From Acidobacteria bacterium 13_2_20CM_2_57_6 (GTDB taxonomy: Bacteria; Acidobacteriota; Terriglobia; Acidiferrales; UBA7541), in the NCBI GenBank assembly GCA_001917435.1, contig MNEA01000151.1:1-64000 (forward strand): DNA of 64,000 bases, in the 5' to 3' direction. Numbering within the stretch: position 1 is the stretch's first letter; each line of letters starts with the position of its first letter. The notes under the pieces are model-generated. The model searched no databases. It was not told the DNA's origin and saw only the letters and a list, made by a program, of their open reading frames with translations. The position numbers and the translations under genes are program-made. Below, piece after piece: positions 1 through 64,000 of this stretch.

Positions 1-2422
1 GCGGGTCCACGCTTGCTGCTCGCCGCGCCGGCAGCCAGCAGGCCACGATCCCGGTGATCAACAGCAGTGCGGGCACGCACACCAGCGTCCATGGATCGTA
101 CGCCGACACGCCCCACAACTGCGTCGCGATGACTCGCCCAATCGCCAGGCTTACGATCAATCCAATGGCCACGCCGATTCCCACCAGGCGCAATCCCATT
201 CGAATGACCATTCCCTGAACGTCCGAACCTTCCGCCCCCAGGGCCATTCGTATTCCAATCTCATGGGTTCTTCGCGCCGTGGTGTACGCCAGCACGCTGT
301 AGACGCCGATTGTCACAAGAAGCAGTCCGATCGAGCCAAAAATGGTCATCAGAAAAAATCCAAACCGCGGCCCCGCGTAGGAAAACTGGCTGATATAACC
401 CTCAAGTGTTCCTGTAAACGCCAGCGCCACGTTGCGATCGGTGGCCCAAATTTCATGCTCCACCGCGTTCATCATGGCCATCGGTTCTTTCGCTGTCCGC
501 ACCAGGATTCCTCGGAACGCCGAACCCGTAACCGTAAAAGGCACCCAAATCTCCGGCTCGGGCGGATCCTGCAGTCCCCGGTTCTTTGCGTCGGCCACCA
601 GCCCGATGATTTCAAAAATGGGCTCTTTTACCGCGTCGTCAAAGTCCGCTAGCTGCGCGATTTTCACTTGTCTCCCGATCGGATTCTCGGTTCCCAAGTA
701 CTTCTTCACAAATGTCTGGTTCACCACCGCTAGCTTGCGTGCCCCGGTCACTTCCGCTTCCGTGAAACTTCTTCCGTCCACGAACTGGATTTTCAGCACC
801 GGGAAATATCCCTCGCTGACCAGTTGAAACATCGCATTCCACTTTTCAGCGTGCGTTTTTCCGGGAATCTCGATATCGCTCGGGATTCCGCCATAGGGAG
901 GCAGCGTGCTCGTTTCCGTCGCTTCGAGGACGCCTGGCAGCGCTTTCAGCCTTTGGAGGAGCGGCCGGTAGAATCCCGCTACCTGGTCTGCCGTTTTGTA
1001 ACGGTCCACGGGCAATGGAAGCCTCGCCACGAATATATGATCCGGTTGCAACCCCAGCTTCACATCTCGAAGTGCCACAAAGCTTCTCATCAACAATCCC
1101 GCCGCCACCAGCAGCATCAAGGAAAGCCCTACTTCCAGCACCACCACCGCATCACGCAATCGTCCGTGACGGAATCCGCCACTCACGCCTTTTCCGCTGT
1201 CTCGCAGAGGATCGTTAATGTCCTTTCGCGCCGCTTTCAGCGCTGGAACCAGCCCAAACACCAGCGCGGTCAGCATCGCTACGCCCAACGTGAACGCCAG
1301 CACCGGAGTGTTTAGCTGAATTACCGACTCGGCTGGGATAATCTCCTGAGGCATCAGCGCCACCAGAGACTTCAGCCCACCCCACGCCAGCAAAGTGCCC
1401 ACGGCTGCTCCACCTGTCGCGAGAAGCAGGCTCTCGACTAATAGCTGCCGCACCAGTCTCCACCGGTTCGCTCCGAGAGCCGAGCGGATCGCAAACTCTT
1501 TTTCCCGCGTGGTCGCTCTCGCCAACAGAAGGTTCGCCACATTTCCGCAACCGATCAGTAGCAGCAACCCCACCGCGGCCAGCACAATGAAAAGCGTCGT
1601 CTTGAACCTCCCGACCACCATATTCGTCAATGAATCCAACTGCACCGTAAAATGCTTCGGGTATTCTGTCGGGTAAATCGTGGCCAGCCGCTTTGCGATC
1701 ACCGTAAAGTCGGCTTCCGCCTCTTTCACGGTGACTCCCTGCTTCAAGTGTCCCAACATCCACCAGTGCTGCTGAAACGCCCCCGCAATCACTTTTCCTG
1801 TCGGCGCCCGGCTTGGCTTCGCCGGAATCCACAAGTCCGCATTCCCCCACCCAAATCGCGGCGGCATAATCCCAATCAGCGTTCTCTGTACGCCGTTAAG
1901 AACAAACGTCTTGTTCACGATTCCCGGATCGGCGCCAAAGCTCTTCACCCATGTCTTGTACCGCAGCACAAACACCGGCGGGGCTCCCGGTTCGTACTCC
2001 GCCGGCTGCATCACCCGCCCATACAGCGCCGGCATGCCCAAAAACTCAAACGTCCCTGGCGTCACGAAGTTCCCGTCGAACCGCTGCGTTCCCTCTCCAG
2101 ACCGGTACAGCACGTCCGTCTGGTCATTCGCTATCGCCCGGTCGAACACATGATTCTGCTGCATATAATCCAAAAGCTCCGGGCCGATGAACGCGGGCCG
2201 CCCCCCGGGCTCGCTCCGTTCAGTGTCATGGATGAACACGGAATAGAACCGCTGCGCATCCGGGTAGGGAAACGGCTCCATTAAGATGTTGTCAATCACG
2301 CTGAATATCGCCGTCGACGCCCCAATCCCCAGCGCCAGCGTGATCACCGCCACTGCCGCAAATCCCGGCGTTTTCCGAAGGTTCCTTAACGCGTACCGGA
2401 CATCCTGCCCCAGCGTTTCCAT
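1..2422 (-). CDS. ABC transporter permease, ADOP/MacB-like (3' end cut by window edge)
   Basis: Minus-strand ATG at 2422 gives METLGQDVRYALRNLRKTPGFAAVAVITLALGIGASTAIFSVIDNILMEPF, the classic ADOP N-terminus; reading frame runs to the window edge. Confidence 0.85.
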   Translation of the reverse strand, partial: METLGQDVRYALRNLRKTPGFAAVAVITLALGIGASTAIFSVIDNILMEPFPYPDAQRFYSVFIHDTERSEPGGRPAFIGPELLDYMQQNHVFDRAIANDQTDVLYRSGEGTQRFDGNFVTPGTFEFLGMPALYGRVMQPAEYEPGAPPVFVLRYKTWVKSFGADPGIVNKTFVLNGVQRTLIGIMPPRFGWGNADLWIPAKPSRAPTGKVIAGAFQQHWWMLGHLKQGVTVKEAEADFTVIAKRLATIYPTEYPKHFTVQLDSLTNMVVGRFKTTLFIVLAAVGLLLLIGCGNVANLLLARATTREKEFAIRSALGANRWRLVRQLLVESLLLATGGAAVGTLLAWGGLKSLVALMPQEIIPAESVIQLNTPVLAFTLGVAMLTALVFGLVPALKAARKDINDPLRDSGKGVSGGFRHGRLRDAVVVLEVGLSLMLLVAAGLLMRSFVALRDVKLGLQPDHIFVARLPLPVDRYKTADQVAGFYRPLLQRLKALPGVLEATETSTLPPYGGIPSDIEIPGKTHAEKWNAMFQLVSEGYFPVLKIQFVDGRSFTEAEVTGARKLAVVNQTFVKKYLGTENPIGRQVKIAQLADFDDAVKEPIFEIIGLVADAKNRGLQDPPEPEIWVPFTVTGSAFRGILVRTAKEPMAMMNAVEHEIWATDRNVALAFTGTLEGYISQFSYAGPRFGFFLMTIFGSIGLLLVTIGVYSVLAYTTARRTHEIGIRMALGAEGSDVQGMVIRMGLRLVGIGVAIGLIVSLAIGRVIATQLWGVSAYDPWTLVCVPALLLITGIVACWLPARRAASVDP

Positions 2423-2621
2423 GGTCGCCCCCCAGTTCCGTCGGTGTCCCTTCGTCACTTTCAAGTTACGCACTCTCGCGTAGATTAGTTCGACGGCGTT
2501 TCAGCTAAAAAGTTGCCAGACCGTCAGAAATAATATGTTCCTGGCCTATCCGTCCTCGCGGGAACTTGTAACCCTTGCCACAAGCGCAGATTCGGAGCAA
2601 AATTTTTCCGATGGGGAAGTG

Positions 2622-3101
2622 ATGGCGATGCTGACCGAATTGGAAGTCAACGGCAAGCGCTATCCGGTCAACTACCCTCCGGATACTCCGCTGCTGTACG
2701 TTCTGCGTGATGAACTCGGCTTGACCGGCAGCAAGTACGGCTGCGGGGAAGGGCAGTGCGGCGCTTGCGCCGTACTGATTGGCGGAGCGCCGCGACGCTC
2801 TTGCCAGATCCCCGTGAGCGCGGCCGCGGGAAAACCCGTGGTGACCATCGAAGGCCTGGAAAAAGACGGGCGGCTGCATCCTGTTCAGCAGGCGTTTCTC
2901 GATGCCGGTGCTTTTCAGTGTGCCTACTGCACTTCAGGCATGATCGTTTGCAGTGTAGGCTTACTGCAAACGAATCCGAATCCCAGTCAGGCGGACATTG
3001 TTCAATTTTTGCAAGGCAATGTGTGCCGCTGCGGGACGCACCCGCGCATCATCGATGCGGTCCGTCAGGCAGCCAAAATGATGCGGGAGCAAGGGCGATG
3101 A
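2622..3101 (+). CDS. (2Fe-2S)-binding protein, small subunit of xanthine dehydrogenase/isoquinoline 1-oxidoreductase-type enzyme
   Basis: GCGEGQCGACAVLI and CAYCTSGMI...GNVCRCGTHPRI cysteine motifs; the ORF in the track starts at 2535 but ATG 2622 (MAMLTELEVNGKRYP) fits the family better. Confidence 0.9.
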   Translation: MAMLTELEVNGKRYPVNYPPDTPLLYVLRDELGLTGSKYGCGEGQCGACAVLIGGAPRRSCQIPVSAAAGKPVVTIEGLEKDGRLHPVQQAFLDAGAFQCAYCTSGMIVCSVGLLQTNPNPSQADIVQFLQGNVCRCGTHPRIIDAVRQAAKMMREQGR

Positions 3102-5257
3102 ATAACGTCGAAGGAAAACTCTTCATCGAGCCGGAGCGCTACGAATTTACCGCGGCCTCATTCCATCAATTCGAACTGGCGCGCCGCGATTTTTTCAGAA
3201 TTCTTGGCGCGGGAATCGCCGTCTTCGCAATTGCGAAAGATGCGATGGTGGCGCAGGAGACAGCGCCGGGGCACCGGAGCTTTCACAACGAAGAGCTGCC
3301 AAAGGACATTAGCGCATGGCTGCACGTCGGCGAAGACGGCAGCGTAACCGGATTCACCGGCAAAGCTGAAATTGGGCAGAACATTCGCACGGAACTTGCG
3401 CAGACCATTGCGGACGAATTGCGCGTGCCGTTTGAGAGCGTTCGCATGGTGATGGCAGACACGGCTCTGACCCCTTTTGACGCGGGAACTTTTGGCAGCA
3501 GGACGACTCCTACCATGACGCCGCAGTTGCGGCGCGTGGCGGCTGCGGCCAGGGATATTCTGGTAGAGGCCGCAGCGAAGGAGTGGAGCATCCAGGCGGC
3601 CGGATTGGTTGCCGTCGACGCGAGAGTCACTGACCCCGCATCGGGCCGCTCGCTTAAGTATGCGGAGCTTGCGCGCGGCAAGGCGCTCGCGCAGAACCTC
3701 CCTGCGGAAGATCCCATCACGCCTGCGACCGAATGGACAGTTGCGGGGAAAGCGATTCCGAAAGTAGACGGCCGCGCGTTCGTTACCGGCCGCCACCAGT
3801 ACACGACGGATTTGCGGCCCGCAAGCACGCTTTATGGGAAAGTACTGCGGCCGCCTTCCTTTGGTGCAACACTTACTTCCTTCCGGCAGGAAGAAACCAA
3901 GACGATGCCTGGAGTTTTCGTGGTGCGAGACGGGGACTTCGTCGGCACGGCAGCACCCACGGAGCGCGAGGCCCAGGCAGCACTGGACGCCGTGAAAGCG
4001 GAATGGAAAGAGGTTCCGCAGATTTCCAGTAAAGAACTCTTCGCCTACCTTAAGCAAAACGCCGCAGCGAAAACCGAGGATCGTTTTCACAAGCAGAAAG
4101 GTTCGATTGAAGAGGGGCTGGCGAACGCCGCGCATCGGCTCGACGCCACGTACACCATCGCGTACATCGCGCACGCTCCGCTGGAGCCGCGCGCGGCCGT
4201 GGCTCAGTGGGCCGACGACAAACTTACGGTCTGGACTGGCACGCAGCGGCCGTTCGCAAACCGCGACGAACTTGCTGCGGTATTTCACCTGCCAGAGAGC
4301 AGTGTGCGCGTGATTGTGCCCGACACCGGCTCGGCATATGGAGGGAAGCACACTAGCGATGCGGCAATTGAAGCCGCTCGACTGGCGCGCGCGGCGGGGC
4401 GTCCGGTTAAAGTTGTTTGGACGCGCGAGGAAGAGTTCACTTGGGCGTATTTCCGCCCGGCGGGCGTTATCGAGATCAAGAGCGGCATCGCTGGTGATGG
4501 CGCGCTAACGGCATGGGAATTTCACAACTATCATTCCGGGGCGTCCGGGATCGAGACTCCTTACGTCGTTGCGAACCAGCGAACGGAATATCATCAAGCG
4601 CCGCTGATTTTGCGCAGCGGCTCCTATCGCGGGCTTGCGGCCACTGCGAATCACTTCGCACGCGAAACGCACATGGATTCGCTGGCGAGCGCGGCCAAGA
4701 TGGATTCTCTCGATTTCCGTATGAAAAATCTTGCCGACACGCGAATGCGCGCGGTGCTGGAGGCGGCAGCTAAATCTTTTGGCTGGCCGCGCAAGAAAAC
4801 GCAAGAAGGACAAGGATTTGGAATCGCGTGCGGCGCAGAAAAGGGCAGTTACGTCGCAACCTGCGCCGAAGTTTCTGTGGATCGCGGCTCTGGCGCTGTT
4901 CGTGTGATGCGGCTTGTCGAGGCGTTCGAATGTGGCGCCATCGTCAACCCCGATGGTCTGCAAAATCAAGTCGTCGGGGCGATGATTCAGGGCTTGGGCG
5001 GCGCGCTCTTCGAAGCCATCGAGTTTGAAAACGGGCGCATCAAGAATCCCCGTTTCTCGAGCTATCGCGTGCCGCGCTTCCGCGACGTGCCGGAAATCGA
5101 AGCCGTATTGCTCGATCGGAAAGACATTCTTTCGGCGGGCGCGGGCGAGACACCGATCATGGCGGTCGCGCCTGCGATCGGTAACGCCATTTTTGACGCC
5201 ACCGGCGTTCGCCTCAACAACTTGCCAATGGTTCCCAATGGCCTTCGGCTCGCGTAA
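3098..5257 (+). CDS. Xanthine dehydrogenase family molybdopterin-binding subunit (IorB-like), Tat-targeted
   Basis: ATG 3098 overlaps the upstream TGA (ATGA); LARRDFFRILGAGIAVFAIA twin-arginine signal; GKAEIGQN, GSRTTP, PLEPRAAVAQW, GGKHTSDAA motifs. Confidence 0.88.
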   Translation: MNNVEGKLFIEPERYEFTAASFHQFELARRDFFRILGAGIAVFAIAKDAMVAQETAPGHRSFHNEELPKDISAWLHVGEDGSVTGFTGKAEIGQNIRTELAQTIADELRVPFESVRMVMADTALTPFDAGTFGSRTTPTMTPQLRRVAAAARDILVEAAAKEWSIQAAGLVAVDARVTDPASGRSLKYAELARGKALAQNLPAEDPITPATEWTVAGKAIPKVDGRAFVTGRHQYTTDLRPASTLYGKVLRPPSFGATLTSFRQEETKTMPGVFVVRDGDFVGTAAPTEREAQAALDAVKAEWKEVPQISSKELFAYLKQNAAAKTEDRFHKQKGSIEEGLANAAHRLDATYTIAYIAHAPLEPRAAVAQWADDKLTVWTGTQRPFANRDELAAVFHLPESSVRVIVPDTGSAYGGKHTSDAAIEAARLARAAGRPVKVVWTREEEFTWAYFRPAGVIEIKSGIAGDGALTAWEFHNYHSGASGIETPYVVANQRTEYHQAPLILRSGSYRGLAATANHFARETHMDSLASAAKMDSLDFRMKNLADTRMRAVLEAAAKSFGWPRKKTQEGQGFGIACGAEKGSYVATCAEVSVDRGSGAVRVMRLVEAFECGAIVNPDGLQNQVVGAMIQGLGGALFEAIEFENGRIKNPRFSSYRVPRFRDVPEIEAVLLDRKDILSAGAGETPIMAVAPAIGNAIFDATGVRLNNLPMVPNGLRLA

Positions 5258-5305
5258 AATCCAGTCTTGGTTGGAGTAGTCTAATTGAGACTACTACTAG
5301 TCCAT

Positions 5306-5329
5306 CTAGTCGTGTTGCGACTAGTTTTT
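5306..5329 (+). terminator. Rho-independent terminator after molybdopterin subunit
   Basis: CTAGTCG-TGTTG-CGACTAG followed by TTTTT; a second perfect 8-bp hairpin AGTAGTCT-AATTG-AGACTACT lies at 5275-5295. Confidence 0.7.
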
Positions 5330-6078
5330 CAGACCGTTTTGTCCTTGGCGAAGCACAGCGATTCCATGTTGCACTCGATGCATTTCGGTTTGCGAGCGTA
5401 GCAAACCCGGCGTCCATGCCAGATCAGTTGGTGGGAAAACTGGATCCATTTCTCTTGCGGGATAATCTTCATCAAGTCTTGCTCGACCTTCTTGGGGTCT
5501 TCGTTCCGCGACAGGTCCAGCCGCTTTGAGAGACGTAGCACGTGCGTATCCACGACTACGCCGCTGGGAATTCCATACGCGGTGCCGAGCACGACGTTGC
5601 CGGTTTTCCGCGCCACGCCGGGAAGCGTGAGTATTTCCTCCATCGTTCGCGGCACTTGTCCGCCGAATTGTTCTAGGATCGCTTTACTCGCGCCCATCAC
5701 GGACTTCGTTTTGTTGCGAAAAAATCCTGTTGGACGAATGTCTTGTTCCAGTTCGCTAGGCGTGGCGTAGGCGAACGCCTTCGCATCCGGATATTTCTTA
5801 TAGAGCGTTTGGGCAACCTGGTTCACGCGTACATCGGTGCACTGAGCGGAAAGAATCGTAGAGATCAACAATTGAAATGCGTTCTCGTGCTTCAGTTCGC
5901 AGCTCGCATTCGGATACGCCTCATCCAGTTTCGCGAGAATTGCCGTCACGCGCTTGGAATCAGTTCCCGCCGCGCGCGCCATCTTGGCAGCCTTGGCTGG
6001 CTTCGGTGCTTTCGACTTTGCCGAGGCGGGTTTCTTCTTTGACGGTTTTTTCTTCGCTCTTGTGGCCATAGGAGCCAA
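5329..6078 (-). CDS. nth: Endonuclease III
   Basis: STILSAQCTDVRVNQVAQTLYKKYP, LPGVARKTGNVVLGTAYG, VDTHVLRLSKRL, and C-terminal 4Fe-4S cysteines (CYARKPKCIECNMESLC). Confidence 0.93.
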   Translation of the reverse strand: MAPMATRAKKKPSKKKPASAKSKAPKPAKAAKMARAAGTDSKRVTAILAKLDEAYPNASCELKHENAFQLLISTILSAQCTDVRVNQVAQTLYKKYPDAKAFAYATPSELEQDIRPTGFFRNKTKSVMGASKAILEQFGGQVPRTMEEILTLPGVARKTGNVVLGTAYGIPSGVVVDTHVLRLSKRLDLSRNEDPKKVEQDLMKIIPQEKWIQFSHQLIWHGRRVCYARKPKCIECNMESLCFAKDKTV

Positions 6079-6080
6079 AA

Positions 6081-6695
6081 CTATAGCATGGAGGAAAGTG
6101 ACGAGAGCAATCTGCGGAACGCCTTCCCCCGGTGACTGCGCTGATTTTTTTCTTCCGCGGGAATCTCCGCAAAAGTTTTCCCGAGGGCAGGGAAGTAAAA
6201 CACCGGATCATAGCCAAAACCACCCGATCCCCGCGGCGCTTCCAAGATTTCTCCTTCAACGCGATCCGTAACGATGGCCTTGGCTCGTCCGTGTTCCGTC
6301 AGCGCAATCGCGCATACGAAATACGCCGCGCGCTCGGCTCCAGTTTTGCCTCGCATCTCTCCGAGCAGCTTTTCAATCCTTTGCGAATTCGTGGCCCGCG
6401 GCCCCGCGTATCTCGCGGAATGAACTCCTGGCGCACCGCCGAGTGCAGGCACAACCAGTCCCGAATCATCGGCGAAGACCAATCCGTCCCACAGCCGCGA
6501 GTAGTGGAGCGCCTTGCCTGCCGCGTTTTCGGCGAATGTTGGAGCGTTTTCTTCAAACTCGGGAAGTTTATCGAGTCCCAGCAGCAGTGCTAACTCAACT
6601 GCTAGGGAAACTCCGGACGCCATTGCAAGCATGCGATATTCGGAGAGCTTCCCTCGGTTGGACGAAGCGAGAAAAAGCTTAGCGGGCGCGGGCAC
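6081..6695 (-). CDS. rdgB: XTP/dITP diphosphatase (HAM1/RdgB family)
   Basis: [70 protein letters not shown]. Confidence 0.93.
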
Positions 6696-7437
6696 TGAAT
6701 TTCAGGGGCAGGAGAGCGCGTTGTTCTTCTGTCAGTCGGCGAATCCCTGCGGCAGCAAGCGCCAACAAGTCTTGCATCTCGCTTCCGGAAAACGCGCGTC
6801 CCTCCGCGGTCGCCTGGATTTCCACAAAATGGCCGTCGCCGGTCATAACCACGTTCATATCCACTTCCGCACGCGAATCTTCTTCGTAAGCGAGATCCAG
6901 CAGCGCGCGGTCGTCCACAATGCCCACGCTCGTGGCTGCGACGGTATCAATCAGCGGCGAACTCTTCAAGATTCCCGCCGCGGTCAATCGTTCGAACGCC
7001 AGCGCCAGCGCCACGAACGCTCCCGTGATAGATGCCGTGCGGGTTCCGCCATCCGCTTGAATTACGTCGCAATCGAGCCACACGGTACGCTCGCCCAGCG
7101 CCTCCTGGTCCGTCACCGCGCGCAACGAGCGGCCAATCAGTCGTTGAATTTCCAGCGTCCGCCCGGACTGCTTTCCACGCGCTGCTTCACGCGGCGTGCG
7201 TTCCTCGGTAGCGCGCGGCAGCATTCCATATTCACTGGTGACCCAGCCTTTGCCGCTGCCCTTCAGAAAACTGGGCACGCCATCATCGACCGTCGCCGTG
7301 CAGATTACGCGCGTGTTTCCCAACTCAATCAGGACGCTGCCTTCCGCCGTGGAAATAAAATCCGGCGTGATTTTCAAGGGACGCATCTGGTCCGCGGTCC
7401 GGCCGTCGGCTCTCACTCTTCCTCCTGCGGTCGTCAC
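6679..7437 (-). CDS. rph: Ribonuclease PH
   Basis: [73 protein letters not shown]; overlaps rdgB start by 17 bp. Confidence 0.95.
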
Positions 7438-7455
7438 TCCGGGGCTTAAAGATTT

Positions 7456-8202
7456 CTATGGTCTACTCTCGGTTTGACCCAGTTTGCCGGGGGCCTTATC
7501 CGCTGTCAACGTGGCAAGAACTGACGCGGGTGCCTTCGCGGCCCGTGCTGGCGATGCCGGTTTGTCTGTGCCGGCTGGCGTCGGTGCCGGATTCGGCGGC
7601 TCTTGAGCTACGTTCGTGTTCACCACAAATGTTCCGGTCAAGTCCAAATGCCCAGCGAGCGTTTCTACTTCTTGCCCATGAATCAGGATTTTCAGCCGTT
7701 GCACCTGCGGCACATTGGCTTCCAGAGTCCGTGTGATGGAATTCACAGCCAGCTGCTCGCTCACAATCCCGGACGGAATGGAAGTCGCCAGCGCCTCCGA
7801 AAAATCCGCGATCGCCGTGCCATCTGGCAGTAAATAAAACGCCAGCAGCAAAGCGTCCGGCGGCAACGTGCGCAACTCCGTGTCTACGGGCCCCGCGAGC
7901 AGCGTGTTCAGAATCTGTTTCGATCGCAGTACCGGGTCATTCGACAGGGGCAGTTCCGCCGTAACCGGTACCAGCGTGGAATCGATCGCGTCGGCGGCCC
8001 AGAAGAGTTTGGCTTTCACGCGGGGTTCGCCCGGATTGATGGCAATCGGCTGTGTCAATTCGCGCCGCGCCTGTTCTTCGCTCTGCTGCTGGAGCCTTGC
8101 AGCGCGCTTCACTCGCCTGCGGAGTATTGGGAAATAAATCGCGGCCGCAAGCACGGCGACAACTAGCCCGCCAATCAGCCAGAATCTCCAGCTTGGCGTC
8201 AT
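7456..8202 (-). CDS. GerMN domain-containing membrane-anchored protein
   Basis: MTPSWRFWLIGGLVVAVLAAAIYF N-terminal TM helix, then KLFWAADAIDSTLVPV...LPPDALLLAFYLLPDGTAIADFSEAL (GerMN/spore_germination_N type); start placed inside the longer 7456..8493 ORF. Confidence 0.75.
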   Translation of the reverse strand: MTPSWRFWLIGGLVVAVLAAAIYFPILRRRVKRAARLQQQSEEQARRELTQPIAINPGEPRVKAKLFWAADAIDSTLVPVTAELPLSNDPVLRSKQILNTLLAGPVDTELRTLPPDALLLAFYLLPDGTAIADFSEALATSIPSGIVSEQLAVNSITRTLEANVPQVQRLKILIHGQEVETLAGHLDLTGTFVVNTNVAQEPPNPAPTPAGTDKPASPARAAKAPASVLATLTADKAPGKLGQTESRP

Positions 8203-9014
8203 GGTAGTGCTCCAGGCGCACTCGGAACAACATAGGATGGCCTGAACGCCGCAGCTCCACGCGCGATGGCGTCCGCCACACCTGGGGCCATGCGGTCCAG
8301 GTCGGCGCGGTCCTCCACCGTCACGCTGGAGACTTCCACGGCGATGGCCGGCGCTGCCGTGGTTCGAAGCTGGCGCACGCTGGCGGACTGTGCAGTATCC
8401 GGCGAACCCTTGAAACGCTGGGCGAGAAATCCCTGCACCAGATCGCCAAATGACTTGCTCAATCCAAGAAACGGTGCCTGCGCGCGGTCCCAAGGAATCA
8501 GGCCGCTGGCATTCGCAACCGCCGGCAAATCCGAGTTCACGTATACGCGCGCCGTGCCCGGCAGTCCCGTCGATGAGATGTGTAGCGTGACGAATACCGC
8601 TCCACGTTGCGCGTTGGCGGTTGTGGAGCGATCGTCAAACGAAGGATTCTCATTTCCTTGCCGCGTCTGCACTACTTGAAAGCCTTGCAACTCCAGCGCG
8701 CGTCGAACCTGAACCGCAAAATCCAGAACAATCTCGCTTTCGCGGATGCCCCCTGTGCCGCGCGCGCCTGGATCCGTACCGCCATGAGCCGGATCGAGCA
8801 CAACGATGTTGAGGCCGGATTGTTGCGTTTGCGCGCCAAACGCGGAGGCTGCTGTTCCTACCGCACCCCCGAGGCCAGGAGAGGCCGTGGGGCTTGTCGC
8901 CGCCGGCACGCCAGGCGAAGGTTGTTGCGCTTGCGAAAGAGTTGGCGACGCAGAGACCAACACAGCAGCCAGAACCGACACGGACAGCAGCCCAATCAAA
9001 GAGAGAAACTTCAT
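8199..9014 (-). CDS. N-acetylmuramoyl-L-alanine amidase (Amidase_3-like)
   Basis: Signal peptide, NIVVLDPAHGGTDPGARGTGGIRESEIVLDFAVQVRRALE, VFVTLHISS; ATGA overlap with the downstream GerMN gene. Confidence 0.85.
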   Translation of the reverse strand: MKFLSLIGLLSVSVLAAVLVSASPTLSQAQQPSPGVPAATSPTASPGLGGAVGTAASAFGAQTQQSGLNIVVLDPAHGGTDPGARGTGGIRESEIVLDFAVQVRRALELQGFQVVQTRQGNENPSFDDRSTTANAQRGAVFVTLHISSTGLPGTARVYVNSDLPAVANASGLIPWDRAQAPFLGLSKSFGDLVQGFLAQRFKGSPDTAQSASVRQLRTTAAPAIAVEVSSVTVEDRADLDRMAPGVADAIARGAAAFRPSYVVPSAPGALP

Positions 9015-9082
9015 TCGGAAGATATTGCTCACCCGTAACAGCATACCAAATCCGTCCCTCGGTTCGCGCCGCCGGCTGCATC

Positions 9083-12000
9083 TCAGGGATTCATCGGGGC
9101 AAGGAACAGCGGCTTCAGTTTGACTTTCTCGAGCAAGGCATTAACACTTGCCAGATCTTCCTTTTGGAAAGCGGCCCAATGTGCCAGCGTCTCTTGCGCA
9201 GCCTCTTCCCACCTTGCGCTGGCCGTTGCGGCATCCGTCGTTGGACCCAGTTCGGAGCTGTCCACAATGACCAAGAGCCGAGTGAGCGCTCCCTCAACTT
9301 GAGGGAGAGTTTCGTGCTCCTTGTTTGGCAAAGCTTGCCCAAACAATCCAAAATCCGCATCGCTATCGGGCTCGACCGCTTCCTCAACCTTCTTCTCCAG
9401 CTCCTGCAAAGCCGTCAGAAGTTCACTGTTGCCGCTGGCATCCTTCTTGCGTGCGTCGATTTGCTTTCGTAAATCGCCGATCTGTTGCACCCCCATGGAA
9501 ACTTCGCCCAATCGCGCTGCAAGTTTCGACGCCAGGCCGAACTGCCTCGTCAGGGCGTCCTGTGGCGTTTTCACGCGCGGATCCAGCCTGATCGTCAGTG
9601 GTTGCGTACTGCTCTTGCCCTTCGTAGTAAGCTTCACGGTGTAGTTGCCGGGTGCCGCCAGTGGTCCAGCCGGGCCCCAGAACGATCTGCGCACGCCCTT
9701 CGGCATCGCATAGCGAAGGTCCCAGACGAATCGGTGCATGCCCGCCTCCGCCAGAAGAGGTTTCGGATCGCGCACCCACTCCATTTGAATTGGCACGTCG
9801 TTGGGATTTGTCTTGTGCAAGACGTCATCGCTCGCGAATCGCCGCACCAGGTTTCCTTCGGAGTCGAAGATTTCCAGCTGAATCGGCGCTGACGCTCTTT
9901 CCTTCAAGTAATAATCGAGCACCGCGCCTTCGGGCGGGTTGGCGGCCAAGAATTCATCCATGGGCACTGGCGTGCCTTGGTCCGATCCTGTCCGCATGCG
10001 AATCGCGGCTTCAGGCCTAAAGAGCCATGCATCGGCTGCAGCGACATGCGCGTCCATCTGCCGCAGCGGTGTCACATTGTCCAAAATCCAAAATGAACGG
10101 CCAAAGGTCGCAATCACCAAGTCGCTTTCGTGTACGACCAGGTCGCGCACCGACGTCACCGGCAGATTGAGCTGCAAGGACTCCCAATCGTCTCCGTCAT
10201 TCAACGAAACGTAGGCGCCCTTTTCCGTGCAAGCGTACAGCAAACCTTTCCGGGCAGGATCTTCCCGCACGCAATTCAAGAAGCTGCCTTCGGGAATCCC
10301 ATCCGAGATGCGTTGCCAGCTCTTTCCGAAATCGCGCGTGCGATAGAGATACGCCTGATAATCGTCAAGACGATGCCTGTCCACCGCGGCATACGCTGTC
10401 CCCGCATCCGAATGCGACGCTTCGATGTGCGTCACTTTGCTCCAGGGCGTCAATTCCGGCGGCGTAACGTTCTCCCAGGTTTTTCCTTCGTCTTGCGTCA
10501 GTTGGATTTGCCCGTCGTCCGTTCCTGCCCATATTTCTCCGGCTTGCACATACGATGGTCCAATTGTATAAATAACGCCGCGGCGTTTGCCCCTCGGCGT
10601 ATCCGCAGCCGTCGTGGCGTCCAGATTTGGCGGCACACCCGCATCTTCGCGCGTGAGGTCGGGACTGATCACCTGCCACGAGTTTCCTCCGTCCGCCGTC
10701 CGAAATAGAACTTGCGAGCCGAAGTACAGTACGTGCCGATCGATTGGCGAAAACACAAGCGGCAGCGTCCACGTGCGCCGGTACTTGCCCGGTTGCCCAA
10801 ACGTCGGCGGCATCTGCTGGACCTGTTCGTCGCTGAAATCCTGGCGCGCGACAAACCCGCCGAACACGACGCCGGGATTCAGCGGATCCGGCGCGATGTA
10901 GCCACTTTCATCGCCGGCGTCGATCGGGCGCCAATCGTGAAAATTCAAGGAGCGATACCTGCTGCGGCTGGGCGTGGCTATCGCATTGCTATCCTGTTGG
11001 GCGCCATATACCCAGTACGGAAACTGGTTGTCCGTCACCACATGGTAGAACTGCCCTGTTGGCTGGTTGAACCAGGAACTCCATGTTTCTCCGCCGTTGC
11101 GCGTCACGATCGCGCCTTGATCGCAGCTGAGAATCATCCGGCGCGGCTCGTCCGGATCGATCCAAAGTTCGTGGTAGTCATCGCCTCCAGGAGCGCCCTT
11201 GAATGCCGCGAACGTTTTCCCTCCGTCATGCGATTGGTAAGCCGTAGTGTTCGGAACATACACTGTGTCGGGGTCTTTGGGATCCACGCTGGCTTCCCCG
11301 AAATACCAACCGCGTTGCCAGATTCGCCGATCGTGCGAAACACGTAGCCAGCTCTGTCCAGAATTATCCGAACGAAACAGCCCGCCTTCCTTCGCGTCCA
11401 CGATCAAATAAATCCGCCGCGGATTGCTTGGTGCGAACGCTATGCCAATTCGTCCAAGCCCTTCCGTTGGCAATCCTTGCCCGCTCACGCGTTCCCAATG
11501 ATCGCCTCCATCAATCGACCGATAAAGCCCGCTTCCCGGTCCGTTCGAGGGAGGGTAGACGCTCCATGGCGGCCTTCGCGTTTGCCAGAGCGATGCGTAA
11601 ATCGTTTTTGGATTTCCTGGTTCGAACGCTACATCAATCGCGCCGGTGTTTTCGTCATGAAACAGAATCTTTTGCCAGCTCTTTCCGCCATCCCTTGACC
11701 GAAATACGCCGCGCTCCTGGTTCGGCCCGTAAGCATGCCCCAGGGCGGCGACGAAAACCTTGTTTGCGTCCCGCGGGTCCACGAGAATCCGCCCAATCTG
11801 CCGCGAATCCTCCAGTCCAATGTGCGCCCACGTTTTGCCGCCATCCGCCGACTTGTACATCCCATTTCCGTACGAAATGGACGACCGCATGTCGGCTTCG
11901 CCCGACCCGACATAAATCACCTTCGAATCTGACGGCGCTACTGCAATCGCCCCAATCGATGCAATGGACTGCGAATCGAAGACGGGCTTCCACGTTCGCC

Positions 12001-12247
12001 CCGCGTCATTCGTTTTCCAAACGCCTCCGCCCACGCTTCCGAAATAGAAAATTTCCGGTTGCCCACGCACGCCCGTCACTGCCAGCACGCGCCCTCCGCG
12101 CGATGGCCCGATCAGTCGCCACCGCAGCTCCTGAAATAATTTTGGATCGTATTGCTTAGGCGCGTCACGTCCGGCCAACAGCCGAACCGAACCAGCGAGC
12201 GCGAATAGGGCAACTAGCAATGCAAAAGCGAAGCGGCGCAGTTTCAC
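9083..12247 (-). CDS. VPS10/BNR-repeat 'glycosyl hydrolase' (sortilin-like beta-propeller), secreted
   Basis: Signal peptide; many DGGxxW BNR motifs; LRWRLIGPSRGGRVLAVTGV; 1054 aa; paralogous to three other loci in the window. Confidence 0.85.
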   Translation of the reverse strand: MKLRRFAFALLVALFALAGSVRLLAGRDAPKQYDPKLFQELRWRLIGPSRGGRVLAVTGVRGQPEIFYFGSVGGGVWKTNDAGRTWKPVFDSQSIASIGAIAVAPSDSKVIYVGSGEADMRSSISYGNGMYKSADGGKTWAHIGLEDSRQIGRILVDPRDANKVFVAALGHAYGPNQERGVFRSRDGGKSWQKILFHDENTGAIDVAFEPGNPKTIYASLWQTRRPPWSVYPPSNGPGSGLYRSIDGGDHWERVSGQGLPTEGLGRIGIAFAPSNPRRIYLIVDAKEGGLFRSDNSGQSWLRVSHDRRIWQRGWYFGEASVDPKDPDTVYVPNTTAYQSHDGGKTFAAFKGAPGGDDYHELWIDPDEPRRMILSCDQGAIVTRNGGETWSSWFNQPTGQFYHVVTDNQFPYWVYGAQQDSNAIATPSRSRYRSLNFHDWRPIDAGDESGYIAPDPLNPGVVFGGFVARQDFSDEQVQQMPPTFGQPGKYRRTWTLPLVFSPIDRHVLYFGSQVLFRTADGGNSWQVISPDLTREDAGVPPNLDATTAADTPRGKRRGVIYTIGPSYVQAGEIWAGTDDGQIQLTQDEGKTWENVTPPELTPWSKVTHIEASHSDAGTAYAAVDRHRLDDYQAYLYRTRDFGKSWQRISDGIPEGSFLNCVREDPARKGLLYACTEKGAYVSLNDGDDWESLQLNLPVTSVRDLVVHESDLVIATFGRSFWILDNVTPLRQMDAHVAAADAWLFRPEAAIRMRTGSDQGTPVPMDEFLAANPPEGAVLDYYLKERASAPIQLEIFDSEGNLVRRFASDDVLHKTNPNDVPIQMEWVRDPKPLLAEAGMHRFVWDLRYAMPKGVRRSFWGPAGPLAAPGNYTVKLTTKGKSSTQPLTIRLDPRVKTPQDALTRQFGLASKLAARLGEVSMGVQQIGDLRKQIDARKKDASGNSELLTALQELEKKVEEAVEPDSDADFGLFGQALPNKEHETLPQVEGALTRLLVIVDSSELGPTTDAATASARWEEAAQETLAHWAAFQKEDLASVNALLEKVKLKPLFLAPMNP

Positions 12248-12315
12248 GTCAGCAGTCTCCTGGCAAAAGGAAGCTTTCCCAAAGATTGCTGAGTATATCC
12301 TAGGCGCCTGACAAA

Positions 12316-12346
12316 ACCGCCCGGCTCTTTCGAACCGGGCGTCAGG
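12316..12346 (-). terminator. Putative terminator downstream of APC permease
   Basis: CGCCCGG...CCGGGCG stem (12318-12324/12335-12341) with an outer CCTGAC/GTCAGG arm; minus strand reads CCGGGCGGTTTTG. Confidence 0.5.
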
Positions 12347-12369
12347 GAATAGTTCAGATGAAGAATCTC

Positions 12370-13794
12370 CTAGGCTGTTTCCAACTCCTCGACGCTTTTC
12401 ACCAACACCGGTTTCGACCTGCGAATCTTCAATTTGCCGGTGACAAAATACATCAAAACCCCGGCCACGATAATGAGCATTCCGAACAAGAGGCCGTTCA
12501 TGCCCAGCACGGTCTCATGGTTACTCTCCACCATTGCCAGGCTCAACAGCGCCAGCGGAAACACGCCGGCGAGAACCGCACCGAACATCCCGCCCGGGAC
12601 GCGGAATCTGCGCTTCAATTCCGGCTCGCGAATGCGCAGCGCCACCAGCGTCACGAATTCCAGCATAAGGCTGATCCCGTACAACACAATGTCCAGCGTC
12701 ACGAGCCGCTTGAATCCCAGCCCCAGGCACAGCGCCCAGCAGGCCGCGCAAAAAAGAATAGCCACCCACGGCGATTGAGTCCGCACGCTCACCTTGTCAA
12801 AAAATCTTGGCAGCATCTCGTCATGCGCCATCGCCAGCGGCAGCCGCGAATAGCTCATCACCAGCGCATTGAACATCCCGAACGCGCTCATCATCCCGCC
12901 AAGGATGACCAGGAATCTTAGCCATGCGAATCCCAGGAACTTCCCGCCAATCGCTCCCGCCACCGCAGCCCACGAGCCGTCGCCTCCGAACATCGAAGAC
13001 GGAACGCCCGTCAAATACACCCCTGCAAAGGGCAGCACGTAGGACAGCGCCACCAGGATCACCGCCGCAATCATGGCCTTCGGATACGTCCTTTGTGGCC
13101 GCTCGACTTCTCCTGCAATCGTCGACGCGTTATCCCAGCCCATGTAATTCCACATCGCCACTAGCACGCCGCCGAGCAAGCTCAACCCGCTAGCCGCCGG
13201 CACGCCATGGGCATCTGCCAGTGCGCCCACTTTCAGCGGCGACAGCACTACAATCAGCGCGAACGGCGCCGACAGCAGGAAGAAAAGCCACAGGGAAGTG
13301 ATTCCCACCACGCGAATTCCCGCAAGATTCAGAACCGCGCAAGTAGCCACTACAAAGAGCCCGGCGTAGATTCCGTGATTCCCAAGTCCAAACCATGGCG
13401 ACATCTGCTTCAAATAAAAAACAAACAGCGTTGGGTAAATCGCCATGTCAAAAATGCTAGCGGCCAGCGAAAGCCACGCTTCCTGAAAGCCCCAGAAGTT
13501 CCCCAAACCGCGCCGCACCCACGCGTAGTACCCTCCCTCTTGCGGCAGCGCGCTTGACAGCTCCCCGATCATGAACGCCGTCGGCAGGCACCACAGCACC
13601 GGCAGAAACAACAGGATCAAGATCCCGCCGCCGTACCCCGCGCCGTGAATAATTTCTTCCGTGCCGTAGGTGCCGCCGGACACCATGAAAAAAGTGGCGG
13701 CCACGAGCGGCCAGAGCGTGAGCTTAGCGATTCTTTTTCTTGCAATTGGAATTGCCTGGGGAGGTAGCCGAGCGGGAAGCTTTAAAGAACTCAA
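12370..13794 (-). CDS. APC family amino acid permease
   Basis: About 12 hydrophobic segments; FFMVSGGTYGTEEIIHGAGYGG, PTAFMIGELSSALPQEGGYYAWVRRGLG. Confidence 0.85.
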   Translation of the reverse strand: MSSLKLPARLPPQAIPIARKRIAKLTLWPLVAATFFMVSGGTYGTEEIIHGAGYGGGILILLFLPVLWCLPTAFMIGELSSALPQEGGYYAWVRRGLGNFWGFQEAWLSLAASIFDMAIYPTLFVFYLKQMSPWFGLGNHGIYAGLFVVATCAVLNLAGIRVVGITSLWLFFLLSAPFALIVVLSPLKVGALADAHGVPAASGLSLLGGVLVAMWNYMGWDNASTIAGEVERPQRTYPKAMIAAVILVALSYVLPFAGVYLTGVPSSMFGGDGSWAAVAGAIGGKFLGFAWLRFLVILGGMMSAFGMFNALVMSYSRLPLAMAHDEMLPRFFDKVSVRTQSPWVAILFCAACWALCLGLGFKRLVTLDIVLYGISLMLEFVTLVALRIREPELKRRFRVPGGMFGAVLAGVFPLALLSLAMVESNHETVLGMNGLLFGMLIIVAGVLMYFVTGKLKIRRSKPVLVKSVEELETA

Positions 13795-14094
13795 TTTTTA
13801 CTCTCGTCCTCCTATGGGAAACTCGCTCCTGCTGCTGCGATAAAGCGAGTTCGCATTCGCAGCATACAAGAGTTGCCCTTGCATGCAAGGAAAAAATGCG
13901 CCTCAGCAAAAATATTTTTTGTCTCTCCAGCCGTAACTTCTTACTACTGTAGCGCAGGGTTTGCGCTGCTCTGTCGTGTTTAACGTCATCGCAAATGAAA
14001 CCGAATGGCGGTCAACGGCGTCACATGCAAAGCGGCTGCTTCCCCAGGGTGATTTCCTGACAAACGAGAATGAAAATACAGCGACCGGAGGACG

Positions 14095-15660
14095 ATGGTG
14101 CGAAAGTATGCGAGTGCGTTAGCGGTATTCGTAGTCTCCTTGATGGTTTTGCCTTTGGCGGCGCAAGCTCCCGGCCAGTCAGAGTTGTCTGCCATCCATC
14201 AAATCAAGGACGAAGGCTTCAACGATTCCAAAGTAATGGAAATCATGAGCTACCTGACCGACGTTTACGGCCCGCGTCTTACGAATTCTCCGGACATCAA
14301 GGAAGCCGCCAATTGGACTACCGGCAAGATGAAAGAGTGGCAGCTTGCCAACGTCCATCTCGAGCCTTGGGGACCGTTCGGCCGCGGTTGGTCCAACGAA
14401 CGCTTTTCCGCCCAGGTGATATCCCCGCGCCCGTTTCCGCTGATTGCCTATCCGAAGGCCTGGACACCGGGGACGAATGGTCCGGTAACCGCAGCTGCCG
14501 TCCTCGCGCCAATCCTGAAAGAGGAAGACATCGCCAAGTACCGAGGCCAGCTGAAAGGAAAGTTTGTCCTGACCGCTGCCTTCCCCGAAAATCCCGAGCG
14601 CTTCGAGCCGCAAGCGCACCGCTACACGGACAGCGAGTTGGCGGAGCTTGCCACCCAGCCGGTGCCCGTGGCGAACGCCGAAGACCGTGCCGCGCAATTC
14701 CGCGCCCAACGCGAATTAAGTCTCAAGATACAGAAGTTTCTCGTTGACGAAGGCGTCGCCGCCTGGATCGAGCCTTCCCGCAGCGACGACGGAACCGTGT
14801 TCGTCCAGCAGGGGGGCGGCCGCGATAAGGAGAAAGACCCGCCGGCGCCTCCGCGCGTCGCTGTTGCCAGCGAAAACTACGGCCGCATTTATCGCATGCT
14901 CGATAAGAAAGTGCCTGTCACCTTGCAGCTCGATATCGAAAACAAGTTCTACGACGACGATCTCAATTCCTTCAACATCATCGGCGAAATCACTGGCACG
15001 GACAAAGCCAAAGCCGACGAAGTCGTCATGCTCGGAGCGCACTTTGATTCCTGGCACGGCGGCACCGGTGCCACGGACAACGGCGCAGGCTCTGCCGTGA
15101 TGCTCGAAGCCATCCGCATTCTCAAGACCACCGGTCTTAAGATGCGTCGCACGGTTCGCATCGGCCTGTGGACCGGAGAGGAGCAGGGTTTGCTCGGTTC
15201 CCGTGCCTACGTCAAGCAGCACTTCGCCGATCCCGAAGTGATGAAGCCCTCTCCCGAACACGCCAAACTCGACGGCTACTACAACGTGGACAACGGCACG
15301 GGCAAGATTCGCGGCGTTTATCTCCAGGGAAACGAAATGGTGGCCCCCATCTTCTCTGCATGGATGGAACCGTTCCACGATCTCGGCATGAACACGCTCA
15401 CCATCCGCAACACTGGCGGCACCGACCACCTGGCCTTCAACGCCGTCGGCCTCCCCGGCTTTCAATTCATCCAGGACCCTCTGGACTACGACTCGCGCAC
15501 CCACCATTCCAACATGGACGTCTACGAGCGCATCCAGGAGCCGGACATGAAGCAAATGGCCGTGATCGTCGCTTCCTTCGTCTACCTGACCGCCAATCGC
15601 GACGAAATGATTCCGCGCAAGCCCCTGCCCAAGCCGCAGCCTGCGCGCCCTCAACCCTGA
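14095..15660 (+). CDS. M28-type (PA-domain) metallopeptidase, secreted
   Basis: Signal peptide; VVMLGAHFDSWHGGTGATDNGAGSAVMLEAIRIL, GLWTGEEQGLLGS, GGTDHLAFNAVGLPGF. Confidence 0.88.
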   Translation: MVRKYASALAVFVVSLMVLPLAAQAPGQSELSAIHQIKDEGFNDSKVMEIMSYLTDVYGPRLTNSPDIKEAANWTTGKMKEWQLANVHLEPWGPFGRGWSNERFSAQVISPRPFPLIAYPKAWTPGTNGPVTAAAVLAPILKEEDIAKYRGQLKGKFVLTAAFPENPERFEPQAHRYTDSELAELATQPVPVANAEDRAAQFRAQRELSLKIQKFLVDEGVAAWIEPSRSDDGTVFVQQGGGRDKEKDPPAPPRVAVASENYGRIYRMLDKKVPVTLQLDIENKFYDDDLNSFNIIGEITGTDKAKADEVVMLGAHFDSWHGGTGATDNGAGSAVMLEAIRILKTTGLKMRRTVRIGLWTGEEQGLLGSRAYVKQHFADPEVMKPSPEHAKLDGYYNVDNGTGKIRGVYLQGNEMVAPIFSAWMEPFHDLGMNTLTIRNTGGTDHLAFNAVGLPGFQFIQDPLDYDSRTHHSNMDVYERIQEPDMKQMAVIVASFVYLTANRDEMIPRKPLPKPQPARPQP

Positions 15661-15673
15661 TAGACCGGTGTAG

Positions 15674-15699
15674 GGGCGGGTTTCAGCCCGCCCTTTTTT
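15674..15699 (+). terminator. Rho-independent terminator after M28 peptidase
   Basis: GGGCGGG-TTTCAG-CCCGCCC followed by TTTTTT. Confidence 0.8.
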
Positions 15700-15759
15700 C
15701 CTAACGCCGCAACGTGACATTCTTGCTCCCCTGTCGTCTTATACTCCCAGGGGGTTGAG

Positions 15760-18168
15760 ATGGCCTCATTCTGGCAAAGCCTTCGCCACGCCTTTCGGCT
15801 TCTTCGCCTCAGTCCCGGTTTCACCATCATCTCCGTCCTCACCCTCGCGCTCGGCATTGGCGCCAACACCGCCATCTTCCAGCTTATCGACTCCGTTCGC
15901 CTCCGCGCCATTCCGGTCAAGAATCCCCAGCAGCTGGGGACGATCCGCATTGCCGACCGTCATTGGGGTTCCGGACAGTTTTCGAGCCAGTATTCCCAGC
16001 TCACCTTTCCCATGTGGGAGCAGATCCGCAAGCGCCAGGAGGGATTCGCCGAAATTGCCGTGTGGTCCGACCAGCGATTCAACTTGGCCACCGGCGGGGA
16101 AGTCCGCAAAGCAAAAGGCATCCGCGTTAGCGGCGATTTCTTTCACGTCCTTGGCGTCGAGCCGATCCTAGGGAGGCTGCTTGGTCCCGAGGATGACCAG
16201 CCCGGTTGCGGCGTGGCGGGAGCAAACATCAGCTACTCGTTCTGGCAGCGGAATTTTGCCGGTGATCCTTCCGTGGTTGGCAAGCGTTTGACGCTCGATG
16301 GCAATTCGTTCGAAGTTCTCGGTGTCACCCCTCCAGGATTCAATGGCATCTCCGTGGGCGATACCTTTGACGTGGCCGCGCCCATTTGCGTCGAACCCAT
16401 ACTTAGCCCGCGCAACAATCGGCTAACGCTTCGCCATGCCTGGTGGCTTGCCTCCATCGGCCGCTTGAAACCAGGGTGGACGATTGCACGCACCAACGCG
16501 CAGATGAATGCTGTGACGCCCGCGATTTTGCAAGAGACGATTCCGCCCGTGTACGATGCCGCCGGAGTAAAGAAGTATCTCGAATACAAACTTGGAGCGT
16601 TTTCCGCCAGCACGGGATTTTCCGAGTTGCGCCAGGATTCGGAGACGTCCCTGTGGTTGCTTCTCGGAATTTCCGGACTCGTCTTGCTCATCGCGTGCGC
16701 GAATCTGGCGAACTTGATGCTGGCCCGCGCCGGTGCACGGGAACGCCAGATCACCATCCGGCGAGCGCTCGGAGCCTCGCGTTGGCGAATGATTCGCGAT
16801 CTGCTTTCCGAGAGCCTTCTGCTCGCAGTGGCCGGTACGATCTGTGGATTGTTTCTGGCCTTCGCCATTAGCCGCCTGCTTGTGGCCTTCATCAGCACGC
16901 CGCAGAGTCAAATCTTCCTGGATCTCGGGATGGACTGGCGCCTGCTGGCTTTCACGACTGCGCTCGCCGTGCTGACAACGGTCTCCTTCGGGCTGGCACC
17001 GGCCGTGCGCGCCACGCGGGCGGAGCCCGCCACCTTGTTGCAATCCGGAAGCCGGGGAATGTCCGGAGGCCGGGAGCGCTTTAGCAACTTGACGACACTG
17101 AATGTCGGGTTCCTGCAGAGCGGAATCTTAGTCACTGACGTTGATTTCAAGCGTTTGCAGATCCCCGAAGAGCGCTTTACAGAATACAAACGCGACATCC
17201 TGAAGCATGTGCAGGCCATGCCCGGCGTGAAATCCGCCGCCAGCGCCATGCTCGTGCCCTTTGGCGGCAGCACCTGGAATGATAACGTCCTTCTCGAAGG
17301 TTCCGACCAAGACGCAGGTGTCGTGTGGCTCAACTATCTAGGCGCTGGCTATTTTCAGACCATCGGAACTCCTCTTCTCGCTGGACGCGACTTCGATGAC
17401 CGCGACACCGCCACTTCCGTCAAGGTGGCCATCGTCAATCAGGCGTTTGTGCGCAAAATTCTGAAAGGCGTCGATCCCCTTGGGAAGAGGTTTCGCATAC
17501 ACGAACCGCCAGGAAAGCCGCGGCCTCTCTATGAGATTGTGGGAGTAACGGGTGATAACAAGTTCCAAGACATGCACGAGGAATTTTTGCCGTTCATGTA
17601 TTTCCCCGGCACGCAGCAGGAAAAGCCCGGCCCGGACGATCAAATCCTCATTCGCTCGTCGCTGCCCCTGACCAGTCTCATGGCCTCTCTGAGAGAAACC
17701 ATTGCCGGCGTGAATCCCGGCATCGACCTGGAATTTAGGGTCTTGAAGACGCGAATCCACGACTCGCTGCTGCAGGACGAGCTGATGGCCACGCTTTCCG
17801 GTTTTTTCGGTTTCCTTGCGGCGCTTCTCGCGGCCATTGGACTCTACGGCGTTATTTCCTACATGGTGGTACAGCGCACCAGGGAAATTGGAATCCGCAT
17901 GGCCATCGGTGCGAAGCGTGCCGACGTCGTGAGAATGATTCTTGGCGAAGCGGGGGTCCTCACCGTCGCCGGCCTGGTGATTGGCATCGGCCTCGCCCTT
18001 GGCGCAGCTCAAGCTGCCAAATCCTTGCTTTACGGTCTGAAGCCCCGCGATCCCTTGACGCTTGTAATGGCTGTTATCCTGTTGAGCGCGGTAGCATCGC
18101 TGGCAAGTTTTTTGCCTGCCCATCGCGCCTCAAAACTCGATCCTTTGACCGCCCTGCGTTATGAATAA
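15760..18168 (+). CDS. ABC transporter permease, ADOP/MacB-like (802 aa)
   Basis: MASFWQSLRHAFRLLRLSPGFTIISVLTLALGIGANTAIFQLIDSVRLRAIP; C-term RTREIGIRMAIGAKRADVVRMIL...LDPLTALRYE. Confidence 0.9.
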   Translation: MASFWQSLRHAFRLLRLSPGFTIISVLTLALGIGANTAIFQLIDSVRLRAIPVKNPQQLGTIRIADRHWGSGQFSSQYSQLTFPMWEQIRKRQEGFAEIAVWSDQRFNLATGGEVRKAKGIRVSGDFFHVLGVEPILGRLLGPEDDQPGCGVAGANISYSFWQRNFAGDPSVVGKRLTLDGNSFEVLGVTPPGFNGISVGDTFDVAAPICVEPILSPRNNRLTLRHAWWLASIGRLKPGWTIARTNAQMNAVTPAILQETIPPVYDAAGVKKYLEYKLGAFSASTGFSELRQDSETSLWLLLGISGLVLLIACANLANLMLARAGARERQITIRRALGASRWRMIRDLLSESLLLAVAGTICGLFLAFAISRLLVAFISTPQSQIFLDLGMDWRLLAFTTALAVLTTVSFGLAPAVRATRAEPATLLQSGSRGMSGGRERFSNLTTLNVGFLQSGILVTDVDFKRLQIPEERFTEYKRDILKHVQAMPGVKSAASAMLVPFGGSTWNDNVLLEGSDQDAGVVWLNYLGAGYFQTIGTPLLAGRDFDDRDTATSVKVAIVNQAFVRKILKGVDPLGKRFRIHEPPGKPRPLYEIVGVTGDNKFQDMHEEFLPFMYFPGTQQEKPGPDDQILIRSSLPLTSLMASLRETIAGVNPGIDLEFRVLKTRIHDSLLQDELMATLSGFFGFLAALLAAIGLYGVISYMVVQRTREIGIRMAIGAKRADVVRMILGEAGVLTVAGLVIGIGLALGAAQAAKSLLYGLKPRDPLTLVMAVILLSAVASLASFLPAHRASKLDPLTALRYE

Positions 18169-18332
18169 ATCATGGTTCTACGAACCACAAGCGAACCATG
18201 AAAATGTGTTCGAGAAGGAAGTGAAGAGGTATCTTGAGCATCGCCAAGTGGATGAAGGCCGAACTATTCTGGCGCCATTCGAGCCCGAGTATGAATATGA
18301 CCTGGACGTCGATGGGCACAACGAACTGTTGC

Positions 18333-18350
18333 CTCTGCCGTGAGGCAGAG
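18333..18350. repeat. Perfect 7-bp hairpin with GTGA (GNRA-type) loop left of the IS110 transposase
   Basis: CTCTGCC-GTGA-GGCAGAG. Confidence 0.6.
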
Positions 18351-18356
18351 AGCACG

Positions 18357-19660
18357 CTAAGGAATTTCGCTAATTTGCTGACGTCCTCCGCTAGGCGGAA
18401 GGAGGTTGGCGATGCAGGTTGTGCATGAAGTGTGTTGCGGTTTGGATGTCCATAAGAAAAGCGTGACGGCGTGTGTGCTGTGGGCGGCAGGGCGACGGCG
18501 ACAGACCCGGGAGTTCGGAACGTTTACGCAAGAGCTATTGGAGTTAGCCGATTGGCTGCGCGACTGCGGAGTGACGCATGTGGCGCTGGAGTCAACAGGC
18601 GTGTATTGGAAGCCAGTTTGGAATCTTCTGGAGGGGCAGTTTGAGGTGCTGCTGGTGAATGCACAGCACATCAAAGCGGTGCCGGGGCGGAAGACCGATC
18701 AAAAGGACAGCGAATGGATCGCTGACCTGCTGCAACACGGTTTGTTGCGGGCTAGTTTCGTGCCGCCGACTCCGACGCGGGAACTGCGGGACCTGACCCG
18801 CTATCGAGCGAGTCTGGCACAGGAGATCAACCGCATTGCCAACCGCATACAGAAAGTGCTGGAAGACGCCAATATCAAGCTGGCCTCAGTGGCTACGGAC
18901 ACGTTGGGCGCTTCGGGCCGGGCCATGCTGGAAGCGATCGTGAAGGGCGAACAGGACAGCCAGCGGCTTGCCGAGATGTCGCGGGGGCTGTTGCGCAACA
19001 AGATTCCAGAGTTGCAGCAAGCCCTCGAAGGACGCGTTACCGGGCATCATCGATTCCTGTTGCGCGAACTGCTCGACCATCTCTACTTCGTCGAGTCGAA
19101 GATGCGACGGATCGAGCAGGAGGTCGAAGAGCGCCTGGGCCCTTTCCAGAGTGAGGTCGCGCGGTTGTGCACCATTCCCGGAGTGGACCGCGTGACCGCC
19201 TGGGGATTACTAGCCGAGATCGGATTGGACATGAGCCAGTTCCCGGATGCACAGCACTTGGCGAGTTGGGCGGGACTTTGTCCGGGCAGTCACGAGAGCG
19301 CAGGCAAGCGCAAGAGCGGAAAGATCCGTAAAGGAAGCCTGTGGTTGCGTCGCTGCCTGTGCCAAGGGGCCTGGGCCGTCTCCACGAAGAAGAACAACTA
19401 TTTGTCGGCTCTGTATCGTCGGCTGGCAGCGCGAAGAGGAACGAAACGCGCGACCATTGCGGTCGCCCACAATCTCCTGGTGATTGCCTATTACATCTTG
19501 CGAGACGGAACTTGTTACCGCGACCTGGGGCCAGACTACTTTGATCGCCTGAACCCCGAAGGCCTGCGCCGACGCTTAACCAAACGACTCGAAGGCCTCG
19601 GTTTCAAAGTGAGCTTGGAACCTTTAGCCCAAGTCGTCTAGAAGCGATTTTCTAAGGAAT
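18357..19660 (+). mobile_element. IS110-family insertion sequence (minimal extent bounded by CTAAGGAAT repeats)
   Basis: CTAAGGAAT at 18357-18365 and again at 19652-19660, flanking the transposase. Boundaries are tentative; the left end may extend upstream to about 18169. Confidence 0.5.
18406..19641 (+). CDS. IS110-family transposase (DEDD, bridge-RNA class recombinase)
   Basis: CCGLDVHKKSVTACV, VALESTGVYWKPVWNLLEG, PGRKTDQKDSEWIADLL; C-terminal Tnp_20 region TIPGVDRVTAWGLLAEIG...LASWAGLCPGSHESAGKRKSGKIRKGS. Confidence 0.93.
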   Translation: MAMQVVHEVCCGLDVHKKSVTACVLWAAGRRRQTREFGTFTQELLELADWLRDCGVTHVALESTGVYWKPVWNLLEGQFEVLLVNAQHIKAVPGRKTDQKDSEWIADLLQHGLLRASFVPPTPTRELRDLTRYRASLAQEINRIANRIQKVLEDANIKLASVATDTLGASGRAMLEAIVKGEQDSQRLAEMSRGLLRNKIPELQQALEGRVTGHHRFLLRELLDHLYFVESKMRRIEQEVEERLGPFQSEVARLCTIPGVDRVTAWGLLAEIGLDMSQFPDAQHLASWAGLCPGSHESAGKRKSGKIRKGSLWLRRCLCQGAWAVSTKKNNYLSALYRRLAARRGTKRATIAVAHNLLVIAYYILRDGTCYRDLGPDYFDRLNPEGLRRRLTKRLEGLGFKVSLEPLAQVV

Positions 19661-19790
19661 AGCTGATCGCCTCGTCGTCGCGATGAGCGCTCTCGCAGGT
19701 GCATGCATTTTTTCAAACCTACTCCGTCTCTCCCTCTGCTACACTACGCCCCCGGATTGCGTTCCATTTTTCTTCTGAGGAGTTTTGTGC

Positions 19791-21908
19791 ATGAAGACGA
19801 TTCGCTGCCTCGCCCTCGCATCTCTTGTTTTGATTCCGTGGCTGTCCCTCCACGCTCAGGAATCCGCGCCGAAGCCCGCTTCCTCCACTCCCCGCAACAT
19901 CACCATCGACGATTACTTTCAGATTCGCGATGTCTCACAGCCCGAACTGAGTCCCGATGGTCAATGGGTCGCCTATGCCGTGCGCACCCGCATGCTCAAG
20001 GAAGATAAGAACGAGCAGCGCCTCTGGATGGTTTCGACCCACGGCGGCGATCCCATTTCCATGACCGCCGAAGGCGTCTCCTCCTCGCATCCTCGCTGGA
20101 GCCCCGATGGCAAATATCTCGCCTTCCTCTCCTCTCGAAACAATGGCAAAACCCAAGTCTGGCTTCTCAACCGTCTTGGCGGCGAAGCCACTCACCTCAC
20201 CGACACCCCCCAGGGTGTTGACGACTTCGAATGGTCTCCGGACAGCACTCGTCTCGTTCTCATTCTCCGCGATCCCAAGCCCGAGGACTTGGAGGCCGCC
20301 AAAGACAAGGACAAAGATAAGCCCGCTGCCGCTCCAAAGCCCAAAACGCCGCCTCCCTTCGTCATCGATCGTCTCCAATTCAAGCGCGACACCGTCGGCT
20401 ACCTCGACCGTCGTCGCACCCATCTCTACGTCTTCGATGTCGCCTCGAAGAAAACCACGCAAGTGACCTCGGGCGACTTCGACGATTCCGAGCCCGCCTG
20501 GTCTCCCGACGGGCTTTCTCTTGCCTTCTCCAGCAATCGCAGCACGCCCGATCCTGATCGCACCTACAACTCGGACATCTGGGTCGTCGCCGCAAGCAAT
20601 ACCGACAAAGGAGCGCACCTCACACAGATCACTAGCAATCCCGGCCCCGATCGTTCGCCCGCCTGGTCTCCCGACGGCAAATGGATCGCCTTCATCAGCC
20701 AAACGGACTTGAAGGCCATGATTTATGCCACACATCATCTCGCCGTCGCCCCGTCCTCCGGCGGCGAGGCCAAGGTCCTGACTCTTGCATTCGACCGCAG
20801 TATCCGCCGCCCGCGCTTCTCCGCCGACGGCCGCTCCATCTATTTCATCGCTGACGATGACGGCATGCAAAGTCTCTGCCGCATTTCCGTCACCGGCGGT
20901 GAGGTCGCGCGCCCCATTGGCGGACGCCTCTCCGTGGACAGCTATGCACTCGGCAAAGACGGCGCGATCGCTGCGGAGATCGGCATGCTCGATCGTCCCA
21001 ACGAAATCTATCTTTCGAATGAAAAGGATCTCACGCGCCTCACGAAAACGAACGACGCCCTCTTTTCGCAGCTCCGTCTCGCCCAAGCCGACTACGTTCA
21101 TTTCAAAAGCAAAGACGGCACTTCCGTCGCCGGTTATCTCTACAAACCTGTCGACTACACTCCCGGCAAAAAAGTCCCCACGCTCCTCAATCCCCATGGC
21201 GGGCCTGTCGGCCAATATTCCGCTTCCTTTTACCATCTTGCGCAGCTCTATGCTGCCAACGGCTATGCCGCGCTTCTTCCCAATCCCCGCGGATCTTCCG
21301 GCTACGGCCAGAAATTCTGCGAAGCCATTTTTGCCGACTGGGGCAACAAGGATTTTCAGGACGATATGGCCATGGTCGATTACGCGATAGCCCAGGGCAT
21401 CGCCGATCCCGACAAGTTAGGTGTCGGTGGCTGGTCCTATGGAGGCATGTCCACTGACTTCATCATCGCGCAGACCACGCGCTTCAAAGCCGCCATCTCC
21501 GGCGCCGGCATTGCGCTGATGACCAGCGGCTACGGTCACGACCAATACATAAAAGACTATGACTCCGAGTTGGGCCGCCCCTGGGAAAACAAAGCTGTGT
21601 GGGAAAAAATCTCGCCCTACTACCGCGTAAACAGCATCACCACGCCGACGCTTTTCATGGGCGGCGATGTTGACTGGAACGTTCCGATCATCGGCGGTGA
21701 GCAGATGTACCAGGCGCTAAAGAGCCTCGGCCGCACCACGGAGCTCGTCGTCTATCCGGGTGAATTTCACGGCTTCACCACACCCTCTCACCTCAAGGAC
21801 CGCCTGGAGCGCTACCTCGCCTGGTATGCTCACTACGTCAAAGGCGATGGCACGCCGCCGCGCCCCGCCGAACCACAAGCGCAGCCGGCAAAAGCGGGTG
21901 GCGAATGA
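19791..21908 (+). CDS. S9 family prolyl oligopeptidase (TolB/PD40 propeller + peptidase)
   Basis: MKTIRCLALASLVLIPWLSLHAQ signal; repeated SPDGKW motifs; NPRGSSGYGQKF, GVGGWSYGGMST catalytic Ser, FHGFTTPSH His. Confidence 0.92.
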   Translation: MKTIRCLALASLVLIPWLSLHAQESAPKPASSTPRNITIDDYFQIRDVSQPELSPDGQWVAYAVRTRMLKEDKNEQRLWMVSTHGGDPISMTAEGVSSSHPRWSPDGKYLAFLSSRNNGKTQVWLLNRLGGEATHLTDTPQGVDDFEWSPDSTRLVLILRDPKPEDLEAAKDKDKDKPAAAPKPKTPPPFVIDRLQFKRDTVGYLDRRRTHLYVFDVASKKTTQVTSGDFDDSEPAWSPDGLSLAFSSNRSTPDPDRTYNSDIWVVAASNTDKGAHLTQITSNPGPDRSPAWSPDGKWIAFISQTDLKAMIYATHHLAVAPSSGGEAKVLTLAFDRSIRRPRFSADGRSIYFIADDDGMQSLCRISVTGGEVARPIGGRLSVDSYALGKDGAIAAEIGMLDRPNEIYLSNEKDLTRLTKTNDALFSQLRLAQADYVHFKSKDGTSVAGYLYKPVDYTPGKKVPTLLNPHGGPVGQYSASFYHLAQLYAANGYAALLPNPRGSSGYGQKFCEAIFADWGNKDFQDDMAMVDYAIAQGIADPDKLGVGGWSYGGMSTDFIIAQTTRFKAAISGAGIALMTSGYGHDQYIKDYDSELGRPWENKAVWEKISPYYRVNSITTPTLFMGGDVDWNVPIIGGEQMYQALKSLGRTTELVVYPGEFHGFTTPSHLKDRLERYLAWYAHYVKGDGTPPRPAEPQAQPAKAGGE

Positions 21909-22972
21909 TGCGCAGCCTCCGTGATTCGACTTTTGGGGCCGTGTTTCTGGCTTCCCTTTGTTGCATGTCCGTTTCGGCGCAATCCAAATTCACCGTCGGC
22001 ACGGCCTCCGCCGGCCCCGGCGAAAAATCCAACGGCACTCTCGAAGTTCCCGCAGGCGTTGACCCCGCCACCAGCATCCCCGTCGTCATCGTCAACGGCG
22101 CCAAGCCCGGCAAAGTCCTGGCGCTTGTCTCCGGTGCCCACGGTACCGAATACGTCTCCATCATTGCCATTGAAAAGCTCATTGCTGCTCTCGATCCCGC
22201 GCAAGTTACCGGTACCGTAATCCTCGTCCCGCTTATCAACATTCAGTCATTCGAACAAAAGGTCCCACACGTCAATCCCGTCGACAACAAAAGCATGAAC
22301 CGCTTTTATCCCGGCAAACCAGACGGCACGCAGACCGAGCGCGCCTCCTACCTCATTACCAGGGAAATCGTCGACCGCTGCGACTATCTCATCGACTATC
22401 ACGGCGGCGACCTGGACGAGAGCCTTCGCCCCTATGCTTACTGGGGTCCCACCGGCCGCGAAGCCCAGGATCGCACCTCAAAAGAAATGGTTCTCGCCTT
22501 CGGCCTCGATCACATCATTATCTGGCGGGAACGCCCCACCGATCCCGCCGCCACTCGCTATCTCGACAACACCGCTTCTGTCCGCGGCAAGCCTTCCATC
22601 GTCGTCGAAGCCGGCTACGCCGGCAGCGTCGAGTCCGACGACGTCGCCCTCCTCGTCAACGGCACTCTCAGCACCATGCGCTCCCTAAAGATGCTTCCCG
22701 GCGACCCCCATCCTATCGAAAATCCCGTCTGGATTGAGAAACTCGTCGATGTCCTTGCCGACGGCTCCGGCATCTGGTATCCGCTCGTCAAGCGCGGCAC
22801 TTACGTCTCCGCCGGAATGAAGCTCGGCACCATCACGGACTACGTCGGCAAAGTCATCGCCGAGCCTCGCGCTCCGGTGTCCGCCGTCGTCCTCCACGTC
22901 AACGCCGTTCCTTCGCTGAAAAAAGGTGACAACATCGCCGACCTCGGCGTCCCCGCCGCTAAAGCTCCTTAA
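21905..22972 (+). CDS. Succinylglutamate desuccinylase/aspartoacylase family protein, secreted
   Basis: Signal peptide; VSGAHGTEYVSI, DLIDYHGGDLDE-type region; ATG overlaps the stop of the S9 gene. Confidence 0.82.
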   Translation: MMRSLRDSTFGAVFLASLCCMSVSAQSKFTVGTASAGPGEKSNGTLEVPAGVDPATSIPVVIVNGAKPGKVLALVSGAHGTEYVSIIAIEKLIAALDPAQVTGTVILVPLINIQSFEQKVPHVNPVDNKSMNRFYPGKPDGTQTERASYLITREIVDRCDYLIDYHGGDLDESLRPYAYWGPTGREAQDRTSKEMVLAFGLDHIIIWRERPTDPAATRYLDNTASVRGKPSIVVEAGYAGSVESDDVALLVNGTLSTMRSLKMLPGDPHPIENPVWIEKLVDVLADGSGIWYPLVKRGTYVSAGMKLGTITDYVGKVIAEPRAPVSAVVLHVNAVPSLKKGDNIADLGVPAAKAP

Positions 22973-22977
22973 TTCTT

Positions 22978-23907
22978 CTACTGCGCGGGCCGCGTCAGCA
23001 ATCCTCGGCTTCGCATCCAATTCGCTAGCAGCTTTGGCCATTCTCCCAGGAAGGGATCGCCCAGATCCAGCCCCACGCCGTGCGGCCCTTTCTCGAAAAT
23101 ATGCAGTTCCGCCGGAACGCCTGCCTTGTGCAGCGCCGCGTAAAACAGCAAGCTGTTTTCCGACGGCACGCTCTTATCTTCGCTCGTCGAGAAAAGAAAC
23201 GTCGGTGGCGTTTGCGCCGTCACGTGTTTCTCATTCGAAAGTTCCTCCAGTTGCCGCGGATCAGCATTCTCACCTAGTAGCGCCTTCGCCGAGCTTCCGC
23301 GCAGTTCCGGCGCCGTGAACGAAATCACGCCGTAACCAAGAATCGCGAAATCTGGCCGGCAGCTCACCCGCTCCATCGGGTCTTCCGCTCCGGAGTTTCC
23401 GCTGTCGAAATGTGTCTCCGCTGTCGAAGCCAGATGCCCTCCCGCCGAAAATCCCATGATTCCGATGCGGTCCGGCAAGACGTCGAACTCATTCGCCCGC
23501 GCTCGCACCATTCGAATCGCTCGCTGCGCATCCCGCAGCTCAATCGGATGGTGATACTGGGGTCCCAATCGGTAAATCAGCACAAACGCCGCCACTCCCA
23601 TCGAATTCAGCCAGTTCGCCACTTGCCGCCCTTCGTGATTCGCCGCCAAGTGCGTGTATCCTCCCCCCGGCGCGATAATCACCGCGGTTCCCGAAGGGTT
23701 TCCATGCGTGGGCGGATAATACGTCAGCGTGGGTTTGTCGCTTTCATCAGAACCCAGCGCTCCAGGCGCGCCGTGTTCCCACAGCAGCATCTTTTGCGGT
23801 TCGCCCGCATCCATCGTCGGCCGCGTCTGCGCGCCAGTCGCGCTTGCAAACGCGCTCAGACACGACAAAACCACGCCTGGTATTACCGCCATGCGTCTTG
23901 TGATCAT
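22978..23907 (-). CDS. Alpha/beta hydrolase (acetyl-esterase/xylanase-associated type), secreted
   Basis: PSGTAVIIAPGGGYTHLAANHEGRQVANWLNSMGVAAFVLIYRLGP; GIMGFSAGGHLAST; EKGPHGVGL. Confidence 0.87.
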   Translation of the reverse strand: MITRRMAVIPGVVLSCLSAFASATGAQTRPTMDAGEPQKMLLWEHGAPGALGSDESDKPTLTYYPPTHGNPSGTAVIIAPGGGYTHLAANHEGRQVANWLNSMGVAAFVLIYRLGPQYHHPIELRDAQRAIRMVRARANEFDVLPDRIGIMGFSAGGHLASTAETHFDSGNSGAEDPMERVSCRPDFAILGYGVISFTAPELRGSSAKALLGENADPRQLEELSNEKHVTAQTPPTFLFSTSEDKSVPSENSLLFYAALHKAGVPAELHIFEKGPHGVGLDLGDPFLGEWPKLLANWMRSRGLLTRPAQ

Positions 23908-24029
23908 CAGTTGTGAACCTCTCGCGAAGCCTTATGATCCGGCTGTTTCAGAAATTCTTTCTAACGCTCACTTCAGCGTCATGGCCGGAGCATATCATTT
24001 CGGCCGCAGATCGCCATTTGCGGACCCAA

Positions 24030-24070
24030 AGAAAACAAAACGGCGCCCCGACCGAGTCGGAGCGCCGTTT
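24030..24070 (-). terminator. Strong rho-independent terminator of 24098..24526 gene
   Basis: AAACGGCGC/GCGCCGTTT outer and CCGAC-CGA-GTCGG inner stem; minus strand then reads TTTTGTTTTC. Confidence 0.85.
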
Positions 24071-24097
24071 CTTCTACTCACTTCGAAAAATGCAAAC

Positions 24098-24526
24098 TCA
24101 GTTCTTGCTTGCCGCCTGCTGCGGGGCGTCTTGCCGCGGCGTCATGGACACCACGATATACTCGCGTTCTTTATCGTCGCCGCCTTCCGCCACTCGCAAA
24201 ATCAATTTGTCTTTGTGAATGCGGAATTGCGCCATCTCCCCGATCGGAAGCAGCACCGGGTGCTTGTCATCTTTCGGCCGGATCCGGTAGACCACCCTTT
24301 CGGTCTGCAATACATATTCCTGGCAAAGCACTTCCTGGGTCTTCTTGCTTTGCGCATCCGTGCCCAGCAGTTCACCTGCTACGGACTTTGATCCTTTTTC
24401 CTGCATCCCGCAGGACGTCGAGTCCATTCGCAGCAAAGTCCCTTTTTGATAGTCGGTGTGGTCTTTGGCGGCGCAAACGCCCGCAAAAACCAGGCATGCC
24501 GCGAGCGCATACATCTTGTTCGACAT
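24098..24526 (-). CDS. Hypothetical secreted protein
   Basis: MSNKMYALAACLVFAGVCAA signal; followed by a strong terminator; no confident family. Confidence 0.65.
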   Translation of the reverse strand: MSNKMYALAACLVFAGVCAAKDHTDYQKGTLLRMDSTSCGMQEKGSKSVAGELLGTDAQSKKTQEVLCQEYVLQTERVVYRIRPKDDKHPVLLPIGEMAQFRIHKDKLILRVAEGGDDKEREYIVVSMTPRQDAPQQAASKN

Positions 24527-24640
24527 ATGGGTGATCCCCTTTCCCCTCGAACATAAGGGAACCCCAGGGCCTAGAAAATAGAACCAATGTCGCTTTGTGC
24601 TCAATTTCTAAAGGCTGCCGCCCTTCTCCGCGCTCGCCCT

Positions 24641-25219
24641 TTAAAACGCGCCCCGCTTAATCCACGACGAAACTTCCCCCTCCACGGAAAAGTGCGCCCC
24701 GCGGCCATCCTCGAACCGCGTGCCCAGCGAGTAAGCATTCACTTCTAGCGGGATTCCGTCGTATCCGCCGCCGGAAAGGAATCCGCGAACGTAAAGCTCC
24801 GCGAAACGGCCCAAGCCGAGCTGGCGATACTGCTCCGCATGCACCAGTTCGTGGAATAGCACGCCCTCAGAGCACGGTTCGTTCGAGACGATTACATCTT
24901 GGAAGGTTACCGCCGCCATCAGCGCGAAATCGGGCAAGTTGTCAAAGCCCATCGCCCGCAGCATGGGATAGAACGGTGGATTAGGAACCCGCTCGTCTTC
25001 CAGCACGAATAACCGGATCGAGTTCAGCAGGTCGGCCCGGAAAAATGCGCTCAGACTGGATAATTGGTCGCGCGACAAATCAATTCCACGCCCCCAAAAC
25101 CGGCTTCGTTGCTCCGCAATGTACACCTCCGCCGCTTCGCAGATCTCCTTGATTTGCCCGGGTGAGAGATATGGGAGCGGCTTGTGGAACGATGATGTAG
25201 CGTGCTGCGACTGCGCCAT
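24641..25219 (-). CDS. Hypothetical protein with HExxH-like metalloprotease motif
   Basis: VLFHELVHAEQYRQLGLGRFAELY; start MAQSQHATSS chosen within the longer ORF. Confidence 0.7.
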   Translation of the reverse strand: MAQSQHATSSFHKPLPYLSPGQIKEICEAAEVYIAEQRSRFWGRGIDLSRDQLSSLSAFFRADLLNSIRLFVLEDERVPNPPFYPMLRAMGFDNLPDFALMAAVTFQDVIVSNEPCSEGVLFHELVHAEQYRQLGLGRFAELYVRGFLSGGGYDGIPLEVNAYSLGTRFEDGRGAHFSVEGEVSSWIKRGAF

Positions 25220-25478
25220 CGGCCCTTCCCCCTTGTGCGTTGAGATGTTTGAACGTGGGATTCCCCGGGAAGTGCGCACGCTGGGCACGACGCCCACCCA
25301 CCGAAATCTTAAGAGAAACTGAAATTTGCGTCCACAAAATGTTTGTCGATTTGCTACAAGTAAAACCCCCCCGGGCGCAGCGCCGATCCGATTCCATACC
25401 TCACTTGCTGTAACCTTTGCTTCTTTCCCCCCGTAAACTCCTGAGAGCGTTCATTCTGTTCCCAGGGAGGTCAACCCG

Positions 25479-25976
25479 ATGGCTTCATCCGCAATCAAAG
25501 GTCTTGCGTTTGGCGCCGCCCTTTTCGGTGGGCTGCAAGCGGGCGCGACCGCCAATCGAGCCTTCGTCCTGCTGGCCGCGTGGGAACGCCTCGGCGTCAT
25601 TCCGTGGGTGAACTTCACGCGCGCGGAAAACGTCGGCGTTGGGGCACTTTTCTATCCCGTGCTTGGCCTCGCCGCGCTTCTTTTCACGGTTTCCGCCGCG
25701 ATCGCCTTTCGCCTGGACCGCACCGAGCGCGGCTCGCGCCGCTTTCCTGTATACGCAGCGGCTCTGCTGGCGATTGTTTGGGCGACCGTCACTCGCGCGC
25801 TCATTCTCCCGGCCATGTTCGTTCTGCGGGACGCGAGTACCGACACCGCACAACTCCAGCAAATATTCCTAACCGTTTCCCGGTGGTCCGGAGTCAACGA
25901 CGTCCTTCATATCCTCACGTTCGCTCTCAATCTGTGGGCGCTCGCTGTGGTTTTCTCCGGCCCCAACATGAATTGA
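25479..25976 (+). CDS. Small integral membrane protein (DUF1772-like)
   Basis: 165 aa with four hydrophobic segments; family assignment by eye only. Confidence 0.6.
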   Translation: MASSAIKGLAFGAALFGGLQAGATANRAFVLLAAWERLGVIPWVNFTRAENVGVGALFYPVLGLAALLFTVSAAIAFRLDRTERGSRRFPVYAAALLAIVWATVTRALILPAMFVLRDASTDTAQLQQIFLTVSRWSGVNDVLHILTFALNLWALAVVFSGPNMN

Positions 25977-26039
25977 AACCAACTCGTCCCGTGCCTTCCT
26001 CTCTTCACACCGGAGTTACAACGAGGATAGAGTAAAGCG

Positions 26040-26633
26040 ATGCCGAACGAACCCGTGCGCCTCGAACTCCTTGTCATGCGCGCGGAAGACCAGCGCGTTC
26101 GCCAGGAACTCCTCGACGCCAATGAACTCGGCGGCCATTACGTTCCCCGTATGGAAGCCGTCCACGTCAAGAACGCCGCTCGGCTCCGCGAACTCATCGC
26201 CCAGCACGGCTGGCCGGCCGAAGACCTCGTCGGCAAAGACGGAGCCGAAGCCGCCTGGCTCATTGCGCAGCATGCCATCGGTGAACCGGAGTTCCAGCGT
26301 GACGTCTTGCGGCTTCTGCAATCGTGTGCTGCCGAAAATCGCGTTCCGAAGTGGCACGCCGCCTACCTCGAAGACCGCATCGCTCTTTACGAGCACCGGC
26401 CGCAGCGTTTCGGTACACAATGGCTTGATGACCACCGCGACGGCCGCATTCGTCCCTGGACTCTTGCCGACCCCACCCACGTCAATGACCTCCGCGCCAG
26501 CGTCGGACTTGACCCGCTCCATCCCATCCCTGAACCTGGCCCCGATCTGCCCTCCAGCCAGCGCGCTGATCTCGAAGAGAGCCATCGCTGGTGGCAAGAG
26601 TGGCTCGCCTCTAAAGGTTGGCCTCGGCCCTAG
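26040..26633 (+). CDS. DUF6624-like domain protein
   Basis: RAEDQRVRQELLDANE...GWPAEDLVGKDGAEAAWLIAQHA...FQRDVLRLL...VPKWHAAYLEDRIALYEHRPQRFGTQW. Confidence 0.72.
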   Translation: MPNEPVRLELLVMRAEDQRVRQELLDANELGGHYVPRMEAVHVKNAARLRELIAQHGWPAEDLVGKDGAEAAWLIAQHAIGEPEFQRDVLRLLQSCAAENRVPKWHAAYLEDRIALYEHRPQRFGTQWLDDHRDGRIRPWTLADPTHVNDLRASVGLDPLHPIPEPGPDLPSSQRADLEESHRWWQEWLASKGWPRP

Positions 26634-26740
26634 TAACGGCGCGTCTTACTCTTTCGCCTCCGTCACTCCTAGGGATGTGCGTTGACATTGCCGCCCTTCT
26701 CGTTGCAAATGGACACGCAAGAAAATGCCGTGCCTGCTCT

Positions 26741-28630
26741 ATGAACATTCTCGATCTCCTCGTCGGCAAGCCCTTGGCGACCAGCGAAGAGCGCGCCGAG
26801 GAAGTTGGGCCGCTCCAGGGCATTCCTATCTTCGGACTGGACGCGCTCAGCTCCGCGGCCTACGGCCCGGAAGCTGCGCTCACCTTGCTTATTCCGCTCG
26901 GTCTTCTGGGGCTGAACTACATTATCCCCGTCAGCGCAGCCATCATCGCCCTGCTCGTCATTGTTTATTTTTCCTATCTTCAGACGATCGCCGCCTATCC
27001 CGGAGGTGGCGGCTCGTACACCGTGGCGCGCTTCAATTTAGGAGCGCGTCCCAGCCTGCTGGCGGCCGCGGCCTTGCTTACCGACTATATTCTCACCGCG
27101 GCCGTGGGAATTTCTGCCGGCGTCGGTGCGCTTATCTCTGCAGTTCCTTCCTTGCAGCCCCACACGTTGTCGTTTTGTCTTGGCATTCTTCTTATGGTCA
27201 CTATCGTCAATCTTCGCGGCCTCCGCGAAGCGGGCGTCGCCTTCATGGTGCCGACGTATCTTTTTGTTGGAACCATCTTGATCGTCATTGGCGCCGGCCT
27301 GATTGCCGTATGGCGCAGCGGCGGACATCCCGTGCCTTTGACGCCTCTTCCGCCTCCCTCCCCCGCGAGCGAAGCCGTCAGCTACTGGCTGCTCCTGAAG
27401 GTTTTCGCCACCGGTTGCACGGCGCTCACTGGAGTGGAGGCGGTCAGCAACGGCGTGAAGGCTTTTCGCGAGCCGGCCGTCAAAAACGCCCAGCGCACTC
27501 TTACCGTGATCATTTTCATTCTCGCCGTGCTTCTTGCCGGAATTTCCCACCTCGTCAAAGCCTACGGAATCGTCGCCACAGTGCCCGGCAGGCCCGGATA
27601 CCAGAGCATCCTCTCGATGCTCACCGTCGCTGTTTTCGGCAAAGGCATTTTCTATTACCTGACTATCACTTCCATCCTGCTGGTCCTCTCGCTTTCCGCA
27701 AACACCGCCTTTGCGGACTTCCCGCGCCTGTGCCGCGCCATCGCGCAGAACAACTATCTTCCCCATGTGTTCCGCTTTCGCGGACGCCGCCTGGTGTATT
27801 CCTACGGCATCGTGACGCTCGCCTTGCTCACGGCGTTGCTGCTGATTTTTTTCGACGGAGTCACGGACAAATTGATTCCGCTGTACGCCGTCGGCGCGTT
27901 TTTGGCTTTTACGCTGTCGCAGGCCGGGATGGTCGTGCATTGGTACAGGAAGCGCGGCCGGCATTGGCAAAAAAGCGCGTTGGTGAACGGCATCGGTGCT
28001 TTTGTAACCGGCATCACCGTTTGCGTCGTGCTCGTCGCAAAATTCGCGGAGGGCGCCTGGATCACGCTCCTTTTTATTCCGCTGTTGATCGTGTTCTTTG
28101 GCTTCGTGCGGCGGCACTATCACGCCGTTCGCATGCGCACGGCGTGCGTCGTGCCGGTGCAGGCCCGGCACGCCGAGCCTCCCATCGCCGTTGTCGCCAT
28201 CGATCGCTGGAGCAGCATTACCAAACAAGGGCTCGAATTTGCCGCCAAAATCAGCAACGAAATCATCGGCATCCACGTGGAGCCCGACAAACATTCCGAG
28301 CTACTGAAGCTGGAGTGGCAGCGCTACGTCGAGACGCCGTTCCGCGCAGCCGGCCATCCGCCTCCCAAGCTCTTGATCCTGCCTTCGCCGTACCGGTTCG
28401 TCATCGTACCGATTCTTCAGTACATCCTCGAACTGTCCGCGTTGCATCCACAGCGCCGCATCGTTGTGGTGATTCCGGAACTCGTCGAAGGCCACTGGTA
28501 CGAATATTTTCTTCACAACCAGCGCGGCCGCTTGCTCGAATGGATGCTCCTGGTCCGCGGCAATGAGCGTATCTTCACCGTCAGCGCTCCCTACTACCTC
28601 GGAGAACCCCCGCGTCCGCCGTCGAAGTAA
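26741..28630 (+). CDS. APC family amino acid/cation permease with C-terminal cytosolic domain
   Basis: ATG 26741 (MNILDLLVGKPLATSEERAEEVGPLQGIPIFGLDALSSAAYGPEAAL), about 12 TM helices, C-terminal soluble extension. Confidence 0.88.
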   Translation: MNILDLLVGKPLATSEERAEEVGPLQGIPIFGLDALSSAAYGPEAALTLLIPLGLLGLNYIIPVSAAIIALLVIVYFSYLQTIAAYPGGGGSYTVARFNLGARPSLLAAAALLTDYILTAAVGISAGVGALISAVPSLQPHTLSFCLGILLMVTIVNLRGLREAGVAFMVPTYLFVGTILIVIGAGLIAVWRSGGHPVPLTPLPPPSPASEAVSYWLLLKVFATGCTALTGVEAVSNGVKAFREPAVKNAQRTLTVIIFILAVLLAGISHLVKAYGIVATVPGRPGYQSILSMLTVAVFGKGIFYYLTITSILLVLSLSANTAFADFPRLCRAIAQNNYLPHVFRFRGRRLVYSYGIVTLALLTALLLIFFDGVTDKLIPLYAVGAFLAFTLSQAGMVVHWYRKRGRHWQKSALVNGIGAFVTGITVCVVLVAKFAEGAWITLLFIPLLIVFFGFVRRHYHAVRMRTACVVPVQARHAEPPIAVVAIDRWSSITKQGLEFAAKISNEIIGIHVEPDKHSELLKLEWQRYVETPFRAAGHPPPKLLILPSPYRFVIVPILQYILELSALHPQRRIVVVIPELVEGHWYEYFLHNQRGRLLEWMLLVRGNERIFTVSAPYYLGEPPRPPSK

Positions 28631-28963
28631 ATATCCCCGCTGCTCCTTTTTCACAGAAGAATTTCTCGATTCTCCTTGACATGCTCATCCCCGGGGAAGA
28701 CCATCATGTGGAGGTTTCGCCATTTGCTGCGAGACTCCCGCTCCCTAGTCCGAGCGCAGTTCCTTGACATCTAAGCTCCGCATCGAGCGCCAAGAGGGCA
28801 GTACGTCCTCGGCTCGGTTTCTCCGCTCTCGCGGGGCCTAACCTTTTGTCCGCCGTATAGGACTGCACGCCCCAGACCCCGGCGGTTCCAAGCCACTGCG
28901 CTTGAGCCCGACTCGCTTCTCGCGAGGCCCGTTTTTGTATTTCTTATAAAAGGAGAACACCCC

Positions 28964-29410
28964 ATGTCAGAAAATAACAAAACCGTCGTCCGTCGTCTTA
29001 TCGAAGAAGTTTGGAACAGAGGCAATCTGTCGGTGGTAGACGAGCTCTTTACCCCCAACTACGAACACCACGACGCTTCGTCACCCGATTTCGGACGCGG
29101 CCCCGAGAGTGAAAGGAAGAGAGTAAATCTCTACCGCCATGCTTTCCCCGACCTTCGTTTGACGGTCGAGGACATTATTGCCGAAGGCGATATAGTCACG
29201 ACCCGTTGGTCCTGCCGCGGTACTCACAAAGGGGAACTTAACGGGATTGCGCCAACCGGCAAGCAGATTGCCGTTTCCGGAATCACTGTCGGCCGCCTCG
29301 CGAACGGCAAGCTGGCGGAAGGCTATGTCAACTGGGACGCTTTGGGTCTTATGCAGCAGCTCGGCGTCGTCCCTCAGCTTGCTGTCAAAACCAAAGCCGC
29401 CGTAAGGTAA
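28964..29410 (+). CDS. Ester cyclase/SnoaL-like polyketide cyclase family protein
   Basis: NKTVVRRLIEEVWNRGNLSVVDELFTPNYEHHD...FPDLRLTVEDIIAEGDIVTTRWSCRGTHKGELNGIAPTGKQIAVSGI. Confidence 0.88.
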   Translation: MSENNKTVVRRLIEEVWNRGNLSVVDELFTPNYEHHDASSPDFGRGPESERKRVNLYRHAFPDLRLTVEDIIAEGDIVTTRWSCRGTHKGELNGIAPTGKQIAVSGITVGRLANGKLAEGYVNWDALGLMQQLGVVPQLAVKTKAAVR

Positions 29411-29434
29411 CCATCCTCACGTTCCCAAACAGCC

Positions 29435-29463
29435 GGGAGGCCCGACTGCACGTCGGGCCTCCC
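29435..29463. terminator. Bidirectional terminator between convergent SnoaL-like and PIN genes
   Basis: Perfect 12-bp stem GGGAGGCCCGAC-TGCAC-GTCGGGCCTCCC, then TTTAC. Confidence 0.75.
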
Positions 29464-29464
29464 T

Positions 29465-29872
29465 TTACAGCGCCCAATTCTGCATCTTCAACCCCGGCAC
29501 GTGCCGGAACTCCCGCTCCTTATTCGTAACCAGTGTCAACCCTGCTGCCTTCGCATGCGCGGCAATCCACAGATCGGTATTCCCGATCATCTGCCCCTTG
29601 CGCTCCAGCTCCGCCCGCATCGTTCCATAAGCTTCCGCCGCCGTCTCCGGCAGGCCCATCACCGAGAGCGCTTGCGCCAACTCTCGTAAGAGCTCCAGCG
29701 CTGCCGCCAGCTGCGCGCTCTTCTCCGCCCCGTACAGCAATTCGCCAAGGATAATCACGGAGAGCGCCGCCTCTCCCTGCTTCAGCGCGCGGAATCGCTG
29801 CAGCACCGGGTCCGGCTTTTTTCGACGGATGTAGATGCAAATATTCGTGTCCAGCAGGAAGCGCGCCTCCAT
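29465..29872 (-). CDS. vapC: VapC-like PIN domain ribonuclease toxin
   Basis: FLLDTNICIYI, LSVIILGELLYGAEKS, IGNTDLWIAAHAKAAGLTLVTNKEREF. Confidence 0.88.
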   Translation of the reverse strand: MEARFLLDTNICIYIRRKKPDPVLQRFRALKQGEAALSVIILGELLYGAEKSAQLAAALELLRELAQALSVMGLPETAAEAYGTMRAELERKGQMIGNTDLWIAAHAKAAGLTLVTNKEREFRHVPGLKMQNWAL

Positions 29873-30148
29873 AACAGTCCCTTGCGCTTTTGCGGCTTAT
29901 CTTTCTTCCGTCCTGGAAGCGTCAAGTCCGCCGGCAACGCCGCCAGCAAATCAAACGCCCGCGCCTGGGGCGGGTGGCAGGCCTTTTACGGAACGGCACT
30001 GCATCTCCCAGGGAATCCTTGGATAGGGGCGGATGAGTTGCCTCTCCGCGCCACGGGACAGAACTAATTCTTCCAGCAGTTTCTCTCGCCCACCCTCCCG
30101 CTTAAAATCTCTACAATATCTGCGTCCGCCGTTCGTCTACAGAGGTGG

Positions 30149-30730
30149 ATGAATGAACCGGTGAGCGTCACCTCGATGATCGAGCAAGACCGTCAAATCT
30201 CCGAAATCGTCGCGGGAGAACGCTCCCGGTTGCGCAATTTCATCCGCCGGCGTGTGCCCGATCCCTCCGATGCCGAGGACATTTTGCAGGAGGTCTTCTA
30301 CGAACTGGTAGAAGCCAATCGCTTGCTGATGCCCATTGGCCACGTGACCGGCTGGCTTTTTCGCGTGGCGCGAAATCGCATCACGGACCTTTTCCGCAAG
30401 AAGAAGCCCGTGGCCTCCAGTGACGTAGCGGTCGAGGACGAAGACGGCGAGCTGCTACGGATCGAAGATTTGTTGCCATCTCCCGATGCCGGGCCGGAAG
30501 CGCTCTACTTCCGCAACGTGCTTCTGGATGAGCTGGAGTTTGCGCTTGGCGAACTCCCCGCCGAGCAGCGTGAAGTATTCGTCGCTCACGAACTGGATGG
30601 CCACAGCTTCAAGGAGATGGCCGCGGAGACTGGCGTGAGCGTGAATACGCTGCTCTCGCGCAAGCGCTACGCGATGCTTCATCTCCGCGAACGATTGCAA
30701 AGTGTTTACGACGAATATAGGAAAGCATGA
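30149..30730 (+). CDS. ECF-type RNA polymerase sigma factor
   Basis: DAEDILQEVFYELVEA, GWLFRVARNRITDLFRKKK, LPAEQREVFVAHELDGHSFKEMAAETGVSVNTLLSRKRYAMLHLRERL. Confidence 0.92.
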   Translation: MNEPVSVTSMIEQDRQISEIVAGERSRLRNFIRRRVPDPSDAEDILQEVFYELVEANRLLMPIGHVTGWLFRVARNRITDLFRKKKPVASSDVAVEDEDGELLRIEDLLPSPDAGPEALYFRNVLLDELEFALGELPAEQREVFVAHELDGHSFKEMAAETGVSVNTLLSRKRYAMLHLRERLQSVYDEYRKA

Positions 30731-30740
30731 GGAACTGAAC

Positions 30741-31103
30741 ATGAGAAAGAAATGGATTTTCATTGCCCCGCTGGCGATTCTGGCGATCCCTGTATTTATT
30801 GCCATTGGCGGCGAAATAGTGTTGCACCTTTGGAATTGGCTGTTGCCGCCGCTGTTCGGCTGGCGCCAGATCACCTTCTGGCAAGCCCTTGGACTTCTGG
30901 CGCTGTGCCGCATCCTCTTCGGCGGATGGGGTGGTCATGGCTCTCCTCGCTCCAATATGCGGCGACGAATAGACGAGCGTGTTCGGCAACGCATGGACGA
31001 GCGCTGGGAGAAAATGACACCCGAGGAGCGCGAGAAGTTCCGCCAGGGCTTGCGGGGACGCTGCAGCCCATTCGAGCCGCCGGAGGCCAAGCCGACGTCG
31101 TGA
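30741..31103 (+). CDS. Small membrane protein co-located with sigma factor
   Basis: One or two TM segments; C-terminal RMDERWEKMTPEEREKFRQGLRGRC; immediately downstream of the sigma gene. Confidence 0.7.
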   Translation: MRKKWIFIAPLAILAIPVFIAIGGEIVLHLWNWLLPPLFGWRQITFWQALGLLALCRILFGGWGGHGSPRSNMRRRIDERVRQRMDERWEKMTPEEREKFRQGLRGRCSPFEPPEAKPTS

Positions 31104-31309
31104 ATCCGGCGCAATGAGGCCTTCGGAGTCGGCGCCCATCGCCGGGCATTTTTCAACTGTCGACACTCGTTTCATCTCGACGGAGGGTGTGTACCCTCCC
31201 TATCGCCGGAAAGGAACTACCTAGTGACTCGTGCTGGTCACTTCGGGCCTCCGCGCATTGCTCTGATTTCGCAGCCAGAGTATCCTCTCCCTTCTTACGG
31301 AGGACTCGA

Positions 31310-34300
31310 ATGCGAATCGGTCGGGCAGGCAAGTGGTGCAGCAGTGGAATGGTCGGCGCAACTATTCTTTGTATTTCCTTCTGTACTTTTTTCTGCACTG
31401 TGGCGGATGCGCAGCAACTGGACCAGAATGTCCGCCAGCCATTTGACCAGAAACTCTTTTCCGAAATGCGCTGGCGCTGCATCGGACCATTCCGCGGAGG
31501 CCGCGCCGTTGCCGTCTCCGGCGTGCCGCACCAGCCGAACATCTTCTACATGGCGGCCGTCAATGGCGGCGTCTGGAAAACCACTGACTTCGGCAACACC
31601 TGGAATCCGATTTTCGACGACCAGCCCACGGGCTCCGTCGGCGCGCTGGCCGTTGCACCTTCCGACCCGAACATTATTTATGTGGGCAGCGGCGAAGGAT
31701 TGCAGCGCCCCGATCTGGCGACCGGCGATGGCGTTTACAAATCCACCGACGGGGGAAAGACCTGGACGCATCTTGGTCTACGCGACGCGCAGCAAATCAC
31801 CGCGATTCTTGTCGACCCGAAAAATCCCAACCGTGTTTTCGTCGCCGCCGAAGGGCACCCCTACGGTCCCAACGCCGAGCGCGGCGTCTTCCGCTCCACC
31901 GATGGCGGGCAGATTTTCCAGAACGTCCTCTACAAGGACGAAAACACCGGCGCTGCCGATCTTGCTTTCGATCCCACGAATTCGCAGACGATTTACGCGG
32001 CACTGTGGGCCGCGCGTGTTGCGCCGTGGGAGGTTCGCAGCGGCGCCTCCATCTATATCGCCGGGAGCGGGCTGTATAAATCGACGGATGGCGGCGAGAC
32101 CTGGAAGCCGTTGACCAAAGGATTGCCGGGAGCGACGGAAGGGCTCGGGCGAATCGGGATTGCCGTTGCGCCAGGCGATGCGAAGCGAATCTATGTTTCG
32201 GCGGAAGCCACGAAAGGCGCGGGAGTCTATCGCTCGGACGATGCGGGCGAGACCTGGAAGCAGGTAAACGGCGACCGCCGCATCGGGGGCCGCGGCCCGG
32301 GCGCGATGGGCATCGCTGTTGCGCCGGACAATCCGGACGTGATTTACGTGGCGAACACCACCACGTGGAAATCCACGGACGGCGGAAAAACATTTGTGGG
32401 ATTCAAAGGCGCGCCCGGCGGCGACGATTACCAGCGCATCTGGATCAGCGGGGAAAATCCGCAGATTATCGCGCTCAGCTCCGATCAGGGCACGGTCATT
32501 AGCGTGAACGGCGGTGCGACCTGGAGCACTTGGTACAACCAGCCGACGGCGCAGTTCTATCACCTGACCACGGACAATCGTTTTCCGTATTGGGTTTACG
32601 GCGCGCAACAGGAAAGCGGTTCGGTCGCGACGCAAAGCCGCAGCGATTACGGCGAAATTACCTTTCGCGATTGGCGGTTGCCGGGAATTTTCGAGTACGG
32701 CTACATCGCCGTGGATCCGCTGGACTCGAACATTTTGTATGGCGATTGGCTCACGCGCACCAGGCAGGATATCGGCGAGCACGCGAAAGTTACGCCCGAG
32801 CCAATTCGCCGCGGCGAATATCGCTATACGCGCACGCTGCCGGTGGTTTTTTCGCCGCTCGAACCGCACACCCTTTATTTTGCGGCCAACAAGCTTTTCA
32901 AAACGACCGACGCGGGGAATAGTTGGCAGGTCATCAGCGACGACCTCACGCGCGAGTCGTATGAAATTCCCGCGAATCTCGGAGTCTTCGCCGCGAGTGA
33001 TCCGGAAAAAGGAAAACATCGCGGCGTCATTTATGCCGTTGCGCCTTCGTTCAAGGAAGCGAACACCATCTGGGCGGGCACCGACGATGGACTGATTTAC
33101 GTCACACGCGACGGCGGGAAACCTTGGCAGAACGTCACGCCGCCGCAGCTGAAGCCGTGGAGCAAAGTTTCCATTATCGAAGCGTCGCACTTCGATGCGG
33201 GAACGGCGTACGCGGCGATCAATTCATTCCGGCTCGACGATTTGAGCGCGCACATTTACCGCACGCGCGACTTCGGCAAAACGTGGACGGAAATTACAAA
33301 AGGGATTCCCGATGGCGGCGCCAGCAACGTGGTGCGTGAAGATGCAGTTCGCAAAGGCTTGCTGTTCGCAGGGACGGAAGGCTCCGTCTACGTTTCCTTC
33401 AACGATGGAGACGACTGGCAGCCGTTGCAGTTGAATTTGCCGCACACGTCGATGCGCGATCTGGCGATTCACGGCGACGATTTAATCGTGGCCACACACG
33501 GCCGTTCGTTCTGGATTCTTGACGACATCACGCCGCTGCGGCAACTAAATGCGGACGTAGCAAAAGCGAGTGTGCATCTCTTCACCCCGCAAGAAGCGTT
33601 TCGTGTCCGCTGGAATCGGAATCCCGATACGCCGTTGCCGCCGGAATTTCCCGCGGGGAAAAACCCTCCTGATGGGGCGATTATCGATTACTACCTCGCG
33701 TCCAGCGCGGGCAAGCCGGTTACCCTGGAAATTCTCGACGAACAAAATCATTTGGTGCGTCGATACTCTAGCTCAGACCAGGCCGAGCCGCTGGAAAAAA
33801 CAGCGGGCGAGCATCCCATCCCGATGTACTGGGTGCGCCCGGCGCAAACTCTCTCTGCGGCTGCGGGAATGCATCGATTTGTATGGGACTTGCATTACGC
33901 GCCGCCGGATTCGCTCGGTCATGAATTTCCGATTTCCGCGATCGTGCACGACACTCCGAAATATCCGCTTGGAGCATGGGCATTGCCGGGGAACTACACA
34001 GCAAAGCTGACGGTCGATGGAAAGAGCCATTCTCAGTCGTTTGCGGTAAAGATGGATCCGCGCATCCAGTCTTCGCTTGCGGATCTTCGCAAACAATTTG
34101 AAATGCAGAGCGGCTCGGTCGAGGGAATGAACGAAAGTTTCGAGGCGCTTGCCCAAGTTCGGTCGGTGCGCGCGCAATTGAAGGATCGTGCCGCGAAAGC
34201 AGGGAAGGGTGCCGTTGCCGATGCCATCGCCGCTGTCGACAAGCAATCCGCCGAAATGGAAGGCGCTGCGCAGAGCAATTTCTTCGGCTTGCCTCCGGGA

Positions 34301-34582
34301 GGGAAGCAGCCGGAGAGTTTTTCCACCTTGAATCAACATTTTGGTGGACCCCTGGCGGTTGCCGATAGCGCCGATGCCGCGCCCACGACGCAAGCCACTG
34401 CGGTCTACAAGGAACTCGAAGACGATCTAGAAAAGCTCACCGCGCAGTGGACCAGGATCCGACAGCAAAATATCGCGGCGCTTAACTCCCAACTCAAGAA
34501 GGCCGGACTCGCCGCAGTCGATCCGAACAAATCACCGGATGCCGCTACCTCTTCCGATGCGGATGGAAACGACCAACCCTAG
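31310..34582 (+). CDS. VPS10/BNR-repeat 'glycosyl hydrolase', secreted
   Basis: Signal MRIGRAGKWCSSGMVGATILCISFCTFFCTVADAQQ; LFSEMRWRCIGPFRGGRAVAVSGVPHQPNIFYMAAVNGGVWKTTDFGNTWNPIFD. Confidence 0.88.
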   Translation: MRIGRAGKWCSSGMVGATILCISFCTFFCTVADAQQLDQNVRQPFDQKLFSEMRWRCIGPFRGGRAVAVSGVPHQPNIFYMAAVNGGVWKTTDFGNTWNPIFDDQPTGSVGALAVAPSDPNIIYVGSGEGLQRPDLATGDGVYKSTDGGKTWTHLGLRDAQQITAILVDPKNPNRVFVAAEGHPYGPNAERGVFRSTDGGQIFQNVLYKDENTGAADLAFDPTNSQTIYAALWAARVAPWEVRSGASIYIAGSGLYKSTDGGETWKPLTKGLPGATEGLGRIGIAVAPGDAKRIYVSAEATKGAGVYRSDDAGETWKQVNGDRRIGGRGPGAMGIAVAPDNPDVIYVANTTTWKSTDGGKTFVGFKGAPGGDDYQRIWISGENPQIIALSSDQGTVISVNGGATWSTWYNQPTAQFYHLTTDNRFPYWVYGAQQESGSVATQSRSDYGEITFRDWRLPGIFEYGYIAVDPLDSNILYGDWLTRTRQDIGEHAKVTPEPIRRGEYRYTRTLPVVFSPLEPHTLYFAANKLFKTTDAGNSWQVISDDLTRESYEIPANLGVFAASDPEKGKHRGVIYAVAPSFKEANTIWAGTDDGLIYVTRDGGKPWQNVTPPQLKPWSKVSIIEASHFDAGTAYAAINSFRLDDLSAHIYRTRDFGKTWTEITKGIPDGGASNVVREDAVRKGLLFAGTEGSVYVSFNDGDDWQPLQLNLPHTSMRDLAIHGDDLIVATHGRSFWILDDITPLRQLNADVAKASVHLFTPQEAFRVRWNRNPDTPLPPEFPAGKNPPDGAIIDYYLASSAGKPVTLEILDEQNHLVRRYSSSDQAEPLEKTAGEHPIPMYWVRPAQTLSAAAGMHRFVWDLHYAPPDSLGHEFPISAIVHDTPKYPLGAWALPGNYTAKLTVDGKSHSQSFAVKMDPRIQSSLADLRKQFEMQSGSVEGMNESFEALAQVRSVRAQLKDRAAKAGKGAVADAIAAVDKQSAEMEGAAQSNFFGLPPGGKQPESFSTLNQHFGGPLAVADSADAAPTTQATAVYKELEDDLEKLTAQWTRIRQQNIAALNSQLKKAGLAAVDPNKSPDAATSSDADGNDQP

Positions 34583-34629
34583 ACAGTAAAAAGAAAGGCT
34601 GGTGGTGACCTAGGCAGTGCGCCCAGAAG

Positions 34630-34662
34630 CGACCATGGTCGGACTATAGTTGGACCATGGTC
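34630..34662 (+). promoter_or_regulatory. Palindromic operator upstream of the antitoxin-toxin pair
   Basis: CGACCATGGTCG (34630-34641), ACTATAGT (34643-34650), GACCATGGTC (34653-34662). Confidence 0.7.
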
Positions 34663-34697
34663 TAATGATATGCTATTGTAAGTGTGGGAGTTGCACC

Positions 34698-34964
34698 ATG
34701 GAAGAAATCGCTATCTCCAAGTTCAAAGCTACGTGTTTGGCAGTGCTGGAGCGCGTCCGCAAGACCGGCAAGCCGGTGGTCGTGACACGCTTCGGGCAGC
34801 CCATCGCCCAAATCAGTCCCCCGGGAGTCGCTAAGAACATCAAGCTGGGTGGCGGCGCGGGCACGATGGTCATTCTGGGAGACATCGTTGGCCCCATCGG
34901 CGAGGAGTCGGATTGGGAAGCCGCTCAGGACCCAGAGACCGAGGAAGCTAAGAAGACCGAATGA
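34698..34964 (+). CDS. Phd/YefM-family antitoxin
   Basis: MEEIAISKFKATCLAVLERVRKTGKPVVVTRFGQPIAQISPP; ATGA overlap with the toxin. Confidence 0.9.
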   Translation: MEEIAISKFKATCLAVLERVRKTGKPVVVTRFGQPIAQISPPGVAKNIKLGGGAGTMVILGDIVGPIGEESDWEAAQDPETEEAKKTE

Positions 34965-35356
34965 GGCTCCTGCTGGACACGCATATCTGGATCTGGAGCC
35001 ATGCCGAAGCGCACAAGCTTTCTTCCGAAGTGGCGCGCGAACTGACAAATCCTCAAAACGAAAGATATCTCTCTGCCGTTAGCGTTTGGGAAACAATCCT
35101 TTTGCTGGAGAAGAAGCGAATTCGATCGAAAGGGGATTTCCTAGATTGGTTCAAGAGATCGAAGCTCGCGCTGGGTTTGATTGAAGTTCCATTGAACTGG
35201 GAGATTGCCCGCGAGATACGATACACAACTCTGGGATATCGTGATCCGGCAGACCGTTTTTTGGTGGCGACGGCGAAAGTCTACGACCTGACACTAGTGA
35301 CCGCCGACGAACGGCTGATGCACATTCCGGGCTTGAAGGTGCTCGCGAACCGGTAG
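34961..35356 (+). CDS. PIN domain toxin (VapC-like)
   Basis: MRLLLDTHIWIWSHAEAHKLS, YLSAVSVWETILLLEKKRI, GYRDPADRFLVATAKVYDLTLVTADERL. Confidence 0.92.
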   Translation: MRLLLDTHIWIWSHAEAHKLSSEVARELTNPQNERYLSAVSVWETILLLEKKRIRSKGDFLDWFKRSKLALGLIEVPLNWEIAREIRYTTLGYRDPADRFLVATAKVYDLTLVTADERLMHIPGLKVLANR

Positions 35357-35449
35357 AACACTGCACTTCATTCGAATCAATTGCAATTGAATATGTTTTG
35401 CGGGGATGCCATAGACAAGCTATCCTCTCGGCCACTGGGAGATCCCTTG

Positions 35450-36946
35450 ATGAGCACGGCCATTGGTTTGCGATTCGCAAAGTGTGTAGCGCGTCTAACT
35501 GCTTGGACGATTTTTGCCGGCACTTTAGCTTGGGGGCAGCAAGTACCGGAGCAGCTCTATTCGGAGATGAAATGGCGGATGATCGGGCCGTTTCGCGCCG
35601 GGAAAGTGAATGCGGTTGCGGGCGTGCCGGGGAGTCCCGGCATTTATTATTTCGGGGCGAACGGCGGCGGCGTGTGGAAAACGACGGACGGCGGCACGGT
35701 GTGGAAGCCGATTTTCGACGGAGAACCGGTGGCGTCGATCGGCGCGTTGGCGCTTGCGCCGTCGAATTCAAACATCATTTATGTGGGTAGCGGAGAGAAC
35801 AATCTCTATGCCGACATCACGTACGGAAATGGAATTTACAAATCCACGGATGCCGGCGCGACCTGGCAGCATCTCGGACTTGTGGACACGCGGCACATCG
35901 CGCGAATCCTGATTGATCCGCGGAATCCAGAGGTCGTGCTGGTGGCGGCGATGGGCCACAGCTTTGGGCCGAACGAGGAGCGTGGCGTTTTCCGTTCCAC
36001 GGATGGCGGACGAAGCTGGAAGAGAGTTTTGTACCAGGACCATCTGACGGGCGCAGTGGACCTGTGTTTTGAGCCGGGAAATCCACGAGTGGTGTACGCG
36101 ACGCTGTGGCATGGGATTCGAAAGCCGGGACAGAAGGGAACTTCATTTGGTCCCGGAAGCGGACTCTACAAATCCTCCGATGAAGGAATCACCTGGACAC
36201 AAATTACCGGGAACGGGCTTCCCGCGGGAGATTGGGGACGGTCCGGAGTTGCGGTAGCCCCCGGAACTCGCGGGCAACGCGTTTACTTGATTTTGGAAGC
36301 CAAGGAAAAAGACGGCGGCCTCTATCGTTCCGACGATGGAGGAACGAGTTGGAAAAAAGCCACGGAAGACAAGCGAATCCAAGGCTATTGGTATATGAGC
36401 GAAATTTTTGCGGACCCGAAAAACCCCGACGTGGTTTATGTGCCATCGCAAAATCTGTACCGTTCGAATGACGCCGGGCACACGTTCACGGCGATCAAAG
36501 GCGCTCCGGGCGGCGATGATTACCATACCGTGTGGATCGATCCGACAAATCCGAACCGCATCATGCTGGGCGTAGACCAGGGCGCGACGATCAGCCTCAA
36601 CGGGGGCGAATCGTGGAGCACTTGGTACAACCAGCCCACGGGACAATTTTATCGGGTGGCGACCGATCACCGGTTTCCTTATTGGGTGTACGGACCGCAA
36701 CAAGACAGCGGCACGGCGGGGATTACGAGCCGCGGAAACAACGGGCAGATCACCGAGCGCGATTGGTTCCCGGTCGGGCCGGGAGAGAGCGGATACACCA
36801 TTCCCGATCCGCTGGACGCCGATGTGGTGTACAACGCGGGGCCGGGGGAGCAAATACCGGTTCAACTGGACGATTCCTCTGGTTTTTTCGCCGCAGGACC
36901 CGTACTTGCTTTATCTCGGAACGCAGTTCTTGCTGAAGACGGTTAA
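35450..36946 (+). pseudogene. VPS10/BNR 'glycosyl hydrolase', N-terminal part of frameshifted gene
   Basis: LYSEMKWRMIGPFRAGKVNAVAGVPGSPGIYYFGANGGGVWKTTDGGTVWKPIFDG; frame lost at about 36844-36848 (GGGGG). Confidence 0.8.
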
Positions 36947-38555
36947 CGGGGGCACCAGCTGGGAAGCAGTGAGCGGGGATTTGACGCGCGTCCGGCCGGA
37001 TGAAAAGGATGAGAAACAAGTGCGAGGGACGATCCTGACCATCGCGCCTTCGGAAGTGAAAGAGGGGGAGATCTGGATTGGCACGGACGACGGAAACATT
37101 CAGTTAACGAAAGATGCGGGGACGAGCTGGCAAAACGCTACGCCCGTGGGCGTGCCCGAGTGGAGCACGGTTAGCATCATCGAAGCGTCGCACTTCGATG
37201 CCGGGACTGCCTATGCGGCGGTCAATCGAAACGGTCTGGATGATTTGCGGCCGCACATTCTTCAAACGCGTGATTTTGGGAAAACCTGGCAGGAAAAGAT
37301 CGCTGGGATTCGGGACGGCGATTTTGTCCGGACGGTGCGAGAAGATCCGGTGCGCAAAGGGTTGCTGTACGCGGGGACGGAACGGGGAGTTTATGTTTCG
37401 TTTGATAGCGGCGAACATTGGCAATCGCTGCGGCTGAACATGCCGGTGGTGGCCATCCATGATTTGGCCGTCGAGCAGAATGACCTGGTTGCCGCGACGT
37501 ATGGCCGCTCGTTCTGGATCCTGGATGATGTTACGCCGCTGCGCCAGGCGGAGGCGCGCATGGCAGCTTCAGGCGCACATTTGTTTGCGCCGCGAACCGC
37601 CGTCCGCGTGCGGCGCGACGAAAATCAAGACACGCCGCTGCCGCCGGAAGTTCCCGCGGGAAAAAATCCTCCTGATGGCGCGATCCTGAATTACGTCTTG
37701 CCGGCGAATTCCAGCGGGGACATTCAGCTGGAAATTTACGACCAGGATGAAAAACTGGTGCGGAGTTTTTCAAGCGCGGCTGCGCCGGCCCAACCAGAGG
37801 AAGCTCCCTTCGTGGCGGAATATTGGATCGCACCTCCACAGGCTCTTTCGAAAGCGCCGGGAATGCATCGTTTTGTCTGGAATCTGCGGTACGCCGATCC
37901 ACGCGCCATGCATCCGCAGTCCCAGTACAATTATCCGATCGCCGCGATCGTGGGTTCGACGCCGCTGGCGCCGCAGGGACCGCTGGTACTGCCGGGCAGG
38001 TATGAGGTGCGGCTGAAGGCGGGCGGACAAGTTTCTCGCCAACCGCTGGAAGTCAAGATGGATCCTCGGGTGCCGGCGGCGCGCAACGAATTGCAAAGTT
38101 CGCTTGAGCTGCAACTGAAAATTTCCGCGCTGCTTGGGAAAAACTTTGACGGCTACCAGCAGGCGAAGGAACTGCGCGCACGATTGGCCGACTTGACGAA
38201 ACGCCCCAAGGAAGATCCCATAGCCGTTGCGGCCAGCACGCTGGATGCGAAAGCCGCGGCGCTTGCAGGCGAACCCACTCCGATTTTGGAGACTCCGAAG
38301 ACAACGAGCTTCATGGCCCTGAATGACGCGTTGACAGCGCTGATGGCGCTGGTCGATGGCGCGGACTTCGCGCCATCGGAAGAATCGTTCGCAGCATACC
38401 GGCGGATTTGCAAGGGAGAGAATGAAGCTCTTGCCGGTTGGCAGGAACTGAAGAACAAAGACGTGGCTACGCTGAACAAGTTGCTCGAGAAGGGCAATCT
38501 CGCTGCCTGGCCCGAGTTTTCGAATCTGACTGCTGAGACTGGCTGCGGGAACTAA
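36822..38555 (+). pseudogene. VPS10/BNR 'glycosyl hydrolase', C-terminal part of frameshifted gene
   Basis: SKYRFNWTIPLVFSPQDPYLLYLGTQFLLKTVNGGTSWEAVSGDLTRV continues the domain in another frame. Confidence 0.8.
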
Positions 38556-38715
38556 GCGGAGGTGGCAACTGAATCGTTTGCGCTGATGGTCGGATGAGAT
38601 CCTTCGCCCCGCAAACTCTTCCGGAGCGCAGAAGCCGCGCTTCGCTCAGGATGACATCGATTACACGAAGGGCCTAAGTTGCTGGCTGCCGAGGCGGAAT
38701 GTGGGAACTAAAGGC

Positions 38716-39273
38716 TTAACCAGGAGAGTTCTGAAGTTGAGTGAGATCGGCGAGGACTTCGGCGCTGTGTTTTTCGGCGTTTACATTGAGATAGGTTTTG
38801 CGGACAACGCCGGAAGGATCGATGAGAAAGGTATGGCGAGCAGAAAGTTTGGCGACGCCCAAATTTACTAGGGAATCGTAAGAGGAAGAGACTTCGTACT
38901 TTGTATCGGCAAGCAGCTTGAAACTGAGCCCTTCTTTGGCACAGAACTTTTGGTGAGTAGCTTCGTCCTGGACGCTCACACCGAGGATGATCGCGTTTTT
39001 CTGCTCGTACTGGGTGAGGTCGCGCTGGAAATTATGCGCCTCCCTGGTGCAGCCGCTGGTGAAATCCTTGGGATAAAAATAGAGCACGACCCACTTTCCG
39101 CGGAGATCATGCAGGCTGAGCGGTTTGCCGTCTTGCGAATTCAGCGTGAAGTCCGGCGCGGGGGCACCGGAGACCGGAGCTTTTTTCCCCGTGCTCATCG
39201 CGCGGACAACAGCGAATCCAAGAAGCAGAACAAATACCGCTACGAAGATTCCAATCATTTTCATCTCGCACAC
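38716..39273 (-). CDS. Peroxiredoxin (AhpC/TSA, Bcp-like), membrane-anchored or exported
   Basis: APAPDFTLNSQDGKPLSLHDLRGKWVVLYFYPKDFTSGCTREAHNFQRD; hydrophobic N-terminus. Confidence 0.92.
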   Translation of the reverse strand: MCEMKMIGIFVAVFVLLLGFAVVRAMSTGKKAPVSGAPAPDFTLNSQDGKPLSLHDLRGKWVVLYFYPKDFTSGCTREAHNFQRDLTQYEQKNAIILGVSVQDEATHQKFCAKEGLSFKLLADTKYEVSSSYDSLVNLGVAKLSARHTFLIDPSGVVRKTYLNVNAEKHSAEVLADLTQLQNSPG

Positions 39274-39310
39274 TCAATGATGCTTCGGAAGCGAAGGCCT
39301 TGCATGGTTG

Positions 39311-39895
39311 CTATTCCTTTTGGCTGAACAGACCAAAGCCCAAACGAAATTGAATGGTGTTGATGCCGGGATTTGGAGTGGCAAGCCCGGCGTTCGAAAT
39401 ATGCATATAACGGACCTCGGTGCTGATGTTGTATTTGCTGCGCAGGAAGTGCAGGCCGAATGCGCCGCCACTGGTGAAATTGATACGGGATGTTGCTTCG
39501 GGAACCTTGGTATTGGTAAAGACCGTGCCGCCGCCGATTTCGATATAAGGAACGAGGCTGCTTCGCGTGGCGAACGCCCACTTGAAGGCGAACGGATTTA
39601 CCCCCACGCCGTAAGCGGTGTTCGTTTTCTGAACCACGAGAAAGACTGGGACGGCGTCCAACACGTACTCCAAGCGGCCGCGCAGGAAGCCGGGGCCGTG
39701 CGGAGCAGTAAGGATCAAGCCGTAGCGAAAACCCGCGTTCCATATGCCGTCGCCGGATTGGCTGCCACTGATTCCGTGGCCCCCGCCGGTCCACACCTGC
39801 AATTCATGGCCGCCCTCGACAGGGCCGGCTTGCCCGCGAGCGGCCGGCGCATTCAGGAATACGGCAGACACGAGAGCCACGAAAATTTTGTTCAC
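39311..39895 (-). CDS. PagL-like acyloxyacyl hydrolase (lipid A 3-O-deacylase family)
   Basis: Signal peptide; beta-barrel-like pattern; C-terminal STEVRYMHISNAGLATPNPGINTIQFRLGFGL (H-x-S). Confidence 0.78.
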   Translation of the reverse strand: MNKIFVALVSAVFLNAPAARGQAGPVEGGHELQVWTGGGHGISGSQSGDGIWNAGFRYGLILTAPHGPGFLRGRLEYVLDAVPVFLVVQKTNTAYGVGVNPFAFKWAFATRSSLVPYIEIGGGTVFTNTKVPEATSRINFTSGGAFGLHFLRSKYNISTEVRYMHISNAGLATPNPGINTIQFRLGFGLFSQKE

Positions 39896-40007
39896 TACCG
39901 CGTCCCCTTCGGATTCTTTGATTCCCGGTACGCAGGCCTAGGTGCAAAGAAGATATAGAAAATTTGTTCGAAAGGCGAATAACTTGTAAATCGGGCCCGG
40001 ATTCCCG

Positions 40008-40036
40008 TTGACACCCGGATGTATTAAGCATAGTTT
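40008..40036 (+). promoter_or_regulatory. Putative sigma70-type promoter for porin gene
   Basis: TTGACA (40008-40013), 17-nt spacer, TAGTTT (40031-40036); TAGTTTA repeats at 40044-40050. Confidence 0.45.
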
Positions 40037-40139
40037 ACTAATATAGTTTAGTGCGATTAACCACGGTTAGGTTTGGGAGGATGTGAATTCCAGAGCGGTT
40101 CATCGTTTGGTGACCGACGGTGTTCTACAAGGTTAGCAA

Positions 40140-41621
40140 ATGGCCGCCAGTCCGGCATCGCAGGTTAGCCGCGTGGACCAAGGAAGCAGGGGAATGCAAG
40201 AGCACAAGCTGCCGTCTCGTCTCGAAATCGGGGTAATCCTTGCGACTTTGTTTTTGTGCGGTGTGCCGCGGCTGTGCGCTCAAGATACGGCTGTAACCCC
40301 GGGACAACAAGTGCACCGGGCGCCTGAGCAGAGCGCCGAAGCTGATCCGCCAACCCTATTTCCACATCCGGAGACGGACCGTTGGTGGATCTCCGGCCAG
40401 GCGAATTTTATATCGCAGTGGCATCCGGCGTTTCATTCGCCCTACCAAGGGCCACGAAGCTTGCCTCCACAGGCCCAAGATGCCACCTCGCGCGTCCTTA
40501 CGCTTTTTACCGGGGTTCGATTGACGGACACAACGGAATTCCTCTGCCACGTCCAGGAGACCGGCGGCCACGGAATCGGCGAGGCAGTTGGACTGGCGGG
40601 CGTCACCAATCTGGACATCGTGCGAAATCCTAACCTCAGCAAAGCGCCGTACATCGCTCGACTCATGTGGCACCAGGTCATTCCTCTTGGCGGCAGCAAA
40701 ATTAGCAACGCCCGGTCGCCACTCTCGCTTTTTCCCTCGCTTCCCGAACGCCGGCTCGAAATCCGGTTCGGAAAGTTCAGCCTGGCGGACCTTTTCGACA
40801 ACAATACATACGGCACAGACACCAGCTTCCAGTTCATGAACTGGACCGTAGATAACAACGGCGCGTATGACTATGCGGCAGACACGCGAGGGTTCACGTT
40901 CGCCGCGATGCTTGAATACCACGAGCGGCGCTGGGCGGTGCGATTTGCGGAAGCGTTGATGCCGAAAGTCGCCAACGGAATTCATTTGGACGCGAACATG
41001 AGCCGGGCCCACGCTGAAAATCTTGAATTCGAGTTACATGGCACCGTCTTCGGACACCAGGAAGGCATGGTGCGTTTTGTTAGTTACGTCAATCACGCCA
41101 ACATGGGGAGTTACCGCGTGGCGATCGACAATGTCCTCGCCGGGATCACACCCCAACCGGACATCACCGCCCATCCTTTACAAACCACTATCAAATACGG
41201 GTTTGGCCTCAATTTCGAACAGCCACTCAAAGACTGGATGGGAGTGTTCGGCAGGTGGGGATGGAACGAAGGACGGCATGAATCGTTCGTCTACACCGAA
41301 GTGGATGAGACGGCAGAAATAGGCGTTGCCGGCAGCGGTAGACGGTGGAACAGGAAATTCGACCGTGCCGGACTGGTTTTCGTTACGAACGGCATCTCGC
41401 GGGACCACCAGGAATATCTCGCACTCGGTGGCGCGGGATTTCTTCTGGGCGATGGCCGTCTGAACTACGGGCGCGAGAACATTGTTGAGAGCTACTATAC
41501 CGTTCACGTATGGCGCGGGATTTATCCTTCGTTTGGCGTGCAGCACATCAAGAATCCTGGGTACAACCGGGACCGCGGACCGGTAGTGGTGCCGACCTTG
41601 CGGATCCATCTGGAATTGTAG
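40140..41621 (+). CDS. Carbohydrate porin (OprB-like)
   Basis: WWISGQANFISQWHPAFHSPYQGPRSL...VFGRWGWNEGRHESFVYTEVDETAEIGV...GLVFVTNGISRDHQEYLALGGAGFLLGDGRLNYGRENIVESYY. Confidence 0.85.
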   Translation: MAASPASQVSRVDQGSRGMQEHKLPSRLEIGVILATLFLCGVPRLCAQDTAVTPGQQVHRAPEQSAEADPPTLFPHPETDRWWISGQANFISQWHPAFHSPYQGPRSLPPQAQDATSRVLTLFTGVRLTDTTEFLCHVQETGGHGIGEAVGLAGVTNLDIVRNPNLSKAPYIARLMWHQVIPLGGSKISNARSPLSLFPSLPERRLEIRFGKFSLADLFDNNTYGTDTSFQFMNWTVDNNGAYDYAADTRGFTFAAMLEYHERRWAVRFAEALMPKVANGIHLDANMSRAHAENLEFELHGTVFGHQEGMVRFVSYVNHANMGSYRVAIDNVLAGITPQPDITAHPLQTTIKYGFGLNFEQPLKDWMGVFGRWGWNEGRHESFVYTEVDETAEIGVAGSGRRWNRKFDRAGLVFVTNGISRDHQEYLALGGAGFLLGDGRLNYGRENIVESYYTVHVWRGIYPSFGVQHIKNPGYNRDRGPVVVPTLRIHLEL

Positions 41622-41765
41622 TTCCCCGTGTTGCGAAATTGCTTGGCAGCCGGGCGAAAGTCTGCTAACTAAGTGCTGCTGATTTCGTCCCAGTAATTAA
41701 GATTGGCCGTTTTGGTTCCTTCCGTTTAGAGTAGTGTCGCAAACCGTTGGGGTGGGGGAGAGTTC

Positions 41766-42566
41766 ATGAAAGCAGAGTTGCGGCGGACTCCGTTTAGGGG
41801 GTTCGCAAGCGTCTTCCGTTTTTTTCTTCTTGTGTCGGCCGCCATCGGATTTTTTTCGTCGGCCGCCCGTGCACAAACCGTTGATGAGGTCATCGCGAAA
41901 AATATTCAGGCGAAAGGCGGAGCCGACAAGCTGAAATCCGTGCGCACCATCCGCACGACGGCAAAGTTCAGCCAGGGCCCGTTTCGCGCCGAATTTCGTC
42001 AAGAAAACAAGCGCGCCGACAAGGTTCGAGAAGAACTGATCATCCAAGGTCTGGCCCAGGTGCAAGCCTACGATGGCAAGACCGGATGGCAGATTTCCCC
42101 GTTCGGCGGCCGCAAAGATCCGGAGTTGCTCTCGCAGGACGACGCTAAAAGCCTGGTCGTGGACGCAGATATCGATGGGCCGCTCGTGGATTACAAGGAG
42201 AAGGGACATAAGGCCGAGCTTGTGGGGCACGATTCGATGGAAGGAACGGATTGTTTCAAGATCAAACTGAGCATGAAAAACGGGGACGTGCGCTACTACT
42301 ATCTCGACGCGGACTCGTATCTCGAGCTGAAAGTGGAAGTTCAGACCACCATTCGCGGCGCGCTGCAGGAATCCGAGCTGTATTACGGCGACTACGAGCA
42401 GGTGAACGGCATCTATTATCCCTTTGCCGTCGAGCAAGCGCAAAAAGGCAGCGCTTCGCGGGCACAGTTCTCCGTCGAAAAAATTGAACAAAATATTCCG
42501 CTGGAAGACGCACACTTCGCGATGCCGGTGTCCAAGCCGGAGACAAAGGCGCCAGCCGGAAAGTGA
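41766..42566 (+). CDS. Outer-membrane lipoprotein-sorting (LolA-like) protein
   Basis: Signal peptide; TVDEVIAKNIQAKGGADKLKSVRTIRTTAKF...DVRYYYLDADSYLELKVEVQTTIRG. Confidence 0.78.
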   Translation: MKAELRRTPFRGFASVFRFFLLVSAAIGFFSSAARAQTVDEVIAKNIQAKGGADKLKSVRTIRTTAKFSQGPFRAEFRQENKRADKVREELIIQGLAQVQAYDGKTGWQISPFGGRKDPELLSQDDAKSLVVDADIDGPLVDYKEKGHKAELVGHDSMEGTDCFKIKLSMKNGDVRYYYLDADSYLELKVEVQTTIRGALQESELYYGDYEQVNGIYYPFAVEQAQKGSASRAQFSVEKIEQNIPLEDAHFAMPVSKPETKAPAGK

Positions 42567-42587
42567 TTTTCCATCACGCGAATATCC

Positions 42588-45500
42588 ATGGATCGACCAA
42601 GACCCCATAAACCTAGCTTCTACTTTATCGCCGAGGAATCCGCCGATATGCGCAAGTCAATCCGTTGCTTTGCTGTTGTGACGATTGTGTTTCTCGTGAC
42701 GATGATTTTCGCCGGGCCCGTGCTGGCGCAAGACGTCAAATTCGACTCGGACACCATCTCCGGCCTCGGGGCGCGGAACATCGGCTCCGCCGCCATGAGC
42801 GGGCGCGTGGCGGCGATTGCCGCGGTGAAAGAAGACGGCCGCCTGACTGTGTACCTTGGGGCAGCCAGCGGCGGCGTCTGGAAATCCTCGAACGGCGGCA
42901 CAACGTTCAAGCCGGTTTTCGACAAGGAGTCCGCGCAGTCGATTGGCGCGGTGGCGATTGATCCGCAAGCGCCGAAAACGATCTGGGCCGGCACCGGCGA
43001 GGCATGGACGCGAAACAGCGTGTCGATCGGCACAGGCATCTACAAGTCGACGGACGGCGGCGACAGTTGGACCAACATGGGGCTCCAGAACTCCGAGCGC
43101 ATCGCGAAAATCATCATCGATCCGAAAAACAGCGACACGGTTTACGCATGCGTGCCGGGAAGATTGTGGAGCGACAGCGAGGATCGCGGCGTTTACAAAA
43201 CGCCTGACGGCGGGAAGAGCTGGAACAAGATTCTGAAGGGCGCGAACCTCTCGACCGGATGTTCGATGATTTCCATGAATCCCCAAGAGCCGAAGACGCT
43301 TTTCGCAGGCATGTGGGACTTCCGGCGGAAAGGCTGGACTTTCCGATCGGGCGGCGAGAATGCCACCGCACCGAGCGGCAGCGGATTTTTCCAGACCATG
43401 GATGGCGGCGCCACGTGGAAAGAGCTGGACGACAAGAGCGCCAAAGGGTTGCCGGCGAAACCGTGGGGGCGCATTGCCGTTACGATCGCTCCGTCAAAAC
43501 CAAACGTTGTTTACGCCATGATCGAGTCGACGCGCAGCGCGCTTTTCCGCTCCGATGATGGGGGCAAAACGTGGGAAGAGCGCGACCGCAGCAATTGGAT
43601 GGTATGGCGGCCATTTTATTTCGCGAACCTGATCGTAGATCCGAAAAACGAGAACAAAGTTTACAAGCCGGACCTTACCTTGATCATGAGCGAGGACGGC
43701 GGCAGAAGTTTCAGCGGAATCGGAAACGGAGCGCACGGGGATTTCCACGATGTTTGGGTGAATCCCGACAATACCGATCACCTCATCGTCGGTGATGACG
43801 GCGGCGTTTGGTATTCCTACGATGGCGGCAATACCTGGTGGAAGGGCAATAATCTGCCGATTTCGCAGTTCTATCACGTGAGCGTGGACAACGCCGACCC
43901 CTATCACGTTTTTGGCGGGCTGCAGGACAACAGCGTGTGGGTAGGCGATTCGCAATACCCTGGCGGAATCACCAATGGCCGCTGGGAAAATATTTTTGGA
44001 GGAGACGGATTCTGGGTGTTTCCCGATCCGGCCGATGCAAACTATGTTTACGCTGAATCGCAAGGCGGCTTTATTGGGCGAGTCAATCGGGTCACGCTCG
44101 AAGGCCGTCTGATCAAGCCGGAACAGAACTACGGAGAGGGCAAGCTGCGATTCAACTGGAACACGCCAATCCATATGAGTCCGAATGAGAAGGGAACGAT
44201 TTATATTGGTGCGCAATTCCTGTTCCGCTCGCGCGACCACGGGCAATCGTGGGAGCGCATCTCTCCCGATCTCACCACCAATGATCCAGAGAAACAGAAG
44301 CAGGAAGAGTCCGGCGGTGTGACCGTGGACAATTCTTATGCCGAGATGCACACGACGATCTATTCGATCAGCGAATCGCCGCGCGATGGTCAAACGATCT
44401 GGGTTGGAACCGACGATGGAAATCTTCAGCTGACGCGCGACGGCGCGAAGTCCTGGACGAACGTCGTCGGCAATGTTCCGAATCTGCCAAAGGCCTCGTG
44501 GGTTTCGTGGGTGGAAGCCAGCTTGTATGACGCGGGCACGGCCTACGCAACGTTCGATCGCCACACGTTTGGAGACATGGAGCCGCACGTCTTCAAAACC
44601 ACCGACTACGGGAAGACTTGGACGTCCATCGTCACGGCGGACAGCGGAGTGCGCGGTTACGCGCACGTCATCAAGGAAGACACGGTGAAGCCCAATTTGC
44701 TTTTCCTCGGCACTGAGTTTGGCCTCTGGATTTCGCTGGATGGCGGCAAGCACTGGGCGCAATACAAAGGCCATGAGTTCCCGATGGTGGCCGTGCGGGA
44801 CATCGTGGTGCACCCGCGCGAATCGGATCTGGTGATCGCCACGCATGGGCGCGGCATCTGGATTGTGGATGACATCACGCCGCTGCGGAAGCTGACTCCC
44901 GAAGTCATGGCGCAAGAGGCGGTCTTCCTCCAGGCCAAGCCCGCGCAGCAGCGGTTGCCCGCGAATGGCGGCTGGGTGGAAGGAAGCGCGGTGTACACGG
45001 GGCCCAATCCTCCGGACGCGGCACTGATTACCTACTACCAGAGCAAGCGCCACATTTTTGGAAAGATGAAGCTGGAAATTTTCGACTCGCAAGGCAAGCT
45101 TGTGGACACGCTTCCTCCGAACAGCCGCCGCGGCATTAGCCGCGTGGAATGGCCCATGCGGCTGAAGGCGCCGCACGTTCCGCCCGCGGCCACGGCTGCG
45201 TTTGAAGCAGCGCAGGGTCCCAGAGTTTTGCCGGGCACGTACACGGTGAAGATGACGCGCGGCAAAGAGACTTATAGCACGCCCCTTGTGCTGGAGCTCG
45301 ATCCCCGCGCGAAGTTCACTCTGGAAGACCGCAAACTGGAATTCGACGCGGCGATGCGCCTCCACCGGCTGCTCGGAGAGATGAGCTTCGATGTCGACCG
45401 CATCAACGGCGTGCATAACGCGCTCGTGGAGCGTGGCGCAAAACTGAAGGGCGACGCCACTTTCGGCAAACGGCTGCAGGAACTCGCCGGCAAAGTGGAA

Positions 45501-45845
45501 GCCATGCGCAAGAAAATCGTGGCCACCACGGAGGGAGGCGCCATCACCGGCGAGGAGCGCATCCGCGAAAAAACGACGCAACTCTATGGCGCCGTTTTGA
45601 ATTACGAAGGACGGCCGGGGGACTATCAAATCGCGCGCATCGACTCACTGAAGAAAGAGCTGGATGACGTGGCCGGCGAGTTCGACACCTTCGTTACCAA
45701 GGAACTGCCCGCCGTGAACAAGACGCTTTCACAGAAAAAGCTGGAGCCCGTCCAGCCCCTCGATCGCAAAGCTTGGGACGCCGCCGAGGGCGAGTTTGGC
45801 GCCAGCGGTTCCGGAGCAGCCATGCTCTTCCACGAACGCGACTAA
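42588..45845 (+). CDS. VPS10/BNR-repeat 'glycosyl hydrolase', secreted
   Basis: GLGARNIGSAAMSGRVAAIAAVKEDGRLTVYLGAASGGVWKSSNGGTTFKPVFDKE; multiple BNR motifs. Start could be 42648 (MRKSIRCFAVV). Confidence 0.87.
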   Translation: MDRPRPHKPSFYFIAEESADMRKSIRCFAVVTIVFLVTMIFAGPVLAQDVKFDSDTISGLGARNIGSAAMSGRVAAIAAVKEDGRLTVYLGAASGGVWKSSNGGTTFKPVFDKESAQSIGAVAIDPQAPKTIWAGTGEAWTRNSVSIGTGIYKSTDGGDSWTNMGLQNSERIAKIIIDPKNSDTVYACVPGRLWSDSEDRGVYKTPDGGKSWNKILKGANLSTGCSMISMNPQEPKTLFAGMWDFRRKGWTFRSGGENATAPSGSGFFQTMDGGATWKELDDKSAKGLPAKPWGRIAVTIAPSKPNVVYAMIESTRSALFRSDDGGKTWEERDRSNWMVWRPFYFANLIVDPKNENKVYKPDLTLIMSEDGGRSFSGIGNGAHGDFHDVWVNPDNTDHLIVGDDGGVWYSYDGGNTWWKGNNLPISQFYHVSVDNADPYHVFGGLQDNSVWVGDSQYPGGITNGRWENIFGGDGFWVFPDPADANYVYAESQGGFIGRVNRVTLEGRLIKPEQNYGEGKLRFNWNTPIHMSPNEKGTIYIGAQFLFRSRDHGQSWERISPDLTTNDPEKQKQEESGGVTVDNSYAEMHTTIYSISESPRDGQTIWVGTDDGNLQLTRDGAKSWTNVVGNVPNLPKASWVSWVEASLYDAGTAYATFDRHTFGDMEPHVFKTTDYGKTWTSIVTADSGVRGYAHVIKEDTVKPNLLFLGTEFGLWISLDGGKHWAQYKGHEFPMVAVRDIVVHPRESDLVIATHGRGIWIVDDITPLRKLTPEVMAQEAVFLQAKPAQQRLPANGGWVEGSAVYTGPNPPDAALITYYQSKRHIFGKMKLEIFDSQGKLVDTLPPNSRRGISRVEWPMRLKAPHVPPAATAAFEAAQGPRVLPGTYTVKMTRGKETYSTPLVLELDPRAKFTLEDRKLEFDAAMRLHRLLGEMSFDVDRINGVHNALVERGAKLKGDATFGKRLQELAGKVEAMRKKIVATTEGGAITGEERIREKTTQLYGAVLNYEGRPGDYQIARIDSLKKELDDVAGEFDTFVTKELPAVNKTLSQKKLEPVQPLDRKAWDAAEGEFGASGSGAAMLFHERD

Positions 45846-45876
45846 CTACTGCGCCGCTTGCTGAGGGGGAGAGAGG

Positions 45877-46572
45877 TCAGATTGTTTTTCCGAGAAGCTG
45901 GCGAGCATACGCTGGCGCCTTGCCGGCGTCTTCATGCTTGAAATACGTGTACACGTCCACTCCCTGGCTGAGCCAGGCGTCGAAGCGTTTCCTCCAGGCC
46001 GTGATTTGCTTCGGTGTGTAATCTTCGAGGCGCAGACGGGCGTAGGTGAAGCCGGCAGTGAGCACTTCTGGAGGCGTTTGTTTGTCAGTTTCGGACAGGC
46101 AAAGAGCTGTTTTGTGCTGGCGGAGAACGGCGTAGGTTTCGTCGGTGTACCAGGACGGATGCCGGACCTCAAAGGCGAAAGCAAAAGCGTCAGGGCGAAG
46201 AGCAAGAAAGTCCTCGAGCAGCGGCCGGTCGAATTTGAAATTGGGCGGCAGTTGAACGAGGATTGGCCCGAGATGATCGCCCTCGTTTAGGACGCTGGCG
46301 ACTTCCAGGAAACGCTTCAGAGTGCTCTCGCAATTACGGAGCCTTTGGATGTGCGTGATCTGTTGGTTGGCCTTCAACGCAAAGCGGAAGCCTTCGGGAA
46401 CGGTTTTCGCCCATTGCAGGAGCACGTTCTCCGTCGGCATGCGATAGAAACTGTGATTGATCTCCACCGTCGAGAATTGCTTAGCGTAAAAGGAGAGCAT
46501 TTCGCGGTCCGGAAGCTTCTCCGGGTAGAAACTCCCCTTCCACTGTTTATACGAGTATCCAGAAGTCCCCAC
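45877..46572 (-). CDS. DUF72 domain-containing protein
   Basis: MGTSGYSYKQWKGSFYPEKLPDREMLSFYAKQFSTVEINHSFYRMP; RFALKANQQITHIQRL; FAFEVRHPSWY. Confidence 0.9.
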   Translation of the reverse strand: MGTSGYSYKQWKGSFYPEKLPDREMLSFYAKQFSTVEINHSFYRMPTENVLLQWAKTVPEGFRFALKANQQITHIQRLRNCESTLKRFLEVASVLNEGDHLGPILVQLPPNFKFDRPLLEDFLALRPDAFAFAFEVRHPSWYTDETYAVLRQHKTALCLSETDKQTPPEVLTAGFTYARLRLEDYTPKQITAWRKRFDAWLSQGVDVYTYFKHEDAGKAPAYARQLLGKTI

Positions 46573-46667
46573 AAGAAGCTGGCCCGCGCGAGGAATGGCG
46601 CACCTCCGTGCCCTGGCATTTAATCACAGACACCAGGCCCGTAAAAGGCGGGACGCGCTCATTGCAT

Positions 46668-47738
46668 TCAAGGTGCCTTCTTGGTTCGGGACGGCATGCG
46701 GTTGCTAAGAAGTTCGATAGCTTGTTCCAGTCGTTGACGCCGCTTCCAGAAATCGCCCCAGAGGTCACCCTTGTCCTTTAGGCGCGCAAACACTGTTTCT
46801 ATGTTCAACGTTTCGGGGCGCAAACTAGGCCGCAATTCGCGGGGCAAAAGGGGAGCGGAAACCGGCGCTTGAGGGAAAGCGCGCACGGAATACGCCGCAG
46901 CCAGTGGCCGGCCGTGGGCATTTTGCTGAACGTCGATCAGCACGCGGCCCGCGGGCCGTTTCGCAACGATGCGTTCGCTGGTCACGAGATTAGCGTGCTC
47001 GGCGGTCACCGTTCGCGCGATAATCTCACCGAAGGTACGCAACTGCTCGTAGGTGTAAATCGGCTCGACCGGCAGGTAGATGTGAATTCCCGTTGCGCCT
47101 GAAGTTTTCAGGAAGCTCGCCAAACGCAATTCTTCCAACTTTTCGTAAAGAGCTCGAGCGATGGTCACGACCGCCGAGAATTCCGTGCCATCCGAGGGAT
47201 CCAAATCAAAAAAGAAGTAGTCGGGATGATCGAGATCGTCATAACGATTGGACCATGGGTTGTGATCGATACAACCGAGGCCCGTCAAGAACAGCAGGGA
47301 AGCGCGGTCATTGGCCGTGGCGTATTGAATAACCTCACCGCGATGTTCGGAATCCACCGGAACCGTCTTGAACCATTCCGGCAAACCTTCGCGCACGTCC
47401 TTCTGAAAAAAAGCTTGCCCTTTGATTCCGTCGGGGTAGCGTCGCAAAACCAAAGCTCGATCGCGTAGAAAAGGCAAGATGAAATCCGCCATGCGGTAGT
47501 AGTAGGCCAGCAGATTCCGTTTCGTGTAGCCGGACTCCGGAAAATACACTTTGTTCAGGTTGCTGAGGCGCAGCCGTTTGCGCAATCCGTAGAACGCGCA
47601 TCCTCGCGGAGCGCGAGGAAGACGGGATGGCGCAGGGAATGCTCCTCCGTCCACCCGCTGAACTTGACCCGCGCAACCAGAGTCGGAGAAACCCACCATG
47701 GCTTTTCGTTGGTTTCGGGCACGGCATCGAAAGGACAA
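46668..47738 (-). CDS. ligD: LigD polymerase (primase-like) domain, C-terminal part of frameshifted ligD
   Basis: LSNLNKVYFPESGYTKRNLLAYYYRMADFILPFLRDRALVLRRYPDGIKGQAFFQKD; DLDPSDGTEFSAVVTIARAL; homologous coding starts near 47612. Confidence 0.82.
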   Translation of the reverse strand: MSFRCRARNQRKAMVGFSDSGCAGQVQRVDGGAFPAPSRLPRAPRGCAFYGLRKRLRLSNLNKVYFPESGYTKRNLLAYYYRMADFILPFLRDRALVLRRYPDGIKGQAFFQKDVREGLPEWFKTVPVDSEHRGEVIQYATANDRASLLFLTGLGCIDHNPWSNRYDDLDHPDYFFFDLDPSDGTEFSAVVTIARALYEKLEELRLASFLKTSGATGIHIYLPVEPIYTYEQLRTFGEIIARTVTAEHANLVTSERIVAKRPAGRVLIDVQQNAHGRPLAAAYSVRAFPQAPVSAPLLPRELRPSLRPETLNIETVFARLKDKGDLWGDFWKRRQRLEQAIELLSNRMPSRTKKAP

Positions 47739-49228
47739 GTGGACGCTGAAAGTTCTTTCAACCTACTGCTCAATTCCTTCAGCTTTTTCGCGTCAAATCC
47801 ACTGCCGACGTGCCCTATGAATCGAAGTGTTTTGCCGTGATACAAGCCCAGCAGCATGGAACCAAAGGGAAGAGCGGACGTGCGAGCCTCTGTCCAGCCA
47901 CCGACCACGGCGTCCACCGTCATGGTAATCTTCAGCTTCACCCAATGCGGGCTGCGATCGGAAACGTACGGGCTGTCGGCTCGCTTTGCGACAATCCCTT
48001 CCAGGCCATTTTGTTCTGCCAGCGCGAACAACTCTTTTCCCTGCTCCAACTGATGGTCCGCATATCGAAATCGTTCGGTCGTGAAAAGCAAGCGTTCGAG
48101 GAGCTGCTTGCGCTCGAGGAGCGGAGCTTCGCGAAGGTCGTATCCGTCGCAGTAAAGAAGATCGAAGGCAAAGTAAACGACGGGAATCTGCGCGACCAGG
48201 TTCTCACTGGGGGCCCGCACGTGCATGCGTTCCTGCAAACGCTCGAAGTTGCTGTGGCCTTGGGCGTCCAGAGCCACGATCTCTCCGTCAAGAATGGCCT
48301 CGCGGGCGGCCAAAGTCTCCGGAAGAGAGGCTAGTTCCGGATAGCGCTGCGCGATGTCAACTCCGTTGCGAGAGCGCAGGGTCAAAGCGCCATTTTCGAT
48401 TCGTGCCAGCGCGCGCACGCCGTCCCATTTGATCTCAAAGAGCCAGTGCGGATCGGAAAAAGGTCGGTCGGCGAGCGTCGCCAGCATGGGTTCCACGCGA
48501 GAGGGCATTGGTCCCTTCCGTGCGCTTTGCACCTCAGCCGCTTGAATTGGGATTGGCTGGCGTTTGGGCGGCAGCTCCTCCTTAATCTCTTCTATCGTGC
48601 GTCCCGTGAGCGCGGAACGGTCGTGCTCGTCGATGTTCCAGGAGGAATCTTCGGCGGCGTCCTTGTGTTTGATCATCAACCATTCGTTGCCTTTTTCGCT
48701 CTGTTTCAGTTTCACCAAAACAAAGCTACCCCACAATTTCTCCCCGTTTAAGCTGAACTTGATTTCTCCCTTTTCCAGTTGCTTCAGTGCGTCGAGATTG
48801 CCCTCCAAGTGAAAAGTCCCGCGGTCCCAGACCATCACCGTTCCCGCGCCGTAATTGCCTTCAGGAATTTTGCCTTCGAAGTTGCCGTAGTCCAGGGGAT
48901 GATCCTCGGTCATCACCGCCAGCCGCTTGTCGGCGTGGCTCTGGGAAGGCCCCTTGGGCACGGCCCACGACTTCAGCGTCCCATCGATGGCCAGCCGGAA
49001 ATCGTAGTGCAGCCGCGTGGCCCGGTGCTTCTGAACCACAAACGTGTCGCCATGCTCGGCCCCAGGGCGCACTTCCAACTGCGGCAGTTTTGGCTTTGGC
49101 AGGCGCGTGCGTTTGGCGGACGGGGAGGGCTTGTCCTGGACCTTGCCGGCGACAGGTTCGGGCGCGCCGGACGGCTCCGGCGTCCGGTCGAACCGTCGTT
49201 TTCGCTTGTATTCTTCCAGCTTCCCCAT
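47555..49228 (-). CDS. ligD: ATP-dependent DNA ligase LigD, phosphoesterase + ligase domains
   Basis: FVVQKHRATRLHYDFRLAIDGTLKSWAVPKGPS (PE); FEIKWDGVRALARIENGALTLRSRNG (ligase KxDGxR); reading frame diverges after FLALREDA. Confidence 0.88.
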   Translation of the reverse strand: MGKLEEYKRKRRFDRTPEPSGAPEPVAGKVQDKPSPSAKRTRLPKPKLPQLEVRPGAEHGDTFVVQKHRATRLHYDFRLAIDGTLKSWAVPKGPSQSHADKRLAVMTEDHPLDYGNFEGKIPEGNYGAGTVMVWDRGTFHLEGNLDALKQLEKGEIKFSLNGEKLWGSFVLVKLKQSEKGNEWLMIKHKDAAEDSSWNIDEHDRSALTGRTIEEIKEELPPKRQPIPIQAAEVQSARKGPMPSRVEPMLATLADRPFSDPHWLFEIKWDGVRALARIENGALTLRSRNGVDIAQRYPELASLPETLAAREAILDGEIVALDAQGHSNFERLQERMHVRAPSENLVAQIPVVYFAFDLLYCDGYDLREAPLLERKQLLERLLFTTERFRYADHQLEQGKELFALAEQNGLEGIVAKRADSPYVSDRSPHWVKLKITMTVDAVVGGWTEARTSALPFGSMLLGLYHGKTLRFIGHVGSGFDAKKLKELSSRLKELSASTCPFDAVPETNEKPWWVSPTLVARVKFSGWTEEHSLRHPVFLALREDARSTDCANGCASAT

Positions 49229-49251
49229 TCGCGCATTCTATCCTACGCCCC

Positions 49252-49278
49252 GGTGGCACAGGCTTCAGCCTGTGGTCC
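49252..49278. repeat. REP-like palindromic element
   Basis: GGTGGCACAGGCTTCAGCCTGTGGTCC; 8-bp perfect stem CACAGGCT-TC-AGCCTGTG. Confidence 0.7.
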
Positions 49279-49288
49279 TCGGCACCAA

Positions 49289-50359
49289 TTATCTCGGGAA
49301 CGCGATGACCTGATACGCCTTAGCGACGTTGCCGATGACGCTGTTGGGGAAGCCCGGATCAAATTTGGCTGCGTATTTTTTCACCAGAAAATCGGACACG
49401 CTCTTCTTCGCCTCGTCGAGCGAAGCTCCTTCCGCGTAGACTGCGGCCGTCCGCTCCATCAAGTCCTGAAAATACTGTTTCCACAGCTCGAACTTTTCTT
49501 TGCCGTGCATCACGTCGCCATGCCCGCCGATGACGGCGTCGAAATCCAGCTTCTCGGCGGCGTCGAGCGTCTTGATCCAGTCATAGGGATAGCTGTCGCC
49601 CATGAAGGGCGTCCAGCCATGCAGCGAGTCGCCGGTGCACAGCACTCTTTCCTTGGGAAGAAATACGAAGATGTCACCGTTGGTGTGGGCTAGCCCGAGC
49701 CAAAGAATCTCCACCGTGCGCGATTTGCGGTGCAGAATCAGGCTGTGATCGAACGTCATCGTCGGCAGAGTCACCTCGATGAGCTTTAGTTCGGCGAAAT
49801 ACGCTTCCGCCTGGCGAAGGTTTTCTTGAATGGCGGTCTTCTGTTCAGCGTTGGAAGCCTTTTCCAGATCGCTTTTCAATCTGGCGATTTCCTGCGGCAT
49901 GCTCACGATTTCGTTTTTGATACGGGGAATCCCAAGCCGCTGAATGTTGGCGCGCGTGGCTTCCGAGGAGATGATCTCGACGCCGGCGGGCCACGAACTG
50001 GGATAGGCTTCATTGCCCTGGTAGTGGTCCCAGTGGAAATGCGTGTTGACGACGTACTTCACTGGCTTGGGCGTGAGCTTCTTGATTTGCTCGATTAGCG
50101 CGCGCGCCGCGGAAGGCTTGGAGTGCGTGTCGACCACGAGCACCCCGTCGTCCAGCAGGATGATCACCGCGTTGCAATTCACTTTGTAGGCGGGCTTCGC
50201 AATGGCCGCATAGATACCGTCCGCCACCGGCTTAATGTCGAACAAATCGTCGACAGCGAGGCACGCCGGGGGAACGAGCAAGAAGCAGATGAAATTAAGG
50301 AGCAAAAAGCACGTGACGGGAAGTAGCAAGAACAAATTGGCTCGCAAGCGCGTCTTCAT
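49289..50359 (-). CDS. MBL-fold metallo-hydrolase, secreted
   Basis: Signal peptide; YVVNTHFHWDHYQGNEAY; VDTHSKPSAARALIEQI; GGHGDVMHGKE. Confidence 0.88.
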   Translation of the reverse strand: MKTRLRANLFLLLPVTCFLLLNFICFLLVPPACLAVDDLFDIKPVADGIYAAIAKPAYKVNCNAVIILLDDGVLVVDTHSKPSAARALIEQIKKLTPKPVKYVVNTHFHWDHYQGNEAYPSSWPAGVEIISSEATRANIQRLGIPRIKNEIVSMPQEIARLKSDLEKASNAEQKTAIQENLRQAEAYFAELKLIEVTLPTMTFDHSLILHRKSRTVEILWLGLAHTNGDIFVFLPKERVLCTGDSLHGWTPFMGDSYPYDWIKTLDAAEKLDFDAVIGGHGDVMHGKEKFELWKQYFQDLMERTAAVYAEGASLDEAKKSVSDFLVKKYAAKFDPGFPNSVIGNVAKAYQVIAFPR

Positions 50360-50478
50360 GAGCGCGTCCCCCTGTCCGCAAGGCAATGAGCGACGAATGC
50401 GCCGCGAGCCTACTACAACGGACGAGTCAATGCCAAGTGGCCCCTTGATCGCGTGGCCCCTTGATCGCGCTTTTGTTT

Positions 50479-50505
50479 GGTGGCACAGGCTTTAGCCCTG
50501 TGCTC
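50479..50505. repeat. REP-like palindromic element
   Basis: GGTGGCACAGGCTTTAGCCCTGTGCTC; same core as 49252-49278. Confidence 0.65.
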
Positions 50506-50728
50506 TTGCTTTGGGCAGGCAGTTGTAGTGGCAGTCTGCAGAACCGTTCTCGCCTTGGCATACTGCCCCCTATCCCTCGCAACGCCTAACAGGAGGTCAT
50601 CGTTCCTTCACGGCTATACCATTCCTCTTTCGCCGCTTTTTCGATGGCGCCCTTGCTTCTTGATTGGCGCGCGGCTAATCTAAAACCTCATGCGCTATCC
50701 CTAGCCTGTGTACCAAAGGAGTGTCGAC

Positions 50729-51601
50729 ATGGCCACGACCGTTTGGAAAGGCCACCTCACGTTTGGCTTAATTTCGATGCCCGTCCGCATGACTACGGCG
50801 GCCCGCGGTGAACGAATCAGCTTCAACCAGCTCCACAAAGAGTGCCATTCGCGCCTCAAGCAGCCCTTGTTTTGTCCCGTTTGCAACCGCAACGTGGAAC
50901 GGTCCGAAATTGTAAAGGGCTACGAATACGAAAAGGATCAGTACGTGCTCTTCAGCGAAGAAGAGCTCGACAAAATCGAGCCTCCCTCGGCGCGCGTTAT
51001 GGAAATCCTGGAGTTCGTGAAGCTGGATGAAATGGATCCGCTGTATTTCGATGCCTCTTATTACGTCGCCCCCGAGGACGCCGGCGTCAAGGCTTATCAA
51101 CTGCTCATGACAGCCATGCAAGAGTCAGGCTACGGGGCCATCGCAAAGCTCACCATGCATCAGCGTGAACACATCGTGATTGTCCGGCCGGGGACCAAGG
51201 GCATGACACTGCACACGATGTTCTATTCCAATGAGATACGCGCTGCCGAATCCGTTCCGACCGATAAGATTGAAGTGAAAGAGCAAGAGAGAAAGCTCGC
51301 GCGACAACTCATTGAGAGTCTTGCCGCTCCTTTCGAGCCGCAAAAATACCGCGACGAGTATCAGGAAAATGTGCGCGCGATGATCGCTGCAAAACTCAAG
51401 GGCCAGGAAGTAACCGAAGTGGCCCAGCCGCACATGGCTCCCGTGATCGATCTGATGGAAGCCCTCAAGAAGAGCCTCGCGGAAAAACAGGCTCCGCCTG
51501 CTGCGGCGGCGGGACCGGTGCCGGTGGGAAAAAAGCCGCCCGCGCGAGCGGTGGAAGCCATTGCAACAGTGCAAAAGAAGGGAAAGAAGGTCGCCGGTTA
51601 A
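50729..51601 (+). CDS. ku: Non-homologous end joining protein Ku
   Basis: MATTVWKGHLTFGLISMPVRMTTAARGERISFNQLHKECHSRLKQPLFCPVCNRNVERSEIVKGYEYEKDQYVLF. Confidence 0.95.
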   Translation: MATTVWKGHLTFGLISMPVRMTTAARGERISFNQLHKECHSRLKQPLFCPVCNRNVERSEIVKGYEYEKDQYVLFSEEELDKIEPPSARVMEILEFVKLDEMDPLYFDASYYVAPEDAGVKAYQLLMTAMQESGYGAIAKLTMHQREHIVIVRPGTKGMTLHTMFYSNEIRAAESVPTDKIEVKEQERKLARQLIESLAAPFEPQKYRDEYQENVRAMIAAKLKGQEVTEVAQPHMAPVIDLMEALKKSLAEKQAPPAAAAGPVPVGKKPPARAVEAIATVQKKGKKVAG

Positions 51602-51619
51602 ATTTTCCGGCCATACCAT

Positions 51620-52501
51620 TTGATGGGCCCGACGGACAGATTCAGCCCCGACGAAGTCCAGCGCATTTTGGGCCTCACGGAAAAGCAGCTGGATTATTGG
51701 GAACGGTTGCGCCTCGTTTCTCCGCAAAAAGAGCAGGGAATTCGCTCCTACGACTTCCGCGACTTAATCGGTTTGCGCACAGTGAAGCAGCTCGTTGAAA
51801 ACGGCGTGCCGGCAAACCGGCTGCGGCGCGCACTCGCCGCGCTGCGCGAAAAGCTTGCCCACGCGGAGGCTCCGCTTTCGGAGTTGCGAGTCCTCTCGGA
51901 CGGAGGAACGGTGATCGTCGAACGCGGCGGCACCAGGCTGGAGCCACTGTCCGGGCAGTTCGTGCTGAACTTCGAGACCCGCGAATTGAACGAAACCGTG
52001 CGTGTCATGACGGGACGCAGCGCCGACGAATGGCTTGCTGTTGCGCTCGAATACGAAGCCGAAGGGAAAAACAGGGCGCAAGCCATCGATGCTTATGAGC
52101 GGGCGTTTTGCGTTGATCCGGCACGGCCAGACGCGCTGATCAATTGCGGCACGCTTTACTACGAAGACGGAAACCTGGAGAAAGCTTCGGAATATTTCCG
52201 CCAGGCGCTGGTGCTCGACCCGGAAAACGCATTGGCGCATTTCAATCTGGGCAGCGTGCTGGATGAAACCGGACATGTAGATGCTGCGCGCCAGCACCTG
52301 CGGCAAGCCGTCCGGCTGAATCCCATCTATCCGGACGCGCATTACAACCTGGCGTTCGTGTGCGAAAAACTAAAGGCGTATACCGAAGCGAAGCAACACT
52401 GGCAGGCGTATGTGAGGTTGGACCCCACGGGTCCCTGGGCGAGTTATGCGCGCCAGCGATGCGCTTCCTCCAAGGCCACAAAGTCGGCTGGAACATCATA
52501 A
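51620..52501 (+). CDS. MerR-like HTH regulator fused to TPR repeats
   Basis: FSPDEVQRILGLTEKQLDYWERLRLVSPQKEQGIRSYDFRDLIGLRTVKQLVENGV then repeated TPR units (DALINCGTLYYEDGNLEKASEYFRQALVLDPENALAHFNLGSVL). Confidence 0.85.
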   Translation: MMGPTDRFSPDEVQRILGLTEKQLDYWERLRLVSPQKEQGIRSYDFRDLIGLRTVKQLVENGVPANRLRRALAALREKLAHAEAPLSELRVLSDGGTVIVERGGTRLEPLSGQFVLNFETRELNETVRVMTGRSADEWLAVALEYEAEGKNRAQAIDAYERAFCVDPARPDALINCGTLYYEDGNLEKASEYFRQALVLDPENALAHFNLGSVLDETGHVDAARQHLRQAVRLNPIYPDAHYNLAFVCEKLKAYTEAKQHWQAYVRLDPTGPWASYARQRCASSKATKSAGTS

Positions 52502-52598
52502 GATCGAATTCCAGTCACAACGAACGAAACAAAGCCGAGTCTCCCTCGTCAAAAAAGAAGTGCAAAGGATTTAGCTAAATCTCGCCGAGGTCACGCGA

Positions 52599-52868
52599 AT
52601 GTGCAGGAACATCAAAACGCTTTTCAACTTTGATCCGCCCGTCACGCCCGAAGAGGTTCACGCCGCGTCGCTGCAGTTCGTCAGAAAAATCAGCGGCTTC
52701 CACAAGCCGTCGAAGGCAAACGAGGCCGCGTTCCTAGCCGCCGTCGATGAAATAGCCGCAGCTTCGGGCCGCTTTCTCCAATCGCTCGAAACGACCGCGC
52801 TTCCGAGAAATCGCGAAGAAGAGGCCGCAAAAGCAAAAGCTCGCGCGGCAGCGAGGTTCGGCGACTGA
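52599..52868 (+). CDS. DUF2277 domain-containing protein
   Basis: MCRNIKTLFNFDPPVTPEEVHAASLQFVRKISGFHKPSKANEAAF. Confidence 0.9.
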   Translation: MCRNIKTLFNFDPPVTPEEVHAASLQFVRKISGFHKPSKANEAAFLAAVDEIAAASGRFLQSLETTALPRNREEEAAKAKARAAARFGD

Positions 52869-52958
52869 GTCTGCTCAACATCCTAGAACTCCTCCGCGGG
52901 CAACGGCGCGACGGAAAAAGCCGGCGAATCTGTTCATGAAATCCTCCTCAAAGTCAGT

Positions 52959-54008
52959 GTGATGCACCGCCTCAACGAAATATCGTGCCGTTTCATTGGG
53001 AGCAGGGGTTTTTGCAAGGCAAATGATACTTTTAACTATTCAAACTTGATAGGGAGCGCGGCAAAATCGCTTTCTGCCGCCACGAACCAAATGACAGATG
53101 TTCGTTCGCGCATCACGACTTGGAGCAAGGCAGGTTTCATTCTGCTTTCCTCTCGCCATTTTCTTTGCGTGGGAACTGCCTCAGTATTCTTTGCTGCTTG
53201 CGCGTTAGTATTACCGGCCAGCGCGCAGAATACGAAATCTCCGGCCAGAAAAAAACAGACGGGACATTCTGCTGCTGAGGATGGCCGGAAAACGTTTGAA
53301 TCCGTTTGTGCCACATGCCATGGCTTGGATAGGCGCGGTAGCGAACGCGGGCCCAATATTGCCACACGTGCCGAAGTCCAACAGTTGTCCGACGAGGAAA
53401 CGCTGCACGTCCTGCAGACAGGAAAACCGGTGGCGGGGATGCCGGCGTTCGCTGTGCTGGGCGCACCGAAGATCAACGCGCTGATGGCCTACTTGCGAGT
53501 TCTACAGGGTGGGGGCGAAGCTTTTCCTACTCTGGGAGACGCGCAACGCGGCAAATTGCTTTTCTTTGGAAAGGCGCGTTGCGCGGACTGTCATATGATC
53601 AGCGGCTTAGGCGGATTTGTCGGAGCCGATCTGTCTTCCTACGGTTCGAACAGTTCCGCGAAGGAAATTCGAACTGCGATCACCGATCCCAACAAGGATC
53701 TGGAACCGCGGGAAAGAACTATGCTCGTGACCACGCGCGAAGGTCGCCAATTCACGGGTGTCGCGCGCAACGAAGATAATTTTTCACTGCAGTTGCTGTC
53801 GCTGGGAGGAACTTTTTATCTGTTCTCGAAGAAGGACCTCGAGCATTTCGAATATCTGCCAAAATCCATTATGCCATCAGACTATGGCTCCGTGCTGAGC
53901 GCCACAGAACTGGATGACCTGGTGAGCTATCTCGTCCGCGCCGCTCGCGCGGCAAAGAAAGAGCCAGCAGCCAGAACGAAATCGGATATCGAGGAAGAGG
54001 AGAACTGA
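52959..54008 (+). CDS. Di-heme c-type cytochrome
   Basis: CATCH and CADCH heme motifs; ITDPNKDLEPRERTMLVTTREGRQFTGVARNEDNFSLQLLSLGGTFYLFSKKDL. True start may be downstream of 52959. Confidence 0.85.
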   Translation: MMHRLNEISCRFIGSRGFCKANDTFNYSNLIGSAAKSLSAATNQMTDVRSRITTWSKAGFILLSSRHFLCVGTASVFFAACALVLPASAQNTKSPARKKQTGHSAAEDGRKTFESVCATCHGLDRRGSERGPNIATRAEVQQLSDEETLHVLQTGKPVAGMPAFAVLGAPKINALMAYLRVLQGGGEAFPTLGDAQRGKLLFFGKARCADCHMISGLGGFVGADLSSYGSNSSAKEIRTAITDPNKDLEPRERTMLVTTREGRQFTGVARNEDNFSLQLLSLGGTFYLFSKKDLEHFEYLPKSIMPSDYGSVLSATELDDLVSYLVRAARAAKKEPAARTKSDIEEEEN

Positions 54009-54069
54009 CCACTCGCCGGGGAATTGGCGTTTTTCTTTTCGCGCCGTCCGAGATTCAAAATGCAAGGGA

Positions 54070-55305
54070 TCAGCGAATAGGCCGGTTGCGCACAGCAATG
54101 AGGGAAACCTGCTCCAGGTCTGGGTAATGGCCTTCTTCATCGGGTTTTCGTTCGGCGGGCTGAATCTGTTGAACCGTCGTCTGTGCCGGCAGGGCCCCCT
54201 TGAAGTATTTCCCGTACACTTTTTCAAATACCGCCGATTCCGATAAATCGTCCAGGTAAACCGTCGTCGAGACAACTTGATCGAACTTCATGTCCGCCTC
54301 CTCCAAATTGTCGAGGAGGTTTCGCATCGTCTGGCGAACCTGATCCGCAGTGGCCGGGGCGTACACGCCGCCATTGGGGCCGGGAATGAATCCACTCTTC
54401 GCGGAACAGTACAGTGTGTCGCCAGCGAAAACACACGGACTCGCGGTTGGACTTGGGGGCATATTCTTCGGGCGTATTGCCCGCCGCTGGCTTAGATCGC
54501 GCACGGCAACTCCCGTGTATGCAATATGCACGCCTTCAGGCAGAGCCGACACTTCTATCGTGGCCCGCCCCGGCGTATTCCCGAATTCGAAGCGCTTGGC
54601 GTAAAGCTGATTCATGGTGCGCATCGGGATTTCGCGGGTGAGATAAGGATTCACGAAGACCATGTTGCTCAATTTGAGTCCCGCTGCCTCCAACACAGCT
54701 TTCATGCCGTCAAGCGCAAGATCCACTTGAGCGGCGGGATCCTGAGGAACTCTTCCGTTGGATGGGTCAGCGCCCGGCATCGTGGAAACGAATAACCGGT
54801 CGTGAGTGAGCATTCCTGGGGAAAAAGCATTGGTTGGTTTAAATGTGGGCGGAGAGACCGGCTGCTTTCCTTTGAGATCGCGCACGGCGACGGCATTGAT
54901 TTGCACGGCATCGTCCTGGGGTAACCGGGCAATGCCGAGCACCGCGCGGGCAGGAGGCTCCTTTGGAAAATAAGCGGCAAAGGCTTTGTTCAACTCAGCG
55001 TATTGATTCGTGTCTTTGAGATAGACCTGCACGTAAACGACATGATCCATGGTGAGTCCCGCGGCTAAGACGACGCCTTTTATATTGTCGAGGGACTGCC
55101 GGACTTGATCGTCAAAGTTTTCTGGGACGCTGCGGTCAGCGCGGAAAGGCCCCTGGCCAGAGATGTAGACGTAGTCGCCCGCGTCGACTCCGGGGGAGCC
55201 GAGCGCTGCCGCGAGTGTATTGTGCGGCTCGACGGCTCGAATCTGCGCTTGCCCGCTCGACGCGAACGACAGCACCGAGGCGGCGGACAGAAATAAAAGC
55301 TTCAT
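54070..55305 (-). CDS. Secreted protein with three tandem RidA-like domains
   Basis: Signal MKLLFLSAASVLSFASSGQAQ; three successive RidA-type units (GDYVYISGQGPF..., HDRLFVSTMPGAD..., GDTLYCSAKSGFI...). Confidence 0.85.
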   Translation of the reverse strand: MKLLFLSAASVLSFASSGQAQIRAVEPHNTLAAALGSPGVDAGDYVYISGQGPFRADRSVPENFDDQVRQSLDNIKGVVLAAGLTMDHVVYVQVYLKDTNQYAELNKAFAAYFPKEPPARAVLGIARLPQDDAVQINAVAVRDLKGKQPVSPPTFKPTNAFSPGMLTHDRLFVSTMPGADPSNGRVPQDPAAQVDLALDGMKAVLEAAGLKLSNMVFVNPYLTREIPMRTMNQLYAKRFEFGNTPGRATIEVSALPEGVHIAYTGVAVRDLSQRRAIRPKNMPPSPTASPCVFAGDTLYCSAKSGFIPGPNGGVYAPATADQVRQTMRNLLDNLEEADMKFDQVVSTTVYLDDLSESAVFEKVYGKYFKGALPAQTTVQQIQPAERKPDEEGHYPDLEQVSLIAVRNRPIR

Positions 55306-56621
55306 GCCACATTTCCCTTGCGTGCCGAAGCTAGAATCGCCCGCAGTCGCTGTCCCACAATCATTTCTTCCTCCGGCTGGATGGTCATGGAAACCACCTC
55401 GAGGTGATTCTGCTCTTTGAGTTCCTTCGGATTCGCCTTCGGCTTATCGGCGCCTTCCTGCACTGCGGAAACCATGCTGGGATTATCAATGCTAAGCACT
55501 TCGATAACCGGATCGCCGTCGTGCAGTTTGCGCACGCATTCACTCACAGTAAAGCCCCAGGCCTGTTGGTCCCACGAAACGCGCAAGGTTGGATAGCGAT
55601 TCCCGTCGTCGGGAATGTAGATCTGAGTCTGCACACCTGGGACGGTCTCGACCAACTTGGCGATGCGATCCACCCGCGCGTGCCATTCGTCGTAGAGCTT
55701 TTTGGAATCCATCTTGAGCCAGGTTTCGATGGCCGTCAGGCAGCCGATGACTTCTTCTTTGCCGACTTTCATGGGACGGCAGACCGCACCCTCATAAGGG
55801 CAGGAATTGCGCAGGGCGGCCTCGATCAGATCCTTGCGACCCAGCAGCACGCCGCTGCATTGCGGCCCCCGTAGGCCCTTGCCTCCGGAAAAAGTGTAGA
55901 GATCGAGTTTCATTCTTGCGTAGAGCTTGATGTTGTCAATGGGTGGAATGCCTGCGGCATCGTCCAGAAGGAGTGGTACGTTGTGCTCTTTTGCGATGGC
56001 CGCCTCGCGCGCGAGCTTGTCGCCCAGATCCGTGGTGTAAATCATCGCCGTGTTGCTAGTGATCGCGCCGGCAATTTCTTCCGGCTTCTCGACGAGGATC
56101 AGTTTGGCTCCCGTTAGCCGGATGGCGTTGTCGAACGCGCTGCGGCCTCCGACCATCACGACTTCGTGCTTCAGTCCCGTGGTGTCCGGGAGTTGCCATA
56201 TCTTTTGCGGATCGCTGCCTGCCATGCATGCCGCGGTTGCCGCGGCCATGGCACCCGCAGCACCGGACGTGATTAATCCAGATTCGGCGCCGGTCAATTC
56301 CGCCAAGCGGCGTCCCACGGCGTGGTGCAATTCGACCATGTTCACAAAATGACGGCTCGCTTCGGCCTGAGCGTCTTGCACTTCTGGAAATTGCAGCGAT
56401 CCGCTCAAATAGGTCCATGTTCCGCGGCAATTGATGACCGTCTTCACCCCCAAGCGACTGTACACATTTTCTTTTGTGTCGTACCCAATCGCAGCAGCGG
56501 ATTTTTCGTACAGCTGGTGAGCCGCAACTTGGGCTAACAGCGGCGAAGCGGCCAGCATTTTCATAAATCCGCGGCGATTGGATTCCTGAGTGAAAGGCAT
56601 GGATTTCCTCCCGATATTCAA
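55302..56621 (-). CDS. SelA-like PLP-dependent enzyme (aminotransferase-fold), Tat-targeted
   Basis: NRRGFMKMLAASPLLAQVAA signal; LGVKTVINCRGTWTYLSGSLQFPEV; LLLDDAAGIPP; DLYTFSGGKGLRGPQCSGVLLGRKDLIEA (PLP Lys). Confidence 0.85.
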   Translation of the reverse strand: MNIGRKSMPFTQESNRRGFMKMLAASPLLAQVAAHQLYEKSAAAIGYDTKENVYSRLGVKTVINCRGTWTYLSGSLQFPEVQDAQAEASRHFVNMVELHHAVGRRLAELTGAESGLITSGAAGAMAAATAACMAGSDPQKIWQLPDTTGLKHEVVMVGGRSAFDNAIRLTGAKLILVEKPEEIAGAITSNTAMIYTTDLGDKLAREAAIAKEHNVPLLLDDAAGIPPIDNIKLYARMKLDLYTFSGGKGLRGPQCSGVLLGRKDLIEAALRNSCPYEGAVCRPMKVGKEEVIGCLTAIETWLKMDSKKLYDEWHARVDRIAKLVETVPGVQTQIYIPDDGNRYPTLRVSWDQQAWGFTVSECVRKLHDGDPVIEVLSIDNPSMVSAVQEGADKPKANPKELKEQNHLEVVSMTIQPEEEMIVGQRLRAILASARKGNVA

Positions 56622-56625
56622 GCGT

Positions 56626-57357
56626 CTACTGAACGAAAATTAAGGTTCCAAAGTGTTCGGGAACGTGGTTGGGGTCCCGGTTGACTACACAAGTCGGCTG
56701 CCAGCACAGGAAGTGGCGCACGGGATCCGCGCCGAGTCCGTCGATGCGGTAAAGGTTGGCCCGCCATTTCGTCGCGGGCTTCACCGGTTTTTCACTAACC
56801 GATTTCAGTGGCACACGGGCCGCTGCGTACCACACGTGGTTATTTTCGTCGATGCGCCCCTGTCGCTGCCAGCCGGAATCCCAATTCGCGTCATAGGAGT
56901 CTTTGTTGAGATCGATGGCCAAATCGACCCAGTCGCCCGTTGGCGCGATCTCAAATTCGCGATAGTGCTTGATGTCGGTCCAATCGTCGCCCAGAAAGAA
57001 CTCGACCACGTCGCGGTCCCATAGTTTGAGGCGATCTTTGCTGTTATCCGCCGGCAGCCAGAGGTTCAGATGGTTGTAGGGAGAAATAAAAAGCAGATAC
57101 AGATCAGAGTCGGTCCAAAACCCGCGCACTTCGGTCTTGAGTTTGGGATAGTCGATCTGTTGCGTGCAATCTTTCTCGATCCAAGTGTACGCCGCGTGCG
57201 ACCATGTTTCCGAGTTCGGATTAGTATTCAGGTCTGGCGCCTTCGCGACATGCGGAATGGAAAAACTGGCCGTTGGGTTTGCAACCTCACACACCTCCCC
57301 GGCAAACGCGAGAGTCAGCGCTAGAAGCATCAATGACAGGCTCTTGGTGAATATCAT
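56626..57357 (-). CDS. Carbohydrate-binding family 9-like (DOMON/CBM9) secreted protein
   Basis: Signal peptide; TEVRGFWTDSDLYLLFISPYNHLNLWLPADN...LWDRDVVEFFLGDDWTDIKHYREFEIAPTGDWVDLAID. Confidence 0.82.
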   Translation of the reverse strand: MIFTKSLSLMLLALTLAFAGEVCEVANPTASFSIPHVAKAPDLNTNPNSETWSHAAYTWIEKDCTQQIDYPKLKTEVRGFWTDSDLYLLFISPYNHLNLWLPADNSKDRLKLWDRDVVEFFLGDDWTDIKHYREFEIAPTGDWVDLAIDLNKDSYDANWDSGWQRQGRIDENNHVWYAAARVPLKSVSEKPVKPATKWRANLYRIDGLGADPVRHFLCWQPTCVVNRDPNHVPEHFGTLIFVQ

Positions 57358-57360
57358 CGG

Positions 57361-58995
57361 TTATGGGCGAGGCGCGTTTCTTAACTCCGGCGCAATTTCG
57401 TACGCCTTGTCGAATTCTGCCTCCGCCTCCGCCTCCTTTCCTTCCTGATGAAGTGCCAATGCAAGGTTGTAATGTGCTTCCGCATAGCGCGGCTTAAGGC
57501 GCACAGCCTCGATAAACTCCGCCCGCGCCGTACGAAGGTCGCCCGCTTGCAACAGTACCAATCCAAGGTTGTTGTGAGCTTCCGCGAAATTCGGATCGCG
57601 GCGTACCACTTCCCGGAAGACGTTGGCGGCGCCCGCGGTATCGTTCTTCTGGCTGAGGACCAATCCCAGTTGTATCCGGGCGTCAGTGTACTTGGGTTCG
57701 AGGCTGATGGCTTCATTTAATTCGTGAACCGCTTCATCCACATGCGCGGATTGCGCGAGCGCGAGGCCGAGATTGTAATGCGCTTCAGCTAGGTCGGGAT
57801 CGGACATCACCGCCCGCTGGAGCTCCTCGAGAGCGCGTGCGCGATCGTCCTGGCGCCAGTAGAGCAGCCCGAGACTCGAGTGGGCTTGCGCATAGTCCGG
57901 CTTCAGCTCAAGAGATTTCTCATAGGCCGCCAGGGCACGCGGAGCGTCCCCCTTGCGCTCCCAAGTTACTCCCAGATAGTAATGGCCGGTGGGGAGTTCG
58001 GGACTTTGCTCGACAGATTTTTGAAAGAGCGCCAGGGCATCGTCGAGCTTCTGCTGCTTCAGCGCTTCAACGCCTTGGAGGATAAGATATTTCGCTTGAG
58101 CCAGGCGCGCTCGGAACTCTTGCAAAGCGCTCAAATCATTGAGCTCCCTTTGTGCGGCGCCGGTTTCGCCTTGAGCATGCAACGCGATACCCAGGTTATA
58201 GTGCGCCTGTTCGAAATCAGGCTTCAGCTCGATCGCCTGGCGAAACGCCGCAATTGCGCCGGTCGTGTCGCCGCCCGCTTTAAGCTCCTTGCCGAGGTTC
58301 AGTTGCGCCTCCGGATCTTTGGGATCGATTTCGACCGCTCTGCGGAACTCAGCGAGTGCGCCAGCGTGATCGCCCTTCCGGCGCAGCGTCACGCCCAGCA
58401 GTGAGTGTGCTGGCGCCAACTTGGGATTCAGCCGCAGTGCCCGGCGAAATTCGCCCGCCGCGCCTTCCAGATTGCCGAGCTGTCCTTCGGCCAACCCCAG
58501 TTCGAGATGCAGTTCGGCGGAAGGCTTCGACTGCAGGGCCCGCCGTAACTCACCTTCGGCAGCCGATGGATTGCTCTGCTGCAAATAAATGTGCGCCAGC
58601 AGGCGGTGTGCTCCGGCGTTTGCGAAATCAAGATCGACCGCCGTGCGCAGTTCCTTCAAGGCGGCGGCCTGATCGTTTAGGTCGTACCAGGTCGCGCCTA
58701 ACGCGTAGTGCGCATCGGCCCACTTCGGTTTGAGACGCAGCGTGGTTTCGAACTCTTCAACGGCCTGCTTCGCATCGCCTTTATATTTCAGCGTGAGCGC
58801 CAGATTGTAATGCGTATCCGGGTCGTTGGGTTCCAGGTCTAGCGCTTTATGATAACTCGCAATAGCCTGGTCCCAGGATTTGTTGCGCGATAGCTCGATA
58901 GCTCGTTGACGGTAACTCTGAGCCGTTTGCGCAAGTGTTGGCGTTGAAAACGGCAGACTCAGAACTAGCAGAAACACCATTAGCCTGTAGCTCAC
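57361..58995 (-). CDS. TPR-repeat protein, secreted
   Basis: Many 34-aa TPR units (e.g. AIASYHKALDLEPNDPDTHYNLALTLKYKGD). Confidence 0.9.
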   Translation of the reverse strand: MSYRLMVFLLVLSLPFSTPTLAQTAQSYRQRAIELSRNKSWDQAIASYHKALDLEPNDPDTHYNLALTLKYKGDAKQAVEEFETTLRLKPKWADAHYALGATWYDLNDQAAALKELRTAVDLDFANAGAHRLLAHIYLQQSNPSAAEGELRRALQSKPSAELHLELGLAEGQLGNLEGAAGEFRRALRLNPKLAPAHSLLGVTLRRKGDHAGALAEFRRAVEIDPKDPEAQLNLGKELKAGGDTTGAIAAFRQAIELKPDFEQAHYNLGIALHAQGETGAAQRELNDLSALQEFRARLAQAKYLILQGVEALKQQKLDDALALFQKSVEQSPELPTGHYYLGVTWERKGDAPRALAAYEKSLELKPDYAQAHSSLGLLYWRQDDRARALEELQRAVMSDPDLAEAHYNLGLALAQSAHVDEAVHELNEAISLEPKYTDARIQLGLVLSQKNDTAGAANVFREVVRRDPNFAEAHNNLGLVLLQAGDLRTARAEFIEAVRLKPRYAEAHYNLALALHQEGKEAEAEAEFDKAYEIAPELRNAPRP

Positions 58996-59072
58996 AAGAA
59001 TGATTCAAGAAAGTGTCCAGCCCGACCGGTCAGCTCAGTCTTGCGAAACCGCCCCAGGTGCGGGCTTGCCAC

Positions 59073-59098
59073 GGGGACAGGCATTCCAGCCTGTCCCC
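59073..59098. repeat. REP-like palindrome / possible terminator
   Basis: GGGGACAGGC-ATTCCA-GCCTGTCCCC, 10-bp perfect stem between the TonB receptor and TPR genes. Confidence 0.7.
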
Positions 59099-59114
59099 GA
59101 CTGCGCACATTTTA

Positions 59115-62100
59115 CTACCAGGTGAACTTCGCACTGATTTGCCCTTCGCGCGAACCGCTGCCGGTGTCTCCGAATGACCTGGTACTGGTTACCGTGCCGA
59201 ACGTGTTCATGTTGTTGTAATTGCCGTGCGGGTTACTAAAATTCGCGTGGTTGAATATATTGAAGAATTCCGCGCGAATTTCGAACCCCATGGCCTCTCT
59301 GATCATAGTCCTCTTAGAGATCCCGAAGTCTGTGACGTTGATTCCAGGGCCGTGGAAGAACTGGCGGTTTGCGTTGCCAAATCCGCCGTTTGGACCACTG
59401 GCAAACGCGTCCGGTAGGAAGAATGTATTCGGCCCATTAGGACCCGGGTTACGCGGATTTTGGGTCACGACCTTCCCCACAAGGTCGGGTACATCGGTGT
59501 TCCCACCGCCAACCAACGAGTAATCCCCGCCCTGTCTCAGCGACACGGGCAAACCACCCGAATAGCGCGTAACGCCGTTAAGGGCCCAGCCTTGCGTCAA
59601 GCGCTTCGGCAGTTTGCCGATTGCCCGGTCGAAGGGAACCGCCCAGATGTAACTCACCACGAAGTTATGGGTGATATCGAACGCCGAAAGCGAGCGGCTG
59701 AGCCGGGGGTCCAAGAAATTCACCCACTGGCCAAAGCCGGAAGAATTGTCCATCGCCTTAGCGAACGTGTACGCCGCTAGGAAGGTAAAATCCGCGGCCT
59801 TGTGTTCCACGGTTATCTGACCTGCGTTGTAGCTCGAATTGGCGATGTTGACTGTGAAGCTGTTGTTCTGGCTGAAGGCAGGTCCCAAATAGTCACGTGT
59901 ACCAGGTATGCAAGTACTGCCAGCAGGCGTCCCAAGGGGACACGGGGTGGTGAACGCCTTGGCGGGAGCGGCTACGCCAGGAGGCAAAGTGTACGTCTGG
60001 TTCTCGCCATCGCGTCCACATGTAGGCGTGGCGCCCAGTTGGTTAAGTTGCAGGCAAAGCGCGAAGTCACCGGGATTGGCGTCGTATTGCGAGATCAGCT
60101 TATGTCCTTGTGTTCCTACGTACGCCAGGGTCAGAACCGTCGATTTACTCAGCTCCCTCTGAATGGACAAATTGTAATGCTCCGCATAAGGCGGCCGATT
60201 GTGAATGTCGTAGCCCGGTGAAAACGAGATCGGCAAATAGATCGAATAGTCTAGCGTCTTATTAGCCGGGCTTCCCGGCTTCGGGAACACAAATGGGAAT
60301 CGCTGCCCCTCTGACATTCCGTTGGCGACTTCCTGGAACGGCTGGTCGAAGTTGACCGGGTTAGGCGAAACCCAATACAGCCCAAAAGGAGCATCTCCGA
60401 CCTCATAGAACAAGTTCAAGTCCTCGATCGACGTGTAGTAGACGCCGTAGGACGCTCGGATGCTGGATTTGCCAGGGCCACCGAAGATCTTGCCCGCCAT
60501 CCCATCTTTAAAGCCGGGCGAATAAGCGATGCCCAGCCTCGGAGAGAAGTTGTTATACCGGGTGGGAGCGAGTGTGCTCGGAATTCCCGGATCGCCCGGA
60601 ACCACCCATCCCAGCGGCGCAGTCGGGAACTGTGTGGACTGCAAGCCAGGCACGATGGTCTCAATCTTGCCCTGCGTGTCATACCACGGCATGCTTACTT
60701 CCCAACGCACACCAAGATTGAGGGTGAGGTTCGGCCTCACTTTGAAAGTGTCTTCAGCGAAAGCCCCGCCATAACGCGACCGTGAATCCAGGAACTGCTG
60801 GCTGCACTGGTTATAGTTTTGCGCTGCGCCGAGTAGGTAATCGGCGAAATCGTTGCCGGTTATGCTGCCGTCGAACGTGAAGTCTCCGTTCGGTGCGCAC
60901 GTATTGCGCTCATTGATCTGCAGGTAGCGGAACTCACCCCCAAACTTGATCGTGTGTCGGCCTCGCGCTTTCGAGAAAGTATCCGAGACGTGCCAGGTGT
61001 TGTTCGGCTGAAACGTTGACAGCGTATTCACGCCGAGGGAGAAGTTGTTGAAGTATATCGGTGGCACGGTCTGTGGAAATCCCGCCGGTCCCGAGGGTAT
61101 GATGCCGAGAGTTCCTGGGCCAGTAACGAAACCGAGATCCGAGAGTTTTGCGAAGCTGCTACTTGGCTCGTCCGTATGCGTAGCTGTCCGGAAGAAACTC
61201 AAACGAAATTGATTCACAGCGGTTGCACCATAATTTTTGTTGTTATTGAGGACGAACTGCTGTGCACGGCTTACCGTAGCACTGGAAAAACCTGGCACAC
61301 TGGCATCCAGAGCGTTAAAATTGTTGGAGTCGTCGAAGTGATAATAAAACGACCAGTCGCCGGTCATCTTGTTAATGAAGTCTATTCGTTGTCCATACTT
61401 GTTATCCCCAATCCTGTTCCTTTGGTTGGCGTCTGCGAAATTTCCATTTCCATCGCCAATCGGGATGTAGGGCAGAATCTTGGTCGCGGGTAAGGAAAAC
61501 GCGCTCGTCGGGATCGTAGCGTTGCTAAACACGCACTGTGTAGTGCTGGGGCAGGGATCTAGGCGAAAGCCACTCGGCTGACTGGCGTCCGGCACTTTGA
61601 TGGCCCCGTAAGGTTCCCCGTTGAAGACACAGGAAGGATCTCCCGGACATACGTAGCCCAGTCGACTGGAAAGCGTATCCGCCCAATTCAATCCGCAGGA
61701 AGCACCCCCGGGGCATGCCTGGCTGTTCACGAGTAACGGACTGCCGCTCGAATCCGCAAAGTCTGCTGCGGTGAAAGTGCCGCCTCGCTGGAGGGTCGTC
61801 GGCACCGGCACCGCACCCGTACTGGCTCCCCTGACCTCGCGAGTGCCCTGATAGTCCGTGAACCAGAAAAGCTTGTTTTTCCAGAACGGGCCTCCCACGG
61901 CGTAGCCGAACTGGTTACGCCGCAATTCCGCCTTAGTCGGGTCGAAGAAACCTCGCGCGTCGAATTTGTCGTTGCGCAAGAATTCGAACGCAGATCCGTG
62001 AAGGCCGTTGGTGCCGGACTTAGTAATCGTGTTCATCACCGCGCCGCTGAATTTTCCATACTCCGCATCAAAGCTATTGGTGATCAGCCGGAATTCCTCC

Positions 62101-62780
62101 ACGGAATCCAGATTGGGGATCAACCCGGCGCCCAGGTTGCGTCCTTCGCTCACGTCGCCGCCGTTCACCAGAAACGCGTTGGCGGTCTCCCGCTGCCCAT
62201 TTACCGACAGGTTGCCCGCATTTGGCGAGTATCCCCCGGAAACCGACCGGTCCTGCTGTATGGAGCCGGATGTTACCGGCACCACTCCCGCTTGCAGGCC
62301 CAGAAGGTCCAGGTAGCTGCGGCCATTCAACGGCAGAGAAAGCATTTTTTTCGATTCGATCACATCACCTAGCTGCGTGTTTTCTGTCTGTACTTGCACC
62401 GCGTTGGCGGAGATTTCCACCTTTTCGGTCACGCTGCCAACGTCGAGCGTGACGTCAACGTGCAATTGGTCGTTCACTTTCAAGTCGACATCCGTCGTCG
62501 AGAACGTTTGGAATCCCGGGGCAGTGGCGGTGAGTTTGTAAGTCCCTGCCGGCAACGCCAGGATTCGGTAAGTCCCGTCCGCAGCAGACACGGTTTCCCT
62601 AGTAAGATTTGTTTGCACATTGGTGGCGACAATTCGCGCGCCCGCAACCACAGCTTGCGTACGGTCGTGCACCACGCCTAGAATCGATCCGGTCACGTCC
62701 GCCCGCAAAACATTTGGACCGACAAGCATTGTTAGAACGATCAAAACAGCAAAAACTGCACGGTTAAAACGATTTTGCAT
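59115..62780 (-). CDS. TonB-dependent receptor with N-terminal carboxypeptidase-regulatory-like domain (Oar-like)
   Basis: SILGVVHDRTQAVVAGARIVATNVQTNLTRETVSAADGTYRILALPAGTYKLTATAPGFQ; plug SLPLNGRSYLDLLGLQAG; C-terminal beta-barrel FNIFNHANFSNPHG. Confidence 0.92.
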   Translation of the reverse strand: MQNRFNRAVFAVLIVLTMLVGPNVLRADVTGSILGVVHDRTQAVVAGARIVATNVQTNLTRETVSAADGTYRILALPAGTYKLTATAPGFQTFSTTDVDLKVNDQLHVDVTLDVGSVTEKVEISANAVQVQTENTQLGDVIESKKMLSLPLNGRSYLDLLGLQAGVVPVTSGSIQQDRSVSGGYSPNAGNLSVNGQRETANAFLVNGGDVSEGRNLGAGLIPNLDSVEEFRLITNSFDAEYGKFSGAVMNTITKSGTNGLHGSAFEFLRNDKFDARGFFDPTKAELRRNQFGYAVGGPFWKNKLFWFTDYQGTREVRGASTGAVPVPTTLQRGGTFTAADFADSSGSPLLVNSQACPGGASCGLNWADTLSSRLGYVCPGDPSCVFNGEPYGAIKVPDASQPSGFRLDPCPSTTQCVFSNATIPTSAFSLPATKILPYIPIGDGNGNFADANQRNRIGDNKYGQRIDFINKMTGDWSFYYHFDDSNNFNALDASVPGFSSATVSRAQQFVLNNNKNYGATAVNQFRLSFFRTATHTDEPSSSFAKLSDLGFVTGPGTLGIIPSGPAGFPQTVPPIYFNNFSLGVNTLSTFQPNNTWHVSDTFSKARGRHTIKFGGEFRYLQINERNTCAPNGDFTFDGSITGNDFADYLLGAAQNYNQCSQQFLDSRSRYGGAFAEDTFKVRPNLTLNLGVRWEVSMPWYDTQGKIETIVPGLQSTQFPTAPLGWVVPGDPGIPSTLAPTRYNNFSPRLGIAYSPGFKDGMAGKIFGGPGKSSIRASYGVYYTSIEDLNLFYEVGDAPFGLYWVSPNPVNFDQPFQEVANGMSEGQRFPFVFPKPGSPANKTLDYSIYLPISFSPGYDIHNRPPYAEHYNLSIQRELSKSTVLTLAYVGTQGHKLISQYDANPGDFALCLQLNQLGATPTCGRDGENQTYTLPPGVAAPAKAFTTPCPLGTPAGSTCIPGTRDYLGPAFSQNNSFTVNIANSSYNAGQITVEHKAADFTFLAAYTFAKAMDNSSGFGQWVNFLDPRLSRSLSAFDITHNFVVSYIWAVPFDRAIGKLPKRLTQGWALNGVTRYSGGLPVSLRQGGDYSLVGGGNTDVPDLVGKVVTQNPRNPGPNGPNTFFLPDAFASGPNGGFGNANRQFFHGPGINVTDFGISKRTMIREAMGFEIRAEFFNIFNHANFSNPHGNYNNMNTFGTVTSTRSFGDTGSGSREGQISAKFTW

Positions 62781-63424
62781 CAGGCACCCCCAAATGGGCG
62801 TAGCATGGCACGAAATACCTGAAGCAATCAAGTCTTCAATGAGCCATCCGGAGTCACTCGCGTTGACCGCGAGTGGAAGAGTGGATCGCTGATATTTATA
62901 CAGTAGTTAGAATCTTGGAGGCGGGGGGAGTCGGAATTCTAGCCTCGCTGATAACTCGTAACTTTAACTTAACTTATTGATTTAATTAAACGCGAAAAAC
63001 TATGAAAACAGCGCATTTGCCGAAGTGAGGTACACGGCGGGTACACGGAGATTTTAGCGAGGCGGCCATTGGTGATCATCGATGGCGATGTGATTTCCCC
63101 GAACGGGACTTCCGTGATAGGTCTTTGTTAAGAGAAAGGAGCTCTCCTGACGCGCTTTGGAGGGGCGCGCGAAAAGTTTTTTCAAGTTCTTCCGCTCGCG
63201 GTTTTTGCCTCTCGGCGATTGTTCCTGCTCGATGCAGAACCAGACATCCATTTGCTGTCTCAGACACGAAGGCCTCCACAGAAGATTGAGTTAGTGATCT
63301 CCTGCCAGTCTCGAAACATCTGGAGAGAGGCATCGGGAGCTTGCGCTCCCTCGCCCAGTCCCGTTCCGGCGAGACCTGGCAGACCGCATGCCGAATAAGC
63401 TGGATTGCTTTTGCCGCTGCCGTT

Positions 63425-63760
63425 TTACGCTACGGCGCGGTCCTCCCTCTCCACGACAAGAAAACCCCCCTGGCGACGATCGATGGGCATCAAATACGCC
63501 ACCAGATTCCGTGCCACCGCCAGGGTCGCGCGATTCGCATTTCCTTTCTGCTTGGCCTGGTCATACAGTTGCGCCAGTGCCGGACTCAGTCGCGGAGCCA
63601 TCTTGGCCGCCTCCCAGCGGGTATGGACTGCAATTTCGATGCGGATGATCTGCTTAGTATTCGCAATGTTTTGGAGGCAGGCCTCTACGACACTCAGCAA
63701 ATTCGACCTGCCCACGTATCGCAAATCGCTGAAGTTGATTGTTCCGTTGCGTGCCAGCAC
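63425..63760 (-). pseudogene. Possible degenerate IS110-type transposase C-terminus
   Basis: LAQLYDQAKQKGNANRATLAVARNLVAYL resembles LSALYRRLAARRGTKRATIAVAHNLLVIAYY of the intact transposase at 18406-19641; remainder diverged. Confidence 0.45.
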
Positions 63761-64000
63761 GTCTGAAGGGATAAAGGCCGTATTGAACGTAACTTAGCTT
63801 GTTGGAACATCGCTGCTCACGAAGCTTCGGGTGTTACAACTGGAGGCCAAAAAACTGAGCGCGTCTACATTTCTCGACGGAGAACGCAGCTACGTTTGCC
63901 CAAAGTTAAAATTCTGGTCGAGAAGTTCCATTTTGGCCATTGTCCAATTCCATCCCGGCAGGGCGCACAGCAAGCACAGGACCCTTCAGCGTCCCTACAT

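Follow-up and report, generated by a model that had tools for sequence, protein, structure and literature searches.

A putatively exported PLP enzyme and triple-RidA couple of Acidobacteriota and its proposed part in amino-sugar-acid breakdown

Introduction

RidA biology is founded on metabolite damage in the cytoplasm. In the 64,000-nucleotide stretch of acidobacterial DNA analysed here (contig MNEA01000151.1, called the window below), a gene for a PLP enzyme overlaps a gene for a protein with three RidA domains, and both proteins have export-type N-termini. This raises the question of what such a couple would do outside the cytoplasm. The PLP enzyme probably deaminates an oxidised amino sugar, and the RidA protein probably removes the reactive by-product; a reaction known only inside cells thus seems to have been relocated beyond the cell membrane. 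We infer the reactions, the substrate, the direction of flow and the departure of the enamine from the enzyme; what we observe are the export-type N-termini, the conserved adjacency of the two genes, the catalytic residues that are kept and the gene neighbourhood.

Results

Gene organisation in the window

The window genome is a draft assembly of 4.46 Mb that is 81.6% complete. On the minus strand, genes for a TonB-dependent-receptor-like protein, a TPR protein, a CBM9-like protein, the PLP enzyme and the triple-RidA (3x-RidA) protein follow each other in this order in a tight run, and a c-type cytochrome gene is convergent with the end of the RidA gene.

52959..54008, plus strand: c-type cytochrome with two domains (PF13442, 6.9e-17; TIGR02603 above cut-off)
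54014..54029, plus strand: hairpin resembling a terminator, with a T run, in the gap between the convergent genes (match to the consensus only)
54070..55305, minus strand: 3x-RidA protein, 411 aa, with a Sec-type signal sequence at aa 1-20 and three PF01042 stretches (4.9e-58)
55302..55305, minus strand: ATGA stop/start overlap of the PLP and RidA genes, seen in the sequence
55302..56600, minus strand: DgaE/SelA-like fold-type I PLP enzyme, 432 aa, with the twin-arginine N-terminus NRRGFMKM and the catalytic Lys in SGGKGLRGPQ
56626..57357, minus strand: CBM9-like protein, predicted to be exported (PF16011, 21.6 bits, just below the cut-off of 25)
57361..58995, minus strand: TPR protein of the PLP/RidA gene run, predicted to be exported (PF13414 and others; position conserved)
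59115..62831, minus strand: TonB-dependent-receptor-like outer-membrane protein (open reading frame annotated by eye; conserved neighbour)

The ATGA overlap of the original prediction is present and its coordinates and reading frames are right, but the TTG at 56621, from which the PLP gene had been read, is probably not the start. The ATG at 56600 is likelier, with the SD sequence GGGAGG in front of it. The CBM9-like gene precedes the PLP gene by 25 nt, a position that is kept in gp2 relatives, and the receptor-like protein has a carboxypeptidase-regulatory-like domain at its N-terminus. Homologues of the window cytochrome adjoin a quinoprotein dehydrogenase gene in relatives. Promoter and terminator scans of the window gave no excess over shuffled sequence.

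Family and active site of the PLP enzyme

The PLP enzyme scored 161.3 bits against TIGR01437 and 139.4 against NF047797, below the respective cut-offs of 385.3 and 600. With phmmer it matched 8t7j (Cap15; 1.7e-33) and 7lc0 (DGL; 1.3e-26), and it is 30% identical to Cap15 and 28% to DGL; PDB 8T7J was recognised as Cap15 through the fold search. The structural model (pLDDT 87, pTM 0.84) is equally close to both in Foldseek, with a TMq of 0.79 for Cap15 and 0.78 for DGL. Given these identities and a score far below the TIGR01437 cut-off, homology does not fix the reaction of the enzyme.

The catalytic Lys is kept in 126 of the 127 unique PLP homologues, including the window protein, and the carboxylate Arg226 of DGL, kept in the window protein as well, is R or K in 119 of the 127. 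The Arg triad 301/332/346 of DGL, the proposed holder of the 6-phosphate, corresponds to T/L/M in the window protein (S at 332 in a second alignment), which predicts an unphosphorylated substrate, as would be expected outside the cytoplasm. An equivalent of DGL His163 was found in none of the 127 Acidobacteriota homologues, one of which has a His at 162. In DGL, His163 protonates the enamine ahead of release; the H163A variant is still active and gives off a 293-nm species that is read as free enamine, and the authors, who mention RidA, suggest that the His may serve to prevent a toxic product (PMC9529869). The missing His163 thus predicts release of the enamine and hence a task for RidA. Loss of His163 does not strictly predict a RidA partner, because the cytoplasmic alphaproteobacterial relatives in Rhizobium, Aminobacter, Paracoccus and Thalassospira keep HH and also have a RidA nearby.

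The match to Cap15 gives rise to another reading, in which the PLP enzyme is an O2-dependent oxidase or monooxygenase-decarboxylase of the Cap15 type that acts on an exported 2-amino acid or amino-sugar acid, and the 3x-RidA hydrolyses the imine. PvdN of Pseudomonas, a Tat-exported periplasmic PLP enzyme, likewise uses O2, and the His163 position of the window enzyme offers no on-enzyme proton donor. Cap15, the best match in both structure and sequence, is a PLP/O2 enzyme (PMC7497351, PMC11794154), and imines from oxidases can be hydrolysed by RidA proteins (PMC4433059). However, DGL is as close in fold, and Arg301/332/346 are common to Cap15 and DGL but not to the window enzyme. The sugar-acid and KDG (2-keto-3-deoxygluconate) neighbours described below also suit beta-elimination to KDG better than a decarboxylating oxidation. 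We therefore regard the oxidase as unlikely.

Conservation of the PLP/RidA pairing

A survey with one genome per species yielded 353 related stretches. The best 80 were used here, and nearly all of them carry an acidobacterial label. The original prediction depended on the two genes staying adjacent in related genomes, and among these best 80 of 353 a same-strand RidA open reading frame lies within 300 bp of the PLP gene at 47 named loci. A 3x-RidA lies within this distance at 41 of the 80 (36 downstream and 5 upstream), so the gene order is variable while the association is retained. The 4.46-Mb assembly has RidA domains at no more than six places; with so few, adjacency at 47 of 80 loci puts the pairing far above chance. 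One locus (L067) carries a betaproteobacterial label and the gene order of gp2 acidobacteria, so that the label may be wrong.

No RidA was found in the fetched stretch at 29 of these best 80 loci, some of the stretches being short. Whole-genome searches of the 12 genomes behind 14 RidA-less PLP loci detected a 3x-RidA elsewhere in 11 of them, which rules against reading such loci as a sign of genomes without an exported RidA. The sequences read among these unlinked 3x-RidAs mostly share 50-62% identity with the window protein, and a signal-like N-terminus is seen in most of them. Across 297 Acidobacteriota genomes, the PLP enzyme is present in 9 of the 14 with a 3x-RidA compared with 1.6 expected (p=1.2e-6, related genomes being counted as independent).

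A second couple and the genomic neighbourhood

Another contig of the same genome, C65, encodes a PLP enzyme that is 41% identical to that of the window and is preceded by a single RidA, both with twin-arginine N-termini (NWNRRTFLG and STRRGFAAR). The order on C65 is cytochrome c, RraA-like aldolase, quinoprotein dehydrogenase, Tat-RidA, Tat-PLP, MFS carrier, KDG-kinase-like protein and KDPG aldolase. The best family of the MFS carrier is of the D-galactonate transporter type and the best families of the PfkB kinase are the KHG/KDPG aldolase/sugar kinase fusion and KDG kinases, all below cut-off; the KDPG aldolase is above cut-off.

The order from dehydrogenase to aldolase recurs in the genomes G317 and G322. 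In the sister genome G304, in which the RidA is 93% identical, the couples that are separate in the window genome form one cluster, with the order MFS-PLPb-RidA1-quinoprotein-RraA-cytC-lactonase-RidA3-PLPa-CBM9-TPR-receptor. The G317 cluster is of the same type and runs on into a KDG kinase and a KDPG aldolase, so that one locus holds the dehydrogenase-to-aldolase run, the PLP/3x-RidA genes and the receptor. Within the genus, PLPb is found in 13 of the 15 genomes with the PLPa/3x-RidA module and alone in a further five (p=2.5e-4 for co-occurrence, related genomes being counted as independent), and the window module therefore resembles an add-on to the PLPb pathway.

Neighbours were counted at the 27 loci of at least 15 kb with a RidA among the best 80 of 353. 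A quinoprotein dehydrogenase was found at 23 of these, a TonB receptor and DUF4380 at 20 each, cytochrome c at 17, SMP-30/gluconolactonase at 14, cupin and RraA at 13 each and a NagB-like protein at 6. PqqE is present. The best NCBIfam match of the quinoprotein is 'acido-empty-quinoprotein', with a score below cut-off, which makes its use of PQQ uncertain. A KDG kinase and a KDPG aldolase are not a universal part of the cluster: within the genus they lie beside it in three genomes only, the window genome (on contig C65), G317 and G322.

Thus oxidase, lactonase and transporter genes, and in three genomes KDG-processing genes, are linked to the couple. An amino-sugar derivative was among the substrates first suggested for it, and this neighbourhood of sugar-acid oxidation and KDG genes argues for an amino-sugar-acid role, in which the proposed reaction would fit. 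A rival reading takes the substrate to be an ordinary (D-)amino acid, for instance D-serine or D-threonine, set free outside the cell: the exported enzyme would be a dehydratase and the 3x-RidA would quench 2-aminoacrylate or 2-aminocrotonate. Serine/threonine dehydratases are the best-known partners of RidA (PMC4433059), and the glucosaminate deaminase OngC acts on D-Ser and D-Thr too (PMC9537276). Quinoprotein dehydrogenase, lactonase, KDG kinase, KDPG aldolase and NagB-like protein, however, have no part in serine or threonine breakdown, and we judge this substrate to be improbable, slightly more so than the Cap15-type oxidase.

Domains, sites and fold of the triple-RidA protein

The Pfam search found PF01042 three times in the protein encoded at 54070-55305 on the minus strand (E=4.9e-58), as the original prediction had proposed, and TIGR00004 matched it above cut-off with 197.5 bits; the first RidA domain spans aa 37-141. 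A single-chain AlphaFold2 model is confident (pLDDT 89.9, pTM 0.90). Its best whole-chain matches are the chorismatases 5ag3, 4bps and 5a3k (TMq 0.52-0.57, 11-13% identity), which are single chains with YjgF-like folds, while its single domains match RidA with a TMt of up to 0.94 and 27-38% identity. The predicted structure is thus consistent with the proposed pseudo-trimer. The triple fusion was dropped as a novelty in itself, since PMC4433059 already describes the 3x-RidA, which it proposes to be a covalently linked trimer. In a domain tree, the first, second and third domains each cluster with their own kind (recall 0.88-0.97; support of 1.0, 0.52 and 0.45 at the grouping nodes), which suggests one ancient triplication.

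The equivalents of E. coli Arg105 in the window protein are R120 in domain 1, R247 in domain 2 and Q375 in domain 3. With the catalytic Arg lost from domain 3, the protein has at most two canonical RidA sites. Among 64 unique 3x-RidAs, Arg is found at this position in 61 first, 64 second and 44 third domains. The Glu120-equivalents of the three window domains are Q, A and Q.

These substitutions, together with the whole-chain match to chorismatases, could mean that the 3x-RidA is not an imine deaminase and has a ligand-binding or other activity, like chorismatases of similar architecture. This is less likely still than an amino-acid substrate, as the Arg105-equivalent is nearly always kept in the first two domains, the single domains are closer in identity to RidA than the chain is to chorismatases, and the partner PLP enzyme is elsewhere paired with canonical single Tat-RidAs.

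Export signals and the Tat/Sec split

Export was called by eye and with a regular expression. The PLP enzyme has a twin-arginine motif followed by a hydrophobic region (NRRGFMKMLAASPLLA); the motif NRRGFMKM is unaffected by the change of start to 56600 and lies near the new N-terminus. The Tat model TIGR01409 matched the window protein alone weakly, with 11 bits for a cut-off of 16.7. The RR motif is present in 121 of the 127 unique PLP homologues, and the pair is nearly invariant in homologue alignments (at least 90% conserved). The 3x-RidA begins with the Sec-type sequence MKLLFLSAASVLSFASSGQA, followed by QIRA, and 61 of the 64 unique 3x-RidAs have a hydrophobic N-terminal stretch with an AxA-like site. 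Both partners had originally been proposed to be exported, and these family-wide sequence signals point the same way.

A couple that is cytoplasmic or anchored on the inner face of the membrane, with N-termini that are non-working signals, would agree with the TIGR01409 score below cut-off but is very improbable, given an RR pair that is kept across divergent homologues, the N-terminal stretches of the 3x-RidAs, the conserved neighbours of periplasmic type (quinoprotein, cytochrome c) and the truly cytoplasmic relatives in Halorussus (here the PLP enzyme), Thalassospira and Rhizobium, which do not have such N-termini.

The single and triple RidAs linked to the PLP enzyme differ in their signals. 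RR is found in 23 of the 27 single RidAs, and the other four resemble fragments of interrupted or truncated 3x-RidAs in sequence and position. It is absent from 43 of the 49 triple RidAs, and several of the six that have it carry it outside a plausible signal, as judged by eye. A Fisher test of the split gives 3e-10, the sequences not being independent. In PLP-linked loci, single RidAs therefore appear to be directed to Tat and triple RidAs to a Sec-type route, a pattern which is new as far as we searched. The PLP enzymes of Halorussus, Thalassospira, Rhizobium, Aminobacter and Paracoccus have no export signal, and their genes have a RidA gene close by. A SusC/SusD locus of Chondrinema (Bacteroidota) encodes a Tat-RidA, a Tat-PLP enzyme, an amidohydrolase/deacetylase and RraA.

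Discussion

Proposed pathway

Our preferred reading, in which we have moderate confidence, is that the couple deaminates a 2-amino-2-deoxy sugar acid of the D-glucosaminate type, as one step of a non-phosphorylated pathway outside the cytoplasm. The amino sugar or an oligomer of it would enter the periplasm through the TonB-dependent receptor and be oxidised at C1 by the quinoprotein dehydrogenase together with cytochrome c; acetic acid bacteria form the aminonates from glucosamine, mannosamine and galactosamine by oxidation (PMC9171043). The lactone would be opened by the SMP-30-like lactonase. The DgaE-like enzyme would then remove the C3 hydroxyl by beta-elimination and release the enamine; its predicted Tat export implies that it crosses the membrane folded and loaded with PLP. 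The Sec-exported 3x-RidA, a putative pseudo-trimer, would convert the enamine/imine into KDG and ammonia. Finally, KDG may be imported by the MFS carrier and pass to KDG kinase and KDPG aldolase, or may be cleaved by an exported RraA-like aldolase.

More tentatively, and with somewhat more doubt than belief, we suggest that Acidobacteriota and at least one species of Bacteroidota have an extracytoplasmic amino-sugar-acid branch of the Entner-Doudoroff pathway. The Tat-exported PLP lyase, which lacks a proton donor of its own, would release a toxic enamine to the periplasm, an exported RidA would destroy it there, and enamine and ammonia would be kept from the cytoplasmic PLP enzymes. Single RidAs would have to trimerise before Tat export, a need from which the fusion would free RidA, permitting the use of Sec.

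Novelty and meaning

As far as we searched, the export of the PLP/RidA couple, the surrounding pathway and the Tat/Sec pattern are new. Neither an exported RidA nor an exported DgaE-like enzyme nor the Tat/Sec split came up in our literature search, which covered mostly papers free of subscription. No RidA system outside the cytoplasm is known to us, so this would be the first. If the proposal is true, the enamine is both generated and detoxified outside the membrane. Single RidAs on Tat and triple RidAs on Sec would hint at why some 3x-RidAs exist, namely as a solution by fusion to export and assembly. The proposal also provides a testable route by which uncultured soil Acidobacteriota would use amino sugars without phosphorylation.

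Comparison with known systems

Several parts of the system are already known, namely DGL, Cap15, periplasmic PLP enzymes such as PvdN and the 3x-RidA as a covalent trimer. PvdN is a precedent for the Tat export of a PLP enzyme, although its pathway (pyoverdine) is unrelated and we know of no RidA partner for it. Cap15 shares fold and family with the window enzyme, with a slightly better E-value than DGL, but this O2-/PLP-dependent monooxygenase-decarboxylase belongs to antibiotic biosynthesis and has the Arg cluster of DGL. Chorismatases of the FkbO/Hyg5 type (5AG3, 4BPS, 5A3K) match the fold of the whole 3x-RidA model and catalyse another reaction.

The 3x-RidA of the EF_0115 type (Niehaus et al. 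2015, PMC4433059) likewise has three tandem RidA domains; unlike it, the window protein has a signal sequence and a Tat-exported PLP partner, and the available part of that paper mentions neither export nor a DgaE-like partner. DGL (PMC9529869) has in common with the window enzyme the SelA-like fold type I, the catalytic Lys and Arg226, whereas the window enzyme is exported, has neither the phosphate Arg cluster nor His162/His163 and is partnered by RidA. A dga-type operon (PTS) of C. difficile has no RidA.

The closest pathway is the ong pathway of Pseudoalteromonas prydzensis, OngB-OngC-OngD-KdgK (PMC9537276). It likewise converts unphosphorylated glucosaminate into KDG with a PLP enzyme, followed by a KDG kinase, but it is cytoplasmic, OngC is an unrelated fold-type III enzyme and OngD is a single RidA. 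OngD is needed for growth in a role that is unexplained (PMC9537276), and the couple described here would make this need for RidA in growth on glucosaminate testable.

Genes accompanying the PLP/RidA loci

RraA/HMG-aldolase-like proteins with a signal-like N-terminal segment are found in 13 of the 27 long RidA-containing loci (15 kb or more). Such an exported pyruvate-type aldolase, an activity predicted here, would make extracellular cleavage of 2-keto-3-deoxygluconate (KDG) possible. Features in loci homologous to the PLP locus (L-numbers) are:

L142 6608-7393, RraA/HMG-aldolase-like protein, signal-like N-terminal segment
L070 12504-13289, RraA/HMG-aldolase-like homologue
L142 7686-9365, quinoprotein dehydrogenase
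L168 10803-12401, longer Tat-type PLP paralogue

The top match of the quinoprotein dehydrogenase is TIGR04528, 'acido-empty-quinoprotein group A', at 546.6 bits, under the cut-off of 650. The protein also scores above the threshold of TIGR03075 (PQQ alcohol dehydrogenase), and PqqE is over cut-off in the same genome. Judged by these sequence matches, the 'empty' label may be wrong for this protein.

In the Acidobacteriaceae loci L020, L022-L026 and L168, the longer paralogue (about 535 aa) adjoins a single RidA, often with a standard-length PLP protein on the other side of RidA, giving a PLP-RidA-PLP order. Its extra length had no Pfam match in the one protein examined. In three metagenome-assembled genomes (L075, L096, L126) the 3x-RidA beside the PLP gene is two overlapping ORFs, which would reflect either a frameshift or an assembly error.

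Genes beside the cluster

Translations read by eye gave, in the window:

within 47555-51601, minus strand, DNA ligase D-like ORF
within 47555-51601, plus strand, Ku-like ORF (297 aa)
49289-50386, exported metallo-beta-lactamase-fold protein

The ligase D-like and Ku-like ORFs, which adjoin the PLP/RidA cluster, are probably an NHEJ pair. The metallo-beta-lactamase-fold protein sits between them.

Comparison with a dga-type operon

L230, on the C. difficile plasmid pZ1322HCD0102-2, is a dga-type operon with PTS, amidohydrolase, DgaE, KDGP aldolase and sugar kinase genes. The operon fits the phosphorylated pathway, and RidA is absent from it.
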